From Cyclobacterium sp. (GTDB taxonomy: Bacteria > Bacteroidota > Bacteroidia > Cytophagales > Cyclobacteriaceae), in contig NZ_JABURL010000065.1 of the NCBI RefSeq assembly GCF_014762705.1, positions 1 through 64,000 on the forward strand: DNA of 64,000 bases. Reading direction: 5' to 3'. Below the pieces are notes generated by a model, which saw nothing but the letters and a program-made list of their open reading frames with translations, searched no databases and was not told where the DNA came from. A program made the position numbers and the translations under genes. How positions within the stretch are numbered: the stretch's first letter is position 1; each line of letters opens with the position of its first letter. Shown piece by piece: positions 1 to 64,000 of the stretch.

Positions 1-227
1 TTATTAATTAAGTATTTTTTAAAAATAATATTTAATCAGAATTATTTTTATGTCAAATTTATTTTTTTAAATGCGTCTTAAATTATTAATTTAATTTGTT
101 TTACGCTGATTAAAATAAAATTTAAGAATCATAAAATAATCTTTCTTAATAAATATTAAATGGAATAAAATATTGTGTTTAATGCTAAAAATACATTAAT
201 TGTAAGATAAAAATGTTTGAATAACCG

Positions 228-821
228 ATGATAGCAGACAATACATATTCGGTTCCCGAGCTTGTTGCCTTATTGAGGGCTGGAGACCCTAATGCTTTTC
301 AGCAACTCTATGAAAAATTTTCCTCCAAAATCCTTAGTACCTGTAAAAAAATGTACCTGCCACAAGAGGATGCAGAGGAAGTGGTTCAGGAGGTTTTTTT
401 AAAAGTTTGGGAAAAGAGGGAGGGATTGGACAGTTCCTTGTCTTTTAACGCCTACCTTTTTACCATTATGCGTTGCTCCATTTTTAAAAGGTCCCGAAAA
501 AATGCCATGGACATTGCTTATAAAACATACCAGCTAAACAATGGCACTAATGCCAGTTGCTGTACGGAGGAAGCATTGGACTTTGAAGAATTGAAAGTTT
601 TTTCTGAAAGGATCATTGATGCACTTCCCAAAGGTCAACAGAAAATTTTTAGATTGAAGTTCACCGAAAATCTCACAGCCGATGAAATTGCAAGTAGGCT
701 TCATCTTTCGAAGAGAACAGTAGAAAACCAGCTCTATAAAGCCAATAAAAAGCTAAAACAAGAATTTATTTCCAATGATCTGATACCTTACGATTTGGTT
801 GTTTTGTTTCTGATTTTTTAA
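228..821 (+). CDS. ECF-type RNA polymerase sigma factor (Bacteroidota sigma-70 family)
   Basis: Directs RNA polymerase to a small set of promoters, probably those of the SusC/SusD and sugar-acid genes that follow. At 197 aa it has the usual ECF length. Region 2 lies at about residues 20-90, with the acidic stretch QEDAEEVVQEVFLKVWE typical of sigma region 2. A region 4 helix-turn-helix lies at about 140-180 (LTADEIASRLHLSKRTVENQ). The protein ends in a hydrophobic tail (DLVVLFLIF), common in Bacteroidota ECF factors. The 227 nt upstream are very AT-rich with no other gene. A FecR-type anti-sigma gene and a receptor with an STN domain follow, so this is likely the output of an outer-membrane signalling chain like FecI/FecR/FecA. 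The target promoters are not known from sequence. Confidence 0.93.
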   Translation: MIADNTYSVPELVALLRAGDPNAFQQLYEKFSSKILSTCKKMYLPQEDAEEVVQEVFLKVWEKREGLDSSLSFNAYLFTIMRCSIFKRSRKNAMDIAYKTYQLNNGTNASCCTEEALDFEELKVFSERIIDALPKGQQKIFRLKFTENLTADEIASRLHLSKRTVENQLYKANKKLKQEFISNDLIPYDLVVLFLIF

Positions 822-906
822 TTTACTCACCTTTATTTTTAATATTTTATAAAATAAATAATTTTCATTAAAATATATGGAAAATTTATTTTTCATGTGA
901 GTAAAT
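821..906. repeat. 10-bp inverted repeat flanking the sigma-FecR intergenic region
   Basis: ATTTACTCAC at 821-830, starting on the last base of the sigma gene stop codon, is repeated in perfect inverted form as GTGAGTAAAT at 897-906, separated by 66 nt of very AT-rich DNA. It could be a long-loop hairpin in the sigma-fecR transcript or two half-sites for a protein. There is no T-run after the second arm, so it is not a standard terminator. Function unknown. Confidence 0.4.
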
Positions 907-949
907 GACCTGAGTTATGGATATATACCATATAACCTAAGGGGTCAAG

Positions 950-1978
950 ATGAAGGATTTCATTCAAAAGTGGAAAAAATTTCATAAAGGCAAGCTTTCC
1001 AGAAGCGATGCAGCATCATTTCTGGCATATTTGAATAGTCCCGAAGGGAAGAGTGATTTTCAGCAAATGTTGAAAATGATTTGGGAGGCAGAAAATAAAG
1101 CTGATCAAGCGAATTTGAGGTCTTCTCCAAATCACCCTGTTCTTAAAGTTTCAAGCCGGCAAAAAAAAACCGGGAGCCTAAGTCAGCAGAATAACAGAAA
1201 AGTCCGGCATGTATTCACCTGGATCCGATATACGGCTTGTTTGGTAGCCATTTTAATGATAGCCAAGGAATGGGGGATTTTCAAAAATTGGCCACAAGGA
1301 CAAGAGGATCCACCGCCGGTAAAAGAGACTGCATGGATCACCAAATCAAACCCAAAAGGAGTCAAGTCCAAGATTTTATTGCCGGACAGTTCCTGGGTAT
1401 TTTTAAATGCCGATAGCAGGATCAGGTATATCAGGGATTTTGCCAAAAACCGGAAGGTTATTTTAACTGGTGAAGCATTTTTTGATGTAAAAAAGAAAGC
1501 TGGATTGCCATTCTATGTGCAGGCTGGACAAGTTACGGCAACCGTCTTGGGAACCTCCTTTAATATCAATACCGAATATCTGGAATCTATAGAAATAGCT
1601 TTGGCTACAGGAAAGATTCGAATCTTGAATGAACAAACCGGAAAGGATATTTTGCTTCAGCCCGGAAAAGCCGGCAAGATATCCAAAAATACACAGTCTA
1701 TGGAAATAATTGATGTAGATCCGGACAAAATATCTCTCTGGAAGGAAGGAATCCTCCACTTTGAAAAAGAACCATTTCAGCTTGTGATAAAGAAGTTGGA
1801 AAACTGGTATGGGGTCAGCATATCTGTTGAGGGAGAACTTCCAAATGACCTTTGTACAGGAACATTCCAAAGGAAAGCTTACCTGAGTGATGTGCTTAAG
1901 GTATTAGGCCATGCATTACAATTTGATTATGACTTAAATGGAAAAAATGTAGCCATCTATCCTTTGTCATCAGGCTGA
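950..1978 (+). CDS. FecR family anti-sigma factor
   Basis: Inner-membrane regulator that holds the upstream ECF sigma factor and releases it when the outer-membrane receptor signals. At 342 aa it has the family's usual length. The N-terminal 80 residues are cytoplasmic and charged. One membrane segment lies at about residues 90-110 (IRYTACLVAILMIA). A periplasmic FecR domain follows at about 130-240 (VLLPDSSWVFLNADSRIRY region and LTGEAFFDVKK), and the C-terminal domain at about 265-335 (FQLVIKKLENWYGVSISV) is of the kind that contacts the receptor STN domain. It lies 128 nt after the sigma gene and 23 nt before the SusC gene. Start codon is ATG after an A/G-rich leader (AGGGGTCAAG). Confidence 0.93.
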   Translation: MKDFIQKWKKFHKGKLSRSDAASFLAYLNSPEGKSDFQQMLKMIWEAENKADQANLRSSPNHPVLKVSSRQKKTGSLSQQNNRKVRHVFTWIRYTACLVAILMIAKEWGIFKNWPQGQEDPPPVKETAWITKSNPKGVKSKILLPDSSWVFLNADSRIRYIRDFAKNRKVILTGEAFFDVKKKAGLPFYVQAGQVTATVLGTSFNINTEYLESIEIALATGKIRILNEQTGKDILLQPGKAGKISKNTQSMEIIDVDPDKISLWKEGILHFEKEPFQLVIKKLENWYGVSISVEGELPNDLCTGTFQRKAYLSDVLKVLGHALQFDYDLNGKNVAIYPLSSG

Positions 1979-2001
1979 ATAGCCTGAATACTTTACTTAA
2001 A

Positions 2002-5000
2002 ATGTTAACCATTTCCCAAAATCCCATGAAACATGTTTTATTAAAACCAATTGAAAATCTGAAAGTCAGGATACTGGCTTTAGTAATCCTGTGCATGCTG
2101 GTTTTTCATACCGGCTATGCCCTTGACAGCGCAAAAAGCATTGAAGATGTGTTCATTGAAATGGATATCATGCAGGGAAGCTTGCAGGATATATTGGAAC
2201 ACATTGAAAGTAAAACCGATTACCGTTTTTTCTATACGGAAAAGGGACTCAATGACCATGAAATTATTCATTTGGACCTGACCAAAGGAAGTGTAGCAGA
2301 CATATTAAAGGAATTGGCAGGAGAAAAAGGACTTTATTTCAAGCAGGTGAACAACAGCATCAGTGTCCGTTTTCTTACCGATAATCCCAATGAAGAAGTG
2401 ATGGAGGCCGGAATGGAACAAGCAGATATTGAAGTAGCTGGCAAGGTGGTCGCCGAAACCGGTGAGCCTTTACCGGGAGTTGCTGTATCTGTGGCAGGCA
2501 CTACCATCGGCACCATAACCAATATTGATGGGGAATTTTCACTCACAGCACCTGAAGATGGTGTTTTACTGTTCTCCTATATAGGATTTGCCACCCAACA
2601 GGTCAATATCAATTCCCGGTCAATTATCAATATTACCCTGAAAGAAGATATTGCAGGTTTGGAAGAAGTGGTGGTAACGGCATTAGGTATAAAAAGGGAG
2701 GCAAAAAGTCTTGGATATGCCACTTCAACGGTGGAATCTGAAGAGATGACCATCAACAGAACACCAAATTTCATGAATTCCCTTCAAGGCAAAGTTGCAG
2801 GGGTCAACATCACTCCTATGGGTTCTGGACCACAGGGAAGCAGCAAAGTGAGGATCAGGGGGGTATCTTCTTTTGGAGGCAACAATTCCCCACTGATTGT
2901 GGTGAACGGGGTGCCCATAGACAATACCAATTTCGGGGTTAGTGGTGATGTGTCTGAGGTAGGCAGCAACCGAAAATCAGATAGCGGTGATGGATTGAGT
3001 AGTATCAACCCCGATGACATCACTTCCATGACGGTCCTCAAGGGTGCAGCTGCTTCTGCCCTTTATGGTGCAAGGGCCAAGGATGGGGTCATCATGATCA
3101 CCACCAGGAACAGGGCTACCGGATCCGGAATCCAGGTAGAACTGAATTCAAACTTTACAACAGATACCCCATTTGATTTTACCGATTACCAATACGAATA
3201 TGGTCAGGGGGAGGGTGGAATAAGGCCCAACTCTCCCAGACCGGTTTCTGGTGTATGGAGTTTCGGGGAAAAATTTGAGCCTGGAATGACCCAGATTTTA
3301 TTTGATGGGATAGAGGTTCCTTACGAACCTCAACCCAACAAAGTAAGGGATTATTACCGGAATGGATCCACTTTTTCCAATACCATAACACTCTCTTCCG
3401 GAGGGGAAAATGGTGGATTTAGTCTTTCTGTAGCCAATATGGACAGCAAAGCTATTCTTCCAGGTTCTAATTATAACAGAAAAACCATTAACCTGGGTTT
3501 TACCCAAAACATCAAGAAACTGACTGTTTCGGGCAATATTAATTATTCCAAGGAAGACCGCATCAATCCTCCGAATATAGCCGAGCAGGACTTCAGCCCG
3601 GTGGTCATTTATACCTTGGCTACTTCCATGCCAATGGATCTGTTGGAAGAATATGCTTTTGATGAGAATGGGGATGAATTTCCCTATTCCAGGTTTACCA
3701 ACCGGACCAATCCCTATTTTGCACTGTCGCGATTTGAAAATAATGTTCGTGACAGAATTTATGGTAACATTACTGCCAGGTATGAATTTACAGACTGGCT
3801 GTATTTGCAGGGAAGGTTTGGGCAGGATTTTTTCTCAAGGGACTCAGAGTATAATCTCCCCACTGGTTCTCAAAGACAGTCCTCACCTCCCCCGGGTTTT
3901 GTAAATGGCCAATATGTACAAGACATAAGGCGTTTCAGGGAAGTAAATGCAGATTTCCTACTTGGCATAAACCGTACTTTTGGAGATTTCGGATTACTAG
4001 TGAATCTGGGAGGCAACCAGATGTACAGAAGGTTGGATGTTAATACCCTGTTGGGGGAAAATTTTTATACCCGTGGCCTGTACACTATAGGCAATTCCAG
4101 TAAAATTACCACAGATTATTCCATCTCAGAAAGACAGGTAAATTCTTTGTACGCGAGTACTGAATTGTCTTACAGAGGCTATTTATACCTGAACGGAACT
4201 GTAAGAAACGACTGGTTTTCTACGCTCTCTCCGGCCAACAGAAGTATACTCTATCCCTCCATCACAGGTAGTTTTGTTTTTTCTCAGGCCTTTGCCAATT
4301 TACCCAATTGGATTTCTTTTGGCAAAATCAGGGTAGCTTATGCTGAAGTGGGTAGCGATACGGACGTTCAACCGTATGCCAACAACCTTTTTTACAACAT
4401 CAACCAGCAGCAATTTCCTAATTCAAATGGTACCGCCCAGCCGGTAGGGGCCATTAGTGGATCCGTGGTGCCTAATGATAACCTTAGGCCAATGAGGGTT
4501 ACTGAAAAGGAAATAGGCCTTGAAATGACTTTATTTGATAATCTCCGGTTTGAAGTTTCCTATTATGATAAACTTTCATCTGATCAGATCCTGCAAGCTC
4601 AGATTTCAGATGGGTCTGGGTTCCTGGATCAATTAATCAATGTGGGGGAAAGCCGAAATCAAGGAGTTGAAATGTTTGCAGCTATTTCTCCGGTAACCAC
4701 CAATAATTTTAACTGGAATTTCAGCGCCAATGCTTCTTACAACCAATCTGAAGTGCTGAGTTTGGGCGATGATGTGGATGGCAGCTTTATCACGGTGGGT
4801 ACCGCTGAGTTCCACGGTGAGGTAAGGCAGGAGGTGGGTAAACCCATGGCCCAACTTTATGGATGGGGATACCTCAGGGATGATCAGGGGCGACAAATAT
4901 TTGATCCAAACAACGGACGTCCACTTCGTTCCAACCAGCAATTGAATTTTGGAACAGCAATTCCTATTTGGGTAGGGGGATTTACCAATGGTTTCACCTA

Positions 5001-5487
5001 CAAAAACCTGAATTTTTCATTTCTGATTGACTACAAGTTGGGTCATAAGATGATTTCAGGTACCCATACCAATGCTTATAGACATGGCTTGGATAAGGCT
5101 ACCCTGGTAGGCAGGGAGCAGGGGTTCGTTGTGGGAGATGGCGTCAATCCTAATGGAGAAATCAATACAGCCCAGTCTCCGGTACAAACCTACTATGAGA
5201 CGATTCGCTCCGGAAGGATGTCTGAGCAATCTGTTTTCAATGCGGGTTCCTGGCAATTGAGGCAATTAACTTTGGGATATGATTTTACATCTCTTCTCCC
5301 TGAAAATAAATTCATAAGGGGGTTGCGTCTGAATCTGGTATCAAACAATGTGGCCGTTATCAAGAAATGGGTGCCGCATATCCATCCCGATCAAAACGGA
5401 ATCATATCCGACAACAATGCGGGTCTGGAAGCCACAGGATTGCCGGTCACCAGAAGCACGGGATTCAATCTCAATGTTAAATTCTAA
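2002..5487 (+). CDS. SusC/RagA family TonB-dependent receptor with STN signalling domain
   Basis: Outer-membrane importer that with the next gene forms a SusCD uptake complex; its substrate is probably a sugar acid or an oligomer containing one. Domains in order: signal peptide (about residues 20-42), STN domain (about 50-118), carboxypeptidase-D-like beta-sandwich (about 143-215, GEPLPGVAVSVAGT and IDGEFSLTAPEDG), TonB plug (about 220-345, LQGKVAGVNI and SPLIVVNGVPID), then a long beta-barrel ending in FNLNVKF. At 1161 aa the length suits SusC plus STN. The STN domain is found in receptors that also signal, matching the sigma/FecR pair upstream. Two nearby starts are possible (2002 or 2026); both leave the signal peptide intact. 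The product is confident; the ligand is inference from neighbours. Confidence 0.95.
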   Translation: MLTISQNPMKHVLLKPIENLKVRILALVILCMLVFHTGYALDSAKSIEDVFIEMDIMQGSLQDILEHIESKTDYRFFYTEKGLNDHEIIHLDLTKGSVADILKELAGEKGLYFKQVNNSISVRFLTDNPNEEVMEAGMEQADIEVAGKVVAETGEPLPGVAVSVAGTTIGTITNIDGEFSLTAPEDGVLLFSYIGFATQQVNINSRSIINITLKEDIAGLEEVVVTALGIKREAKSLGYATSTVESEEMTINRTPNFMNSLQGKVAGVNITPMGSGPQGSSKVRIRGVSSFGGNNSPLIVVNGVPIDNTNFGVSGDVSEVGSNRKSDSGDGLSSINPDDITSMTVLKGAAASALYGARAKDGVIMITTRNRATGSGIQVELNSNFTTDTPFDFTDYQYEYGQGEGGIRPNSPRPVSGVWSFGEKFEPGMTQILFDGIEVPYEPQPNKVRDYYRNGSTFSNTITLSSGGENGGFSLSVANMDSKAILPGSNYNRKTINLGFTQNIKKLTVSGNINYSKEDRINPPNIAEQDFSPVVIYTLATSMPMDLLEEYAFDENGDEFPYSRFTNRTNPYFALSRFENNVRDRIYGNITARYEFTDWLYLQGRFGQDFFSRDSEYNLPTGSQRQSSPPPGFVNGQYVQDIRRFREVNADFLLGINRTFGDFGLLVNLGGNQMYRRLDVNTLLGENFYTRGLYTIGNSSKITTDYSISERQVNSLYASTELSYRGYLYLNGTVRNDWFSTLSPANRSILYPSITGSFVFSQAFANLPNWISFGKIRVAYAEVGSDTDVQPYANNLFYNINQQQFPNSNGTAQPVGAISGSVVPNDNLRPMRVTEKEIGLEMTLFDNLRFEVSYYDKLSSDQILQAQISDGSGFLDQLINVGESRNQGVEMFAAISPVTTNNFNWNFSANASYNQSEVLSLGDDVDGSFITVGTAEFHGEVRQEVGKPMAQLYGWGYLRDDQGRQIFDPNNGRPLRSNQQLNFGTAIPIWVGGFTNGFTYKNLNFSFLIDYKLGHKMISGTHTNAYRHGLDKATLVGREQGFVVGDGVNPNGEINTAQSPVQTYYETIRSGRMSEQSVFNAGSWQLRQLTLGYDFTSLLPENKFIRGLRLNLVSNNVAVIKKWVPHIHPDQNGIISDNNAGLEATGLPVTRSTGFNLNVKF

Positions 5488-5538
5488 GCAATCCTTGCTT
5501 CAAAGAACCATTGATATTTACAAAAAACAACAACTGAA

Positions 5539-7071
5539 ATGAAAAAGTCAAAAATAATATATCTGATTAAAGGGCTGCTTATAGTCCTGTTTATGGGCTC
5601 CTGTGATGAAGGTTTTGATGAAATGAATACCAATCCAGTGCGTCTTACCTCCATTGATCCAACATTTCAATTGAATCAAGCCATTATTTCCAGTTCTCCT
5701 GGATACAACAACCTGACGTATGAAACAACCATTGTCAAGCAAATGATTACTCCCTTTCAGGGGGTAGGAACAGGTGGAAACCTTAACCAGGATAACCGAT
5801 CTGCTACTCAGGGAAACTGGCAAACCGGCTACAGGACAATCGTGAAAAATTTAATAGATGGCCTTGAAAGCCTGGGAAATGCCCCTGAAAGAACAAATCT
5901 CTACAGTATCATCCGGATCTGGAAGGCCCATGCCTTCATGATGCTTACCGATACCTATGGTGACGTTCCATATTCTGAAGCAGGTCTGGGCTACATTTCG
6001 GGAAATGTATTCCCAAAATACGATTCCCAGGAAGCTATTTACACCAACATTCTGAATGATCTGGAAATGGCCGTTCAGGGCCTTGATGAAAACAAGGACC
6101 CCATTAACCAGGAAATACTATACAGCGGCAATATTGAGCAGTGGAAAAGGCTGGGCAATTCCCTGTTGTTGCGTGCGGCCATGCGTCTGGTTAAGGTAAA
6201 TCCAACTGTAGCTTCCCAATATGCCGTAAAGGCCGTAAATGGCGGATTAATGCAATCCAACGATGATAATGCGGTAATACGGCACAATGCCGATTACCGT
6301 AACAATGTAGGGACAAATTTAAATGGGGGACAGGCACCCTTTTATTACCTGGATGAAGATTTTGTCAACTTTCTACAAAGCAATAACGATCCAAGATTGG
6401 AATCCATTGCCGTAAGGTATGTTGGTGCGCTGAGTGGGGGCGAGCAGGTGGAAGCCAATGCAAACAGGTCACCAGAGGTTCAAATTGGAATGCCTCAGGG
6501 CTATGACAATACGACCATTATACCGGTGGCAGAAGCTGCCGGGCTGGCCAGCCTGTTTAGCTATAGTCAATTGGACCGTACCCGTCTGGGGAATCCCGAA
6601 GCGCCGAATTTTCTGGTTACTTATTCCCAGACCCTTTTGCTTCATGCTGAAGCAGCCACCAGAGGTTGGGTACCGGGAGATGCAGAGCAGCTCTATCATG
6701 ATGGCATCCGGGCGCATATGGAGCAAATGGCACTTTGGCCCAATGACACCGAAATAGCTCCCGAAGCGATTGATGCCTATATCGAAAATCATCCTTTGGA
6801 AACAGGCAATGAGCTGGAACTGATCAATACACAGTATTGGGTTTCTTCTTTTCTTATCGGACCTGAAACCTGGGCAAACTTCAGGAGAAGCGGGTATCCG
6901 TTGGTAAATCCCAATCCTTATCCGGGAAGCGATTTACAAAACGAGGATTTCATCCGAAGATTGACTTATCCTGATTCGGAACTTACAGTGAATAAAGAAA
7001 ATGTAGACGAGGCGACCAGTCGCATGGGGCCGGATGTATTGGATACGCGGGTTTGGTGGGATGTAAAGTAG
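5539..7071 (+). CDS. SusD/RagB family substrate-binding outer-membrane lipoprotein (SusD-like_2 type)
   Basis: Surface lipoprotein that caps the SusC barrel and binds the substrate. At 510 aa it has the family's length. The signal sequence ends in a lipobox (LFMGSC, Cys22) followed by DEGFDEMNTNP, a typical mature N-terminus. TPR-like helices hold motifs such as RIWKAHAFMMLTDTYGDVPYSEA, characteristic of the family, and the C-terminal half carries the ligand-binding loops. It starts 51 nt after the SusC stop and is cotranscribed with it. It belongs to the SusD-like_2 branch rather than the starch-type SusD, so glycan specificity cannot be read from it. Confidence 0.94.
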   Translation: MKKSKIIYLIKGLLIVLFMGSCDEGFDEMNTNPVRLTSIDPTFQLNQAIISSSPGYNNLTYETTIVKQMITPFQGVGTGGNLNQDNRSATQGNWQTGYRTIVKNLIDGLESLGNAPERTNLYSIIRIWKAHAFMMLTDTYGDVPYSEAGLGYISGNVFPKYDSQEAIYTNILNDLEMAVQGLDENKDPINQEILYSGNIEQWKRLGNSLLLRAAMRLVKVNPTVASQYAVKAVNGGLMQSNDDNAVIRHNADYRNNVGTNLNGGQAPFYYLDEDFVNFLQSNNDPRLESIAVRYVGALSGGEQVEANANRSPEVQIGMPQGYDNTTIIPVAEAAGLASLFSYSQLDRTRLGNPEAPNFLVTYSQTLLLHAEAATRGWVPGDAEQLYHDGIRAHMEQMALWPNDTEIAPEAIDAYIENHPLETGNELELINTQYWVSSFLIGPETWANFRRSGYPLVNPNPYPGSDLQNEDFIRRLTYPDSELTVNKENVDEATSRMGPDVLDTRVWWDVK

Positions 7072-7133
7072 GTTTTTATGTATATAATTCTAACTTTAGT
7101 ACTTTCTTCCAAATAACCAACCTATAATATTGA

Positions 7134-7907
7134 ATGAAGCAAATTAAAAAACGATTAAAATCCGGAGAATCCCTGATTGGCTGCTGGCTAAATCTAGGCA
7201 GCTCAATAACAGCAGAAATTGTGGGACTATCGGGATTCGATTGGGTATTGATAGACCTGGAGCATGGTGCAGGGGAACCAAAAGACCTGTTGCACCAGCT
7301 TCAGGCTTTGCAGCATACCCCGGCAGCAGCCATTGTCAGGGTAGAAAGTTACCATAAAGAACGCATTCACCGCGTATTGGACCTGGGCGCAGAAGGGGTC
7401 ATGTGTCCCAGGATAAATTCTGCCATGGAAGCTAAAACAGCCGTCCGAGGCATGCATTACCCACCAAAAGGTATCAGGGGAGTGGCCAAAATGGTACGGG
7501 CTACGGGCTTTGGTAAGGATTTCAATCAGTATAAATCCAGTACCTGGGAAAATCTTTTGGGGGTTATCCAAATAGAAACCCTTGAAGCACTGGAGGAACT
7601 GGATCAAATAGCCGCAACTCCCGGCGTTGATGCCTTGTTCATAGGACCAGCCGATTTGACAGTTGCCCTGGGAATAGACGGAGACCTGAACCACCCCCTG
7701 TTTCTGGAGGCAGTAGACCGAATAGTAAGAGCGGCAAAAAATGCCTCCAAAGCTGTGGGTATTTTAATCTTTGATCCTTCGGATTTCGGAAAGTATCAGG
7801 ACATGGGCATTCAATTGATAGCCTGTGGGTCAGATGCCACCTTTGTTGCCTCAGGGGCCCGGGACTTACAAAGCAAGCTAAGTCAATACAAAAAACCAGG
7901 AAAATGA
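7134..7907 (+). CDS. HpcH/HpaI family aldolase, probable 2-dehydro-3-deoxyglucarate aldolase
   Basis: Class II metal-dependent aldolase that splits 2-keto-3-deoxy sugar acids into pyruvate plus an aldehyde. At 257 aa it matches GarL/RhmA length. Visible family motifs: FDWVLIDLEHG (His44), VMCPRINS, the metal-ligand QIET and the second ligand in LFIGPADLTVALG. With the GudD and GarR homologues a few genes downstream, the simplest role is cleavage of 5-keto-4-deoxyglucarate to pyruvate and tartronate semialdehyde. The stop codon overlaps the start of the GntP permease gene (ATGA), so the two are translationally coupled. A related specificity such as 2-keto-3-deoxy-L-rhamnonate cannot be excluded. 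Confidence 0.88.
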   Translation: MKQIKKRLKSGESLIGCWLNLGSSITAEIVGLSGFDWVLIDLEHGAGEPKDLLHQLQALQHTPAAAIVRVESYHKERIHRVLDLGAEGVMCPRINSAMEAKTAVRGMHYPPKGIRGVAKMVRATGFGKDFNQYKSSTWENLLGVIQIETLEALEELDQIAATPGVDALFIGPADLTVALGIDGDLNHPLFLEAVDRIVRAAKNASKAVGILIFDPSDFGKYQDMGIQLIACGSDATFVASGARDLQSKLSQYKKPGK

Positions 7908-9337
7908 TACAGGACCCCTTTTTTATTTTATTGGTAGGGATGTTGATTGTGGTAGGGGGGATTTTAGCAGGCAAGTTAAATCCCTTTATTGCCTTGCTTC
8001 TTGCGGCATTGGTAGTAGCCTGGATGACTCCCGCTGAGGCAATTGTAGAATTTGCCCTCAGCAGGGGCCAATCTGATGCTAATGCCCAAGCCCTGGCAAC
8101 CACACCTATTGGAGAAAGGATAGCAGGAGCATTTGGGAGCACGGTTGGGAAAATAGGGATCCTGATAGCCATGGCGGCGATTATTGGTAAATCCATGCTG
8201 ATGAGTGGGGCAGCAGAACGGATTGTACGTTCCATTCTCGGATTGACCGGTGAAAAAAATGCCCCTTTGGCATTTCTTAGTGGTAGTTTTTTTCTTGGGA
8301 TTCCAGTTTTTTTTGATACCGTTTTCTACCTCATGATCCCCCTGGCCAAGGCTATGGCAATGCGCCTTAAGGAAAGTTATCTTTTACTGGTACTTTGTAT
8401 TACGGCTGGGGCGGCCATGGCCAATTCCCTTGTGCCCCCTACACCGGGCCCTTTGTTTTTGATTGCAGAAATGAACATTCCTATTGGCATGATGATGGTC
8501 GGGGGGTTTTTGGTTGGCCTGGTTACCATAGCCGCCGGATATATCTTTGCTGTTTGGACCAATAAAAGAAACCAAATCCCTTTAAGGGATTCATTGGATG
8601 CCCCTTTGAATGAAATTCAATCCCTGGCCGATAAAGACAGTGCCCAATTGCCATCTCTGGGATTTTCTTTATCCCCCATATTGGTCCCGCTTTTATTGAT
8701 TACCGGAAGTGCTACCATCAGTACTTTTTGGGATCAGGCAGCAGGAGGTACGGTAGGGGTAATTTTTGATGTGATTCATTTCCTGGGTGAGAAAAATATG
8801 GCTTTAATTTTGGGGGCTTTGGCCGCTTTGCTGACATTATTTTTACAGCAGGATAAGGAAAGGGCTGGTATGAAGGGTGCGGTTCAGGCTGCCCTGACCA
8901 GTGGAGGGGTAATTATTTTGATTACAGCGGCAGGTGGTGCTTTTGGTGCCATGCTTCAGCAAACCGGGATAAGTATCCGGATAGAATCGATGACCGAAGG
9001 CTTTCAGATAGCCCTGATACCCCTGGCCTTCTTTATCACGGCCCTGGTTAGGACAGCACAGGGCTCAGCCACCGTAGCCATGATAACAGCTTCCGGCATA
9101 TTGTCGGGAATGTCCACCGCAGGATTGGAGTACCATCAGCTGTATCTTGGGCTTTCCATTGCCTGTGGGTCAAAGCTGATCCCCTGGATGAATGACAGTG
9201 GTTTCTGGATCGTATGTAAAATGAGCAACCTTACGGAAAAAGAAGCCTTAAAGACCTTTTCACCATTATTGACAATCATGGGAATAGTTGGGTTGATTAC
9301 CATTTTGGTGGCTGCCAAACTATTCCCATTGGTATAA
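7904..9337 (+). CDS. GntP family sugar-acid permease
   Basis: Inner-membrane proton-coupled importer of gluconate-like sugar acids. At 477 aa it has about 12-14 hydrophobic segments along its whole length. Family features include the N-terminal LLVGMLIVVGGILAGKLNPFIALLLAA, the conserved PPTPGP loop near residue 180 and the C-terminal SGSATVAM-like stretch (AQGSATVAMITASG). The start codon overlaps the aldolase stop codon by 4 nt. It presumably brings into the cytoplasm the acid that GudD, the aldolase and GarR use. The exact substrate (glucarate, gluconate, another aldonate or uronate) is not determinable here. Confidence 0.93.
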   Translation: MIQDPFFILLVGMLIVVGGILAGKLNPFIALLLAALVVAWMTPAEAIVEFALSRGQSDANAQALATTPIGERIAGAFGSTVGKIGILIAMAAIIGKSMLMSGAAERIVRSILGLTGEKNAPLAFLSGSFFLGIPVFFDTVFYLMIPLAKAMAMRLKESYLLLVLCITAGAAMANSLVPPTPGPLFLIAEMNIPIGMMMVGGFLVGLVTIAAGYIFAVWTNKRNQIPLRDSLDAPLNEIQSLADKDSAQLPSLGFSLSPILVPLLLITGSATISTFWDQAAGGTVGVIFDVIHFLGEKNMALILGALAALLTLFLQQDKERAGMKGAVQAALTSGGVIILITAAGGAFGAMLQQTGISIRIESMTEGFQIALIPLAFFITALVRTAQGSATVAMITASGILSGMSTAGLEYHQLYLGLSIACGSKLIPWMNDSGFWIVCKMSNLTEKEALKTFSPLLTIMGIVGLITILVAAKLFPLV

Positions 9338-9360
9338 AAAACAGATAAACCCATAGACTT

Positions 9361-10521
9361 ATGAAACATTTCCTGAAAGATCTGCACAGAAGAAAATTTG
9401 TAAAGTTATTTGCCTCAGGGACAGCCGGGGCATTCGCCGCCGCTTCGGCTGCTTTTGGAACAGAAAATAGCCCTGATCAAAGGCCTGGCAAAGCAACAGC
9501 CAGGAAAAAGGAGGTATTGATGAAAGTTGGTTGTCAGTCCGGTGGCACTTCTGAAGAGAACCTGGCTTTCAAAGCCCGCCACGGGGTATTCAATATGGAT
9601 GGAGGCATGCCAAAATTCATTGAAGGAAAGGGTTGGGATCTTGAAGATTCCCTTCGGAAAAGGGATGCCTGTGAGAAGTATGGTATCAGTCTGGACGCTT
9701 ACCACCTGCCTTTATCTTCCGCAGGAATTGACCGGGTGATCATTCCCCACATCATGATGGGAAAAAGTCCCGAAAGAGACCATGAAATTGAAATGGTTCA
9801 GCAGATGATTGAGGTTGCAGCCAAAACAGGGGTTAAACTTCTGAATTACAACACCACCATCCTGCCGGTATTACGGACAGGAAGAACCATTGATCCTGCA
9901 AGAGGAAATGCCTCCTATAGCACATGGAATTACGAGGAGGCATTGAACCGCGAACAGCAGCTTACCAAAGCAGGAAGGGCAGATGCGGATGAAGTTTTCG
10001 AAAGAATTACTTATCTTTTGGACAGAATTCTTCCGGTGGCTGAAGAATACCAGGTCAAATTAGGAAACCACATTGCGGATCCACCGGTACCAGATGCATA
10101 CAATGGCATCATGCGGTGGAATAGCCCTGAGGTTTTTGAGGGTATCAAACGTTTTGCCCAGCTATATGATAGTCCATATCATGGATTTAATTTCTGCATA
10201 GGTTCGATTGCAGAAGGTCTTCGGGATCCTAAAAACGAGATTTTCCCTATTATTGATTGGGTAGGTAAACGAAAACAGATTTTCAATATTCATTTGAGAA
10301 ATATTAAGGGGCACTACAATAATTTTCAGGAAGTCTATCCGGATAATGGGGAAATGAATTTCTTTCATGTCATCCGGGCTTTGCGGGATGTGGAATTTGA
10401 TGGTATGGTAATGCCCGACCATGTGCCACAACACGAAGCCGAAGGAGCCGGTTTGCAAGCCTTTGCTTTTGCGTATGGCCATATCATCGGTCTCCTTCAA
10501 GCCGTAAAAGATGAAGCCTGA
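9361..10521 (+). CDS. UxuA-like (mannonate dehydratase family) TIM-barrel protein with Tat-like signal
   Basis: 386 aa. The C-terminal two thirds resemble mannonate dehydratase UxuA: LGNHIADPPVP, GFNFCIGSIAEGL, IFNIHLRNIKG, GEMNFFHVIRAL and VMPDHVPQ contain the His/Asp/Cys positions typical of that family's metal site. The N-terminus carries R10-R11-K-F-V-K followed by a hydrophobic stretch rich in Ala and Gly, which looks like a twin-arginine signal, so the enzyme is probably periplasmic. Classical UxuA is cytoplasmic and converts D-mannonate to 2-keto-3-deoxygluconate; the reaction here may be a related dehydration or epimerisation. It lies 23 nt after the permease and 54 nt before garR. 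The fold is confident, the substrate is not. Confidence 0.82.
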   Translation: MKHFLKDLHRRKFVKLFASGTAGAFAAASAAFGTENSPDQRPGKATARKKEVLMKVGCQSGGTSEENLAFKARHGVFNMDGGMPKFIEGKGWDLEDSLRKRDACEKYGISLDAYHLPLSSAGIDRVIIPHIMMGKSPERDHEIEMVQQMIEVAAKTGVKLLNYNTTILPVLRTGRTIDPARGNASYSTWNYEEALNREQQLTKAGRADADEVFERITYLLDRILPVAEEYQVKLGNHIADPPVPDAYNGIMRWNSPEVFEGIKRFAQLYDSPYHGFNFCIGSIAEGLRDPKNEIFPIIDWVGKRKQIFNIHLRNIKGHYNNFQEVYPDNGEMNFFHVIRALRDVEFDGMVMPDHVPQHEAEGAGLQAFAFAYGHIIGLLQAVKDEA

Positions 10522-10575
10522 AACCAGCTGATCTTAGAATTTTCAATATGTATTATAAATAAAATTTTAATTGTT

Positions 10576-11451
10576 ATGACGAAAGTAGGATTTATAGGTT
10601 TGGGAATCATGGGGAAACCCATGGCTATCAATTTATTGAATGCAGGACATGAGCTAATTGTGCTGGAAACAAACAAGGCAGCAGGGGACTTGACCCATAA
10701 AGGTGCCACTGCATTTTCCACCTGTAAAGAAGTAGCTGAGAATGCGGAAATCATCATTACCATGCTGCCGGATTCTCCGGAAGTAAATGAAGTTGTTTTT
10801 GCTGATCATGGGGTATTGGCAGGCATCAAATCCAAAAGCATTTTTGTTGACATGTCTACCATTGCGCCCTCCACAGCAAGGGAAGTAGCTGAGGCCATGA
10901 AAAAAAAGGGAGTGGAAGCCTTGGATGCACCTGTTTCCGGAGGACAAGTGGGAGCTGAATCAGGAAACCTTTCCATTATGGTAGGTGGAAGCCAGGAAGC
11001 CTATGAAAAGGTAAAACCATTATTTGAGATAATGGGAAAAAGTGCCGTTTTGATAGGCGATGCCGGAGCGGGGCAGATGACCAAAGCTTGTAACCAGATG
11101 ATCGTGGGAATGACCATACAGGCAGTGGCTGAATCATTTACTCTGGCTAAAAAGGCGGGTGTAAACCTGGAAAAGATGAGAGAAGCGCTTTTGGGAGGCT
11201 TTGCCCAAAGCAGGATTCTGGATCTCCATGGGCAACGGATAATAGACCGTAATTTTGATCCCGGCTTTAAAATTAAATTGCACCGCAAGGACATGAATAT
11301 TGCATTGATGGCCGGAAAGGAATTTAAAGTACCTCTATATGGGTCAGCTCTGGTAGCCAGTCATATGGATGCGGTGCTGGCCGCTGGATTGGATGAAAAA
11401 GACCACAGTGCCCTGGCTTTATTGATGGAAAAGCTCAGTGGTCTTGAGTAA
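10576..11451 (+). CDS. garR: 2-hydroxy-3-oxopropionate (tartronate semialdehyde) reductase, GarR type
   Basis: Cytoplasmic NAD(P)H-dependent reductase converting tartronate semialdehyde to D-glycerate, the step after the aldolase. At 291 aa it has the usual length for beta-hydroxyacid dehydrogenases. Motifs: Rossmann GFIGLGIMGKPMA at the N-terminus; the substrate-binding DAPVSGGQVGAESGNLSIMVGG in the middle; the catalytic Lys region GAGQMTKACNQ; and a C-terminal HRKDMNIAL/DHSALA stretch very like E. coli GarR. The GudD homologue follows 36 nt later. A 3-hydroxyisobutyrate dehydrogenase activity would share the fold, but motif similarity and gene context favour GarR. Confidence 0.88.
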   Translation: MTKVGFIGLGIMGKPMAINLLNAGHELIVLETNKAAGDLTHKGATAFSTCKEVAENAEIIITMLPDSPEVNEVVFADHGVLAGIKSKSIFVDMSTIAPSTAREVAEAMKKKGVEALDAPVSGGQVGAESGNLSIMVGGSQEAYEKVKPLFEIMGKSAVLIGDAGAGQMTKACNQMIVGMTIQAVAESFTLAKKAGVNLEKMREALLGGFAQSRILDLHGQRIIDRNFDPGFKIKLHRKDMNIALMAGKEFKVPLYGSALVASHMDAVLAAGLDEKDHSALALLMEKLSGLE

Positions 11452-11487
11452 TAATTTAGTCCATAGCAGCCCAATTTTATTTTACTT

Positions 11488-12801
11488 ATGAAACAAGTTC
11501 ATTCAGCAAAAGGGCCCTTGATCCGCGAAATCCGTATCACCCCTATTGCCATAACAGATCCTCCCTTGCTTAATGCCGCAGGATTACATGCACCATATGC
11601 CTTACGTACCATTGTGGAATTGGAAACAGAAGACGGTATTGTGGGCATCAGTGAAATTCCCGGCAATGAGGCTATTGATGAGGCCTTGCGGGAGGCTTCC
11701 CCTATAATTATCGGAAAAGATGTTTATCAATTGGGTAAAATTCAACAAGAGCTGGAGGCCTGGTTTGGTAAAGACTCCAGTCTTGATCGGGGTGATGCGC
11801 CTTGGGATCAAAGAAAACTGGTCCATATATTTTCAGCATTGGAGGTGGCATGTCTGGATATCATAGGCAAAATTGTTAACCGGCCAGTAGTAGATTTGCT
11901 GGGTGGAAAGATGAGAGATGCTGTCCCGTTTGCGGCTTATCTTTTTTTTAAGTATGAGGGGGCAGGAGGTAAATTAGGCTTTGCAAAGAAGCCCTCAGCT
12001 ACAGGATGGGATGCTGCAAGGCAGGAGAAAGCCATAGATCAGGAAGGGGTTGTTGCACAGGCACGGGCCATGTGTAAAGCCTATGGTTTTCAATCCATCA
12101 AATTAAAGGGAGGGGCTTTTGAACCAGAACTGGAAGTAGCCAGTATGCAGGCCCTTTTCCAGGAATTTGGTGGGGGAGTTCCCCTGAGATTTGATCCAAA
12201 TGCCATTTGGAAACCGGAAACTGGCCTGAAATATGGAAAAATCATGGAACCTATTTTGGAGTACCTGGAAGATCCGGTAAGGGGGCAGGAAAACATGGCC
12301 TGGCTGCGAAAAATGATCCGAACCCCTTTGGCCACCAACATGTGTACTACTTCATTTGATGAAATCCCTTCAAGTATTGCTTTGGGATCCGAGGACATAA
12401 TTCTGAGTGACCACCATTTCTGGGGTGGTTTGAGGGCTTCCATGGAATTATCCAGACTATGTGACACCTTTGGCCGACACCTTTCCATGCATTCCAACAG
12501 TCATCTGGGAATTTCCCTGGCAGCCATGGTCCACCTGGGAGCAGCGCTTCCCCAACTTCCCTACGCCCTGGATACGCATTACCCCTGGCAGTCGGAAGAA
12601 ATCATCAAAGGAGGTGCCATGAAATTCCAGGATGGTGCTGTGGCTGTGCCATCCGGACCGGGACTGGGAGTTGAATTGGATCGTGAGGCCCTGGCAAAAC
12701 TCCATCAGCAATACCTGGATAGTGGTCTTAAAAAGAGGGACGATGAAATTGAAATGAAAAAGGTTCATCCAGATTGGACTTTTCAAAAGATCAGATGGTA
12801 A
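11488..12801 (+). CDS. gudD: Glucarate dehydratase (enolase superfamily, GudD-like)
   Basis: Converts D-glucarate (and often L-idarate) to 5-keto-4-deoxyglucarate in the cytoplasm. At 437 aa it is close to E. coli GudD and similar end to end: the N-terminal GLHAPYALRTIVELETEDG, the catalytic KLK at about residues 205-207, DPN at 236-238, a metal acid at E261-D262, ATNM at 282-285, the SDHHFWG stretch around D308, catalytic His335 in MHSNSH, and the C-terminal ALDTHYPWQ and KPGLGVE-like segment. There is no signal peptide, unlike the two enolase-superfamily paralogues downstream. It completes with the aldolase and GarR a three-step route to glycerate. No glycerate kinase gene is in the window. 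Confidence 0.92.
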   Translation: MKQVHSAKGPLIREIRITPIAITDPPLLNAAGLHAPYALRTIVELETEDGIVGISEIPGNEAIDEALREASPIIIGKDVYQLGKIQQELEAWFGKDSSLDRGDAPWDQRKLVHIFSALEVACLDIIGKIVNRPVVDLLGGKMRDAVPFAAYLFFKYEGAGGKLGFAKKPSATGWDAARQEKAIDQEGVVAQARAMCKAYGFQSIKLKGGAFEPELEVASMQALFQEFGGGVPLRFDPNAIWKPETGLKYGKIMEPILEYLEDPVRGQENMAWLRKMIRTPLATNMCTTSFDEIPSSIALGSEDIILSDHHFWGGLRASMELSRLCDTFGRHLSMHSNSHLGISLAAMVHLGAALPQLPYALDTHYPWQSEEIIKGGAMKFQDGAVAVPSGPGLGVELDREALAKLHQQYLDSGLKKRDDEIEMKKVHPDWTFQKIRW

Positions 12802-12883
12802 TAGAAAACTTTCAATATTTCACAATTTGTATTCTTAATTGAACAAAAGATCTGTTTTTAGGAAAATAGTTAAAAAAAATAAC

Positions 12884-13834
12884 ATGAAGCAAATCGGTAT
12901 CATTTTTCAGCATTTTGTTTTTACAGTATTCTTTTTCCTTATGGTTAATCCGCTGTACGCCCAACAAATCACCAAAGAGGAAATGCTTTTCCTTACCCCC
13001 CTATGGGAAGGAGAACGATTTGAAGACGGCAGGCCAAAAGTACCGGATGATATCATTCAGCGCATGAAGGAAGTAACCCACGACGAGGCCTGGGCAGTCA
13101 TGAAAAATGAAGGATATAAGTACCAATATGCGGAAGGTTGGGAAACCATCCATCCGGATAGCATACTGGTGGGCAGGGCGGTCACGGCTACCTTTATGCC
13201 GGGCAGGCCGGATATACATGATGCCATCGATGAAAGGGGTAAGGCAGCAGGAAAAAAAGGGCAGAATTCCTGGCCCGTAGATGTATTGGTTCAGGGGGAT
13301 GTTTATGTGGCTGACCAGTTTGGTGCCCATGTAGATGGCCCGACGATAGGCGACAATGTGGGAAATGCCATATTTGCCCGTTCGGGAAACGGGATTGTTT
13401 ACGACGGTGCTATCAGGGATATTGTGGGTTTGAGAGAAATAGAAGGATTTACCTCCTTTTTTACCAGTTATCATCCCTCTCACCATAACCAAAGAGGAAA
13501 TTTAAATACCATGCTGATTGGGATCAACCAGCCCACTAAAATACGGCAAGCCACTGTGATGGCCGGAGATGTTGTCCTGGGAAGGGATGGGGCTGTGTCG
13601 TTTATTCCACCTCACCTGGCAGAAAAGGTTGTCGTCACTTCAGAAATTGTAAGGCTGAGGGACATGTTTGGACACGAAAGGCTTCGGGCAGGAGTTTATT
13701 CAGCAGGACAGATCGATACCCGCTGGTCTGATGAAATAGAAAAAGATTTCTCTGGCTGGCTGAATGAACACATCGATGAATTGCCGGTACCCAGGGAGCA
13801 GGTTCAGGAAATTCTAAAAAACCGTACCTGGTAA
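12884..13834 (+). CDS. Secreted RraA-fold protein (HMG/CHA aldolase family), paralogue 1
   Basis: The RraA fold includes 4-hydroxy-4-methyl-2-oxoglutarate aldolases and oxaloacetate decarboxylases; the E. coli RraA regulator is only one branch. Here a signal peptide (MKQIGIIFQHFVF... to about residue 27, ending PLYAQ) points to export. The core has the family's GDVYVAD, TIGDNVGNAIF and YDGAIRD signatures, the last holding the Arg-Asp pair that binds substrate and metal. The start at 12884 is chosen because it gives a clean signal peptide; a TTG 15 codons upstream is less likely. A paralogue lies at 16823-17758. The exported location and the WEGERFEDGRPKVPDD N-terminal block set it apart from classic cytoplasmic RraA. 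The substrate is unknown, likely a keto-acid derived from sugar acids. Confidence 0.82.
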   Translation: MKQIGIIFQHFVFTVFFFLMVNPLYAQQITKEEMLFLTPLWEGERFEDGRPKVPDDIIQRMKEVTHDEAWAVMKNEGYKYQYAEGWETIHPDSILVGRAVTATFMPGRPDIHDAIDERGKAAGKKGQNSWPVDVLVQGDVYVADQFGAHVDGPTIGDNVGNAIFARSGNGIVYDGAIRDIVGLREIEGFTSFFTSYHPSHHNQRGNLNTMLIGINQPTKIRQATVMAGDVVLGRDGAVSFIPPHLAEKVVVTSEIVRLRDMFGHERLRAGVYSAGQIDTRWSDEIEKDFSGWLNEHIDELPVPREQVQEILKNRTW

Positions 13835-13925
13835 AGCTGATTCAATAAATCAAATCTATTTTCTTCATTACCTAAAGGTTTAAACAATTTGTATGAAGAA
13901 TGAATAAACCTCAAAATACACCAAC

Positions 13926-15203
13926 ATGAAAAACAAATTGAATAGAAGGTCCTTTCTTTCCAAGACTACTTTGGCTGGGATTACAGGGGCCGCCTTTCTT
14001 TCCAGTTATGGTTCTGGCCTTTCGGCAGCAGTGGAAAGGATGCCATCAGCTTCCAATCCCTCTGATCTGAAAATCACAGATGTCAAATGTGGTTACGTAA
14101 GGGGGGCTGTTTATGTAAAAGTATATACCAACCAGGATGTTTGGGGCTGCGGGGAGGCTGTGGATGCCATTCATGGTACTTATCACCTGGTCAAAAGATT
14201 GGGCAATCAAATCAAGGGACAAAATCCATTAAACCCCAATAGACTTGCCGAGCAATTGAGAAAAGGGGCTTTTTTTGGTGGGGCTCAGTCAGGCGTTTTC
14301 GTGGCCGTATTGACAGCCATAGAAACAGCCCTTTGGGACATTACCGGAAAAGTATTTAATGTACCCGTGTACCAGTTATTGGGTGGAAAATTTCGGGACA
14401 AAGTCAGGGTTTACTGTGATACAGCCCTATATACAGCTACAAACCCCAGCCCCTCGGACTATGCGGAAGCGGCCAGAGGTGCAGTGGACCGGGGTTATAC
14501 TGCCGTCAAGTTTGATGTGGACGATGGAAGAGATCCAAATAAATATGATCGCTTCAACTGGACAGCAAGTCCCCCGGAGATTGAAAGGATGTATAATGCC
14601 ATTGCTGCGGTCAGGGAGGAAGTTGGGCCTGATATAGATATTTGTGTGGACATGCATGGCAGGTATGACTTTATTACCGGGGTTAAGATGGCCCAAAAGT
14701 ATGAAGATCTTGACCTGATGTGGCTGGAAGAACCTTTACCTGCTGACAATCCTGACCTTTATCAAAAGCTAACCAGCGAAACCTCCACGCCTATTTGTAC
14801 TGGTGAAAACATCTACCTGGCCTATGGATTTGTCAATTTGTTGAACCAGGGCGGGGCAGACATTATCATGCCGGATATTCAGAAAGCCGGAGGATTGGGC
14901 GAAGCCCAGCGAATAGCCAATTTGGCCAATCTGTATTATGTTCCTTTCAGTCCCCATATGGTAGCATCCTTTTTAGGAGCTATGGCCTCCTGTCACGTTT
15001 GTGCTTCTGTTCCCAATTTTCAGATTATGGAATGGCAAATATATATGGATACCGACCAGATGTGGCAGGATATTGTCAGCTATGATGGTCCCAGAACCCA
15101 GGATGGATTTATTAGTCTTTCAGAGAAACCAGGTATAGGGGTGGAGATCAACGAGGAGGGGATGAAGAAATATGCCGTGGAGGGGATCCCCTTTTTTGAA
15201 TAA
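13926..15203 (+). CDS. Exported enolase-superfamily acid sugar dehydratase (mandelate racemase group), Tat signal, paralogue 1
   Basis: 425 aa. It begins with a Tat signal (NRRSFLSK, then a hydrophobic stretch to about residue 35), so it should act in the periplasm already folded with its Mg2+. The mandelate racemase/muconate lactonizing fold follows: capping domain about 47-155, barrel with K195-F-D197, metal ligands D242 (in DMHGR, with H244), E268 (LEEP) and E294 (GEN), and His343 in SPH. The D-x-H arrangement is that of galactonate and mannonate dehydratases. It probably dehydrates an aldonate or uronate-derived acid. It follows RraA paralogue 1 by 91 nt and precedes a second enolase-superfamily gene by 28 nt. 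Substrate is inference. Confidence 0.87.
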   Translation: MKNKLNRRSFLSKTTLAGITGAAFLSSYGSGLSAAVERMPSASNPSDLKITDVKCGYVRGAVYVKVYTNQDVWGCGEAVDAIHGTYHLVKRLGNQIKGQNPLNPNRLAEQLRKGAFFGGAQSGVFVAVLTAIETALWDITGKVFNVPVYQLLGGKFRDKVRVYCDTALYTATNPSPSDYAEAARGAVDRGYTAVKFDVDDGRDPNKYDRFNWTASPPEIERMYNAIAAVREEVGPDIDICVDMHGRYDFITGVKMAQKYEDLDLMWLEEPLPADNPDLYQKLTSETSTPICTGENIYLAYGFVNLLNQGGADIIMPDIQKAGGLGEAQRIANLANLYYVPFSPHMVASFLGAMASCHVCASVPNFQIMEWQIYMDTDQMWQDIVSYDGPRTQDGFISLSEKPGIGVEINEEGMKKYAVEGIPFFE

Positions 15204-15231
15204 GCCTATCAATTAACCAAACCCAGATACC

Positions 15232-16707
15232 ATGAAACCTTATCACAATCCCAAATTCAATGACTTGTTCAAATTACCCGGAAAAAGCAAAGACAAAATA
15301 GAAAAGAAGTCTGAATTGCATCCGAAGCCGGTGCCTTCCCGGAGGGAATTTATGCAAAAAGCAGGACTAGGTGGCCTGACTTTAGGAGCCTTTATGTTCC
15401 AGCCCATAGAAGAAACGCTGGCCCACAGTACACAAAAGGTAAACAGAAATTCAAGCCCCTCCGAGCTGAGGATTACCGATCTCCGTATTGCTGAAGTGGC
15501 AGGGGCCCCCATGCGCTGCCCCATCATCAGAATTGATACCAACCAGGGAATTTATGGTTTGGGTGAAGTCAGGGATGGAGCCAGTGCCAGGTATGCACTC
15601 GTATTAAAAAGCCGCTTATTGGGAGAAAACCCCTGTCAGATTGAAAGGATATTTAAAAGGATCAAATTGTTTGGCAACCACGCCCGGCAGGCTGGTGGTG
15701 TTTGTGCTGTGGAAATGGCCCTTTGGGATTTGGCAGGCAAAGCCTATAATATCCCGGTTTATCAAATGTTGGGCGGGAAGTACAGGGATGAGATACGGCT
15801 TTATTCCGATACTACCCAATCAAAAGACCCGGAGGTTTTTGCGGATCGCCTAAAGGCAAGAATGGATCTGGGCTATACCTTTCTCAAAATGGATTTTGGG
15901 GTACAAATGGTCCGGGACAATGAGGGTTCTGTGGTCAATACCAAAGCATTTGATAAGGGGAATCAATGGGCATCTGAATATGGTAGCTACGGTAGGACCG
16001 CCCATCCTTTTACCGGCGTGCAGCTTACCGACAAAGGTGTGGCAGAGATGGTAGAATATGTGGCGGCGGTAAGAAGAAAGGTGGGATATGACATACCTCT
16101 GGCAGCAGACCACTTTGGCCATTTTGATTATAAGGAATGTATCCGCCTGGGCGAAGCATTGGAGCCCTATCGCCTGGCCTGGCTGGAAGACATGGTACCC
16201 TGGTTTTATACGGAAAAATGGAAGCAAATCACCGATGCCATCAAGACACCTACCTTGACAGGAGAGGATATCTTTTTAAAAGAAGAATTCATAAAATTAA
16301 TAGATGCCAGGGCCATTGACATGATACAACCGGATTTGGCATCTTCAGGAGGTATCCTGGAAACCAAAAAAATAGGCGATTATGCAGAAGAGCAGGGAAT
16401 TCCCATGGCCATGCATTTTGCAGGCACTCCGGTATCCTTTATGGCAAATATCCATTGTGCGGCAGCCACCGAGAATTTTATTTCCCTTGAGCACCACTCA
16501 GTGGATATTCCCTGGTGGGAAGACATGGTAAAAAATATACCCAAGCCCTTGGTTGTAAATGGATTTGCCAAGGTTCCCGAAGGCCCGGGATTAGGAGTTG
16601 AGTTGAATGAGGAGGTAATCAAACAGCACCTGGTAGAAGGGACATCTTATTTTGCTCCTACAGAGGAGTGGAATACCGACCGCTCCAATGACAGGTGGTG
16701 GAGTTGA
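15232..16707 (+). CDS. Exported enolase-superfamily enzyme (mandelate racemase group), Tat signal, paralogue 2
   Basis: 491 aa, longer than its neighbour. The Tat motif SRREFMQK starts at residue 36, after a polar Lys-rich N-terminal region of about 35 residues, which is unusually long for a Tat n-region. The MR/MLE fold follows from about residue 78. Candidate catalytic and metal residues are K219-M-D221, D293 in ADHFGH, E319 in WLED, E345 in GED and His395 in AMHFAG. An insertion around residues 225-260 may cover the active site. There is no ATG just before the RR pair, so the long n-region is the annotated start. Likely a periplasmic acid-sugar dehydratase or racemase acting with its neighbours; the specific reaction is not determinable. 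Confidence 0.85.
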   Translation: MKPYHNPKFNDLFKLPGKSKDKIEKKSELHPKPVPSRREFMQKAGLGGLTLGAFMFQPIEETLAHSTQKVNRNSSPSELRITDLRIAEVAGAPMRCPIIRIDTNQGIYGLGEVRDGASARYALVLKSRLLGENPCQIERIFKRIKLFGNHARQAGGVCAVEMALWDLAGKAYNIPVYQMLGGKYRDEIRLYSDTTQSKDPEVFADRLKARMDLGYTFLKMDFGVQMVRDNEGSVVNTKAFDKGNQWASEYGSYGRTAHPFTGVQLTDKGVAEMVEYVAAVRRKVGYDIPLAADHFGHFDYKECIRLGEALEPYRLAWLEDMVPWFYTEKWKQITDAIKTPTLTGEDIFLKEEFIKLIDARAIDMIQPDLASSGGILETKKIGDYAEEQGIPMAMHFAGTPVSFMANIHCAAATENFISLEHHSVDIPWWEDMVKNIPKPLVVNGFAKVPEGPGLGVELNEEVIKQHLVEGTSYFAPTEEWNTDRSNDRWWS

Positions 16708-16822
16708 AATTTCCGAATCCTAATTAAGAGAATCTGTGACCACTTGGATAAAAGGATGGGGTATGGGTTGCTTTATTAGGTTCTTTTCAAGAAATTGACG
16801 AAAAAAACTATTTAAACCTAAA

Positions 16823-17758
16823 ATGATGATTAGAATAACGCTGGTATCTTTTGTTTTGTGTCTCACTATTACCGGATTGGGATTTTCCCAACAGATTTCC
16901 CCAACTCCGGATCAGATTAGGGCCCTGACTTCATCCTGGGAGGGGGAAAGATTTCCTGATGGGCGTCCAAAAGTCCCGGACGATCTACTGGAAAGACTCA
17001 AGGGGATTTCTATGGAGGAGGCCTGGGGCATCTTGCGGAATAATGGTTACAACAACCAGTTCGAAAATGACTGGATTATCCTAAAGGAAGACGAAGTATT
17101 GACGGGAAGGGCTGTAACAGCCCAATACATGCCGTTCAGGGAAGATGTTAATGAGTTGGTAAAAGAGGTTGGCAAAAAAGAAAACAGGGCCCAATCGGGG
17201 GGAACAAATTCCTGGCCTATAGATGTATTGGTAGATGGCGATGTTTATGTTGCAGATGGATATGGAAAAATCGTGGATGGTACCCTGATAGGTGACAATC
17301 TGGGTAACGCCATTTATGCCAATTCGGGTAATGGAGTAATTTTCAATGGTTCTGTAAGGGATATGGCAGGTCTTAGTAAAATTGACGGGTTCAATGCCTG
17401 GATCAAAGGTCATGACCCTTCTTATATTCAGGAAATGATGCTGACCACCATTAATTATCCCATCCGCATGGGCAGGGCAACTGTTTTGCCCGGAGATGCG
17501 GTTTTGGCCAATAAATGGGGTGTGATTTTTATCCCGGCTTATCTGGTGGCAGACCTGGTTATCAATGCGGAATTTACGGCCCTAAGGGACCAATTCGGCC
17601 ATCAGCGACTCAGGGAGCAAAAGTATACCGCCGGTGAAATAGACAGTCGCTGGAGTGATGCCATCAAAGAGGATTTTTTGAATTGGCTTAACGACAAGCA
17701 GGACCTGCCCATGAGCAGGGAGGAGTTGGATGCCTATCTTAAAGAACGCAATTGGTAA
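16823..17758 (+). CDS. Secreted RraA-fold protein, paralogue 2
   Basis: 311 aa with a signal peptide (MMIRITLVSFVLCLTITGLG, cleavage near FSQQ). It shares with the protein at 12884-13834 the WEGER-DGRPKVPDD N-terminal block, the NSWP-DVLV-GDVYVAD core, the GDNLGNAIYANSGNGV stretch and the C-terminal FGHQRLRE and SRWSDAI segments. In the active-site signature the first Asp is replaced by Asn (FNGSVRD against YDGAIRD), while the Arg-Asp pair remains, so catalysis may persist with altered substrate. It is followed by a strong terminator, marking the end of the transcription unit that includes the two exported enolase-superfamily enzymes. Exported tandem RraA paralogues in one locus suggest successive or parallel keto-acid cleavage outside the cytoplasm (inference). 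Confidence 0.82.
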   Translation: MMIRITLVSFVLCLTITGLGFSQQISPTPDQIRALTSSWEGERFPDGRPKVPDDLLERLKGISMEEAWGILRNNGYNNQFENDWIILKEDEVLTGRAVTAQYMPFREDVNELVKEVGKKENRAQSGGTNSWPIDVLVDGDVYVADGYGKIVDGTLIGDNLGNAIYANSGNGVIFNGSVRDMAGLSKIDGFNAWIKGHDPSYIQEMMLTTINYPIRMGRATVLPGDAVLANKWGVIFIPAYLVADLVINAEFTALRDQFGHQRLREQKYTAGEIDSRWSDAIKEDFLNWLNDKQDLPMSREELDAYLKERNW

Positions 17759-17765
17759 TTAGTAA

Positions 17766-17806
17766 AAATCCCTTTCGGCTCCGGTTGAAAGGGATTTAAT
17801 TTTTTA
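17766..17806 (+). terminator. Rho-independent terminator after the sugar-acid gene block
   Basis: AAATCCCTTTC (17766-17776) pairs perfectly with GAAAGGGATTT (17787-17797) around a 10-nt loop, followed by AATTTTTTATT. The 11-bp stem plus T-run sits 8 nt after the RraA paralogue 2 stop codon, so the long + strand transcript likely ends here and the beta-propeller gene has its own promoter. Confidence 0.85.
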
Positions 17807-17883
17807 TTCCAATCAATCATTTGCGTGACAGGATCTTTGGTATTATATTAATGCTTACCGTTATGAATGATAAACCCAAATTA

Positions 17884-19014
17884 ATGAAAATCTTTAAGCC
17901 CTTTTGTGCTGTTGTCGTATTTACCCTTTTTTTCCTGAGCGCATTTGTCTCACCAGCTTATCCGCAAACGAATAGCGAAGACCAATCAGTCGCGGGTAAA
18001 AGGTATTTATATGTAGCTGTACCTGGAATAAGAAATTACCTGGGGTATGGTGGTCACGGATTGCTGGTCTTTGACATGGACAATGACCACAAATTTGTAA
18101 AAAGAATACCTACCAGAGGTTTCAAAGCAGATGGAAAGCCCTCCAATGTGAAAGGGATAGATATCAGCATTCCACTGAACAGTATTTTTATCAGCACCCT
18201 TGAGGGTCTGCAAAGGATAGACCTGGAAACCGAGAAGTTGGTTTGGGAAAGGGAATATGAGGGTGGGGCAGATCGGATGTCCATCTCACCCGATGGGCTG
18301 ACCATGTACATGCCCTCTCTTGAAAAAGATTTTTGGAATGTGGTGGATTGCGAGACTGGTGATTTGATTGCTAAAATCAAAGTGGTACAAAGAGCCCACA
18401 ACACCATCTATGGGCCATCAGGAAGACAGGTTTATATGGCCGATATTGCCTCCCCTTTATTGCATGTGGCAGAAACACAAAACCATACAGTGGCTAAAAA
18501 AATCGGTCCCTTTTCCAATGGTATCAGACCTTTTACCATCAATAGCGATGAAAGTCTTGTATTTGTCAATGTGAATGATTTGTTGGGTTTTGAGGTGGGT
18601 GACCTAAAATCCGGGAAGAAATTGGCACAGGTGGTGGTGGAGGGTTGGGACAAGGGGCCTGTCAGAAGACACGGCAACCCCAGTCACGGCATAGGGTTAA
18701 CCCCGGACGAGGAGGAAATATGGATTAGCGATGGTCACAACATGCGCATGCATGTTTTCAGTGCAAAACCTCCCTATCAACAATTGACAACGATCCCCCT
18801 TCAAGACATGCCAGGCTGGGTTACCTTTAGTCTGGATGGTAAGTACGCCTATCCTTCCAGTGGTGAGGTGATTGATGTGAAAACCAGGTCCATTCTCTAT
18901 ACGCTCCAGGATGAATTTTACAATTACGTAGCCAGTGAAAAAATGATAGAAGTGCACCTGGAAAACAAAAAGGCCATAGCTGCGGGAGACCAGTTTGGTT
19001 TAGGTAGAAAATAA
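17884..19014 (+). CDS. Secreted beta-propeller (YVTN/cytochrome-d1-like) repeat protein
   Basis: Predicted seven-bladed beta-propeller; function not recognised. The signal peptide (MKIFKPFCAVVVFTLFFLSAF, cleavage near AYPQ) indicates export. Propeller blades are marked by repeats such as RMSISPDGLTMYMPS, TIYGPSGRQVYMAD, PFTINSDESLVFVNV, HGIGLTPDEEEIWISDG and WVTFSLDGKYAYPSS. Several starts are in frame (17821 TTG, 17851, 17863, 17884); 17884 gives the best signal peptide and 17863 is possible. It lies just after a terminator and 83 nt before the malate synthase gene. Related proteins bind ligands or act as lactonase-like enzymes; lactone hydrolysis would fit a sugar-acid locus but no catalytic residues can be assigned by eye. 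Confidence 0.78.
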   Translation: MKIFKPFCAVVVFTLFFLSAFVSPAYPQTNSEDQSVAGKRYLYVAVPGIRNYLGYGGHGLLVFDMDNDHKFVKRIPTRGFKADGKPSNVKGIDISIPLNSIFISTLEGLQRIDLETEKLVWEREYEGGADRMSISPDGLTMYMPSLEKDFWNVVDCETGDLIAKIKVVQRAHNTIYGPSGRQVYMADIASPLLHVAETQNHTVAKKIGPFSNGIRPFTINSDESLVFVNVNDLLGFEVGDLKSGKKLAQVVVEGWDKGPVRRHGNPSHGIGLTPDEEEIWISDGHNMRMHVFSAKPPYQQLTTIPLQDMPGWVTFSLDGKYAYPSSGEVIDVKTRSILYTLQDEFYNYVASEKMIEVHLENKKAIAAGDQFGLGRK

Positions 19015-19097
19015 AAGAGATTTTTCTGTTGCAAAAACATAAATTTAAAAGCCATTCAAAAAACCCTTAGTTCATTTAAACTTCAATTGAGTAACCT

Positions 19098-20984
19098 ATG
19101 ACTGAAAAAAGTATCATTATCCGCAATAATTTAAATCAGGAATATCAGGATGTCTATACCGATGAGGTATTGTCTGCCCTGGAATTAATGGCACCTTTTA
19201 ATGCGGAGGTGAAAAAGTTAATGGAAGTCCGTTTGCGCAGGAGGCAGGAAAGAAGGCAAAAGCAGAAGCGGATTGATTTTTTAGACCCTTCTACAAATAT
19301 CCCCGGTACTTCAATCAAAGTGGAAGATGCAAGAAGCGGGAAATTTGAAGGAACGGCCATACCCAAAGACCTGCAAAGGCAGTGGGTTCAGGGTACAGGG
19401 CCTGGAGCCAAACCCAACGCCCCTTTGGAAAGCAGTATACGAAATGTAGCCTATGCGCTGTTGTCAGGTGCCGACGGTTGGATGTTTGATGGTGAAGATG
19501 CTTTGGGTCAAACGGGTACCATGTCGCTGGATAATCAAAGAAACCTAAAGTTAGCCATTCATCGAGCACCCGTTTTTTTAACTGTGGCTGAGCAGGTGGC
19601 AGCACAAATGAACAGCTGGTCCAAAGAATTTTTTGGAGAGGAGAAGATCCGGGACTATAAATTACAGTTGGATTTTACTACTGTTATTTTCAGGGCCAGG
19701 GGCCTCCATCTGGATGACAGACACCTGCGCATGAAAGATGGCGCTTCATTTTCTGCCTCTATTGCAGATCTGGTGCTATATGTGACCAATAATTATCAGG
19801 TGCTCCGGGAAAAAGGTTCCTCTATCGTGCTTTACCTGCCAAAGATCCAGACAGCTGAAGAAGCGGCTTTATGGAACAAGATGATATCCCATCTGGAAAA
19901 GCACCTTGGATTGGAAGAAGGAGCGGTAAAGGTTTATATTTTGGTGGAACAGCTTGAGGCAACTTATCAGCTGATGGAAATCAGGGCAGCCCTGGGCAAA
20001 CATTTTGTTGGTTACAATACCGGCAGGTGGGATTACATCAATAGCGTATCCGATGCCATGGCCTGGGATCCTTCCTTTATCAATCCAAATATAGAATCCA
20101 TAGGGATGACCTATGGATACATGAGAAATTACGAGGACCGGGTAAGAAGGGCAGTCAATACGGCTGACCAGCTTGGGAATTTTGCCCTTTGGCAAGGAGG
20201 AATGGAGCCTAATATTCCGGTGGGCTCAGAAGAAGGCGTGAGCAATAGTATGAATAAAGCCATTTCAGGAGCAGAGAGAGAGCAGCGGGAGGGAGCGAGT
20301 GGCAAATGGGTAGCGCATTGGAAAATGGTTCACATCATTCGCCCGGTATGGGAAAAGAAAGGTGAAGCCAATCAACTGGGAAGAAAATTTCCTCCTTTGA
20401 CTTATTCTTCCGAAGATGCAGCTGGCTTGATACTACTAGAAAAAGCACCAAGGACCATCAGAGGAGCCAGAAACCTGTTGAGTGTTGGTTTGCAATATGG
20501 CAATGCCTTTGGACAGGGCATGCAGGCTGCAGCTCTGAAACCTGCGGATTTCTTTGGGGATGATGATGTTCTTTACCTGATGGAAGATATGGCCACAGGA
20601 GAAATCCGTTTGAGTATTCTTTGGGAATGGCTTCACAAAGGCGCTGAAATTACGGAAGATGATCCAGAAACAGGCTTGGTCAAAGGGGACACTTTTTCTG
20701 AAAAAACATTCGATAAATTACTTAAAGAGGAATATGATAAGCTACTGAATGCCAATGATAAAGATGTATACAATGCATCTAAAGATACAACCCTTCCAAT
20801 TGCAAGAAAAATCGTTGACGTGTACGTTAAAGAGGACATTAAGATTCCCTGGTTTATCGATTTATTGAATATCAATCTGAATAATACGAATTTGAAAATT
20901 GCGGAAGATAGGATACACCTTTATGTGAAAAAATTGAAAGAAAAGGGAGAGCGGGTCACTGAAAATCTGGATTTTACCGTTTAA
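19098..20984 (+). CDS. Divergent malate synthase family protein
   Basis: Malate synthase condenses glyoxylate with acetyl-CoA to malate. This 628-aa protein is about 100 residues longer than malate synthase A but keeps its landmarks: D131-G-E133-D134 in place of the DFEDA signature, the FRARGLHL stretch (Arg199/Arg201), LPKIQ at 248-251, Glu284 in ILVE, GRWDY at 309-313 (Mg2+ ligand region), QGGMEPNIP and, at Asp497 in [10 protein letters not shown], the position of the catalytic base. The Phe of the signature is replaced by Gly and the C-terminus extends by about 90 residues. The next gene is an LctP permease 16 nt away, suggesting use of glycolate/glyoxylate or another 2-oxoacid. It may be a canonical but divergent malate synthase or an enzyme with changed substrate. 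Confidence 0.82.
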
Positions 20985-21000
20985 GTCTTTCCGGAATGCC

Positions 21001-22704
21001 ATGTCGATGAACCTGCTGTTTTTACTTGCTCTTTTTCCCATTTTACTTGCCGCAATCATGTTGGTAGGTTTTAGGCTGTCTGCCAGGATCACCATGCCGG
21101 TGACCTTTTTGCTGACATCGATTCTGGCCTATATCTTTTGGGAGATGTCATTGCTGACCATTGTGGCTGCCACCATACAAGGTTTTTTCATCACCTTTGA
21201 TATATTGTATATTGTATTCGCAGCGATACTGCTACTCAATTTATTGAAATATTCCGGTGGGGTGGATACCATCCGGAATGGTTTTCAGGGAATAAGTGCC
21301 GACAGGAGAGTACAGGTGATCATCATCGTTTGGCTTTTTGGTTCTTTTATCGAAGGCGCAGCAGGCTTCGGTACTCCTGCTGCAATTGTTGCCCCCTTAC
21401 TGGTGGCCCTGGGGTTTCCGGCCTTGGCTGCAGTGGTTTTGGGAATGATGGTGCAAAGCACAGCCGTAACATTCGGGGCCGTAGGTACGCCCATATTGGT
21501 AGGGATAAGGGGTGGTCTGGAAAGTCCCGAATTGACTTCCAGGCTTGATTTACTCGGTTGGGAATTTTCAGAAGTTTTGCTCAAAGTCACCGCCAATGCA
21601 GCCATTATTCATGCAGTGGTGGGAACCCTGATGCCATTTTTGATGGTATTGATGCTTTGCCGGTTTTTTGGAAAAAAGAGGTCATGGAGGGAAGGTCTCC
21701 AAATTTTTCCCTTTGCCTTGTTTGCTGGCTTTTGCTTTACATTGCCTTATTTGATTACAGGCATATACCTGGGGCCTGAATTCCCTTCATTGATTGGCTC
21801 CTTGGTTGGTTTGGCTTTAGTGGTTACAGCGGCTAAAATTGGTTTTTTGGTTCCGCGGAAGGTTTGGGATTTGGAAGCTTCTGGTGCCTGGCCACCTGCA
21901 TGGAAAGGTACCTTAAATATCCCTGCTGCCGGCTCCAAGAACGCGGTTGCCAGGGTAACTTTGATTAAGGCATGGATGCCCTATATTATTCTGGCCATTT
22001 TATTGGTCATCAGCCGATTGCCCCAATTGCCCGTCAAAGCCTGGCTGACCGGTATTTCCTTTGGCCTGGAAGGTATTTTAGGTACCAACATTTCAGGCAG
22101 CAGTACCCCCTTGTATTTACCAGGGACCATCCTTTTATTGGTTTGTTGCATGACCTATTTTCTCCATCAGATGAAGGGTGCTTCGGTGAAGCTTGCTCTA
22201 AAGGATAGCGGTTTGATGATCCTGAAGGCAGGTGCAGTACTGTTATTTGCCGTGGCCATGGTGAGGGTATACATCAATTCCGGAGAAAATGACTCAGGCT
22301 TGGTGGCCATGCCAATCTTAATGGCTGAATGGACGGCAGAAAAGGTAGGGATGATTTATCCATTTTTTGCCCCCATGATTGGGGCTCTAGGTGCATTTAT
22401 TGCCGGAAGCAATACTGTCAGCAACCTGATGTTCAGTCTTTTTCAGTATGGTGTTGCCGACAAGTTGGGAATGGCCCCCACCTGGGTCCTTGCCTTGCAA
22501 GCCGTAGGAGCAGCCGCAGGTAACATGATCGCTATCCATAACGTGGTGGCTGCTTCAGCTACCGTGGGTTTGTTGGGCAAAGAGGGGAGCGTACTGAGAA
22601 AAACTGTTTTACCTACCCTATATTATTTGGTTTTTACAGGATTGATAGGGATGCTTTTAATTGGTATGGTAGGAGTGGTGGATCGCTTTTTGATTAATGT
22701 TTAG
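21001..22704 (+). CDS. L-lactate/glycolate permease (LctP family)
   Basis: Inner-membrane secondary transporter for 2-hydroxymonocarboxylates (L-lactate, D-lactate, glycolate). 567 aa, the family's usual length, with about 12-14 membrane segments. Recognisable family stretches include [33 protein letters not shown] and the C-terminal [19 protein letters not shown] and [16 protein letters not shown]. It follows the malate synthase gene by 16 nt and is the last gene of the region, so the two are probably cotranscribed. Glycolate import feeding glyoxylate to malate synthase is the most economical pairing, but lactate cannot be excluded. Confidence 0.93.
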
Positions 22705-22725
22705 TTAAATTATCACCTTTTTAAT

Positions 22726-22743
22726 TGATAAAATTGATTATCA
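22726..22743. promoter_or_regulatory. Inverted repeat TGATAA-N6-TTATCA upstream of the SatD-like gene
   Basis: A perfect 6-bp inverted repeat with a 6-nt spacer (22726-22743) lies 49 nt upstream of the SatD-like start, and further TTATCA half-sites occur on either side (about 22710-22715 and 22766-22771). The SatD-like protein carries a helix-turn-helix-like C-terminus, so autoregulation is possible. This is a pattern observation only. Confidence 0.35.
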
Positions 22744-22791
22744 TGTTTTTATGTGATATATTTAATTATCATTTAATAACAGGATATTGTA

Positions 22792-23406
22792 ATGATTGCA
22801 ATCATAACCGGAGACATCAAGGATTCCAGGATGGTACCAGCAGAAAAATGGATGGGGCTGCTAAAGGCTGAGTTGGAGATTTGGGGCAAAGCAGGAGTGG
22901 ACTGGGACATCTACCGCGGAGACAGCTTTCAATTGAAATTGGAGGATCCTGCGGATGTGCTGCAGGTTGCTATCAGAATGAAGGCAAGAATCAAATCAAT
23001 AGCCCCCTTGGATATCAGGATGGGTATTGGTTTGGGAGATGAAAATTTCAGGTCAAAACGCCTTCTGGAAAACAACGGAACAGCCTATATACATTCTGGG
23101 GAGGCATTTGAGAACCTGTCAAAAAGCAACCAGGCATTGCTGATCAAAAGTCCCTTTGATGTATTTGATCAGGAAATTAACCTGATGTTGAAATTAGCTC
23201 TGACAGTAATGGATGAATGGACAGAAAATTCAGCCAGTACGGTTTACCTGGTCATGAAGCACCCCGAAAAAACACAGCGGGAACTTGGGGAGTTGGAGGG
23301 AATCAGCCAGCATGCCATAAGTGCCAGGTTATCCAGAGCCAGGTTTGATACAGTCAATGCTTTGTTGGATTATTTTCCCCGTAAATTGGAAATGTACTTG
23401 TCATGA
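22792..23406 (+). CDS. SatD family protein
   Basis: 204 aa, resembling the SatD family, named from the secretion-and-acid-tolerance locus of Streptococcus mutans; its biochemical role is not established. The N-terminus (MIAIITGDIKDSR and WDIYRGDSFQLKL) is the family signature and resembles nucleotidyl-cyclase-like alpha/beta folds, while the last 50 residues (QRELGELEGISQHAISARLSRA) look like a helix-turn-helix DNA-binding segment. The stop codon overlaps the next gene's start (ATGA). SatD proteins are often paired with a DUF3307 membrane protein, as here. A transcriptional or second-messenger role is inference. Confidence 0.8.
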   Translation: MIAIITGDIKDSRMVPAEKWMGLLKAELEIWGKAGVDWDIYRGDSFQLKLEDPADVLQVAIRMKARIKSIAPLDIRMGIGLGDENFRSKRLLENNGTAYIHSGEAFENLSKSNQALLIKSPFDVFDQEINLMLKLALTVMDEWTENSASTVYLVMKHPEKTQRELGELEGISQHAISARLSRARFDTVNALLDYFPRKLEMYLS

Positions 23407-24101
23407 TCATTTTAATTAAGCTCATATTGGCCCATTTATTAGGGGATTTTGTTTTTCAGCCCAGGAAGTGGGTAGCAGCCAAGGAAAGCAAAAAGTTGGG
23501 TGCTTATCAACTGTACCTGCATTTGCTGGTACATGGCTTGTTGCTGATGCTTCTGGTAGCCGATATTGATTTCTGGCCCTATGCTTTGGGAATCACAATG
23601 GCCCATGGGCTCATTGACCTGATAAAATTATATGCTCAAAATGAGCAAAGCAGGCGGTATTGGTTTTTTATCGACCAATCCGCCCATTTGCTTACTTTAC
23701 TTGTCGCAGTATGGTTCTATGACCATTCCCTGTTTGACTGGATTTTTCAGCTCAGGGACAAGCATTGGCTGGCCGTCACAATTTTTGTGTTTTTATCTTT
23801 ACCGGCATCCGTGATCATCAAAACCATTATATCCAGATGGAACCCGCTGCCGGATGATCATACGGCTTCCCTGGATAAAGCAGGCCAATATATAGGTATA
23901 CTGGAGCGCTGGTTTGTATTTGTATTTATCATGGCAGGAAGATGGGAGGCCATAGGGTTTTTGGTAGCGGCAAAGTCAGTTTTTAGATTCGGAGATCTCC
24001 GGCAGTCAAAGGATAGAAAATTGACAGAGTACATTTTGATTGGAACTTTATTGAGTTTTGGATTGGCTATTTTAAGTGGCTGGATGTACGATCAATTTTA
24101 A
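23403..24101 (+). CDS. DUF3307 family integral membrane protein
   Basis: 232 aa membrane protein of unknown function. The N-terminus ILAHLLGDFVFQPRKWVAAKESKK is the characteristic DUF3307 start, with a conserved His and Asp near the membrane (LAHLLGDF, MAHGLIDLIK). About six hydrophobic segments follow, and VAAKSVFRFGDLRQSKDRKLTEYILIG near the C-terminus is also typical. It overlaps the SatD-like gene by 4 nt, so the two products are probably made in equal amounts and work together. Confidence 0.85.
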   Translation: MIILIKLILAHLLGDFVFQPRKWVAAKESKKLGAYQLYLHLLVHGLLLMLLVADIDFWPYALGITMAHGLIDLIKLYAQNEQSRRYWFFIDQSAHLLTLLVAVWFYDHSLFDWIFQLRDKHWLAVTIFVFLSLPASVIIKTIISRWNPLPDDHTASLDKAGQYIGILERWFVFVFIMAGRWEAIGFLVAAKSVFRFGDLRQSKDRKLTEYILIGTLLSFGLAILSGWMYDQF

Positions 24102-24677
24102 AATAAAAGAGTGGATCTATAAATCGCTTTTTGGAACCATAAAAGAATCTTTTTTACTGTTGATGGAATGAGCCGGGGAATAACAAATAAAATTTCCCAG
24201 GCTACCTATACCTTTTCCTGTTAAAAACCTTGTAACCAATTGATTTTAAGTACCCTAAATTGGACAAATCCCTTTTAAGGCTTTGGCAAATGCAAAATAG
24301 TTGGTTTAAAATAATCCATACAATTAATTTTGTTTTTCAAAATTAAAAAAAATGTTTTGTTCATTTTAATAGTAAAAAATATGGTAAAATATTATAATTA
24401 CCATTTTTTATCTGTTACCTTTATTTTATCAAACAGCAATAAGATAAAAGAATATTTGAGGTTTAGGTATCGGTTTTTTAAACCTGGCCCGTAAGGTCTG
24501 GGAAAAGAAAAAATGGTCAAAGTGTAAAAGCTTGGAAAGAATTTTGGTTAGTTGGTTATTTTTTAATGTAGGGTTTGTCCGGGGTTTCATGAAAATTGAA
24601 ACTCCGGCCTTTTTGTTTATAGGGCTTTACAGCAATCAACTGAATTACCTGGGTTGAATTTGCTTTCAGACCATACC
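24102..24677. other. Gene-free 576-nt region with a lone terminator
   Basis: No convincing ORF. The left half is AT-rich. GGTTTA near 24460 and TAAACC near 24478 can pair, and a terminator follows at 24579-24613 on the + strand, almost 480 nt after the only upstream + strand gene. That distance leaves room for an independent short transcript, but no promoter of the TTG/TAnnTTTG type is clear. Confidence 0.5.
24579..24613 (+). terminator. Rho-independent terminator with no adjacent + strand gene
   Basis: CCGGGGTTTCA (24579-24589) pairs with TGAAACTCCGG (24597-24607), one G-T wobble, loop TGAAAAT, then CCTTTTTG. The T-run follows only in the + direction; on the minus strand no T-run follows the hairpin. 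It either ends a long 3' UTR of the SatD/DUF3307 unit or a small RNA. Confidence 0.75.
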
Positions 24678-25640
24678 CTAAAAATCAGCCCTGTAATGTC
24701 CTACCATCAGGGCATCGATGATTTTGGCAACTTCTGTGGGAGGGGTTTTGGCCATGAGGTATTGTTGCTGCCCGTTTTTATCCGTTTTCCACGCATTGCT
24801 GCCATCATCATGAACAATGGCCATTCCTTTGGGGCTTAGCTCCCAATAGCTGTCTGGTGAGATAAGGTACAGCAATACCGATTGGTCCCAACTTTGCCTG
24901 CCCGAAAAGTCATTGTACAATTGATAACCCATATAGACGGGGCTATCGGGTTTTAGGGATTTTTTAAGATATTCTCCTCCGGTAATGACTTCATTGCCGA
25001 TTTCCCATCCGGAATATATCACCCTGCCCGGCCATTGTTCCACTGTGATTTGGGTGGATTCCGGGTCAGGTCTGTAGAAATTGGCTTCTTTGCCCACTGG
25101 AAATTGTCCGCCCATACAGGCTCATAGCTTTACTTTTTTTCGGATCAGTTCAAAACCTGAGAGTTTACTGATATCATCAGGAGCAGACTGTATCAAATGC
25201 ATCAGATTCGTCAAATGACCTATAGTAACAATGGTGACACTGCTGTCTGCTTCTTTTGCCAGGAGTTTACGGTATAGCCGGGTTGCATCTTCGGCATCGG
25301 CATACTCGTTCAGCCGCTTTGGAAAGGTATGGCTGATCGCCCGGGTGTATTTGGAGAATTCTCTCAAATCAATTCCTTTTTCTACTCCTATGGGAATCTG
25401 AGGCCTTCCGAAATAATGATTGATGGCATCGGCACAAAGTGGGGCATGAAGATCATCACTGGTAACAATAATGCCCAATATTTCTACCCGTTCATGATCT
25501 TCAAGGGTATGCAACATGGCCATAGCCCCCACATCATCTACATCCGAATCGAGATCTGTGTCCAGGATTAGCCTTTCGGTTTGGGCAAGAGTCAGTTTGC
25601 AGCAAATCAGGAAAAGCGAGGAAAGCAGCAAATTTTTCAT
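24678..25640 (-). pseudogene. Secreted inosine-uridine nucleoside hydrolase broken by an in-frame TGA
   Basis: Nucleoside hydrolases split ribonucleosides into base and ribose. The N-terminal part (25640 down to the stop at 25122) has a signal peptide (MKNLLLSSLFLICC, ending TLAQ) and the Ca2+-binding motif LDTDLDSDVDD; the C-terminal part (25115 down to 24678) continues without any shift with the family's CMGGQFPVGKEANF and the later WEIGNEV and HDDGSNAW. Between them the same frame reads KKVKL-stop-ACMGGQ; a residue, probably Trp (TGG to TGA), is expected at the stop. The start at 25640, 4 nt after the transporter stop, is preferred over 25667. The stop may be a real nonsense mutation or a sequence error; a truncated product would lack the second half of the active site. 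Confidence 0.85.
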
Positions 25641-25644
25641 AGGC

Positions 25645-27045
25645 CTATTTTTCTTTGACCTTAGCATGGGTCAGGTATGATACCAATACAATGGTTAACA
25701 AGCTGGCCAACATGGCAAAGGTTCGGAAAGGAAACTGTATGCCAGCAACAGGATCATTCATTGGGTAGGGTAGGAAGGGTTCTATACCGAAAATGGGTTC
25801 TCCACCGCCAAACCTCAAAATCAAGCCTACCAGAATTCCTGCAATGGCACCATATTGATTGCTTTTCTTGAAATAAAGAGCCAATACCAATTGGGGAAAC
25901 AGCACCACATAGACCAGGTCGGCACATAGGTACCAAAGCTCATACACACTTTGAAGGGTCAGGGCCAGCCAGGTGGAAATGGCCCCGATTACCAGAATGG
26001 CCAGACGAATGGTTAATTTTATTTGTTTGTCGGTACAGGAGGGTTTGATGAGTGGGCGGTATAGATTCCAGGTAAACATAGAGGAGGCAGATAATATGGA
26101 GGAATCTACAGATGACATTACCGCGGCCGCAACTGCTCCCAGTCCCAGGGCTGCGATCAAAGGCGGTGTCATTTCCAGGAGTACATAGGGAAGTACCATG
26201 GTGGCTTCCGGAGCTGTACCCAGGGAGGATGTGCTCCAGTCAAAACCTACACCCGCTACTCCGATAAATATGGCAGGTATGGCCATCAGGGCGCAACAAA
26301 TCCCACCAAATATGGAAAGCCTCACAGCGGATTTATCGGAATTGGAGGACAATACGCGCTGAAAATAAACCTGCCAGGGTATGCCTCCCATGACCAGCAA
26401 CAAGGCAAAGTCCACCCAAACCCATATCCCGTTTCCCCAATCGGGATCATTGCCAGTGAAAGCATTGAGGGAAGGGAATAAGGTAAAGCCATTGGCTATG
26501 TTTTGGTCATAAAGTACCAAGGCCTGCTCTAATCCGCCGATTTTATCCAGGGCAAAAGGTATGCTGATGCCCAGACCAATGATAATAAATGCGAGCTGCA
26601 CTACATCCGTATAGGCTACAGACCACAGGCCTCCCAGCATGGTATAGCCCACCGCAATACTCGCCGATACCAAAATGGCCGTCTCCAGATCCAGGCCAAA
26701 TATAGTGGCAAAAGTAATTCCCAGGGCAGCCAATATAGCAGCACTCCAGAAAATCTCTCCTATCAAAGCAGGGATGAAAAGAACAGCGGCGGTCTTTTTG
26801 CCATATTTGTTTTCAAAAACATCAATAAAGGTGGTGAAACCAAAGCTTCTGATCTTTTTAGCAAAAAACAAACCTCCCAAAATCAAACTCAGGGCATAGC
26901 CCCAGGGAGCCTGGGCCCAGACCAGCCCCCGGGCACTGTCATATACTGCCTCACTGGTGCCGATGATATAGCCGCCACCTACCCAGGTAGCAGTCATGGT
27001 AAAAATCCCTATCCATGCCGGCATCCGCCTGCCTGCCAGTAGCAT
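25645..27045 (-). CDS. Sodium:solute symporter closely resembling high-affinity choline transporter CHT1 (SLC5A7)
   Basis: Na+-coupled inner-membrane importer, probably for choline. The sequence resembles animal CHT1 strikingly: FTMTATWVGGGYI-GT-EAVY, WAQAP-GY-LSLILGGLFFAK, LGGLWSVAYTDVVQL, GGIPWQ-YFQRVLSS, AAVMSS-DSSILSASSMF and YGAIAGILVGLILRFGGGEP. The first ATG (27045) would omit the first membrane helix, yet the same frame upstream (27046-27168) encodes a hydrophobic helix (GIFVTLFFYLIILLTGYYA) and runs back to the betB stop codon, which is in the same frame. No ATG, GTG or TTG occurs in that stretch; an ATC in the IIDTR sequence at 27154-27159 sits where Met would be expected. Real translation start is therefore uncertain. 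Next to betA and betB, choline is the likely substrate. Confidence 0.88.
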   Translation of the reverse strand: MLLAGRRMPAWIGIFTMTATWVGGGYIIGTSEAVYDSARGLVWAQAPWGYALSLILGGLFFAKKIRSFGFTTFIDVFENKYGKKTAAVLFIPALIGEIFWSAAILAALGITFATIFGLDLETAILVSASIAVGYTMLGGLWSVAYTDVVQLAFIIIGLGISIPFALDKIGGLEQALVLYDQNIANGFTLFPSLNAFTGNDPDWGNGIWVWVDFALLLVMGGIPWQVYFQRVLSSNSDKSAVRLSIFGGICCALMAIPAIFIGVAGVGFDWSTSSLGTAPEATMVLPYVLLEMTPPLIAALGLGAVAAAVMSSVDSSILSASSMFTWNLYRPLIKPSCTDKQIKLTIRLAILVIGAISTWLALTLQSVYELWYLCADLVYVVLFPQLVLALYFKKSNQYGAIAGILVGLILRFGGGEPIFGIEPFLPYPMNDPVAGIQFPFRTFAMLASLLTIVLVSYLTHAKVKEK

Positions 27046-27168
27046 GCCTTGCGAACTTTGATCTCCCGATTCCTTTCTACTGGCATAATATCCAGTAAGC
27101 AGAATGATCAGGTAAAAGAAAAGGGTTACGAAAATGCCTAGCGTCCTGGTATCGATGATATTGTAGTT

Positions 27169-28644
27169 TTACTTCCCAAACCAATTTATGGGCTGGGGGT
27201 TAAAATTTTGGTAAATGTGCTTGATTTCCTGAAACTCTTCCAGGCCAGTATGACCCAGTTCTCTTCCAAGACCGGATTGTTTGTATCCTCCCCATGGCGC
27301 CTGGGTGAAGTACACGTTGAAATCATTGATCCATACCGTACCAAATCGGAGGGCCCTGGATACCCGATCAATCCGTTCGGGATCTCTGGACCAAAAACCT
27401 CCTGACAAGCCATATATGGTATTGTTGGATTTTTTAATGGCTTCTTCTTCCGTCTCAAATTTTTCCACATGGACTACAGGTCCAAAAACTTCCTCTTGTA
27501 CGATGCGCATGTTTTCCTCGCATCCGACCAATAGGGTAGGTGCATAAAAAAAACCTTGTTTTAGATCCGGCTCCTCCGGTCTTTTTCCCCCAACGAGCAG
27601 TTTGGCCCCTTCCTGAACCGCAGTTTGAACATGATTTTCGACTTTCTGCAATTGGTCAGCGGAGATCAAAGGGCCCATTTGGGTCTTTTCATCCATACCA
27701 TTTCCCAATCGGATATTTCGGATTCTTTGCTCCAATAAGGAGACTACCTGGTCATGGATACCTGAAGCAACCAGCAATCTGGTGCCGGCAGAACAAATTT
27801 GTCCGGCATGGAAAAAAACACCGTTGAGGATAAAATCTATGGCGGATTGCCAGTCGCCATCCTCAAAAAGGATATGCGGATTTTTGCCTCCCAGTTCCAG
27901 AGCTACTTTTTTGACGTTTCCGGCAGCGGCCTGCATGATCTTCTTGCCAGTCAGCACCCCACCCGTAAAGGAGATCATGTCTACGGAATGGTTTTCAGCC
28001 AGTTCTGCACCCACTGAATGACCCGGGCCCAGTACGGTATTGATCACCCCAGGGGGAAAACCGACCTGCATTGCCAATCTGGTCCATTCGATGGTAGTCA
28101 AAGGAGTTATTTCGCTGGGTTTGATGACTAGCGTACATCCTGCTGCCAGTGCCGGAGCAATTTTCCAGGCGGCTTGCAACAAAGGGTAATTCCAGGGGCA
28201 GATCATCCCTACCACGCCTACCGGCTCCCTTTCCAGGCGGCTATGCGTATTTGGGTTGGGACTGGCTATGACCTCTCCGGCATGCTTATCTGCCAGTCCG
28301 CCGTAATACCTGAAAATTCCCGCAATATCATCCATGTCCCACAGGCTTTCGGTGTAGGTTTTTCCCGTATTCAGGGTTTCCAATTCTGCCAGCTTTTCTT
28401 TTTGGGCCTCAATAAGGTTTCCCAATTCATAAATCATTTTACCACGTTCTGTGGCTGATATTTTTGACCACTCTCCCTGGTGAAATGCATTTTGGGCACT
28501 TTCTATAGCTGCTTTGGCATCTTCCCGGTCACCTTCTGACACATGAGCAATGACTTTTTGGTCAAAGGGATTTTGGATGGACCTTTGGGCTCCGGCTTTT
28601 GCCGGCACCCATTGGCCATTGATGAATTGATGAAGTAAATCCAT
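27169..28644 (-). CDS. betB: Betaine aldehyde dehydrogenase
   Basis: NAD(P)+-dependent oxidation of betaine aldehyde to the compatible solute glycine betaine. At 491 aa it has the ALDH superfamily's usual length. The fold is evident from PWNYPLLQAAWKIAPALAAGC, the nucleotide-binding FTGG, catalytic Glu in ALELGGKNPHI, catalytic Cys in HAGQICSAGTR and EVFGPVV. The C-terminal NDFNVYFTQAPWGGYKQSGLG resembles BetB/GbsA. The start codon overlaps the betA stop by one base (TAATG), and the choline transporter frame follows directly. The assignment among aldehyde dehydrogenases rests mainly on the betA and transporter context. Confidence 0.92.
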   Translation of the reverse strand: MDLLHQFINGQWVPAKAGAQRSIQNPFDQKVIAHVSEGDREDAKAAIESAQNAFHQGEWSKISATERGKMIYELGNLIEAQKEKLAELETLNTGKTYTESLWDMDDIAGIFRYYGGLADKHAGEVIASPNPNTHSRLEREPVGVVGMICPWNYPLLQAAWKIAPALAAGCTLVIKPSEITPLTTIEWTRLAMQVGFPPGVINTVLGPGHSVGAELAENHSVDMISFTGGVLTGKKIMQAAAGNVKKVALELGGKNPHILFEDGDWQSAIDFILNGVFFHAGQICSAGTRLLVASGIHDQVVSLLEQRIRNIRLGNGMDEKTQMGPLISADQLQKVENHVQTAVQEGAKLLVGGKRPEEPDLKQGFFYAPTLLVGCEENMRIVQEEVFGPVVHVEKFETEEEAIKKSNNTIYGLSGGFWSRDPERIDRVSRALRFGTVWINDFNVYFTQAPWGGYKQSGLGRELGHTGLEEFQEIKHIYQNFNPQPINWFGK

Positions 28645-30314
28645 TAATGGGTGAACTGATTTTTTTCCACCTTAGGTGAATGTTTGTAAAAAGGGACCTC
28701 TTGTGGGGCTTCGGGGGTATTTCCCAGCAAAATGTCAGCAGCTTTCTCTGCAATCATGATCACCGGTGCATAAATGTTGCCATTGGTAATATGCGGCATG
28801 ACAGAAGCATCCACCACACTCAGATTAGAAATACCATGAACCTTTAGCTGGCTATCTACTACAGACATATCATCATAACCCATTTTACAGGTACAACTGG
28901 GGTGGTATGCACTTTCTCCCTCTCTGGCCACAAAATCCAGAATTTCCTCATCGGTTTCAACACCATCACCAGGTGAAATTTCCTTGCCTCTCAAGGTATC
29001 AAAAGCAGGTTGGTTGATCAGTTTGCGCGTACAGCGAATGGCTTCTATCCATTCTTTTCTTTCCTGATCGGTGGACAGGTAATTGAAAAGAATACTGGGG
29101 TATTCCGAAGGATCATCGGACTTTATTTTCACATGTCCCCTGACATCGGTGTTCATAGGCCCTACATGCAACTGGAAGCCATGTCCTTCATTGGGAGCCG
29201 AACCATCATAACGGATGGCAATGGGTAAAAAGTGATATTGCAGGTTGGGGTAGGCCACCTCATCATTGCCTCTGATAAATCCACCGGCTTCGAAATGGTT
29301 GCTGGCTCCAACGCCCGTTTTATTGAAAAGCCATTCCAGACCGATTTTGGGTTGGTTGTAAAATTTCAGGGAAGGGTAGAGGCTAACCGGCTTTTTAGCA
29401 GTCCATTGCACATAAACTTCCAGGTGATCCTGAAGGTTTTCTCCTACTCCTTTGAGATCGGCAACAACAGGAATGCCTAATTTTGTCAATTCTTCCCCGT
29501 TACCAATTCCGGATAGTTGCAATACCTGAGGGGAATTGATGGCTCCCCCACAACAAATGATTTGACCGCCATGCGCGGTATGCATTTTTCCTCCCTTGGA
29601 ATAGGTCACACCAATTGCTTTATTACCATCAAACAGGATTTTAGAAACATTTGATTTCAAACTGATGGTCAGGTTTTTTCGATCCATCACAGGGTGCACA
29701 TATGCCCGCGCAGCATTCCAGCGCCTGCCCTTATATATAGTGGCATCAAATTTCCCGAATCCTTCCTGCTTGTAACCATTTACATCCTCAGTCAATGGAT
29801 AGCCTGCCTCCTGCACAGATTTAAAAAATGCATCAAAAAGAGGATTATCGCATTTTGGCGTGGTAAGGTGCAACGGACCGCCTTCACCCCGGTAACTATC
29901 CCCTCCGATCAGCCGGTTTTCCATGCGTTTAAAATAAGGAAGGCAATGGGCATAGCTCCAGGCCTCCAATCCTTCGTCTTGCGCCCACTTTTCATAATCT
30001 AAGGCATTGCCCCGGATATAAATCATGCCATTGATACAACTTGATCCCCCCAACACTTTTCCCCTTGGCTGGTAGATCCTTCTATTGTGCATGTATGGCT
30101 CGGGGTCTGATTCGTATCCCCAATTGTAAAAATTATTACTCAAGGGGTAGGTAAGCGCTGCAGGCATGTGGATCCTGAAATCCCAGCCATGGTCCAGCCT
30201 TCCTGCTTCAATAACGAGTACTTTGTTTTTAGGATCTTTGCTCAATCTATTGGCCAACACACTTCCGGCAGAGCCGCCGCCAATGATGATAAAATCATAC
30301 TTATCGTTCGGCAT
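28644..30314 (-). CDS. betA: Choline dehydrogenase (GMC oxidoreductase)
   Basis: FAD-dependent oxidation of choline to betaine aldehyde, usually at the inner membrane face. At 556 aa it matches BetA. The FAD-binding Rossmann motif is FIIIGGGSAGSVLANRL at the N-terminus; the GMC signatures RGKVLGGSSCINGMIYIRG and GAINSPQVLQLSGIG follow; catalytic His lies in YHPSCTCKMG; and the C-terminal DASVMPHITNGNIYAPVIMIAEKAAD closes the domain. It is the first gene of the betA-betB-transporter-nucleoside hydrolase unit. A perfect palindrome lies 49-65 nt upstream. No BetI or GbsR regulator gene is in the window. Confidence 0.94.
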   Translation of the reverse strand: MPNDKYDFIIIGGGSAGSVLANRLSKDPKNKVLVIEAGRLDHGWDFRIHMPAALTYPLSNNFYNWGYESDPEPYMHNRRIYQPRGKVLGGSSCINGMIYIRGNALDYEKWAQDEGLEAWSYAHCLPYFKRMENRLIGGDSYRGEGGPLHLTTPKCDNPLFDAFFKSVQEAGYPLTEDVNGYKQEGFGKFDATIYKGRRWNAARAYVHPVMDRKNLTISLKSNVSKILFDGNKAIGVTYSKGGKMHTAHGGQIICCGGAINSPQVLQLSGIGNGEELTKLGIPVVADLKGVGENLQDHLEVYVQWTAKKPVSLYPSLKFYNQPKIGLEWLFNKTGVGASNHFEAGGFIRGNDEVAYPNLQYHFLPIAIRYDGSAPNEGHGFQLHVGPMNTDVRGHVKIKSDDPSEYPSILFNYLSTDQERKEWIEAIRCTRKLINQPAFDTLRGKEISPGDGVETDEEILDFVAREGESAYHPSCTCKMGYDDMSVVDSQLKVHGISNLSVVDASVMPHITNGNIYAPVIMIAEKAADILLGNTPEAPQEVPFYKHSPKVEKNQFTH

Positions 30315-30362
30315 TATTTAAAATTTGTAACTGGTAATAAGTCTTAGAATTTTTTCGGATAT

Positions 30363-30379
30363 TCCATTATCTTAATGGA
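30363..30379. promoter_or_regulatory. 17-nt perfect palindrome upstream of betA
   Basis: TCCATTA (30363-30369) and TAATGGA (30373-30379) form a perfect 7-bp inverted repeat around TCT, 49 nt upstream of the betA start and in the short gap after the PQQ dehydrogenase gene. Size and placement suit a dimeric repressor operator controlling choline oxidation; a short hairpin in the 5' UTR is the alternative. Confidence 0.4.
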
Positions 30380-30414
30380 TGAAAACAGGCAGTTTTCGCG
30401 AATGCTCTTTAAAC

Positions 30415-31539
30415 CTAATTTCTAGGAAGGATTTTCACAATGCCTTTGCCTTCTATCCCTGCATAAATATAACCGTCCGGTCCCTGTATTACATTTCGGA
30501 CCCTCCCCATGCCATCAATAACTTTTTCTCTTTTGGTTACTTCCTCGCCTTCCAGGCTAAGTTTTTCCAGGTAGGCAAAACTCAGGGAACCCACTAACAG
30601 GTCTCCTTTCCAAGCTGGGTACCTATCTCCTGTTACCAGGGCAAAACCACTTGGAGCAATGGAAGGAACCCAATAATAGAGGGGTTGCTCCATTCCGGGT
30701 TTGGCAGTATCCTCCGTCAGGATGGTTCCATTGTAATTGATGCCATAAGATATTTCCGGCCAGCCATAATTCGCTCCTTTTTTTACCACATTGATTTCAT
30801 CACCTCCTCTTGGGCCATGTTCATGCACCCAAATTTCACCGGTTTCCGGGTGTAGGATCATTCCCTGAGGATTTCTGTGACCATAAGAATAAATGGCTTT
30901 TTTTGCAGCCGCATTATTGACAAAGGGATTATCGTCAGGTATGCTTCCATCATCCTTTAAACGATATACCTTGCCACCATCTCGCGTAATGTCTTGTGGG
31001 TTTTCCTGGTGATTGCCCCTCTCCCCGATAGAAAAGAACATGTAACCGTCCTTGTCGAATACAATTCTGGATCCATAATGCTGCCCGGCATCGGTATTTG
31101 GGGTAGCTTTATATAAGACCTCAAGGTTGGACAATTGATTGCCTTGTAATTTTGCCCGGCTGATGGCCGTATGGGCACCATCACCTGGTCCCTCTTCAGA
31201 GGAATAAGACATGTAAATCCACCCGTTGCTGGAATAATCGGGATGAAGGGTAATATCCAACAGGCCACCCTGACCTTTGGCCCTTACTTCCGGTACCCCT
31301 TTTATCATGGTTTTTTCACCATTTTTAAAGTGGATCAGTTCACCGGCTCTTTCGGTAATCAACATGCTGCCATCCGGTAAAAATGCCAAACCCCAGGGCA
31401 GTTTCAAATCACCGACTACTGTTTCGATGTCATAATTGCTCCATTCTGGCTCGGTGACTTCAGGGCCATTGGGAGGAGTCTGGCCCATACAGGCCACATA
31501 TAGAAAAGTCATTATCACTGCAAGAAATGTCGATTTCAT
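30415..31539 (-). CDS. PQQ-dependent soluble aldose sugar dehydrogenase-like protein
   Basis: Periplasmic six-bladed beta-propeller of the glucose/sorbosone dehydrogenase family, oxidising aldoses to lactones with PQQ. At 374 aa it matches E. coli YliI-type enzymes. The N-terminus is a signal sequence with a possible but imperfect lipobox (YVAC). Motifs: LPWGLAFLPDGSMLITER, GQGGLLDITLHPDY, QHYGSRIVFDKDGYMFFSIGERG (with the catalytic-region His), YSYGHRNPQG, HEHGPRGGDEIN and WVPSIAPSGFALVTGD. No PQQ synthesis genes are in view, so the cofactor may be imported. It lies on the same strand upstream of betA with about 100 nt between; a functional link is not obvious. Confidence 0.9.
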   Translation of the reverse strand: MKSTFLAVIMTFLYVACMGQTPPNGPEVTEPEWSNYDIETVVGDLKLPWGLAFLPDGSMLITERAGELIHFKNGEKTMIKGVPEVRAKGQGGLLDITLHPDYSSNGWIYMSYSSEEGPGDGAHTAISRAKLQGNQLSNLEVLYKATPNTDAGQHYGSRIVFDKDGYMFFSIGERGNHQENPQDITRDGGKVYRLKDDGSIPDDNPFVNNAAAKKAIYSYGHRNPQGMILHPETGEIWVHEHGPRGGDEINVVKKGANYGWPEISYGINYNGTILTEDTAKPGMEQPLYYWVPSIAPSGFALVTGDRYPAWKGDLLVGSLSFAYLEKLSLEGEEVTKREKVIDGMGRVRNVIQGPDGYIYAGIEGKGIVKILPRN

Positions 31540-31622
31540 AAGGTTCGGTATAAATGGAAAGATTTAAATGATGTTGACAAATAAAGTTCTAATTTACGGC
31601 TAAAATCCCTCCAAAACAAGTT

Positions 31623-34067
31623 TTAAGCCAATAGTTCGGCTTGTAGGCGCTGGATTCGGTCTTCTATTTTTTCAGAACTCAGGCTGTTTCTGCTAAGCCT
31701 GTCCACCATAATAGGAAAGGCAAAAGGACTTATCCTCACGGTATTAAGCAACTGAATTTTTTGTTGGTTGATCCGCTGAATAACTTTCTGCAGCCTGCTT
31801 TTTTCCATTTGTATGTTTAGCACTTCACTTCTTGCCTGAGCCAGTAGCAGATTATCCGGATCATAGGTTTCAAATACGCCATACAAAATACCTGAGCTGG
31901 CCTGTAAGTGCCTGGTTTGGATTCCTTTTCCGGGATACCCCTGAAATACCAGGCCAGCAACGGCGGCAATTTCACGAAATCGCCGGCGGGCCATTTCACT
32001 TTCATTGATACTGGAAAATACATCTTCCATCAAATTCTCAGGAGAAAAAAGGTCAGTTTCAAGAGCGTCCCCGATGGGTATAGGACTATCAGAGAGCAAT
32101 TCAAATCCATAATCATTCATGGCGATACTTATACTGATCGGATGGCTTACGCTTATTCGGTAGGCCACCAATGCCGCAAGTACCTCATGGACAAATCTAC
32201 CTTCAAATGGAAAGATAAATACATGGTATCCTTCCCTGCTTTTGCAGGTTTCAATCAAAAGAGATTTTTTGTCGGGGATTTTGGACAAAGATTGCTGTAG
32301 CTGTAATATGGGTTGTATGGTCCGGAGTTCAATAGCACTTAATTGATTGTTTGCTGCTTTGTCGAGTTCATCCCGAATAAGTGCTGCCAATCTGGATGAC
32401 AGGGGCATCCTTCCCCCCATCCACCTGGGGATGGTACCGGTTTTCTTTTTGGATTTCCTTACCTGGGCCTTCATTTCTTTGATATTTACAAATTCAAGGC
32501 TTCGGCCTGCAAACCAAAATACATCTCCCGTTTTGAGCTTACTAATGAAACTTTCTTCCACAGAACCTATGTAACCGCCCGTCATGTATTTCACCTGAAT
32601 CATGGGGTCACTGACAATGGTTCCCATCGAAAGACGGTGCCTCATGGCCATTTTTTTATTGGTTACCTTGTGCAAGCCGTCTGATAGAATCTCTACTTTT
32701 GAAAATTCCTCATAGCTGCCCAGGGCTTTTCCTCCTATGGTGACAAATTCCAACAGCCAGGCAAATTTTTCAGTACTCAATCCTTCATAAGCATGTACTT
32801 TTTTGATCACCGGGAAAATTTTTTCCGGTAAGAAACCTTCACCGACTGCGAGCGTGACCAAAAACTGGATCAACACATCATAGCAATCTTCCAATGGTAC
32901 CTGTTCTTCAAATTGGCCGGCTTCGATGGCATGCCTCAAGGCACTGGCTTCAATCAATTCAAGGGAGTGCGTAGGCACGAAATAGATGCTGCTTCTTGCT
33001 CCGGGACGGTGGCCCGCCCTTCCTGCTCTCTGCACAAAGCGGGTTACTCCCTTTGGACCGCCTACCTGTATGACGGTATCCACTGGACGAAAATCTACCC
33101 CCAGATCCAGACTGCTGGTGCAGACCACAAGTTTAAGCTTTTTTTCATGCAAGGCATTTTCTACCCAGGCCCTGACTCCCGGGTCCAGTGACCCATGGTG
33201 CATGGCAATAATTCCAGCCCATTCCGGTTTTGCCTCCAAAATTTTCTGGTACCAGATTTCAGTTTGGGAACGGGTATTGGTAAAAAGCAGCACGCTTTGG
33301 CTGGATGCAATGATAGGAATGATCTTAGACAATAATTTTACCCCCAAATGCCCTGCCCAGGGATATTTTTCCACTTCATCCGGAAGGATAGATTTTACCC
33401 GGATATCCTTTTTTATTGAAGACCGGACAATGAGTTTTGGAGTGGATTTCCCCAATAGGACCTCATGTGCCTGAGTAAGGTTACCAATTGTTGCTGAAAT
33501 GCCCCATACCTTCAACGGTTCATGTGCCAGCGTGTGGACATGTTGTAGGGCCAATTGCACCTGAACCCCCCTTTTATTGGCGAGCAATTCATGCCATTCA
33601 TCCACGACAAGCGTCTGCAGATCCTTAAAAATTTGGTGATTGTCCTTCTGGGTAAAGAGTAAATGAAGGCTTTCTGGTGTGGTCACCAGACATTCCGGCA
33701 TGGACCTTTTCTGTTTTTGTCTCTCAGCAGTACTGGTATCGCCGTTTCTAACCCCAATCTGCCAGGGAATACCCATTTCTTCACAAACCTGTTTCATGGC
33801 CTGCTGTATGTCCTGTGCCAGAGCCCTGAGCGGTGTAATCCAAATCAGTTGCAGACCATTTTTTCTTGGTTTATCCCATGTTTTTGGGTGTTTACGAACG
33901 TATTCCATCAATACCGGAATAAATAGGGCCATGGTTTTTCCAGATCCTGTAGGAGCATTTAGCAGGCCGCTTTTTCCTTCCAGGTAATGCTTCCAACACT
34001 CTTTTTGGAAGTCAAAAGGCACCCAACCCTTGCTGGCAAACCACTCTTCTGCCCATCTATTTTCCAT
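31623..34067 (-). CDS. Ligase-associated DNA damage response DEXH-box helicase (Lhr-like)
   Basis: ATP-dependent 3'-5' DNA helicase of the Lhr family, acting in DNA repair with the adjacent ATP-dependent ligase. From the ATG at 34067 the protein has 814 aa. Helicase motif I NAPTGSGKT lies at about residues 37-45, the DEXH box as VVDEWHEL, motif Ia-like TPLRALAQDI, and motif VI as FVQRAGRAGHRPG. Core winged-helix and C-terminal domains fill the rest. The start at 34067 is preferred because it overlaps the ligase end by only 11 nt and gives the family's N-terminus (WFASKGWVPFDFQ). The partner exonuclease and phosphoesterase of the Lhr/ligase repair sets are not seen in this window. Confidence 0.93.
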   Translation of the reverse strand: MENRWAEEWFASKGWVPFDFQKECWKHYLEGKSGLLNAPTGSGKTMALFIPVLMEYVRKHPKTWDKPRKNGLQLIWITPLRALAQDIQQAMKQVCEEMGIPWQIGVRNGDTSTAERQKQKRSMPECLVTTPESLHLLFTQKDNHQIFKDLQTLVVDEWHELLANKRGVQVQLALQHVHTLAHEPLKVWGISATIGNLTQAHEVLLGKSTPKLIVRSSIKKDIRVKSILPDEVEKYPWAGHLGVKLLSKIIPIIASSQSVLLFTNTRSQTEIWYQKILEAKPEWAGIIAMHHGSLDPGVRAWVENALHEKKLKLVVCTSSLDLGVDFRPVDTVIQVGGPKGVTRFVQRAGRAGHRPGARSSIYFVPTHSLELIEASALRHAIEAGQFEEQVPLEDCYDVLIQFLVTLAVGEGFLPEKIFPVIKKVHAYEGLSTEKFAWLLEFVTIGGKALGSYEEFSKVEILSDGLHKVTNKKMAMRHRLSMGTIVSDPMIQVKYMTGGYIGSVEESFISKLKTGDVFWFAGRSLEFVNIKEMKAQVRKSKKKTGTIPRWMGGRMPLSSRLAALIRDELDKAANNQLSAIELRTIQPILQLQQSLSKIPDKKSLLIETCKSREGYHVFIFPFEGRFVHEVLAALVAYRISVSHPISISIAMNDYGFELLSDSPIPIGDALETDLFSPENLMEDVFSSINESEMARRRFREIAAVAGLVFQGYPGKGIQTRHLQASSGILYGVFETYDPDNLLLAQARSEVLNIQMEKSRLQKVIQRINQQKIQLLNTVRISPFAFPIMVDRLSRNSLSSEKIEDRIQRLQAELLA

Positions 34068-35649
34068 ACTTTTCCAAAAGTAGTTGTAAATCTTCCAGGG
34101 TATTGGCCTCCTCAATGGGCTTGTCTTTTCTCCATCGGTGAATTCTTGGAAATCTCAATGCGATTCCTGATTTGTGTCGTGGGCTTTCCTGAATCCCTTC
34201 AAAGGCTATTTCAAAAACCAAATCAGGTTTCACGGTTCTCACAGGCCCAAACCGCTCTTTGGTGTTTTTTTTCACAAAGGCGTCCACAGATTGCATTTCC
34301 TTATCGGTAAGTCCGGAGTAAGCCTTGGCAAAGGGAATGAGTTCTTTTCCTTTCCATACGGCCAGGGTATAATCTGAGTATAGATCGGCCCTCCTTCCAT
34401 GGCCCTTTTGCGCATAAATCATCACCCCGTCTATGGTTAAAGGATCGATTTTCCATTTCCACCAGCTTCCTCTTTTCCTGCCAGTTTCATAAGGAGAATC
34501 GATATGCTTCAACATCAGGCCTTCTGCTTTGACCTCCCGGGACTGTTCCCGAAAACCGGCCAGCTCTTCCCAGGTTTCTGATTCGATAAGTTTGGAGATT
34601 TCTAATTTTTCAGATGGCCAATCCGCCACTAGTTTTTCCAATTGTTTCCGTCTGGTTTTCAAAGGCCAATGCCTGATGTCCTCTCCCTGCCATTCCAGCA
34701 GGTCATAGGATATAAAGCTCAGAGGGGCCTTTTTCATCAGGCTGGCGCTCACCTGCTTTCGTCCGATCCTGGTTTGTAACAGGGCAAAGGGCAGGGGCTT
34801 ACCATTCTCAAAGGGAAGTATTTCTCCATCAAGAACGGTGCCTTCAGGTAAATTTTCTACCATTACTTTTAATTCGGGAAATTTATCGGTGAGCAGTTCT
34901 TCCCCTCTTGACCAGATGTAAATTTCCCCTTTGCGGTTGATTACCTGGCCACGGATACCATCCCATTTCCACTCTGCCTGCCATTCAGCTCTCTTGCCTG
35001 GCAACTCATTGCTTTGGTCCAGGGGATGGGCAAGGAAAAAAGGGTAGGGGCGGGACAGGTTATCAGAAAAATCAGGTTCCAACAGCATGGCATTGAAGTC
35101 TGCCGTCCAGGGGTCCCATTTTCCCATGATGCGGTGGGCCACTTCTGTCTTTTCCAGGCCATAAGTATTCGCCAGAGCACGGGTAATCAGATTTTGGCTT
35201 ACACCAATGCGAAAACCGCCTGTGATCAATTTATTGAAAACAAGCCTTTCCTCTTTGGTCAAAACCTCCCAGGCCTCCAGAATAGCAGATTTTTTAGCTG
35301 TTTCTTCTTTATCTTTAATCGATGCCAGGAAGCCTATCCAGTAATGTAGCGGCTGATCTGCGCTTTTTTTGGCTATGGGTAACAATAAAGCGATTGTTTC
35401 CGCCAGGTCGCCCACCGTTTGGTAGGATTCCTCAAATAGCCAGGGAGAAATCCCCGCAAGCTCACAACACCATTCCCTCAGTTGCCTGGTATTTACCGTC
35501 CTTTTGGGTCTTTTGTGTGTAAACAGGGCCAGTGTCCAGAGCTTGTCCAAATCAGAAGCCGACGAAAAATAGTTTTCCAGGAGTTTGAGTTTATCTCCGG
35601 TTTTGTTGGTTTGGTCGAGCTGACTGAATAAAATTGAAAATCTTTTCAT
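34057..35649 (-). CDS. ATP-dependent DNA ligase
   Basis: Seals nicks in DNA using ATP. 530 aa: an N-terminal helical DNA-binding domain (about 1-205) and an adenylation domain with the KxDG motif EWKWDGIRG, in which Lys228 accepts AMP. Further nucleotidyltransferase motifs are IWSRGEELLTD, DGEILPFENGKPLPFALL, LMLKHIDSPYETGRKRGSWWKWK and a C-terminal OB-fold (about 420-525). It is of the LigB-like class often paired with an Lhr-type helicase in bacteria; here the helicase gene overlaps by 11 nt. Cells also have NAD-dependent LigA, so this is an accessory repair ligase. Confidence 0.94.
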   Translation of the reverse strand: MKRFSILFSQLDQTNKTGDKLKLLENYFSSASDLDKLWTLALFTHKRPKRTVNTRQLREWCCELAGISPWLFEESYQTVGDLAETIALLLPIAKKSADQPLHYWIGFLASIKDKEETAKKSAILEAWEVLTKEERLVFNKLITGGFRIGVSQNLITRALANTYGLEKTEVAHRIMGKWDPWTADFNAMLLEPDFSDNLSRPYPFFLAHPLDQSNELPGKRAEWQAEWKWDGIRGQVINRKGEIYIWSRGEELLTDKFPELKVMVENLPEGTVLDGEILPFENGKPLPFALLQTRIGRKQVSASLMKKAPLSFISYDLLEWQGEDIRHWPLKTRRKQLEKLVADWPSEKLEISKLIESETWEELAGFREQSREVKAEGLMLKHIDSPYETGRKRGSWWKWKIDPLTIDGVMIYAQKGHGRRADLYSDYTLAVWKGKELIPFAKAYSGLTDKEMQSVDAFVKKNTKERFGPVRTVKPDLVFEIAFEGIQESPRHKSGIALRFPRIHRWRKDKPIEEANTLEDLQLLLEKYGK

Positions 35650-35881
35650 TAATTTGGATGATATTCGTCAGTAAAGTGAATAAAATCTGATTATTGATAA
35701 ACCAAAAAAGCCACCTATTCGTTTAGAAACAGAGGAATATTCAGCAAAAACATGATGGCAAACATGCGGGGAATTTCACGCAATAGGGTGATTATTAAGC
35801 AACTAACTCTCGGCAGATAGGAGCAAGATACTAATTCCATCGATAGACAGGCTAATGGCCGTTAAAACAATTATTAAAAAT

Positions 35882-36406
35882 ATGAGATATAATTTTCTAT
35901 TTGCGTTGGTGTTTTTGGGGTTTATTTCCTGCCAACCGGAAGAAAACCTGGTAAATGATGCAGGTCTTTCATACGATCTTTACCAATCCAGTGATTTTGA
36001 CTTTGATGGAAAAGCGACATTTCAAACCCTTGATAATGGAGATATCGAACTTCTTATCCAACTCTTTGGGGATAAATCCAATGATCCGTATTTCTATACT
36101 GGTCACCTTCATTTTGGGAGTTTTGATCAGGGCGATGCGCCTATCGCCCACGCCTTGAACCCCATTGACAGCAGAACATTGCAAAGCAGGACTGTTCTCG
36201 GAATATTATCCGATGGAAAGGAATTTGATTTTGAGGCCATAAATGATTTCGACGGACATATTAAAATACATTTGGCAGACCAGGGGCCGGATTACAATAT
36301 CATTCTGGTAAGTGGTAATATTGGTAAGAATGACAACTCCAGGGAAGCTTTTAATGCGCAGCAATTAATGCTTTGCTCTCCTTATTTTCCTGCTGATTCG
36401 TTTTAA
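35882..36406 (+). CDS. Small predicted lipoprotein, CHRD-like
   Basis: Not firmly recognised. The N-terminus MRYNFLFALVFLGFISC is a lipoprotein signal with Cys17 as likely acylation site, so the mature protein sits on a membrane. The body of about 155 residues has beta-rich segments with YFYTGHLHFGSFDQGDAPIAHALNPI, reminiscent of CHRD-type secreted domains that hold paired His residues. ATG at 35882 is preferred; an in-frame ATG at 35855 adds nine residues. It stands alone after 205 nt of non-coding DNA that separates it from the divergent ligase gene. Function unknown. Confidence 0.7.
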   Translation: MRYNFLFALVFLGFISCQPEENLVNDAGLSYDLYQSSDFDFDGKATFQTLDNGDIELLIQLFGDKSNDPYFYTGHLHFGSFDQGDAPIAHALNPIDSRTLQSRTVLGILSDGKEFDFEAINDFDGHIKIHLADQGPDYNIILVSGNIGKNDNSREAFNAQQLMLCSPYFPADSF

Positions 36407-36702
36407 TGAATATTAATTCTGTGTTCTGATTTCCGGCTTTGTATAAAACATACTTCCAACTTTTTAAAAGGGTTCATTTCTTTTGCAAACAGATTCGGGA
36501 AGGGTTTATTTACAAACTCCCGAATTTCATGGCTGTTTGTCCTGGTCTTCAGCTTTCTGTAAAAGCCTGAGCTACTAGGGTATGGCATTCTCCCCCTCTA
36601 AAACAACCTCAGAAGGGAAGTTTTTTCCTAATTGATAATTTGGTCATGATGAAATTGTTAATCTTTCGTCCAAATGAGTGATTGGTGTTATTACTAAATC
36701 AA

Positions 36703-37101
36703 ATGAGGTTAAAAGAAATCAATGTATCAGGCTTTATAAAATCGGTATTGTTTTTTTCCTTATTGTTTATTAGTTGTAAAGAATATCCAATTCTACATCA
36801 GTTTGAATCAGAGACAGATGTGCCTATAAGAGAATACATTAACAATTTTGAAAATAAGGTTTTCTATGCGTATTCAACCGAAAAAGATGCGTATATTATT
36901 GATAATGTAGATAAAAACATTCCTATAAACTTTAGCGAGAGACTTGGATATTGGAAACTATCTGATGGAAAAATAACCTCAATTCTTCCAGAGGATATTG
37001 TTCAAGAAATTCATGGCAAGCTACTTTTTAATGGAGAACTTAAGACAGGAGGATTCCTTGTCGTTAAATTCCATTCTAATGGAAATCTAATGGAAAAATA
37101 G
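36703..37101 (+). CDS. Hypothetical small lipoprotein
   Basis: Not recognised. From ATG at 36703 it has 132 residues, beginning with a lipoprotein signal (MRLKEINVSGFIKSVLFF, then LLFISC). The rest is hydrophilic (YPILHQFES to GNLMEK) with no domain I can name. A TTG seven codons upstream is in frame but unlikely. It lies in a gene-poor, AT-rich stretch with two other small lipoprotein or secreted ORFs, which may be accessory or decaying DNA. Confidence 0.55.
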   Translation: MRLKEINVSGFIKSVLFFSLLFISCKEYPILHQFESETDVPIREYINNFENKVFYAYSTEKDAYIIDNVDKNIPINFSERLGYWKLSDGKITSILPEDIVQEIHGKLLFNGELKTGGFLVVKFHSNGNLMEK

Positions 37102-37409
37102 GTGTCATTAAGGGTCAATAAACGTTTTTGTGTGGTTTCATAAAAATATATAGCCCTTCAATTCAAGAAATTGGTTGTAGAAATGATTTTTAGCCTTTGT
37201 CGAGGAAATCCTATACAATTTGTTTACTCACAATCTCATTTGGTCCGCAGCTTATCCCGGACCTGTTGCCTTTGCAGTCCATAAAGGGGCAAACAAGAAC
37301 AAGGAATTTTTACAAATTGAAGAGATTAAACTTTTTTCTGGAATTATTTTTCTTCTTCTCAAACATTTTTGTTAAACCATAGTTCATTAAATATTAAACA
37401 AATTATACC
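37102..37409. other. 308-nt gene-poor stretch with a start-less coding-like frame
   Basis: No complete gene. From about 37195 a frame without start codon reads about 60 codons to a TAA near 37377, including LIWSAAYPGPVAFAVHKGAN, which looks protein-like and may be a remnant of a decayed gene. I could not assign it to a family. Confidence 0.3.
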
Positions 37410-37616
37410 ATGAAATTATCCTTCAAATACCTGGCAATAATTCTTTTTTTCTTTCTGATAAGTCAGAATGGAAATTCGTTTGCTTTTGACAATGAAGCTA
37501 AAAGCACTATTTTGTCAGGGATTGGGTATTTTTCCTGGGGAGACAGCTTTTTTTCTGAAAAAAACTACCTGAACCAATTGCTTGAACTACCACACACAAA
37601 AATTTTTGTTGAATGA
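37410..37616 (+). CDS. Hypothetical small secreted protein
   Basis: 68 aa, not recognised. It opens with a plausible signal peptide (MKLSFKYLAIILFFFLI, cleavage near NSFA) and leaves a mature part of about 43 residues (FDNEAKSTILSGIGYFSWG and so on). It may be a genuine small protein or the 5' remnant of a longer gene. A strong terminator follows 42 nt after its stop codon. Confidence 0.4.
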   Translation: MKLSFKYLAIILFFFLISQNGNSFAFDNEAKSTILSGIGYFSWGDSFFSEKNYLNQLLELPHTKIFVE

Positions 37617-37657
37617 TAATTATCTTTTAACAAACAATATTAACTAGGCCAATAGCT

Positions 37658-37701
37658 ATAACAAAGAAAGCGCATCACAATTGATGCGCTTTCTTTGTTA
37701 T
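37658..37701. terminator. Bidirectional terminator, 20-bp perfect stem
   Basis: Positions 37658-37677 and 37682-37701 form a perfect 20-bp inverted repeat around the loop CAAT, with the core AAAGAAAGCGCATCA pairing with TGATGCGCTTTCTTT. The stem sits between converging transcription units: the small + strand gene ending at 37616 and the minus strand lipoprotein ending at 37732. A/T-rich flanks in both directions suit a two-way terminator. Confidence 0.85.
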
Positions 37702-37731
37702 TTTCAGGAGGAAATGAACACCTCCAATTTA

Positions 37732-38691
37732 TTATTCCACATGTATGGTAAAGATTTCTTCTGTTGTATTTCCATTGCTGTCTTCTGCTCTAATGATCAA
37801 ATCCAGGTGATCTTCACCTGCAGGAACAATGATGGCATCATCTCCTGTCAATATTTTACTCAGGTCCAGCATTTCGTTGTGCGGCAAATCAGGACCATTT
37901 CCCTCGTCTATCCAGGCGGAGCTGCCCCACATTTTATCATAGAAATCTTCATCAGCAACACGGTGGTTGTGTCCATCGTCATCATGGCCATGATCATCTC
38001 CTTCTTCCGCAAGCCTGATCCAGAGAAAAGTAATGGCTGAGCTCAATTCATGCTCAGTCCTGGAGACTGTTCCCTGAACCTCCAGAGGCATTCCAGCGGC
38101 TGCTTCCAACTCTCCATCATGAAGATTGGAGATAGAAACCGCTGGTGCATAAGGAGTTCGGATTTGAATGGTTGCAATATAGCTGCTGCCATCAGCATAT
38201 CCGGTTTGGTTGCCAAAAATATCTGTGGCCTCAATACCCACATCGTAGGATCCGGCGATTACAGGCCCGCTTAAAGTGGAATTGGTTCCAGCCCAATAAA
38301 TATCAGAACTGGAGGCATCAATGTTTATCCTGGTACTTCCTTCAGGAAATCTAAAATCAGGGTTTTCTGCTGTTGGACTATAAATATTATTTATATCCAG
38401 ACGGGCAAAAGTATTGCTTACCCGGGCATGGCTGTGTCCATCGAAATTGGCATGCACATTAACTCTCACCTGTCCTATACCTGAAAGATCTTCCACAGAA
38501 AACCGAACGTGCATGTGATCAGAATTTACACCATAATCCTCTCCATTTTCTGGTTCTATATGATCACTACCTTCCGCAGGGTCAATAACAGGTGCAGCCA
38601 GGTCGTTGGGTTGTTCTTCTGCCGGTTCACAAGCAAGCATAAAAGCAAATGCAAGGCCCAAAACTAAGTACGTTGGTTTGTTAAATTTCAT
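37732..38691 (-). CDS. DUF4625 domain lipoprotein, likely metal-uptake partner
   Basis: 319 aa from ATG at 38691 (an ATG at 38700 adds three residues). Lipoprotein signal MKFNKPTYLVLGLAFAF ends in MLAC. Two Ig-like DUF4625 repeats follow (about 35-165 and 170-315), each with metal-friendly His residues (DHMHVRFSVEDL, HANFDGHSHARV), and an acidic His-rich loop DDHGHDDDGHNH at about residues 233-244. The upstream gene on the same strand encodes a TonB receptor of metal-uptake type, 122-131 nt away. A role in binding zinc or another transition metal at the cell surface is inference from composition and context. The His-rich loop is the strongest clue. Confidence 0.78.
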   Translation of the reverse strand: MKFNKPTYLVLGLAFAFMLACEPAEEQPNDLAAPVIDPAEGSDHIEPENGEDYGVNSDHMHVRFSVEDLSGIGQVRVNVHANFDGHSHARVSNTFARLDINNIYSPTAENPDFRFPEGSTRINIDASSSDIYWAGTNSTLSGPVIAGSYDVGIEATDIFGNQTGYADGSSYIATIQIRTPYAPAVSISNLHDGELEAAAGMPLEVQGTVSRTEHELSSAITFLWIRLAEEGDDHGHDDDGHNHRVADEDFYDKMWGSSAWIDEGNGPDLPHNEMLDLSKILTGDDAIIVPAGEDHLDLIIRAEDSNGNTTEEIFTIHVE

Positions 38692-38723
38692 GTTAATCAT
38701 TATGGATGTGAGTTAAATTATTG

Positions 38724-38772
38724 CAGAACTATTACTTGTACAATATGATTGCAAATGCATTAATGTTGCAAT
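38724..38772 (-). promoter_or_regulatory. Probable promoter and TTGCAA operator of the DUF4625 gene
   Basis: On the minus strand a TTG (38752-38754) is followed after 20 nt by TAGTTCTG (38724-38731), one mismatch from the Bacteroidota TAnnTTTG box. The TTG lies inside ATTGCAA (38748-38754 on +), which has a perfect inverted partner TTGCAAT at 38766-38772 (11-nt spacer). The TonB receptor promoter also has TTGCAA over its -33 box. Confidence 0.5.
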
Positions 38773-38822
38773 AATAAAATATATCAGGCAAACTTCCTAA
38801 AATTGAAAACAAAAAATTAAGC

Positions 38823-41198
38823 TTATTTAATATGGAAAGGGATTTTCAGGTTGATGTTGACATTTCTTCCCTGTTCAGGGAGATTGAGTAACCTGTATCT
38901 GCTGAGGTGGTTGTAGTAAAATGTATCCAGGAGGTTTTGACCACTGATTTGAAGTTTCCAATCCTGATTTCCGACAGGTACCTCCCATCCCAAACCAGTG
39001 TCCAGCAGGCCGTAACCATCTGTGACGCGTTCATTTCTATCCACTCTTTCCTGAGTTGCTACATGCCTGTATTCCAGGTATATATATCCGTTTTTAAAAA
39101 AGCGTGAAAAACCGGCTGGCAGGGTCCATTCCAAACCTGAAAGCAGGCTTGCAGGAGGGGTCAGGGGCAGAGGAAGTCCACTATCCAGATTGTAGTTGTA
39201 AACGTACTCAGCTGCCATTGTAGCCTTCAATGATTTGAAGAGAACCCATTGCAACTTTAATTCAGCGCCAGAAAAAAAGGCATCGTTCTGCCGGTATTCC
39301 CAAAGGGTGCCTGCAGCTGGTAAAGTGGAAAACCTGCCGGTAGGGGCCAGGTAGATATAACCATCATAATAGGAAATAAAAGGACTAAAGCCTACCAGAA
39401 AATTATCTTTGGAGTAGGTATAATTCAAGTCAGCCTGAAAACTCCGTTCGCTATTCAGATTGGCATCTCCCACTTCATGTCTGAAATTTCCATGATGTAC
39501 ACCATTGGTAGCCAATTCTATGGGAGTAGGGATGCGGTAACTGCTTCCCAGATTTAGCTTGAAATTGTTTTTTTCATCTATAATCCAGGATAATCCCGTT
39601 GAGCCACTGAGGTTAAAGAAATTTCGGTTGATGTCGGGATTACGTTGGGTGGTTTCTCCTGTTGGGTTAAGCGAATTGTCATAAACGGGTTGATAGTGGG
39701 CTTGGATATCGTGCATGGCTCCATCCAAACGAAGACCTGCGTTGACGATAAAGTTGTCTTGCCAACGGTATTCATGGAAATAAAACAGGCCGGAACTCAG
39801 AGACTGAAAATCCGGAAGCAGGAATTCGAAACCCCCGAATTTATTTTCCATCCATGCAGATTGGAAACCTATGATGGATTGATGGTCTTGGTTAATATGG
39901 TAGTTGAACCTGACATTGGCGGTATAGGTATCCAAAAACAGGGCCAGGGCAAGATTTCCTTCTGGCGTGGGGCCGACGCCATGAATATGTGGCAAGGATT
40001 CTTCAAGCCTGTTGTTTCTTTGATAGCCCAGGTCAATTTCCAACCAGTTTTTATTCAATTGTATATTGGTATTGGAGATGACCTTTAAGTGCATATTGTC
40101 ATGTCTGGGGTACTCAATATTCCCATAGGAGCCATTGTGCCGGAGGTTGTAACTGTTTGGAATACCTACTGCCCCTGTAAATATTCCCGCTGTTTGGTTA
40201 AATTGACTAATGGTTAGGGTGGATTTACCCCAATCTTTTCTCAAACCGGCCATGAAGGAAAAGTGTCTTTCTTTTCCTGCCGTATTTTTTAGCCGGTTAT
40301 CATAGACAGGCAATTCAAATCCGGCATAGACAAAGCGATCAGCAGGCACCCGGTAATCCTGAAAATTCTGTAGGGTAACCCGAGCCTTGAAAACAAAATC
40401 ATTTTCATTCCCTTCCACCATGGCAGAATGGCTGCGCATGTTGTTATTGGTTCGGTAACTGTTGATCAGGTGGCCCTGAAGGGTACCTTCTTCCGGAAGT
40501 GGAGCTGGAGAAATATTAATTACCCCGGACATGCCATCTGACCCATATATCAAAGAGGCAGGCCCCTTGACAATTTCCACCCTATCAACATCAAAAGGGT
40601 CGATTTCAAGGCCATGGTCAGCTCCCCATTGCTGTCCTTCCTGTTTGATTCCCCTGTCATTGACCATGATACGGTTGAAACTCATGCCCCTGATGACGGG
40701 TTTACTGATTCCCACTCCGGTGTTGATGGTACTGATGCCGGGAAGTTTCTCCAATGCATTGGAGAAAGTGCCTGAATTGTTTTTCTCAATAAAATCCCGG
40801 TCCACCACTTCGATGGTTTGGGATTGCTCTATGGGTCCGTTTTTAAAGGGATTGGCTTCTATTGTAAGTGATTGCAGGGTAATGGCAGTTTCTACCATAG
40901 TAAAATTGAGTTCCAAATCTTCTGATTCCAAATTAATGGTTTTGGTCAGTGATTTGTACCCAATATGGGTAATGTGCAAGTGGTAACTCCCAGGATTTAG
41001 TCCTTTTATACTAAATGTGCCATCCAAAGATGCTGCAGTCCCTTTTCCTAATTCATGTACCAGAATACTTGCGGGCAAGGGCTCACCCGATTCATCTACT
41101 ACCTTTCCTTTTACAGTATAGGTTTGCTTTTCTTGTGCAAATACTAAAATAATGGGGAATAGAAATAGACAAAAACAGAATAGAAAGATATTTTTCAC
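38823..41198 (-). CDS. TonB-dependent outer-membrane receptor, probable metal (zinc-type) uptake
   Basis: 791 aa, starting with GTG at 41198. Signal peptide (MKNIFLFCFCLFLFPIILVFA), a carboxypeptidase-D-like domain (about 25-110, GEPLPASILVHELGKGTAASLDG), TonB plug (about 120-230, LEKLPGISTINTGVGISKPVIRGMSFNRIMVNDRG and GPASLIYGSDGMSGVINI), then a 22-strand barrel ending LPEQGRNVNINLKIPF. It lacks the SusC features and has no SusD partner. Length and the ELATNGVHHGNFRHEVGDANL and LPEQGRN stretches resemble ZnuD-like receptors. Next to a His-rich lipoprotein, transition-metal import is the likely role; copper, iron or nickel are alternatives. Confidence 0.88.
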   Translation of the reverse strand: MKNIFLFCFCLFLFPIILVFAQEKQTYTVKGKVVDESGEPLPASILVHELGKGTAASLDGTFSIKGLNPGSYHLHITHIGYKSLTKTINLESEDLELNFTMVETAITLQSLTIEANPFKNGPIEQSQTIEVVDRDFIEKNNSGTFSNALEKLPGISTINTGVGISKPVIRGMSFNRIMVNDRGIKQEGQQWGADHGLEIDPFDVDRVEIVKGPASLIYGSDGMSGVINISPAPLPEEGTLQGHLINSYRTNNNMRSHSAMVEGNENDFVFKARVTLQNFQDYRVPADRFVYAGFELPVYDNRLKNTAGKERHFSFMAGLRKDWGKSTLTISQFNQTAGIFTGAVGIPNSYNLRHNGSYGNIEYPRHDNMHLKVISNTNIQLNKNWLEIDLGYQRNNRLEESLPHIHGVGPTPEGNLALALFLDTYTANVRFNYHINQDHQSIIGFQSAWMENKFGGFEFLLPDFQSLSSGLFYFHEYRWQDNFIVNAGLRLDGAMHDIQAHYQPVYDNSLNPTGETTQRNPDINRNFFNLSGSTGLSWIIDEKNNFKLNLGSSYRIPTPIELATNGVHHGNFRHEVGDANLNSERSFQADLNYTYSKDNFLVGFSPFISYYDGYIYLAPTGRFSTLPAAGTLWEYRQNDAFFSGAELKLQWVLFKSLKATMAAEYVYNYNLDSGLPLPLTPPASLLSGLEWTLPAGFSRFFKNGYIYLEYRHVATQERVDRNERVTDGYGLLDTGLGWEVPVGNQDWKLQISGQNLLDTFYYNHLSRYRLLNLPEQGRNVNINLKIPFHIK

Positions 41199-41233
41199 AA
41201 ATCTGAAGGATGATTTAAACCGTAATTCGGTTA

Positions 41234-41264
41234 CAAAGGTATCCTTAAATATCTATTCTTGCAA
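41234..41264 (-). promoter_or_regulatory. Bacteroidota-type promoter of the TonB receptor gene
   Basis: On the minus strand TTG (41262-41264) is followed after 20 nt by TACCTTTG (41234-41241), an exact TAnnTTTG match. The TTG is the first half of TTGCAA (41259-41264), the motif shared with the DUF4625 promoter. Transcription would start near 41227, about 29 nt before the GTG start. Confidence 0.65.
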
Positions 41265-41293
41265 CAATATGGCAGCGGAAGACAAGTTGCCTG

Positions 41294-41506
41294 CTATTTA
41301 GTTTTGAGTCTGTCAAGAAGATGTTCGAGGCCATTGAGTCTGATTTCATACATGGTTTCCAGCCAAATGCCCAATTTTCCTTCCGGAAATCCTTTTCTTT
41401 TAAACCAGATCAGGTAATGCTCAGGGATATCACAGATCAATTTGTTTTTATATTTCCCAAAAGGCATTTTTTTGGATACCAGGTCCAGGAGGATATTTTG
41501 ATCCAT
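41294..41506 (-). CDS. DUF3820 family protein
   Basis: 70 aa, typical length for DUF3820, formerly annotated as a putative quorum-sensing-regulated virulence factor. The signature MPFGKYKNKLICDIPEHYLIWFKRKGFPEGKLG is plain and NGLEHLL follows near the end. The fold relates to small nucleic-acid-associated domains, but function is unproven. It lies 6 nt after the membrane protein gene on the same strand and is probably cotranscribed with it. Confidence 0.87.
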   Translation of the reverse strand: MDQNILLDLVSKKMPFGKYKNKLICDIPEHYLIWFKRKGFPEGKLGIWLETMYEIRLNGLEHLLDRLKTK

Positions 41507-41512
41507 AAGTTA

Positions 41513-41944
41513 TTAATTCAACCAGGCATTCCAGGGGATCCTGCTCAGAATAAGAATAAAAGCAATTCCATAAAACATGTAAATGCTTCTAAAGCGGCTT
41601 CTACTTTCTGTTAGTTTTTTGGCCCTGCTATAGCCGATGGTGATCAGGGCTACTGCCAATATATTAATTAAAGGATGCTCCAAGGCATATAAGCGGCTCA
41701 AGCTATCTCCCATGGCCTCCCCACTCAGATTTGAAAATCCCAAAGGGCTTAAAAAATACAAGACAATGCCTATCAATAATTGTATATGTGCCAGTATCAT
41801 TCCTATCAATCCAAATTTACGGTCTTTTTCCCCAAATTCTTTTCCGCTCAATGCTCCAAAAAGTGCTAAAATAAAACTGAAGATAATTCCTGCCAGTACG
41901 AGGTATGCCAGATAGGAATGAAGGTGTTGGAATCCGGTGGTCAT
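41513..41944 (-). CDS. Conserved four-helix membrane protein with conserved histidines
   Basis: 143 aa with four hydrophobic segments. Conserved-looking His residues sit near helix ends (QHLHSYLAYL, LAHIQLLIGIVLYF, LEHPLINI), an arrangement seen in cytochrome-b-like heme proteins. Homologues in Cytophagales are, as I recall, often labelled cytochrome B or, misleadingly, ribosomal protein L27. Heme binding is inference. Transcribed divergently from the MFS gene across a 300-nt region. Confidence 0.72.
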   Translation of the reverse strand: MTTGFQHLHSYLAYLVLAGIIFSFILALFGALSGKEFGEKDRKFGLIGMILAHIQLLIGIVLYFLSPLGFSNLSGEAMGDSLSRLYALEHPLINILAVALITIGYSRAKKLTESRSRFRSIYMFYGIAFILILSRIPWNAWLN

Positions 41945-42244
41945 ATTTTTAATGGTTTTCTTTTACAAAAGTCTAAATAAAGAAAAAAAAACCAGTCCAC
42001 CATTAAAAAAGCAGGTCTTTGTATCAAAATTATTTACTTCTATACTCAAATTTGAGTAGGCAAATTGGGATTATTCCAGCTGAAGGCCTTATAAGCTCTT
42101 CTTTCATTTTATATAATATCTAGGAATTATCTTTCATCTTTCTTTGGTTTGGTTTTTTGTAAATGTATTTTTTGGTAATTTCACAAATTATATTTCCATT
42201 TTCCCCAAAAGGCTTTTTATAAATTTGCATAAATCACAGCTGCG
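41945..42244. other. 300-nt divergent intergenic region with a 16-bp palindrome
   Basis: No gene. It separates the minus strand membrane protein from the + strand MFS gene. It holds the perfect palindrome TACTCAAATTTGAGTA at 42043-42058 and a TAAATTTG box at 42220-42227, suitable as the -7 element of the MFS promoter (transcription start near 42234). No clear TTG lies at the right distance upstream of that box. Confidence 0.55.
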
Positions 42245-43525
42245 ATGAATTATTGGAATTTTATATTGGAAAACAGGAGACTTTTGGCATTCGGGCTATT
42301 GATGACCTGTTTATCCGGGTATGGTCAAACCTATCTTTTGGCTTTGTATGTGCCTTATCTGATAGAGGAATTTTCGCTCCAAAATGCGCAGATCAGTGTT
42401 TACTATATGGTAGCAACCATTGGAAGTGCCTTTCTTTTGCCGCAGGTTGGAAAATACATAGATCAAATAAGCCTAAAAAAATATACCCTCCTGGCTACCC
42501 TGGTCTTTTTAATGGCCCTGGTTTTGATGAGTTTAAATCATTATTGGTACCTGCTTCCGGTAGCTTTTTTTGGCTTGCGAATTGCCGGACAAGGACTTTT
42601 TAGTCATATTGCCATTACCAGCATGTCCAAGTATTTTTTAAAGGGCAGGGGCAAGGCCATCAGTTTGGCTTCCCTGGGGCATCCCTTTGGTCAGGCTATT
42701 TTGCCCATTTTGGTGGTGGCATTAATCAATATTTTCGGATGGAGAGAATCCCTTATGGTAAATGCGGCCATAGTCTTATTAGTGGTGCCTATATACCTGT
42801 ATTTTTTTATTGATGAAAAAAACCTTGTGGTCCATGAAGAAACTGCAGCTATAGGAAAGGATGGTTCAAAAAAGGAAGTTTCCCAATGGGAAATCCTCAA
42901 ATCTGGTTCTTTTTGGTTGCTTGCTCCCAACCTGTTTGTGCTTTCTTTTACCGTCACAGGCTTGTTTTTTTATCAGTTTGCCATTGCTGATTTTAAGGGG
43001 TGGACACTGGAATGGATGGCTGTAGGGCTTACCTTCTATGCCATCGCTGGCTCCATGGCCATTTTGTTTGCAGGCCCCCTGATTGATAAGTTTTCAGCAA
43101 GAAAATTTTTTCCATTTTATTTGATACCCTTTCTCTTTGCCATCCTGTTTATTTGGTTGTTCAATGATCAGCTGGTCATTTTTCCTTACATGATTTTGAT
43201 GGGTGCCTCAGCAGGATTTGGCAATGCCATCATGTCTGCCCTGCAGGTGGAATTGTTTGGGGCCACTTTTATTGGCAAGGTAAGAAGTATTTTTGCATCC
43301 ATCATGGTGCTTAGCTCTGCTGTGGGACCTGCTGTATACGGTGTAGTTGTAGATGCAGGATTTAGCTTTGATGTAATCTTTATTGGCTCTACTGTTTTGA
43401 TTTTATTGGTTATTATTCAGTCTTTTAGGATTATACCTGATTTTACTTATGCCAAGATGAAATATAAATTTAAAAAGCGGCACAGGAGGTTTGACTTTTT
43501 CAATATATTCAATTTAAAGCATTGA
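42245..43525 (+). CDS. MFS transporter
   Basis: 426 aa with about 12 membrane segments in two halves of six, joined by a polar loop (about 190-220). The N-terminus LLAFGLLMTCLSGYGQTYLLALYVPYLIEEF and the SHIAITSMSKYFLKGRGKAISLASLGHPFGQ stretch are of the kind seen in monocarboxylate and related MFS porters; GNAIMSALQVELFGATFIGKVRSIFASIMV lies in the C-terminal half. The last 30 residues are basic and cytoplasmic (KYKFKKRHRRF). Stands alone with its own promoter. Substrate unknown. Confidence 0.9.
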   Translation: MNYWNFILENRRLLAFGLLMTCLSGYGQTYLLALYVPYLIEEFSLQNAQISVYYMVATIGSAFLLPQVGKYIDQISLKKYTLLATLVFLMALVLMSLNHYWYLLPVAFFGLRIAGQGLFSHIAITSMSKYFLKGRGKAISLASLGHPFGQAILPILVVALINIFGWRESLMVNAAIVLLVVPIYLYFFIDEKNLVVHEETAAIGKDGSKKEVSQWEILKSGSFWLLAPNLFVLSFTVTGLFFYQFAIADFKGWTLEWMAVGLTFYAIAGSMAILFAGPLIDKFSARKFFPFYLIPFLFAILFIWLFNDQLVIFPYMILMGASAGFGNAIMSALQVELFGATFIGKVRSIFASIMVLSSAVGPAVYGVVVDAGFSFDVIFIGSTVLILLVIIQSFRIIPDFTYAKMKYKFKKRHRRFDFFNIFNLKH

Positions 43526-43599
43526 GCTTCTCCTGTTTATGCAGAAGAGTTATAATAAAAAAAATTACCCTGCTGAAAGCGGATAAACCCGATGAATTT

Positions 43600-43629
43600 T
43601 TGTGTTCTATCCCAATGAATTTATATTTG
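43600..43629 (+). promoter_or_regulatory. Consensus Bacteroidota promoter of the small membrane protein gene
   Basis: TTG at 43600-43602, 19-nt spacer, then TATATTTG at 43622-43629: an exact match to the Bacteroidota primary sigma factor consensus (TTG, 19-21 nt, TAnnTTTG). The predicted start near 43636 leaves a 13-nt leader before the ATG at 43649. It supports both the phylum assignment and the reality of the 73-aa gene. Confidence 0.7.
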
Positions 43630-43648
43630 CAATAACAAAAAAATAGCC

Positions 43649-43870
43649 ATGCAAACATTTGTAGCTCTCCTGATATTTACTTGCTGTTATGGTCTACTTT
43701 TTCTTTCCATGTTTCCGGTGAAGCAGTTCAAAAAATTCAACAAGATTACCCAATCTGCAAAAAATACGATCTATAAACAATATGACCTGACCTGGCCTTA
43801 TTTTCTTTCCTTTTTAGGAGGTTATATTGTGGCCTCTTTTATGGTTTATCTTATTCAGGATTCTATATAG
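43649..43870 (+). CDS. Hypothetical small two-helix membrane protein
   Basis: 73 aa, family not recognised. Two membrane segments (VALLIFTCCYGLLFLSMF and FLSFLGGYIVASFMVYLI) flank a basic loop (KQFKKFNKITQSAKNTIYKQYD). A consensus promoter lies directly upstream, which argues that it is expressed. It ends 7 nt from the convergent argH gene with no terminator in between. Confidence 0.65.
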   Translation: MQTFVALLIFTCCYGLLFLSMFPVKQFKKFNKITQSAKNTIYKQYDLTWPYFLSFLGGYIVASFMVYLIQDSI

Positions 43871-43877
43871 CCGCTGT

Positions 43878-45203
43878 TTATTGCCAGAGCTTCTCTTCCG
43901 CCTGGATGGCTTTTGAAAAGTCAATACCCGACGCCTTCATCTTCTCCTTGATTTCTTCCAAACAGAGGTTGCCAATACTACCCTCATGGGTGTGTTTTAC
44001 TTTGGTACCCGGAGCGAAGTTGTCTTTTTCTATATCCATTCCGACTTTTTTGTAGGCATCCCTGAAGGGCATTCCTTCCAGCACCAAACGATTCACTTCT
44101 TCAACACTAAATAAATAGGCGAAAAAATCATTGTCCAGCAGATTCTTTTTAACCTTTATGTTTTCCAACATCAAACGGGCGATTTTCAGGCTGTCATTTA
44201 ATTGTTCAAAGGCTGGAAAAATCGTTTCTTTTAACAATTGCAAGTCCCGGTGGTACCCTGTACTCAGGTTGGTCAACAGCATCATGATACTTTGAGGGTA
44301 AGCCTGGATCTGGTTGGTTTTAGCCCTGATCAGTTCAAATACATCCGGATTTTTCTTGTGCGGCATGATACTGGAACCAGTGGTCAGTTCATCCGGAAAA
44401 TGGATAAAACCAAAGTGCTGGTTCATGTACATGATGGCATCTGTAGCCAGGCGGTTTAAAGTTCCGGCTGTACCAGCAAGCGCGAAGGATAGGAATTTTT
44501 CAGTCTTTCCCCGGCTATTCTGGGCGTTGATCACATTGTAATGCATGTCAGCGAAGCCCAGTAATTCAGTAGTCATGGTTCTGTTTAAAGGAAAGGAGGA
44601 GCCATATCCCGCTGCTGAGCCCAAAGGATTGCGATTGACCAAAGCATAGGCCGATTGCCAAAGATGCATGTCCTCTGCCAATCCTTCGGCCAGGGAACCA
44701 AACCAAAGTCCAAAAGAGGAAGGCATGGCCAACTGGGTGTGCGTATAGCCAGGCATCAGGTCATCCTTGTGCTTTTCGGCAAGGTCCACCAATAAATCAA
44801 ATAGGTTTTGGGTTTCCTCTACGGTTTGCTGGATAGCATGCCGGTAATACAGCTTCAAATCCACCAAAACCTGGTCATTTCTAGACCTTCCGCTATGGAG
44901 TTTTTTGCCTATATCGCCATAGCGTTCTGTCAACAAAAATTCTACCTGGCTGTGCACATCCTCCACGCCTGGAGCAATGGTAAATATGCCTTTTCGTATT
45001 TCTTCCCGGATTTCCTTAAGCCCTTTAATCAGTACCTGCAGTTCTTTTTCGGTCAACAGGCCTATTGAAGCCAACATATGGGCATGTGCCATGGATCCGC
45101 TTACATCAAAAGGTGCTAATATAAGATCAAACTCCGGATCCCTGCCTATGGTAAAGGTTTCAACTTCCTTTTTGCTGGTTTTGTCTTTTTGCCAAAGTTT
45201 CAT
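43878..45203 (-). CDS. argH: Argininosuccinate lyase
   Basis: Last step of arginine synthesis: argininosuccinate to arginine and fumarate. 441 aa. The fumarase/aspartase superfamily signature GSSIMPHKKNPD is complete, with HSRSRNDQV and TPGYTHTQLAMPSSFG regions (here PGYTHTQLAMPSSF) and the N-terminal FDVSGSMAHAHML. The start codon overlaps the stop of the upstream deacylase gene (ATGA). It is the distal gene of the eight-gene arg operon. Confidence 0.96.
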   Translation of the reverse strand: MKLWQKDKTSKKEVETFTIGRDPEFDLILAPFDVSGSMAHAHMLASIGLLTEKELQVLIKGLKEIREEIRKGIFTIAPGVEDVHSQVEFLLTERYGDIGKKLHSGRSRNDQVLVDLKLYYRHAIQQTVEETQNLFDLLVDLAEKHKDDLMPGYTHTQLAMPSSFGLWFGSLAEGLAEDMHLWQSAYALVNRNPLGSAAGYGSSFPLNRTMTTELLGFADMHYNVINAQNSRGKTEKFLSFALAGTAGTLNRLATDAIMYMNQHFGFIHFPDELTTGSSIMPHKKNPDVFELIRAKTNQIQAYPQSIMMLLTNLSTGYHRDLQLLKETIFPAFEQLNDSLKIARLMLENIKVKKNLLDNDFFAYLFSVEEVNRLVLEGMPFRDAYKKVGMDIEKDNFAPGTKVKHTHEGSIGNLCLEEIKEKMKASGIDFSKAIQAEEKLWQ

Positions 45204-46285
45204 TTTTTGGGTTGGTTTAGTATGGAAAAATAGGTTTCCAACAGGTTGATGTAAATGGATATGCCCTGATTTATTTCTTCAATATAGATGAACTCGTCAG
45301 GACTGTGTGATCTGGCAGAATCTCCCGGACCGATTTTTACCGAAGGGTAGGGGATCAGGGCCTGATCTGATAAGGTAGGACTTCCGAAGGTTTCCAACTG
45401 CAAAGATTTCCCTGCCCTAACCATGGGGTGGTGTTCGTCAATATGAGAAGAGTTAAGCCGCAGTGAGCGGGGCTGAAGTTCGGCTTTTAATTCCTGTTGA
45501 AGTTCTTTCAAAGCTTCTTCCAGACTGTAGGCATCTGTTACCCGCACATCCAGGGTATAGGTGCATTGGTCTGGAACAACATTGTGTTGAGATCCTGCAT
45601 GAATAATGGTGGCAGATACTTTATTGGGTCCCAGAAAGGGGGAGACTTTTTTAAATTTAAAGCCCTTTATGGCAATTAAATCATCCAAGGCCTCATAGAT
45701 GGCATTAACGCCTTCTTCCCTGGCAGCATGACCTGCTTTGCCCTTCACGGTTGCGTCTACAACCATTAGACCCTTTTCGGCCACTGCCATTTTCATCTCT
45801 GTTGGTTCGCCTACTATGGCACAGGCCATTTCAGGGAGGAATGGAATCAGGGATTCCATTCCTCCCTTGCCGCTGATTTCTTCTTCTGCCGAAGCTACAA
45901 ACAACAAATTGACAGGCAGTGGTCTGCCAAGGAAATAAACAAAAGTAGCCAGCAAACTCACCAGACATCCCCCGGCATCATTGGACCCAAGTCCAAACAA
46001 TTTTCCGGCTGATGTGAGAGGATTATAGGGGTCGAGGGTATATCCCTGATTGGGTTTGACGGTATCATGATGAGAATTGAGCATGACAGTGGGAAGAGAT
46101 GAGTCATAATCCCTATGGAATGCCCAGATATTATTGCCTTTTCGATGGGTGCCAACTTTCTTTTCTTTTAGAAAAGCCTGGAGTATATCAGCAGTTTTGT
46201 CTTCGGATTTACTCAAAGAAGGTGTCCTGATAAGTTCTTTTAGTAAGTGTAAGGCCTCTTTTTTTATAATATCTAAATTTTCCAA
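45200..46285 (-). CDS. argE: M20 family N-acyl-ornithine/citrulline deacylase (ArgE-like)
   Basis: Removes the N-acyl group from the arginine pathway intermediate. 361 aa metallopeptidase: first metal motif MLNSHHDTVKP, bridging Asp in GLGSNDAGGCL, catalytic Glu in ASAEEEISGKGG, IVGEPTEMK, and the C-terminal His region GPGDSARSHSPDEFIYIEE. Given the transcarbamylase of acyl-ornithine type in this operon, the substrate is probably N-acetyl- or N-succinyl-citrulline rather than acyl-ornithine. It lies 30 nt after argB. Confidence 0.9.
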   Translation of the reverse strand: MENLDIIKKEALHLLKELIRTPSLSKSEDKTADILQAFLKEKKVGTHRKGNNIWAFHRDYDSSLPTVMLNSHHDTVKPNQGYTLDPYNPLTSAGKLFGLGSNDAGGCLVSLLATFVYFLGRPLPVNLLFVASAEEEISGKGGMESLIPFLPEMACAIVGEPTEMKMAVAEKGLMVVDATVKGKAGHAAREEGVNAIYEALDDLIAIKGFKFKKVSPFLGPNKVSATIIHAGSQHNVVPDQCTYTLDVRVTDAYSLEEALKELQQELKAELQPRSLRLNSSHIDEHHPMVRAGKSLQLETFGSPTLSDQALIPYPSVKIGPGDSARSHSPDEFIYIEEINQGISIYINLLETYFSILNQPKK

Positions 46286-46315
46286 GCCAGATAGGTATTT
46301 AAAAGCGGAAGTGAG

Positions 46316-47116
46316 TTAATACAAATCATATTTTAGGGATTCTATGATAGTGCCTGCATTTTTACCCCTGGAGGCCAAAAGTAAGTTTTCCGGCAAACCC
46401 ATCCAAACGTGATTCACTCCTTTATTAATGGCGTTAAAGGCGTTTTCCAATTTGGGAATCATTCCTGAATGAATGATTTTATCCTTCATCAATTCTTTAT
46501 AAATATCCTCATTGATCAGAGGAATCAGGGAGGCTTCATTTTCGGGATCCATGAGTACTCCCGTCTTGTCAAAACAAAAATAAAGTTTTACCCGATGTAT
46601 TTTGGCCAGTGCAGTAGCAATTTCCGAGGCGATGGTATCCGCATTGGTATTGAGCAACTGCCCCTTTCTGTTGTGGGTAATGGCGCAGAATACAGGGGCA
46701 ATGTTTTGCTTCATCAGAGATTCCAATAGGGCTGTATTGACACTTTCCACATCTCCTACAAATCCAAAATCTACTTCCTTTACAGGTCTTTTTACCGATT
46801 TAATGGCATTGCCGTCTGCACCGGTAAGTCCGATGGCATTCTGTCCATATGCTTGCAGCTGAGCCACCAGGTTTTTATTGATCAGGCCCGCATACACCAT
46901 GGTCACTACATCTAGTGTATCCTTATCCGTAATCCTTCTTCCAAGATGCATTTTTGGTGCTATGCCCAGAGATTTTCCTATTCTGCTGGCCATCACCCCA
47001 CCTCCGTGAACAAGTATTTTGGTCCCGGGAAATTTGGCGAATAGTTTAAGAAAATGGTTGGATTTATCAGGATGATCTATGACGTTACCCCCTATTTTGA
47101 TTACACTAATGTCCAT
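46316..47116 (-). CDS. argB: Acetylglutamate kinase (N-acylglutamate kinase)
   Basis: Phosphorylates N-acylglutamate with ATP. 266 aa amino-acid kinase fold: KIGGNVIDHPD at the N-terminus (Lys for phosphate binding), KILVHGGGVMASRIGKSLG for substrate binding, and NTNADTIASEIATALAKI with FDKTGVLMDP. Lacks the N-terminal helix of arginine-inhibited hexameric forms, so feedback inhibition may be weak (inference). Between the transcarbamylase (13 nt) and the deacylase (30 nt) genes. Confidence 0.94.
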   Translation of the reverse strand: MDISVIKIGGNVIDHPDKSNHFLKLFAKFPGTKILVHGGGVMASRIGKSLGIAPKMHLGRRITDKDTLDVVTMVYAGLINKNLVAQLQAYGQNAIGLTGADGNAIKSVKRPVKEVDFGFVGDVESVNTALLESLMKQNIAPVFCAITHNRKGQLLNTNADTIASEIATALAKIHRVKLYFCFDKTGVLMDPENEASLIPLINEDIYKELMKDKIIHSGMIPKLENAFNAINKGVNHVWMGLPENLLLASRGKNAGTIIESLKYDLY

Positions 47117-47129
47117 TGGTTTATTTGGT

Positions 47130-48071
47130 TTAGATCATCGTGTCAATGACAGCCTGGGCGGCAAAAATTCTGTTTTTTGCCTGAGTTTGGACCAGACTGC
47201 GTTTTCCATCCAATATTTCATCACTGAGTTCTAAATTTCTTCTGACAGGAAGACAATGCATTATTTTGGCCTGTTGGTTATTGCCTAAAGTGCTTTCTTT
47301 GAGCAACCAGTTTTCGTCTACTTTAAGGATTTTTCCATAGGGATTGAATGCACTCCAGTTTTTCACATATACAAAATCCGCATCCTCCAGAGCCTTTTTT
47401 TGATTGTATTCAATGGTAGCTCCCTGGGTAAATTGTTCATCAAGTTCATAACCCACCGGATGGGTAATGGTGAGGTCATGCCCACATCCCAATGCCCATT
47501 CAGAAAATGAATTGGCAACGGCATGGGGGATGGATTTGATATGGGGGGCCCAGGTAAGCACTACTTTTGGCTTTCTTTTTTCCTGAAAACTTTCCCTGAT
47601 GCTAACCATGTCTGCCAGGCTTTGTAGAGGATGCCTTATGGCACTTTCCAGGCTGATCACAGGAATACCTGAATATTTGATAAACTGATTGATAGTGAAA
47701 TCTTCTGTATCTTCTTCTTTGTTTGTCAAGGTGGGGAAAGCCCGAATGGCCAGCATGTCAAAATATCCACCCAGGACAGCAGCGGCATCCTTGATGTGTT
47801 CCACCTTGTTTTTATTCATCAGTACCCCGTCCTGCATTTCCAGGGCCCATGTCTCTTTGTCCATGTTCAATACGAAGCTATCCACTCCAAGATTGGTAGC
47901 GGCCAATTGGGTGCTGACCCTGGTTCGCAAACTTGGGTTTAAAAAAATCAATCCTAGCCGCTTTCCCTGCCCTTTTGTATTGCTTTTTAGAGGATTAGCC
48001 TTAAATTCCAAGGCCTTTTCGATCAATGTTTCGGCGATGGTTTTGTTTTCAAATTGGGTGAATCTATTCAT
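47130..48071 (-). CDS. argF: N-acyl-L-ornithine transcarbamylase (acetyl/succinyl type)
   Basis: Transfers the carbamoyl group to an N-acylated ornithine, giving N-acylcitrulline. From ATG at 48071 it has 313 aa; the longer frame begins upstream in argD and is rejected. The carbamoyl-phosphate motif reads NPSLRTRVSTQ rather than the STRT of classic ornithine transcarbamylase, and WALEMQDGVLMNKNKVEHI and MHCLPVRRNLELSDEI follow the acetyl/succinylornithine transcarbamylase pattern known from Xanthomonas and Bacteroides. Which acyl group is used rests on a loop residue I cannot assign reliably. It begins 4 nt after argD. Confidence 0.9.
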   Translation of the reverse strand: MNRFTQFENKTIAETLIEKALEFKANPLKSNTKGQGKRLGLIFLNPSLRTRVSTQLAATNLGVDSFVLNMDKETWALEMQDGVLMNKNKVEHIKDAAAVLGGYFDMLAIRAFPTLTNKEEDTEDFTINQFIKYSGIPVISLESAIRHPLQSLADMVSIRESFQEKRKPKVVLTWAPHIKSIPHAVANSFSEWALGCGHDLTITHPVGYELDEQFTQGATIEYNQKKALEDADFVYVKNWSAFNPYGKILKVDENWLLKESTLGNNQQAKIMHCLPVRRNLELSDEILDGKRSLVQTQAKNRIFAAQAVIDTMI

Positions 48072-48075
48072 TTTG

Positions 48076-49224
48076 TTAAACGGTCTCTTTCTGGTTGATG
48101 GTTGATTCCAGACTATTGATAAATAATTGCAACTCTTCTTGTTGAATACCAAGTGGGGGTAGCAGACGAATGGTATGTTTTCCGGCGGCACTACCTGTAA
48201 ATATGGCATGTTTCACCATAAGCTCAGAACGGTAGGCCGCAGCCTCTTGTTTCAAATCAAAGCCAATCATCAAACCTTTTCCCCTCACTCCGGTAATTTC
48301 AGATGAAACCCTGCTCAATGCCTTGATCAGGGAACTTCCCTGAGAAGCAGCATTTTCCATCAGGTTTTCTGACTCCATGACTTCCAGTACAGCCAACCCT
48401 GCCGCACAGGCGAGGTGGTTGCCGCCAAAGGTCGTTCCCAACATCCCATATTTTGCCTGAATATCAGGATGGATCAGAACCCCACCTATGGGGAAACCAT
48501 TGCCCATGCCTTTGGCCATGGTGATTAAATCAGGCTCCAGTCCGTCCGTCCATTGGTGGGCAAAAAATTTACCTGTCCGTCCATGGCCAGTCTGTACCTC
48601 ATCCAAAATCAATTTGGCTCCGTATTGTCTGGCCAACCTGGCCAAACCTGTCAAAAAATCCGGTTCGGCCACCTGAATTCCATTTACCCCTTGTATGGCC
48701 TCAACAATGATCGCCGCAATATCTTTGCTTTTGAGTTGCTTTTCTACTCCGGCTAAATCACCGGACCTTTCAAAATATACCTGGTGGCCAGCATTGAAAG
48801 GAGACCTAATATTGGGGTTGTCCGTAACAGCTACTGCTCCGGAAGTTCGACCATGAAAAGCTCCTTTAAAAGCGATCACACCTGATTTTCCTGTGGCAAA
48901 AGAGGCCAATTTGAGTGCGTTTTCATTTGCTTCGGCACCCGAGTTACACAAGAATAGCTGGTAATCCGGCAGTCCGGATAATTCACCTAATTTTCCTGCG
49001 AGATCTTTTTGAATCGGTATATTTACCGAATTGGAATAAAAGGCTATTTTTCCCAATTGTTCGTTTATCCGGGAGACAAAATGAGGATGGCTGTGTCCTA
49101 TAGAAATCACCGCATGGCCACCATACAGGTCCAGGTATTTCCGGCCTTCTCGGTCCCAAATATATACCCCTTCCGCCTTCTCGGGCGTTACATTCATCAA
49201 TGGATAGACATCAAATAATTGCAT
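48076..49224 (-). CDS. argD: Acetylornithine aminotransferase (acyl-ornithine type)
   Basis: PLP-dependent transamination of N-acylglutamate semialdehyde to N-acylornithine. 382 aa class III aminotransferase: FLCNSGAEANENALKLA, AFHGRTSGAVAVT, the cofactor Asp in LILDEVQTGHGRTG and catalytic Lys in MAKGMGNGFPIGG. The C-terminal KGLMIGFDL also fits. Next to argC and the transcarbamylase gene in the operon. Confidence 0.95.
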   Translation of the reverse strand: MQLFDVYPLMNVTPEKAEGVYIWDREGRKYLDLYGGHAVISIGHSHPHFVSRINEQLGKIAFYSNSVNIPIQKDLAGKLGELSGLPDYQLFLCNSGAEANENALKLASFATGKSGVIAFKGAFHGRTSGAVAVTDNPNIRSPFNAGHQVYFERSGDLAGVEKQLKSKDIAAIIVEAIQGVNGIQVAEPDFLTGLARLARQYGAKLILDEVQTGHGRTGKFFAHQWTDGLEPDLITMAKGMGNGFPIGGVLIHPDIQAKYGMLGTTFGGNHLACAAGLAVLEVMESENLMENAASQGSSLIKALSRVSSEITGVRGKGLMIGFDLKQEAAAYRSELMVKHAIFTGSAAGKHTIRLLPPLGIQQEELQLFINSLESTINQKETV

Positions 49225-49289
49225 TTTTTTGTGTAAGTTTAAATGGAAGATAAGAGCTTTTCCGCTCTATCTACAGGGGACGTAAATCA

Positions 49290-50258
49290 TTAAAATGCAA
49301 CGCTTTTTAATTGCAAACCTGCTTTTTCCTCCAATCCAAAGGCAAGGTTCATGTTTTGCACTGCCTGACCAGAGGCCCCTTTCAATAAGTTATCAATGGC
49401 TGCATAGGCCACCAATTGACCAGCTTCCTTTTTAAGATGCACCAGACATTTATTGGTGTTGACTACCTGCTTGAGGTCGATATCATTTTTGCTGACATGG
49501 GTATAGGCAGCATTCTGATAAAAGTCCCCGTAGACCTGATAAGCCTCCTCCAAAGAGCCTTCGAATGGAAAATAGGCTGTTACCCAAATCCCTCTGGTGA
49601 AATTACCCCTGTAGGGTACAAACAGCACCTGCTTATCAAAACCTGTATTCAGCTTGCCAAAAGTCTGATTGATTTCTTTGAGGTGCTGGTGGGTAAAAAG
49701 CTTATAGACTGACACGTTTTGGTTTCTGTGACTGAAATGCGTGGTTGCACTTAGGCTTTTCCCTGCCCCGGTGCTACCGGTAATTCCCGACACATGGAGG
49801 TTGTCCTGAACCCATCCCTTTTTAATGGCCGGGGCCACTGCCAATTGTATGCAGGTGGCAAAGCATCCCGGGTTAGCTATTTTTATAGCCTGCTGAATTT
49901 GATTTTTATTGGTTTCAGGCAAGCCGTAAACAAAACCGTTTGACTCATCCCTGAAATCCGTACTCAGGTCGATAATCACTGTCTTTTCAGCAAAGGATTG
50001 TTTTTCCAGAAATGGTTTTGCTTCTCCATGAGGCAAACAAAGAAAAACCAGGTCCAGGTTATTGCTGTCAACCTGGTCTGTGAATACAAGAGAGGCATCA
50101 CCAATCAGATCCGGGTGGACCTCCTCCAGTTTTTTACCTTTCTGGCTGTTGCTGTGGATCCAGACTAGTTCAACATGAGGATGATGCACCAGAAGCCTCA
50201 CCAATTCACCACCTGTATATCCGGCCGCACCGACAATTCCCGTTCTAATGGTCTTCAT
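49290..50258 (-). CDS. argC: N-acetyl-gamma-glutamyl-phosphate reductase
   Basis: NADPH-dependent reduction of N-acylglutamyl phosphate to the semialdehyde. From ATG at 50258 it has 322 aa. Rossmann motif GIVGAAGYTGGELVRLL, catalytic Cys in NPGCFATCIQLA, and the HRNQNVSVYKLFTHQH and PYRGNFTRGIWVT regions. The start at 50258 overlaps the end of argG by 14 nt; the longer frame to 50330 runs inside argG and is rejected. Confidence 0.95.
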   Translation of the reverse strand: MKTIRTGIVGAAGYTGGELVRLLVHHPHVELVWIHSNSQKGKKLEEVHPDLIGDASLVFTDQVDSNNLDLVFLCLPHGEAKPFLEKQSFAEKTVIIDLSTDFRDESNGFVYGLPETNKNQIQQAIKIANPGCFATCIQLAVAPAIKKGWVQDNLHVSGITGSTGAGKSLSATTHFSHRNQNVSVYKLFTHQHLKEINQTFGKLNTGFDKQVLFVPYRGNFTRGIWVTAYFPFEGSLEEAYQVYGDFYQNAAYTHVSKNDIDLKQVVNTNKCLVHLKKEAGQLVAYAAIDNLLKGASGQAVQNMNLAFGLEEKAGLQLKSVAF

Positions 50259-51450
50259 GAGCATGATTTTGATTAACCTGATAAAAAATAGCTGTCTGGT
50301 TGCCAAATATTTTGGTGAAACCTTTGACATCCTCTGCGGTATAACCTTTGTTCATTTCCCCATAACTGCCAAATTTGGAGGACATCAGGTCATGTTTGGA
50401 GTTGATACCAATCATACTGAATCGATAGGGATGCAGCTGAATTTTGACTTCCCCGCTAACGTAAGTCTGGGTGCTGGCCATAAAACTTTCCAAATTGCGC
50501 ATGACCGGATCCAGGTAATGTCCTTCATGCAGGTGGTTGCCATAGAACTCGGCCAGCTGATTTTTCCAGTAACCCTGCCATTTGGTGAGGGTATGTTTTT
50601 CCAATAGCTGGTGGGCTTTGATGATGAGCATGGGTGCGGCGGCTTCAAAGCCAACTCTTCCCTTGATTCCAATGATGGTATCCCCCACATGGATGTCCCT
50701 GCCTATACCAAATGGTCCTGCTATTTCCTGGACCTTTAAAATGGCTTCTACAGGATGGCTGAACAGTTGCCCGTTAACCCGCGTTATTTCTCCTTTTTCA
50801 AATCCAATGCTGATGGTCTCGGAATCAGTTTTGCTCACCTGAGTAGGATAAGCTTCCTCTGGCAAGGCCTGATCGGATGAAAGGGTTTCTTTTCCTCCTA
50901 CTGAGGTGCCCCAGATGCCCTTATTAATGGAATAAGCAGCTTTTTCAAAATTCATGCTTACTCCGTGCTTCTTAAGGAAGTTTATTTCTTCTTCCCTGCT
51001 AAGTTTGAGATCTCTTATAGGAGTGATGATTTCCACATCCGGGAGGATGGTTTGGAAAATCATGTCAAAACGCACCTGATCATTACCTGCACCCGTACTT
51101 CCGTGTGCGATACAATTGGCTCCTATACTTTTTGCATGTTCGGCCAGGGCCTTGGCCTGCAAAATTCGCTCTGCACTTACAGAAAGTGGGTAGGTTTGGT
51201 TTTTCAATACATTGCCGAAAACCAAGAATTTAATGACCTCATCATAGTACGTTCTGGTCACATCCAGAACTTTAAATGAAGCTACACCTAATTTTTCGGC
51301 CCTTTCTCCAATACCTTTTAATTCCTCTTTTTCAAAACCTCCGGTATTTACCAATACAGCATGCACTTCGTACCCTTTTTCCTTACTCAAATGGATGGCA
51401 CAAAATGTAGTATCCAAACCGCCACTGTATGCTAAAACTACTTTTTTCAT
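50245..51450 (-). CDS. argG: Argininosuccinate synthase
   Basis: ATP-dependent joining of citrulline and aspartate. 401 aa. The PP-loop AYSGGLDTTFCA is at the N-terminus, followed by GSTGAGNDQVRFD for citrulline binding. Later segments GPFGIGRDIHVGDTIIGIKGR and VSGEVKIQLHPY also fit. It leads argC with a 14-nt overlap and follows the GNAT gene after 169 nt, so an internal promoter or leader is possible. Confidence 0.95.
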   Translation of the reverse strand: MKKVVLAYSGGLDTTFCAIHLSKEKGYEVHAVLVNTGGFEKEELKGIGERAEKLGVASFKVLDVTRTYYDEVIKFLVFGNVLKNQTYPLSVSAERILQAKALAEHAKSIGANCIAHGSTGAGNDQVRFDMIFQTILPDVEIITPIRDLKLSREEEINFLKKHGVSMNFEKAAYSINKGIWGTSVGGKETLSSDQALPEEAYPTQVSKTDSETISIGFEKGEITRVNGQLFSHPVEAILKVQEIAGPFGIGRDIHVGDTIIGIKGRVGFEAAAPMLIIKAHQLLEKHTLTKWQGYWKNQLAEFYGNHLHEGHYLDPVMRNLESFMASTQTYVSGEVKIQLHPYRFSMIGINSKHDLMSSKFGSYGEMNKGYTAEDVKGFTKIFGNQTAIFYQVNQNHAHEDH

Positions 51451-51619
51451 ATGTTTATAATTGGTTTTTATAGGTCATAACTTTTCCCAAACCAAAGGTC
51501 CCCAGCTTTCGGGAGAATCTCGCATGCTTCATAATCATCCTCATGTGTGCCTTTCTCTTCATGCCCGGTTTCATGTGATTGATTGCTTTTTAGTTGATTA
51601 TTGAGATCCAAATAAAAGA

Positions 51620-52318
51620 CTAAGAAGACTGGTTTACTTTATCTTTGACTTTTGCCAGGGCATTTTTTCCCTTGGCAATATTAAGAAACATGGCCCGTTT
51701 GATCTTGATCAAACGCTCAAAAAGACTAAGATTCTTGTTGAATTGAGCGGAAAGTTTCTTCTGTTCCGCTTTTTTTACGCTTTTTGGCTCATAAAGCATG
51801 GCTGTACAAAGGCAATTGGATCTGTTTTTACTTGTGAGTATTGGGTAATTTACACAGCTTTGACAGCCTTTCCAGAAATCGTCATCTGTAGTAAGGTCAG
51901 AATAGCTGACGGGATAATATCCGAGTTCGGAGTTGATTTTCATAACAGCAGCCCCTGTGGTTAGGCCAAATATTTTGGCATCAGGATACTTCTTTCTGCT
52001 GAGTTTGAATACCTCTCTTTTTATTTCCCTGGCCAATCCGTGTTTTCTGAATTCAGGTGAAACAATTAATCCGGAATTGGCCACAAATTTCCCATGACCC
52101 CAGGCCTCAATATAGCAGAATCCTGCCCACTGGCCGGACGCAGTAAGGGCAATGACCGCCTTTCCTTCTTTCATTTTGGTTTTGATGTACTCAGGAGAGC
52201 GTTTGGCTATTCCTGTACCCCTGGCCTGGGCTGAAAGTTCCATTTCTTCAGTGATGGTTTCAGCATATTGGCAATGTTCTTCGCCGGCAGGTTTAATGAT
52301 AAATTTTTGATTGGCCAT
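51620..52318 (-). CDS. GNAT acyltransferase, candidate N-acylglutamate synthase
   Basis: First gene of the arg operon. 232 aa with a GNAT core: FCYIEAWGHGKFVANSGLIVSPEFRKHGLAREIK contains the acyl-CoA pyrophosphate loop (RKHGLA). The region FGLTTGAAVMKINSELGYYPV also fits. A Cys-rich stretch (CQSCVNYPILTSKNRSNCLC) near residue 155-175 could bind metal, unusual for a GNAT enzyme. Position suggests it starts the pathway by acylating glutamate with acetyl- or succinyl-CoA. That role is inferred from context only. Confidence 0.8.
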   Translation of the reverse strand: MANQKFIIKPAGEEHCQYAETITEEMELSAQARGTGIAKRSPEYIKTKMKEGKAVIALTASGQWAGFCYIEAWGHGKFVANSGLIVSPEFRKHGLAREIKREVFKLSRKKYPDAKIFGLTTGAAVMKINSELGYYPVSYSDLTTDDDFWKGCQSCVNYPILTSKNRSNCLCTAMLYEPKSVKKAEQKKLSAQFNKNLSLFERLIKIKRAMFLNIAKGKNALAKVKDKVNQSS

Positions 52319-52845
52319 TGTATCAATTATTTGGACCCATGGCTGTAATAATTACGCATGCCCTTGAGCCCTTAGAAAGATGGTTTGATTGTTAATGAAT
52401 ATTGTCGATAAATACGTATCTCCGTAGGATACAATAAAAATTAAATAGGGACTATGCCCTGAAAACTGCCCTGAGGGTTTTTTTCGAAAACAATATCGGA
52501 TACCCAAAAAGATTGTTATGGGCAAGGTAGGGGTTGTAGTTTATGTGTGCTTCTTTTTTCATCGTAAACCATACAAATATTTATTTTTTTAATGAAAAAT
52601 ACAAATGTTGTCACACAATAATTTGCAATCTGCTTTTTTTTGGTATTCCATTTTTTGAGATGTCTGGTGTTTCCGCTTTACCGAATTCCAGGCTATATCC
52701 GAAAACCGGCAAAATAAAATGCTCTATTTTGATTATTTTAAGATAGGAATTAAATAAAATAGGAAATTTTTTTTATTTTTCTATTATAATTGACTTTAGC
52801 CTGTTTTTTGTTGTAAAAGAAAACGAACCAAAAAACTATATAAAA
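52319..52845. other. 527-nt divergent intergenic region between arg operon and ATP-grasp gene
   Basis: No convincing ORF; AT-rich near the ATP-grasp gene. It must hold promoters for both the arg operon (minus) and the ATP-grasp gene (+). Around 52390-52435 there is a cluster of A/T-rich half-sites (GAATATTGTC, ATACGTAT, TAGGATACAAT) resembling arginine-repressor-type sites only loosely. No exact TAnnTTTG element is evident. Confidence 0.45.
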
Positions 52846-54066
52846 ATGGCAAAATGTTTCGCACTAATGGGTTGGAGTTTACCCGTAATTGAAAGTATGC
52901 AAAAACTTAACAAACCCTATGTTGTAGTATCCTACCCGGATTTTGAAGGCTATGCCAAAGAAAATAATATTCCTTTCGTCTCTTATCAATTTGATGAATG
53001 GAGCGATTCTTCCAATTCTTTGGACCTGAAAGCCAAGCTGGATGAATTTGGTGCCGATGTTGCCGTGCCTCTTTTTGAGGAAACTGTAGAATGGGCGGGA
53101 GCTTTGAATTCACTTTACAGGGACGATCCAAGGGTGCTCAACAGGGCTTTTTTGTTTAGAAATAAGGCCATGATGAAGCGAAAAGCATTAATTGGCGGCC
53201 TTCGTGTAGGACTATTTGAAGAAGTTTATAGTAAAGAAGGTGTCTTAAATTTTATGGAAAGGCTGAATCAGGCCAATCTTCAGATAGATGGTGAAGAAGA
53301 TAGCTGGGTACATATTAAACCTTTTGCATCAGCGGGAACGGTAGGTCACCGGTTGCTGCGATCCAAAAAGGACGTTGAAAACAAATGTGTTGACGAAGAT
53401 TTCCCCTGCCTAGCTGAGAGTCATCTGCCGGGTAAAGAGTTTTCATGTGAAGCGTTTATTCACGGTGGTAAAATCAGATTTTTAAATATTACTGAATATG
53501 TAAAACTGGGCTACAGCAACTTTATCCCTGAAGGCAATTACCTGCATACCAAAAGGGATAAAATAATGAAAGAAATGCAAAAGCTGGTGGATATTTTTGG
53601 TATTCAGTATGGAATGATCCATCCGGAATGGTTTCTGACCGAAAATGATGAAATCAGCTTTGGTGAAACTGCCTGCAGAATTCCTGGTGGACATATATTG
53701 GAACTTTGTGGTAAGGCCTATGGTTTTGATGCCCTGGCTGCTTTTGTCCTTTGTCACGATCCAGATTTAACGGAAGAGGAATTAGCAGAAATTTTACCAC
53801 CTTTGGATGCCAGGCCTAAGGAATTTTATGGAAATGTCATGATTTATCCCCATAAAAATCAGATTTCCAAACTGATTATTCCGGAGGAATTAAAAGAAGA
53901 GTCTTATTTTCTGGACCATAATTTGATACCTCCCATGACCACTCAAAAAATCAGTGACAGAGAGGGGTTTGGAAATCATTTCGGAACTGTTAATTTTAAG
54001 GGAGAAGATCCGGACAGGATGACGGAACTATTACTCCACTATGAAAATGTGGATTTTTATCATTAA
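52846..54066 (+). CDS. ATP-grasp domain ligase of unknown specificity
   Basis: 406 aa. The protein has the three ATP-grasp parts: N-terminal pre-grasp domain (about 1-100, GADVAVPLFEETVEW), ATP-binding lid with Lys107, Lys158 in VHIKPFASAGTVG and Glu191 in ESHLPGKEFSCEAFI, and the metal site near Glu261 and E274/R278 (GETACRIPGGHI). It should couple ATP hydrolysis to form an amide or similar bond between a carboxylate and an amine via an acyl phosphate. It matches carbamoyl-phosphate/carnosine-synthase-like ATP-grasp enzymes more than D-Ala-D-Ala ligase. A hairpin separates it from the next two genes on the same strand. Substrates are unknown; amino acids or a peptide are likely. Confidence 0.85.
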   Translation: MAKCFALMGWSLPVIESMQKLNKPYVVVSYPDFEGYAKENNIPFVSYQFDEWSDSSNSLDLKAKLDEFGADVAVPLFEETVEWAGALNSLYRDDPRVLNRAFLFRNKAMMKRKALIGGLRVGLFEEVYSKEGVLNFMERLNQANLQIDGEEDSWVHIKPFASAGTVGHRLLRSKKDVENKCVDEDFPCLAESHLPGKEFSCEAFIHGGKIRFLNITEYVKLGYSNFIPEGNYLHTKRDKIMKEMQKLVDIFGIQYGMIHPEWFLTENDEISFGETACRIPGGHILELCGKAYGFDALAAFVLCHDPDLTEEELAEILPPLDARPKEFYGNVMIYPHKNQISKLIIPEELKEESYFLDHNLIPPMTTQKISDREGFGNHFGTVNFKGEDPDRMTELLLHYENVDFYH

Positions 54067-54134
54067 TCAGTAAAAGCTAATAAGTTATATTTGATAGTCT
54101 AGTGATTTATTTCTTCATTATGTAAAATCAGGTA

Positions 54135-54172
54135 GAAAAAATATTGACAGCTAAGTTTGTCAATATTTTTTC
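54135..54172 (+). terminator. 15-bp perfect hairpin with T-run between ATP-grasp and downstream gene
   Basis: Positions 54135-54149 (GAAAAAATATTGACA) pair perfectly with 54158-54172 (TGTCAATATTTTTTC) around an 8-nt loop. The A/T-rich stem ending in T residues suits a weak or partial terminator in both directions. The loop also spells TAAGTTTG (54152-54159), an exact TAnnTTTG promoter box, so the site might instead start transcription of the next gene, though no TTG lies 19-21 nt upstream. Confidence 0.6.
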
Positions 54173-54210
54173 TTTTCACAATTGTAAATATTTTAAGTGT
54201 TAAACCATTC

Positions 54211-56205
54211 ATGCAAAATCAGGAGATAGTAGAGAGAAGCCAGGAGCTTTTTGAGGAGTTATTCAAAGAATACAAAGAAGCTACAGCGCTAACCAGCAAA
54301 CAAAAAGCCCAGAAAATAATGGGGCAATTGGATACCTGGTGTGATAGTGAGGAAGGAATATCCAGGATTTACGAAAATATTCCCAAATTGGTGGGTGCAG
54401 GCATTTTAAAAGATTCACCCTGGGAGCATCCGGGAAAATTGGTTCCTGCTTTGGTCAATGGCACTTATAAAAGTGGACACCCCAATTCCACCATTGAATT
54501 GCTCAGTGAGCTTAGGATGCTGGCCATTGCAAAAGGGAAAATGAAATCGGATGAAGTTAGTGCCGCAGAAGCCGAAAATTTTGTTCAGGAGGTAATCGTC
54601 TACAATCTGGAATTTGTTTTCAATGAGCCTCAGGAAGAAACCCGGTTGATAATGAGTGGGCATGAGTTGAAAAAAGTACATTCTCTTTTTCTTTTTTTAT
54701 CCAATAGTGTTAAACTTTCGAAAGTCAAGTCAAAGCTTGCGGAGGAATTGAAATTGATCTGTGAGCAACGTCCGGTGGTCACAGAGAAACAACGAAGGAT
54801 CATCGCCTTGGTGAAAGAAAAAATTGAACTGGACCCCAATGACCCTGAGGATGAAGATCTATTGGCATTTCAAAGGAGCATTTACCGACCTACCGAAAGA
54901 ACAACTGGTAAAACGTTTCAGAAATACCGGCAGGAATTGGATAAACTGACCATTGCAGAACTTGAGTATGAAGCAAAGGAAATGGGAAAAGTGATGTTGC
55001 AATTTGGCCTGGTTAGTCAATACCATGCGGTATTATTGCTTCATCTTGTAAGAAAAGAATTGTATGAACTGGTACCTCCATGTTTTGCGCTAAGTGCGGC
55101 AGGTGAAGCCAGGTATCACGAATACAGGGATTTTGTGAGTTTTTTAATTGTTCAGGTAATTGATCCCTTCAATGCACAATGTTTGTATGGGCTCGCCAAA
55201 ATGCTTGAGAACGGCGTATTGGCCAGAGAAGCTGTTCGTTCGGGTTTATTTAATCTTTCTAAGATTACCATTCATCCTGAGGTAGTCAAAAGAATCTTGA
55301 AATCCACCAGAACGCCCCACGAGAAGGTTACCCCTAAACAATACCTGATAGGGTCACTTTTCAGGATTTTGGGTCAGCCACTTGGCGTAGGCCAGGGAAA
55401 TAATCCCACCTGCCAAAGTGCCCGGGGTATCAGCATGTGGAGTCAGCATGCACCGGCCAAATTGATCCATATGGTGCAAACAGCAGCAGAATATGATGAC
55501 CTATCCTTCAGGTTTGAGGGGCAGGAGGTGAAATATTCTCAAACGCAACCGGGATTGGTACAGGTTCTGGACCATCACCTGGATGCCGTATCCGTCACTT
55601 TGGTTCCCATGCTCGACAGGATTTATAACGACATGATGTTGCGCGCTTCGGGAAGGGGAGAGGATCCGCACAAGTGGGTCAACCCAGCCCTGTATGGCCA
55701 ATGGATTCAGATTGGCTTTGCCTCTGCATACGACTATCTGTACAATGCCATCATTGATTTTGATGGATTTGTCAGGGTATTTTATTCCATGTTTCATCCG
55801 AAATACAACGGAGGTCACAGGATGGTATACCCAAATCCGGTCGGAATTTTTGTTACTACGGCAAAAGGGGAAATGTTGGGCTTTCATGCTGTTTCTTTGC
55901 TCCGCATAGATGAAGACAATACAGGGGAATTGAGGGCATATTTTCTCAATCCGAATAATGAAGGCCGGCAAGATTGGGGGCAGGATATCAAACCTTCTGT
56001 TTATGGTAAAGGTGAAATTCACGGTGAATCTTCACTTCCCTTTCACCAATTTGCAGCCAGGACTTATGCCTTTCACTACAATAATCTTGAAGCAGCGGGT
56101 ATAATGAACAATGTGCCCGCCAAAGAGGTTGAAAAAGTAAAAAAACTAGCAAAAGAAAGTTGGGGAAAATCTTATACCTGGTTAGAAACCAAAAGAAAAT
56201 GGTAA
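54211..56205 (+). CDS. Unknown 664-aa protein with papain-like Cys/His/Asn pattern
   Basis: Family not recognised. From ATG at 54211 it has 664 aa. The first 380 or so residues are largely helical and charged, without signal peptide. The C-terminal part shows a thiol-enzyme pattern in papain order: Cys401 in NNPTCQSARGISMW (Cys before a helix), His559 in EMLGFHAVSLLRI and Asn580 in AYFLNPNNEG. This order and local sequence (hydrophobic-GFHAV then strand then FLNPNN) are those of papain-fold proteases, amidases and transglutaminases. It overlaps the alanine racemase gene by 7 nt, so the two are coupled. It might hydrolyse or transfer the product of the ATP-grasp enzyme upstream. The triad is an inference from motif shape, not an alignment. 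Confidence 0.7.
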   Translation: MQNQEIVERSQELFEELFKEYKEATALTSKQKAQKIMGQLDTWCDSEEGISRIYENIPKLVGAGILKDSPWEHPGKLVPALVNGTYKSGHPNSTIELLSELRMLAIAKGKMKSDEVSAAEAENFVQEVIVYNLEFVFNEPQEETRLIMSGHELKKVHSLFLFLSNSVKLSKVKSKLAEELKLICEQRPVVTEKQRRIIALVKEKIELDPNDPEDEDLLAFQRSIYRPTERTTGKTFQKYRQELDKLTIAELEYEAKEMGKVMLQFGLVSQYHAVLLLHLVRKELYELVPPCFALSAAGEARYHEYRDFVSFLIVQVIDPFNAQCLYGLAKMLENGVLAREAVRSGLFNLSKITIHPEVVKRILKSTRTPHEKVTPKQYLIGSLFRILGQPLGVGQGNNPTCQSARGISMWSQHAPAKLIHMVQTAAEYDDLSFRFEGQEVKYSQTQPGLVQVLDHHLDAVSVTLVPMLDRIYNDMMLRASGRGEDPHKWVNPALYGQWIQIGFASAYDYLYNAIIDFDGFVRVFYSMFHPKYNGGHRMVYPNPVGIFVTTAKGEMLGFHAVSLLRIDEDNTGELRAYFLNPNNEGRQDWGQDIKPSVYGKGEIHGESSLPFHQFAARTYAFHYNNLEAAGIMNNVPAKEVEKVKKLAKESWGKSYTWLETKRKW

Positions 56206-57356
56206 GACACTCATCAAGAATAGAATTAAAACAATCTGCTTATAAAAGTAATATCAATTTTATCAGGAAGAAGATAGGCGAAAAGCCTATCCTCTCTTCT
56301 GTTGTTAAGGCCAATGCCTACGGACACGGGATTGAATCTTTCGTGCCTATGGCAGAAAAGTGCGGTATCAATCACTTTTGTGTGGCCTCCTCATTCGAAG
56401 CCGAACAAGTTTTGCGGGTTTGCAAAAAGGAGAGTCATGTGGTGATTATGGGTATCATCTATCAAGAGGATATACCATGGGCAATAGAGAATGATATTGG
56501 CTTTTTTGTATACAATTATGACCGGTTACCAATAGCCCTTGAGGCAGCCAAAAAGGTAGGCAAACCCGCGAGAGTACATGTAGAAGTAGAAACCGGAGCC
56601 AACAGGACTGGAATGCATGAGAAAGAATTTCCAAAAGCTTTGACATTTTTGAAAAAAAATACGGAATGGATTTACTTTGAAGGTCTTTGTACTCATTTTG
56701 GAGGAGCGGAAAGTATTGCCAACCAGTTTAAAATTGACATGCAGCACAAGAGGTATAAAGCGGCCCTTAAAATATGTAAGGAAAAGAACATTCTACCAGA
56801 ATTACGCCACATTGCTTGCTCTGCAGCAGCCCTTGCGATGAAGGATACTGTTTATGATATGGTACGCATAGGAGTGGCACAGTACGGTTTCTGGCCAAGC
56901 CCTGATGTATATTTTGCCCATCTGCATGAAACCAACAAAAAATCCGACACTTCCCTAAAGAGGATTTTTAGTTGGAAAACCGATGTAATGGATATCAGAA
57001 ATGTGGATCAGGGAGAGTTTATTGGATACGGGACAGCTTTTCAAGCCACCCAGCCCATGACAGTTGCCGTTTTACCATTGGGATATTCCAATGGATATCC
57101 CCGGGCTTTGTCCAATAGGGGTCAGGTGTTGATAAAAGGCAAAAAAGCTCCGATAGTTGGCCTGATCAATATGAACTTGTTTATGGTGGATATCACCCAT
57201 ATCCCGGAAGTAAAGGTTGGAGACGAAGTGGTGTTGATTGGAAGACAAAATAATAGTGTAATCAATGTTTCCAGTTTTACCAATGTCACCCAGCTGCTTA
57301 ACAATGAAATGCTTAGCAGGCTTCCTGCCGCCATACCAAGAACAGTGGTCAGGTAA
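56199..57356 (+). CDS. Alanine racemase family PLP enzyme
   Basis: Fold-type III PLP enzyme that racemises alanine or a related amino acid. From ATG at 56199, overlapping the previous gene by 7 nt, it has 385 aa. PLP Lys37 lies in VVKANAYGHG, ETGANRTGMH and MVRIGVAQYGFWPS line the active site, and the second catalytic base, Tyr277, sits in GEFIGYGTAF. At the position of the conserved SMD/CMD Asp the sequence has INMN (Asn326), so substrate or chemistry may differ. The C-terminal LSRLPAAIPR is typical. As a cassette member it may supply a D-amino acid. The household alr may lie elsewhere, so I leave the symbol blank. Confidence 0.85.
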   Translation: MVRHSSRIELKQSAYKSNINFIRKKIGEKPILSSVVKANAYGHGIESFVPMAEKCGINHFCVASSFEAEQVLRVCKKESHVVIMGIIYQEDIPWAIENDIGFFVYNYDRLPIALEAAKKVGKPARVHVEVETGANRTGMHEKEFPKALTFLKKNTEWIYFEGLCTHFGGAESIANQFKIDMQHKRYKAALKICKEKNILPELRHIACSAAALAMKDTVYDMVRIGVAQYGFWPSPDVYFAHLHETNKKSDTSLKRIFSWKTDVMDIRNVDQGEFIGYGTAFQATQPMTVAVLPLGYSNGYPRALSNRGQVLIKGKKAPIVGLINMNLFMVDITHIPEVKVGDEVVLIGRQNNSVINVSSFTNVTQLLNNEMLSRLPAAIPRTVVR

Positions 57357-57385
57357 GGGTTTCAATCATTTTAAATATAGGTGTT

Positions 57386-58165
57386 TTACCGAATTAATGT
57401 AAACAACTTTTCCGGTTCATCTGTAGTAATAAAGTCTACCTTCTGGTTTAGCAGCCAACGCATGTCCTCTTCCTTATTTACGGTCCAGGAATTTACTGTA
57501 AGGCCCAGAGATTGTGCTTCCTGAATCCAATGGGGATTTTCTTTCAGTTTATTGATGTTATAATCAAAACCAAAAAATCCGGCTTTCTTTAGATCGGCTG
57601 GAGTTTTGTCTCCTGTCAGGTAGGCAACATTGGCATTGGGATCCATTTCCAGTACTTTTAAACCAATGTCATAGTCAAAGGTAATATAATCAACCCATTT
57701 TTCAGCCTTTAATTTTTTCACCAATTCCACAGATTTAGCGGCAAGTTGCTGCCCTCTCTCTTTGGATATTCCGGAAGGTTTAATTTCAAAGATCAGCTTG
57801 GTTTTATGTTGCATCATGCCATGTTTGATATAGGCTTCGACAGTAGGTATTTTCTCTCCATTGGGCAGGGGAAATTCCAGCAATTGTGCATAGGTCACTT
57901 CTTCGATCTTCATGCCTTCATGATCAGCATCATGATTGGCTACCAGTACCCCATCGGCAGTCATCCATACATCAAATTCTGATCCTTCACATCCCAGATC
58001 TATGGCTTCCTGTAAGGAGGCCAGCGAATTTTGGGGGTGGGAACTGGCCTTCCAGGCACCCCTGTGGGCGATAACCTTGTTTTTTAGAAATTCCATATTT
58101 TGGGCTTTACAAAATAAAATACCGGCACAAATAAAACATACCGTAAATAAAGTTTTGTAGATCAT
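57386..58165 (-). CDS. Secreted glycerophosphodiester phosphodiesterase
   Basis: Hydrolyses glycerophosphodiesters to glycerol-3-phosphate and an alcohol such as choline. 259 aa with a signal peptide (MIYKTLFTVCFICAGILF, cleavage near CKAQ), so periplasmic. GDPD motifs: IAHRGAWKASSHPQNSLASL (catalytic His), GSEFDVWMTADGVLVANHD (Glu/Asp metal ligands and second His), LIFEIKP, and VNSWTVNKEEDMRWLL near the end. It is converging with the alanine racemase gene, 29 nt apart. Choline released from glycerophosphocholine could feed the betA/betB genes elsewhere in the window (inference). Confidence 0.93.
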   Translation of the reverse strand: MIYKTLFTVCFICAGILFCKAQNMEFLKNKVIAHRGAWKASSHPQNSLASLQEAIDLGCEGSEFDVWMTADGVLVANHDADHEGMKIEEVTYAQLLEFPLPNGEKIPTVEAYIKHGMMQHKTKLIFEIKPSGISKERGQQLAAKSVELVKKLKAEKWVDYITFDYDIGLKVLEMDPNANVAYLTGDKTPADLKKAGFFGFDYNINKLKENPHWIQEAQSLGLTVNSWTVNKEEDMRWLLNQKVDFITTDEPEKLFTLIR

Positions 58166-58275
58166 TTCAGTTTATCAGTTTAAAAGAATGGATGGCTGCA
58201 ATATTCGAAAAGAAAAATAAAACCACAAGATAATGAGGTGAAATAACCATTAAAAAATTAATCACCTGGAAAATT

Positions 58276-58668
58276 TTATTCCCAAATACCCTTCGGTACG
58301 ATTTCCAGCACATGGCCAAATGGATCGTCAAAATAAATGCTGTTCTGATTATTCCCCCAGTCCTGGGTATGGGTAATGGCAATACCCTTGTTGATCAGCA
58401 GGTCTTTTGTTTTCTGGAAGTCTCCGGCCGGTACTTCAAATGCAAGGTGTTGCTTGCCATAGGCAAAATGTGGGGGTAATGTGGATTCTTCTTTGGTTAC
58501 CTCAGGCAAAAAACAAAGCAAAACAGTTGAGCCGCATCTAAAAAAAACATGCCTTTCCTCCACTATTGAAATCAGGGGCATTTCCAGTAATCCCTGGTAA
58601 AATTCAATTGCCTTTTGAAGGTCGTCAATATACAGGCAGGTTTCTTTAATACCGGTGTAGGGAATCAT
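58276..58668 (-). CDS. VOC family (glyoxalase/dioxygenase-like) protein
   Basis: 130 aa with two beta-alpha-beta-beta-beta units of the vicinal oxygen chelate fold. Features: ETCLYIDDLQKAIEFYQGLLEMPL, HLAFEVPAGDFQKTKDLL and IYFDDPFGHVLEIVPKG with the usual His and Glu metal ligands. The specific reaction cannot be told. It lies 5 nt after metX and is probably part of the methionine operon transcript. Confidence 0.85.
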   Translation of the reverse strand: MIPYTGIKETCLYIDDLQKAIEFYQGLLEMPLISIVEERHVFFRCGSTVLLCFLPEVTKEESTLPPHFAYGKQHLAFEVPAGDFQKTKDLLINKGIAITHTQDWGNNQNSIYFDDPFGHVLEIVPKGIWE

Positions 58669-58673
58669 GCTAT

Positions 58674-59741
58674 TCAGGTCCTTATGGAATGGTTATTTTC
58701 CAAATAAAAAGATTGTAAGATGTATTGAAGTTGTTCGTATTCTATCAGGAAAGCATCATGTCCATAAAGGGAACTGATTTCCCTGTAGGTTCCCTTGGGT
58801 ACATGCAGACTGATAAACCGGGACTCTACGCAGGTAAACAACAGGTCCGTATCAATTCCAATGGAGAGCACCCTGCATCGGATTTTAGCCAAAGCAGCTG
58901 CAGTCCCCCCTCTGGCTCTTCCCAGGTCATGGCTATCCATGGCTTTGGATAGGGTCCAGTATGAAAGGGCATTGAACCGGTTTGCCAATTTCATGCCCTG
59001 ATAGCGCAGGTAACTGCTGATTTTGAAGTTATCTCTTTTTTCCTCGGTTTCACTTTGATGCTGAATAAATGTCTGCGGATGCCTGTAGCTGAGCATGCCT
59101 ATGGCCCTGGCTGTTTCCAAACCTTTTTTTCCCGCTTCAGCATCCATACTGCCCCAGGTTTGGTCAGATTCAATGGCCATCCTCTGGGTTTCATTAAAAC
59201 CGATGATCCAGGGAGATGCTTTGGCATTGGAAGCGATTATAATGGCATTATTTAGCCTTTCTTTCAAGGTATAGGCCCATTCCAGGGCTACCTGACCACC
59301 TAATGATCCTCCAATCACCGTATCAATTTGATCCAGACCCAGGTGAAGCCTCAACTGATCCATGGAAGCAGCAATATCCCGGGTAGTAAGGTTCGGGAAA
59401 TCGTAATAATAGGGTTTTCCTGTTTTGGGGTTTACACTCAGGGGCTGCGTTGACCCATAACAGGATCCCAGGAAGTTGGCGCAAATGATGAAATGACGGG
59501 AAGGATCATAGAATTTATCCTCACCGATCAAGCCGGCCCACCATTCCTGAGGGTTGGCATCACCTGTAAGGGCATGCAAGACCCAGACAACATTGTCTTT
59601 TTTGTTATTAAGTTGTCCCTGGGTAGTAAAGCTCAACTGAAATTCGGGCAATATTTCTCCTGATTCCAAATGGAGGGCTTCCTTGCAATAGAAAATCTCG
59701 TGGGTCATTTCAATGGACAAATGCGGCGATTGGAGGTTCAT
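58674..59741 (-). CDS. metX: Homoserine O-acetyltransferase
   Basis: Acetylates homoserine with acetyl-CoA, the entry to methionine. 355 aa alpha/beta-hydrolase fold: VWVLHALTGDANPQEWW oxyanion region, nucleophile elbow GGSLGGQVALEWA, GIDTDLLF with the acid Asp, and YGHDAFLIEY with catalytic His. Family segment NFLGSCYGSTQPLSVNP is present. It lies 8 nt after metY. Confidence 0.95.
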   Translation of the reverse strand: MNLQSPHLSIEMTHEIFYCKEALHLESGEILPEFQLSFTTQGQLNNKKDNVVWVLHALTGDANPQEWWAGLIGEDKFYDPSRHFIICANFLGSCYGSTQPLSVNPKTGKPYYYDFPNLTTRDIAASMDQLRLHLGLDQIDTVIGGSLGGQVALEWAYTLKERLNNAIIIASNAKASPWIIGFNETQRMAIESDQTWGSMDAEAGKKGLETARAIGMLSYRHPQTFIQHQSETEEKRDNFKISSYLRYQGMKLANRFNALSYWTLSKAMDSHDLGRARGGTAAALAKIRCRVLSIGIDTDLLFTCVESRFISLHVPKGTYREISSLYGHDAFLIEYEQLQYILQSFYLENNHSIRT

Positions 59742-59749
59742 TTTAACAA

Positions 59750-61066
<1,317 letters not shown>

Positions 61067-61256
61067 TTAGGTTTATTTTTTTGATTATATAGCTATAAAT
61101 ATACTAAATGCATCAGGTGATTCCCTTAAGCCGGAAGCAAAGGCATGGGATGCTCATCTGAGCACTTGAATCGCAGTGAATACCTCGTAAGAAATTTTTG
61201 GAATTTTTATCCTTGAATAAATATAAAATTGAACTCATTCTATAGAATTTATATTT

Positions 61257-61352
61257 CCAAATGAAACTGTTTTCATCTGGCAGGAATTGGCACCTTGGAT
61301 TTTCCAGGTTGCCAGAGGGTCGCCGAGCCTGTCTCTTACCTCTTCTATATAA
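61257..61352 (-). ncRNA. SAM (S-box type) riboswitch upstream of metY
   Basis: On the minus strand the conserved core appears in order: AAGAGGTAAGAGACAGG, then GGCTCGGCGACCCTCTGG with GCAACC, then AAGGTGCCAATTCCTGCC. AGAGG can pair with CCTCT (P2), ACCT with AGGT (P3). The 3' strand CCAGATGAAA (61271-61280 on +) can form a 10-bp hairpin with TTTCATTTGG (61257-61266) around ACAG, an alternative to the closing P1 helix, which here is weak. About 200 nt separate the aptamer from the metY start. SAM binding would favour one pairing and lower metY-metX expression. The assignment rests on core motif similarity; a covariance search was not possible. Confidence 0.85.
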
Positions 61353-61478
61353 ATCCTTTATACCGTAAAAAGTTAAAGGATGATGCAAAATAAGCTTAGA
61401 TTGGTATATTTTCCAATAGATCCCTGCGATTTTTTCTTTTATTGAAACAAAATCACAGGAATTCAGTGAGATAAATTG

Positions 61479-62537
61479 ATGGAAAAGTATCTATACCTTA
61501 TGCTGACAAGCCTGGTTTGGCTTTTTTTGAACATGGAAGCCTTTTCTCAGGGGCTTTCCCGAATTGGCCTGGATGGGCAAAGCGGGTGGATTATTCCGCA
61601 CTCAGCAGAGTTGGTTCCCATATCTCAAAGCCATCCTCAGGGGTTTCAATTCAATTGGGAATATCTTCCGATGAATAAAACTGCCTGGGAGCATTGCAAT
61701 TGTTTCTATTACTGGGGCGGTACTGTTGGTTATACCAATTTTAATCATCCCAAAGTTTTGGGAAATGCGTATTTTTTATCCGGATATTTTGAACCCATTT
61801 TATGGAGGCGAAAGGATTGGCAAATCAGCATAAGGGGAGCTATGGGCGTCACCCACCTTACCCGGGTTTTTGATGCCAACACCAATCCCCAAAACACCTT
61901 CTTTAGCAGTCCAGTAAGCTTTTTATTATCGGTAAGCCCCAAAATAAACTACCAGCTGCATGATAATTGGTCAGTAAATACCGGCTTTAACTATAACCAT
62001 ATATCCAATGGCGGCCAGCGGCAACCCAACCGAGGTATGAATTTCCCGGGTTTTGGACTTGGCTTAAGTTATTGGTTTACAGATGAAGATTTTCCAGAAT
62101 TTGAAAAACCCCCATTTGAATCCCGCAGCTATTTTATTCTGGAAGGTTTTGGTACTTTCAGGGATAACCCCGCTGGTTCCGGAAGACTTCCTGCAATTGG
62201 CATTACAGCCGATCTGATGTATGCCATTTCGCGGATCAATAATCTCGGTATAGGACTGGAAAGCACCTGGGATCAATCTTTACGCAGCAACAGGCAGGGA
62301 TCCGGTTTTATACCGGCCCTATTTATTTCCCATCACCTGACTTTTGGGAAAATGGATTTTAGCCAACGCATGGCCTATTACCTCAGCAAGCCTGATGGAT
62401 ATCAGGAAGGCAAGCTGTTTTACCAGCGTTATTCTTTATCCTATCAGTTTAAGACCGGGTTTCGATTGGGGGCAGACATGAAAGTACATGGTCATGTTGC
62501 TGAAAACATCGGTTTCAGGGCAGGCTGGTTGTTTTAA
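61479..62537 (+). CDS. PagL-like outer-membrane lipid A 3-O-deacylase (acyloxyacyl hydrolase family)
   Basis: Outer-membrane beta-barrel esterase that trims acyl chains from lipid A. From ATG at 61479 it has 352 aa (a TTG one codon upstream is in frame). Signal peptide to about residue 23 (EAFSQ). The PagL catalytic motif H174-I-S176-NGG, with the following NRGMNFPGFGLGLSYWF, is conserved. Length is about twice classic PagL, as is usual in Bacteroidota homologues. Transcribed divergently from metY. Confidence 0.85.
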   Translation: MEKYLYLMLTSLVWLFLNMEAFSQGLSRIGLDGQSGWIIPHSAELVPISQSHPQGFQFNWEYLPMNKTAWEHCNCFYYWGGTVGYTNFNHPKVLGNAYFLSGYFEPILWRRKDWQISIRGAMGVTHLTRVFDANTNPQNTFFSSPVSFLLSVSPKINYQLHDNWSVNTGFNYNHISNGGQRQPNRGMNFPGFGLGLSYWFTDEDFPEFEKPPFESRSYFILEGFGTFRDNPAGSGRLPAIGITADLMYAISRINNLGIGLESTWDQSLRSNRQGSGFIPALFISHHLTFGKMDFSQRMAYYLSKPDGYQEGKLFYQRYSLSYQFKTGFRLGADMKVHGHVAENIGFRAGWLF

Positions 62538-62686
62538 AACAAATATGTTTACCGTACAAAGTGAATTCCAACCAAAAAAATTTTTGAAATTTGATCCGAT
62601 TCAGATCTTTAATAACTTTCATCCGTTATACAAATGAGTTTTACCATACATCATAAAAAATTCGACAATTGTTAGTATCCGATCTT

Positions 62687-64000
62687 ATGAAAATTCATCT
62701 TAAACATCATTTTTATACCCTTTTTATGGGTATCTTCTTTTTTGTCGGCACGTCCTTTGGATTTGTCGTTGAAAGGGACAGTATCAAAACGCCGGATAAT
62801 TGGTTTCTACTTGATCCATTGGAAGATGGATTTATGGGAACAGGTACCGAAAAAGCTTATGACCTGATCTTAAAAGATAAATCACCCAAACAGACGGTAA
62901 TCGTTGCGGTGATTGATTCTGGAATTGATCTGGACCATGAGGACCTGGAAGGAAAAATATGGGTAAATGAAGGAGAAATTCCCGGAAATGGTATTGATGA
63001 CGATGGGAATGGTTACGTGGACGATGTGAACGGATGGAATTTTATCGGTGGACCTGATGGAAGCCATGTGGATGCTGATTCTCATGAATTAACGCGTGAA
63101 TTCATCAGGTTAAAGGCCAGGTATGGAGAAATGGAGCAGGACGAGGTAAAAAGAAGAAACAGGGAAGAATTTGCTTATTGGAAGCGGGTGAAAGCCAATT
63201 TTGAGGAGAGCCAGAAGGAAGCCGAAATGAACTTTAACATGTATTCCAACATGAGTAAGGGCTTTTCCGGGATGGCTGAATTGCTCAAAGAAAAATTTGA
63301 TTTGGATAATTTTCGAAAAGCTGACCTGAAAGATTTTGATACCTCGGACGAGAAAGTGGCAAGTGCAGTGGACATGATGAATCAATTGTTTTCCATGGTA
63401 AACCTGCAGGATCCCGGCATCAATGAGATTCTGGAAATGTTAAAGGAGGCAGTTGAACATTATAAAGTACAAGCCGAATATGCTTACAATACTGATTTTG
63501 ATCCAAGGGATATAGTCGGTGATGACCCCGATGATTATACCGAAAAATATTATGGCAACAATGACCCCACAGGTCCAGACCCATCACATGGTACACATGT
63601 GGCCGGTATCATAGCTGCCAAAAGAGGCAATAACATTGGTGTGGATGGGATAGCTGAGCATGTGTTGATCATGGCCATTAGGGCAGTACCCAATGGGGAC
63701 GAAAGAGATAAAGACATCGCCAATGCCATCCGTTATGCTGTTGACAATGGTGCCCATATCATCAACATGAGTTTTGGTAAATCTTATTCTCCCGGTAAAA
63801 AACAGGTAGACAAGGCGGTAAAATATGCTGCCAGAAAAGGAGTATTGCTGATCCATGCGGCCGGCAACAGTGCCAAAGAAATCAATCCGGACAATAATTT
63901 TCCGAACCGCTGGTATGAGAGGAGAGGGGAATCCAACTCCTGGCTGGAAGTAGGAGCCTCATCGTCCCTGGATGGGGAGAACCTGCCTGCCGATTTTTCC
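62687..64000 (+). CDS. Subtilisin-like serine protease (S8 family), truncated by the window end
   Basis: 438 codons are visible and the frame is still open at 64000. Signal peptide MKIHLKHHFYTLFMGIFFFVGTSFGF. Catalytic Asp77 in VIVAVIDSGIDLDHEDL and His301 in PSHGTHVAGIIAAKRG are present; oxyanion Asn lies in HAAGNSAKE (near residue 390). The Ser region is beyond the window. About 220 residues rich in charged helix separate Asp and His, a large insert common in Bacteroidota S8 proteases. Secreted; substrate unknown. The missing end prevents checking for a C-terminal sorting domain. Confidence 0.9.
   Translation, partial: MKIHLKHHFYTLFMGIFFFVGTSFGFVVERDSIKTPDNWFLLDPLEDGFMGTGTEKAYDLILKDKSPKQTVIVAVIDSGIDLDHEDLEGKIWVNEGEIPGNGIDDDGNGYVDDVNGWNFIGGPDGSHVDADSHELTREFIRLKARYGEMEQDEVKRRNREEFAYWKRVKANFEESQKEAEMNFNMYSNMSKGFSGMAELLKEKFDLDNFRKADLKDFDTSDEKVASAVDMMNQLFSMVNLQDPGINEILEMLKEAVEHYKVQAEYAYNTDFDPRDIVGDDPDDYTEKYYGNNDPTGPDPSHGTHVAGIIAAKRGNNIGVDGIAEHVLIMAIRAVPNGDERDKDIANAIRYAVDNGAHIINMSFGKSYSPGKKQVDKAVKYAARKGVLLIHAAGNSAKEINPDNNFPNRWYERRGESNSWLEVGASSSLDGENLPADFS

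Follow-up and report, generated by a model that had tools for sequence, protein, structure and literature searches.

Three genes on the + strand lie together at positions 52,846 to 57,356 of the window, the whole 64,000-nucleotide stretch of Cyclobacterium sp. DNA analysed here. The first (52846..54066) encodes a 406-aa ATP-grasp ligase with the predicted fold of L-amino-acid ligases (RizA/BL00235/BacD). The second (54211..56205; 664 aa from an ATG, with an in-frame TTG upstream at 54157) encodes a protein referred to here as P664, and the third (56199..57356; 385 aa from an ATG, with an upstream TTG at 56160) a PLP-dependent enzyme of the alanine racemase family. The P664 and racemase ORFs share 7 nt. 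An earlier note on this DNA had described the three genes and their overlap, which are as it reported, and had placed them between unrelated operons; the one on the left, however, is an arginine operon, the chemistry of which turned out to be relevant. It runs on the - strand (43878..51450) and comprises argH, an argE/dapE-like gene, argB, the gene for an N-acetylornithine-type carbamoyltransferase, argD, argC and argG, of which argH, argD, argC and argG were named by eye. By its type, this operon bypasses free ornithine. Next to it is a GNAT gene (51620..52318, - strand), which matches the Pfam GNAT family and no NCBIfam family; judging from its place, it may provide that operon with its acetylglutamate step. 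It adjoins the cassette in Cyclobacterium loci only and was rejected as a member.

Stretches matching P664 number at least 580, some possibly belonging to one gene, and 80 loci from named genomes were read. In 75 of these the gene next upstream of P664, in the same orientation, encodes an ATP-grasp enzyme. Four of the remaining five (L035, L047, L054 and L066) begin at a contig edge, and the fifth, L077, is the one true split, its genome carrying the ATP-grasp gene on a separate contig without P664 (L146). A further locus, L149, ends about 90 bases past the ATP-grasp gene of the L066 genome, whose P664 contig starts inside the gene. Since the ATP-grasp gene adjoins P664 so regularly, and since P664 is flanked on both sides by ORFs of matching size in 18 of 18 relative loci (size being the only criterion), the cassette is real and beyond chance. 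The earlier note knew of no name for it; it is conserved, and no description was found in a literature search that covered titles and abstract openings of the top results, mostly outside subscription journals.

By record title, the pair occurs in Bacteroidota, Gemmatimonadota, Bacilli and a Halomonas, where the two genes are 30 bp apart. Tree distances of P664 and of the ATP-grasp protein run parallel (Spearman 0.83 for a sample of 60 from 97 loci; the sequences are related, and no p-value is attached). Of the 46 Bacteroidota-type loci, among which L039, labelled Rickettsiales, was entered, 45 carry the racemase gene after the pair, versus none of 34 others (Gemmatimonadota, Bacilli, an Oligoflexia MAG at L050 and one further MAG; five of the 34 have less than 1 kb of downstream DNA). 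The three-gene association suggested earlier thus stands for the ATP-grasp gene and is rejected for the racemase outside Bacteroidota. The core of the cassette is two genes, ATP-grasp and P664, and, because the racemase is only sometimes present, a D-residue cannot be a universal feature of the product.

The ATP-grasp protein, a ligase as first described, was modelled with AlphaFold (pLDDT 89.7). The best PDB matches of the model in a Foldseek search were RizA (4wd3, E 2e-22), BL00235 (3vot) and BacD/YwfE (3vmm), and L-amino-acid ligases, which form peptide bonds, took ranks 1, 2 and 4-7 (E 2e-22 to 2e-18). Cassette and reference enzymes share this predicted fold and a similar length; they differ in being 14-19% identical in structural alignments and in the presence of P664 as a partner gene. 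RizA (4wd3, E 3e-6) was also the sole sequence match at E ≤0.1 in a phmmer search of the PDB. No curated family cut-off was exceeded: Pfam ATP-grasp_4 gave 23 bits against 27, and the NCBIfam models were far below theirs, that for BacD giving 14.9 bits against a cut-off of 850. The window genome contains a single match to the cassette ATP-grasp.

For the window P664, no Pfam family, NCBIfam family or PDB relative was found, and among 25 listed of the 32 weak Pfam families in 54 P664 members none is of the papain clan. The predicted model (pLDDT 89.7, pTM 0.84) consists of an all-alpha N-terminal portion of approximately 390 aa followed by a papain-like C-terminal part. The motif QGNNPTC (55393..55413, + strand) contains Gln395 and Cys401, the predicted oxyanion residue and nucleophile, six residues apart, as in papain. 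Cys401 starts a helix (401-413), His559 (codon 55885..55887, + strand) is on a strand (555-568), and Asn580 (codon 55948..55950, + strand) comes just past another (574-579). The order of Gln, Cys, His and Asn and their places in the secondary structure are the papain layout, and P664 agrees with it in its sequences and model. The Cys401/His559/Asn580 pattern noticed earlier is present, and all 105 distinct homologues conserve it together with Gln395, a count biased for Gln395 and Cys401 because many homologues were retrieved with a pattern containing both; His559 and Asn580 were in no pattern.

Structural matches are weak. Papain-fold leads in a Foldseek search (5wdk at rank 1, 8oig at 4, 1cv8 at 9 and 4k7c at 14) had E-values of 0.05-0.9 and probabilities up to 0.63, and leads to alpha-solenoid protein-binding folds were insignificant as well. 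Another Foldseek search placed a papain-family protein first, again weakly (E 0.12, probability 0.57). No match of P664 in these searches reached E 0.001, and the papain-fold leads superpose poorly on the model (rmsd 7-21). P664 shares with clan CA (C1 peptidases, staphopain, transglutaminase-like proteins) the Gln-x5-Cys motif, the Cys at a helix start, the His on a strand and the Asn after the next strand; it differs in its all-alpha N-terminal half of ~390 aa, its ligase partner and the lack of a Pfam family. By its conserved residues and their places in the model, P664 appears to be an active thiol enzyme of the papain type, as the earlier note had proposed. Since these residues occur in a protein without Pfam, NCBIfam or PDB relatives, it also looks like a new papain-like family, although no fold match is significant. 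No signal peptide was seen by eye at the N-terminus, and the protein is probably cytosolic.

The cassette racemase scores 278.5 bits with TIGR00492 (cut-off 168), alanine racemase being its best-scoring model. The PLP-binding Lys37 is found in 62 of 62 sequences and the catalytic Tyr277 in 60 of 60 that were readable. Unlike the usual alanine racemase (Alr), which has Cys-Met-Asp at this place, as do 4y2w and the MurF-Alr fusion of the same genome, it carries Asn324-Met325-Asn326 (60/60). In these sequences, the replacement hints at a substrate other than that of alanine racemase. Three racemases exceed the cut-off in the window genome, namely the cassette enzyme, the MurF-Alr fusion and a 46% identical paralogue, and a housekeeping role for the cassette enzyme is unlikely given the other two. 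A comparison with the ornithine racemase Orr is functional only; no Orr match was listed for the cassette racemase in the NCBIfam search. Predicting specificity from the residue matching Tyr354 was dropped, this position varying among ordinary racemases, and a literature search for racemase footprints gave nothing.

A link to free ornithine is an addition beyond the earlier note. ArgJ is an enzyme of free-ornithine synthesis. Among 390 Cytophagales genomes, which we take to be the common set for both counts, ArgJ exceeded its cut-off in 25 and P664 was present in 20 (G853, where P664 is split across two contigs, being counted once). ArgJ occurs in 17 of the 20 genomes with P664 versus 8 of the 370 others; the Fisher p of 5e-21, calculated by genome, is inflated by kinship, because the co-occurrences lie nearly all in one family. 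Counted by genus, the figures are 13/13 with P664 and 1/116 without. All but two of the genomes with both genes fall in that family, outside which either gene was found only in G033 and G672, and both of these carry both. P664 occurs without a sound ArgJ in G886, G898 and G944 (weak match). An argBDCJ set on the same strand adjoins the cassette directly in L148 and L145 and is one gene away in L038, L041 and L204, while argDCJ lies beside it in L039; these are few neighbourhoods, about three of them independent, and Cyclobacterium has the divergent arginine operon instead. The window genome does have a second set, argBDCJ, at C32, besides its acetylornithine-type arginine operon, and in G844 the genes immediately ahead of argBDCJ encode an Orr-like racemase, a racemase paralogue and an M20 enzyme. 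The cassette gives a possible reason for ArgJ in some Cytophagales even though the arginine operon bypasses free ornithine, in the window genome at least.

In Bacilli, the recurrent neighbour is an AblB-type acetyltransferase, which precedes the pair in 8 of 9 P664 genomes of one family. Among 23 Bacilli loci it stands immediately upstream of the pair in 7, and it does so in L139-L142 as well. The three such GNATs tested (L075, L087 and L098) exceeded the TIGR03827 cut-off, and all seven AblB-linked genomes of the first group hold a member above it. The lysine aminomutase AblA is absent from six of these seven; the substrate there is therefore probably not beta-lysine, which we regard as an unlikely candidate. 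AblB is missing from the other 16 of these Bacilli loci, in which no pathway gene was recognised and synteny is at genus level only; in eight Bacilli loci of one clade, upstream genes for a permease, a kinase and regulators are found repeatedly, which looks like plain synteny. The host genera of P664 are, judging from their names, presumably largely marine, soda-lake or halophilic, and in one locus only (L098) ectoine synthase is the next gene downstream of the pair.

The ligase and the thiol enzyme probably make a small undescribed amino-acid conjugate. For the reactions, substrate, location and role we infer the following. The ATP-grasp enzyme would activate an amino acid as the acyl-phosphate and link the activated residue to an amine. 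The product, a dipeptide-like amide, would pass to P664 and form an acyl-enzyme at Cys401 for transfer, cyclisation or trimming. In Bacteroidota, the PLP racemase might supply or set a D-centre. The likeliest building block would be ornithine or a close diamino acid, with a dedicated argBDCJ set providing free ornithine in Bacteroidota and the AblB-type acetyltransferase capping the side-chain amine in some Bacilli; the likeliest role would be that of a compatible solute or nitrogen reserve inside the cell. To the whole reading, a cassette for an ornithine-type amide or dipeptide (D in Bacteroidota) serving as an intracellular salt-related metabolite, we assign a probability of roughly 0.42. 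A fuller version appears rather improbable when all of its parts are taken together: an ornithine-based amide of a new class, D-configured in Bacteroidota, made by the ligase and a new papain-like acyl-transferring enzyme, serving salt-adapted bacteria of several phyla as compatible solute or nitrogen store, with its own argBDCJ set and possibly an uptake and breakdown module of an SSF symporter, a GNAT, an M20 enzyme and two racemases. A papain-like family without Pfam, NCBIfam or PDB relatives, paired with a peptide ligase across phyla, would suggest that many marine and salt-lake bacteria contain a metabolite not yet described, and the ornithine link makes the chemistry of the cassette directly testable.

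The amide or dipeptide might instead contain no ornithine, ArgJ being present for ornithine lipids, polyamines or through shared habitat, and the racemase feeding D-Ala to the ligase. The TIGR00492 score of the racemase, well above the cut-off, agrees with this, as do the eight ArgJ genomes without P664, the three P664 genomes without a sound ArgJ and the confinement of the co-occurrences, except two, to one family. Against these stand the same-strand argBDCJ sets beside the cassette at five loci, the contrast between genera, and a genome that already owns a MurF-fused racemase while the cassette enzyme departs from Cys-Met-Asp; we consider a product free of ornithine somewhat unlikely. A cell-wall function, with a D-residue or ornithine entering peptidoglycan, would also account for the link through ArgJ, and an ATP-grasp enzyme and a racemase are used to make some cross-bridge residues. 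The listed neighbourhoods, read by eye, show no wall gene beside the pair, P664 has no signal peptide visible by eye, and the racemase is missing from Bacilli loci, making this highly improbable.

That a ligase and a papain-like enzyme are almost always paired resembles the case of tubulin tyrosine ligase and vasohibin, which respectively add and remove a residue, and by analogy the ATP-grasp enzyme could attach an amino acid to the end of a protein and P664 could take it off again. The large all-alpha N-terminal half of P664, with its insignificant alpha-solenoid leads, would suit such a cycle. The closest folds of the ligase are, however, small-molecule ligases; the pair is linked to genes for ornithine synthesis, for side-chain acetylation and, in one case, for ectoine synthase, no conserved substrate-like protein adjoins it in the neighbourhoods listed, and we think protein tagging quite unlikely. 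A secreted dipeptide antibiotic or signal like bacilysin or rhizocticin, the sort of compound that RizA and BacD, the relatives of the ligase, make, is slightly less probable still; P664 would then be an enzyme of transfer or self-protection. Across clades, the neighbourhoods listed share no exporter, regulator or immunity gene adjoining the pair. P664 of the window is about 40-44% identical to those of Bacilli, and conservation of this order across phyla suits a housekeeping-type product better than an antibiotic.

The cassette resembles the NAGGN compatible-solute pathway, which uses the AsnO amidotransferase and the Ngg acetyltransferase/ATP-grasp protein, in ATP-grasp peptide ligation, in an acetyltransferase in some Bacilli and in salt-loving hosts. 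In the cassette, unlike NAGGN, GNAT and ATP-grasp are separate genes and P664 has no counterpart; an AsnB-type gene occurs near the pair in L098 only, is divergent, and scores 361 bits with TIGR03104 (cut-off 570). The arrangement of AsnO with a fused GNAT/ATP-grasp Ngg was not encountered, and NAGGN was rejected. Iyer et al., in 2009, reportedly described clusters of ATP-grasp amidoligases with transglutaminase- or peptidase-like partners, and the cassette has the same general design of an ATP-grasp enzyme and a papain/transglutaminase-type partner.

With respect to regulation, Rfam elements near the cassette were limited to rRNA in the 17 loci searched. A SigB-like promoter was present in 2 of 28 Bacilli upstream regions (0.49 expected), both in Domibacillus, and SigB control of the pair was dropped. 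A strong terminator-like hairpin with flanking A/T runs (54135..54172, + strand) separates the ATP-grasp and P664 genes of the window, a position that counts against the cassette reading. The intergenic RNA (54067-54210) folds with a z-score of -2.63, none of 200 shuffled sequences doing as well, and in the counterparts in L020 and L021 the stems have changed yet remain paired.

In the window, three plus-strand open reading frames encode an ATP-grasp ligase (52846-54066), a 664-aa protein (P664; 54211-56205) and an alanine-racemase-family protein (ALR; 56199-57356), the last overlapping the P664 gene by 7 nt, exactly as the earlier note had described. The cassette is almost certainly real. The genome measures 6.08 Mb and its closest named relatives, among the matches listed, are Cyclobacterium species, the P664 of C. 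plantarum being 98% identical. RNA folding gave a strong hairpin with A/T-rich flanks between the ATP-grasp and P664 genes (54135-54172), and one occupies the same place in Cytophagales loci L019-L021, L025-L028, L030, L036, L048, L051 and L205. The stems vary in sequence (L020 and the window, for example) and yet pair, so that a function in termination or stoichiometry control is possible. The folded 26-27 nt gaps of L022, L023, L037 and L042 showed no such hairpin, and neither did several longer ones elsewhere (L052, L053, L056, L059, L064, L143).

Scanning a single genome of each species with an 11-row P664 alignment yielded at least 594 stretches, at least 580 of them encoding P664 relatives (one gene may count twice where it matched two patterns), and the best 80 loci were analysed. 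By record title these comprise 46 of Bacteroidota type (taking in Balneolia, Rhodothermaceae and one MAG titled Rickettsiales), 23 Bacilli, nine Gemmatimonadota, one Oligoflexia MAG and one unnamed MAG. In 75 of the 80 the ATP-grasp gene immediately precedes P664 in the same orientation, three of these pairs being backed by a second analysis as well. A contig edge lies within or just before P664 in L035, L047, L054 and L066; the sole true split is L077, where the ligase is on another contig of that genome. ALR follows P664 in all Bacteroidota-type loci except L077 (45/46) and in none of the other 34; in five of these the sequence available downstream is shorter than 1 kb. Of the unnamed three-gene biosynthetic cassette proposed earlier (ligase, papain-like thiol protein and racemase), the ligase and P664 thus stay together, whereas the racemase is an addition to this core pair.

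P664 is unevenly distributed: the gene was in 4 genomes out of 395 for the phylum, 20 out of 390 for the order, 19 out of 244 for the class that includes genome G263 and 9 out of 159 for one family of Bacilli. Among 72,556 plasmid records the only carrier is one of Halomonas, which again has the pair. In the P664 tree and the ATP-grasp tree alike, the Oligoflexia sequence falls closest to those of Bacteroidota, suggesting that the pair was transferred or that a contig was misplaced. Two Bacilli loci contain a second, diverged P664 near the first with the catalytic residues kept (L138:7126-11390, on the opposite strand to the first; L094:7947-12597), and in four others from one family (L121-L124) a ribosomal RNA match starts shortly after P664.

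Pfam and NCBIfam searches assigned the window P664 to no family, and 54 members gave no more than weak Pfam hits scattered over 32 families, 25 of them shown. Searching the PDB by sequence and by profile revealed no credible relative. The predicted model (pLDDT 89.7, pTM 0.84) has about 390 helical residues followed by a mixed domain, where a helix begins at Cys401, a long strand carries His559 and Asn580 comes after the next strand; this is the papain layout, with Gln395 at papain's spacing. All four are retained by every one of the 105 distinct sequences; the pattern used for the scan loci could demand Gln395 and Cys401, never His559 or Asn580, and no residue pattern was required of the loci that came from whole-genome profile searches. 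Foldseek returned no significant match, its first PDB and first viral entries being papain-family enzymes with poor overall superposition. The papain-like fold claimed previously for the C-terminal half is graded likely, and P664 is, with similar confidence, a putative active thiol enzyme of this type. A 2023 classification of papain-like enzymes is built on Pfam and MEROPS families (PMC10318531); none of the Pfam families in the available part of it matched the window protein or was among those shown for the 54 members.

The ATP-grasp model (pLDDT 89.7) has as six of its seven top PDB structural matches the L-amino-acid ligases RizA, BL00235 and BacD/YwfE, and RizA alone in the PDB also matches by sequence with an E value of 0.1 or below. 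The genome contains one match to this ligase. It has two racemases over cut-off besides ALR: one belongs to an 841-aa frame, apparently a MurF fusion, and the other is a paralogue of 46% identity next to an M20 hydrolase. In ALR the PLP lysine and the tyrosine are conserved, and its best family is still the alanine racemase model. It possesses Asn-Met-Asn (60/60 readable sequences) at the place occupied by Cys-Met-Asp in the PDB entry 4y2w, a racemase, and in the MurF fusion, and by Thr-Met-Asn in the paralogue. Directly 3′ of ALR in Marivirga and Marinoscillum-type loci (L031:11164-11931, L038:11140-11958, L204:6555-7397) are genes for 255-280 aa proteins which look, by eye, like single-pass membrane coiled coils; two searched against Pfam and NCBIfam gave no match. 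After the cassette in L216 (8761-12695) come a D-serine-dehydratase-like PLP enzyme and a set reading by eye as a TRAP transporter, hinting at D-amino-acid handling.

ATP-grasp ligases paired with thiol enzymes are reportedly a known kind, in general terms and from a 2009 survey; the top-ranked literature search results contained no description of this cassette. We consider its product to be a small molecule (probability about 0.75). In the mechanism we favour, the ligase would activate an amino acid and form an amide, P664 would contribute an acyl-enzyme step at Cys401, and in Bacteroidota the racemase would set a D-configuration. One building block may be ornithine or a close diamino acid, an ornithine-type identity having roughly even odds. 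The product might act inside the cell in a salt-related role; that it is a compatible solute is a tentative suggestion.

The ornithine proposal is consistent with the distribution of argJ, which with argB, argD and argC serves free-ornithine synthesis. Among 390 Cytophagales genomes P664 occurs in 20, ArgJ over cut-off in 25 and both in 17 (Fisher p 5e-21, a figure inflated by kinship). G886, G898 and G944 (a weak match) have P664 without a sound ArgJ, and eight genomes have the reverse. By genus, from the P664 and ArgJ listings of these genomes, the proportions are 13/13 versus 1/116, again inflated by kinship; G033 and G672, the only genomes outside one Cytophagales family (f1) with either gene, have both. 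In a further listing, partly of the same genomes, ArgJ is over cut-off in 12 of 14 P664 genomes; G024 lacks it, and the match of G141 breaks off close to the end of its stretch. All four genes are together in 15 of 20 ArgJ stretches (L251-L270), with at least argC in most others. On the same strand, argBDCJ directly adjoins the cassette in L148 and L145 and is one gene away in L038, L041 and L204; in L039 the neighbouring set is argDCJ. Because a single event may underlie L148 and the L038 group, about three independent linkages are counted, the divergent arginine operon of Cyclobacterium included. In the window, the carbamoyltransferase of that operon most resembles the N-acetylornithine type (277 bits against a cut-off of 288), a route that bypasses free ornithine; a distinct requirement for ornithine is thus the best explanation of the second argBDCJ set of this genome, on contig C32. 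In L260, L266 and L267 argBDCJ lies opposite genes resembling, by eye, hydroxyproline breakdown (epimerase, dihydrodipicolinate-synthase-like protein, aldehyde dehydrogenase), two of the three genomes being without P664 in the Cytophagales sample.

An AblB-type acetyltransferase gene is next upstream of the pair in 7 of the 23 Bacilli loci among the best 80, and in eight of nine P664 genomes of one Bacilli family; the three tested were all over the model cut-off. The lysine aminomutase AblA is absent from six of seven linked genomes tested, so the substrate there is probably another diamino acid. According to the accessible part of a 2013 review, the N-delta-acetylornithine acetyltransferase of Halobacillus halophilus was still unidentified (PMC4187189), which we treat as a lead only. 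In L098 ectoine synthase is next after P664, the only such locus among the neighbourhoods surveyed. Genome G844 has a run of SSF symporter, GNAT, M20 amidohydrolase, racemase paralogue and ornithine racemase (Orr)-like genes leading straight into argBDCJ (L256:92-9821). Its M20 protein is over the general amidohydrolase cut-off, with the ectoine-breakdown deacetylase DoeB2 next best and below cut-off, and the Orr-like protein scores 323 bits against a cut-off of 480. This module might serve to take up or recycle the cassette's compound; similar genes in the window genome are split over two places, L272:6809-9762 and L271:9773-12074 (contigs C65 and C79).
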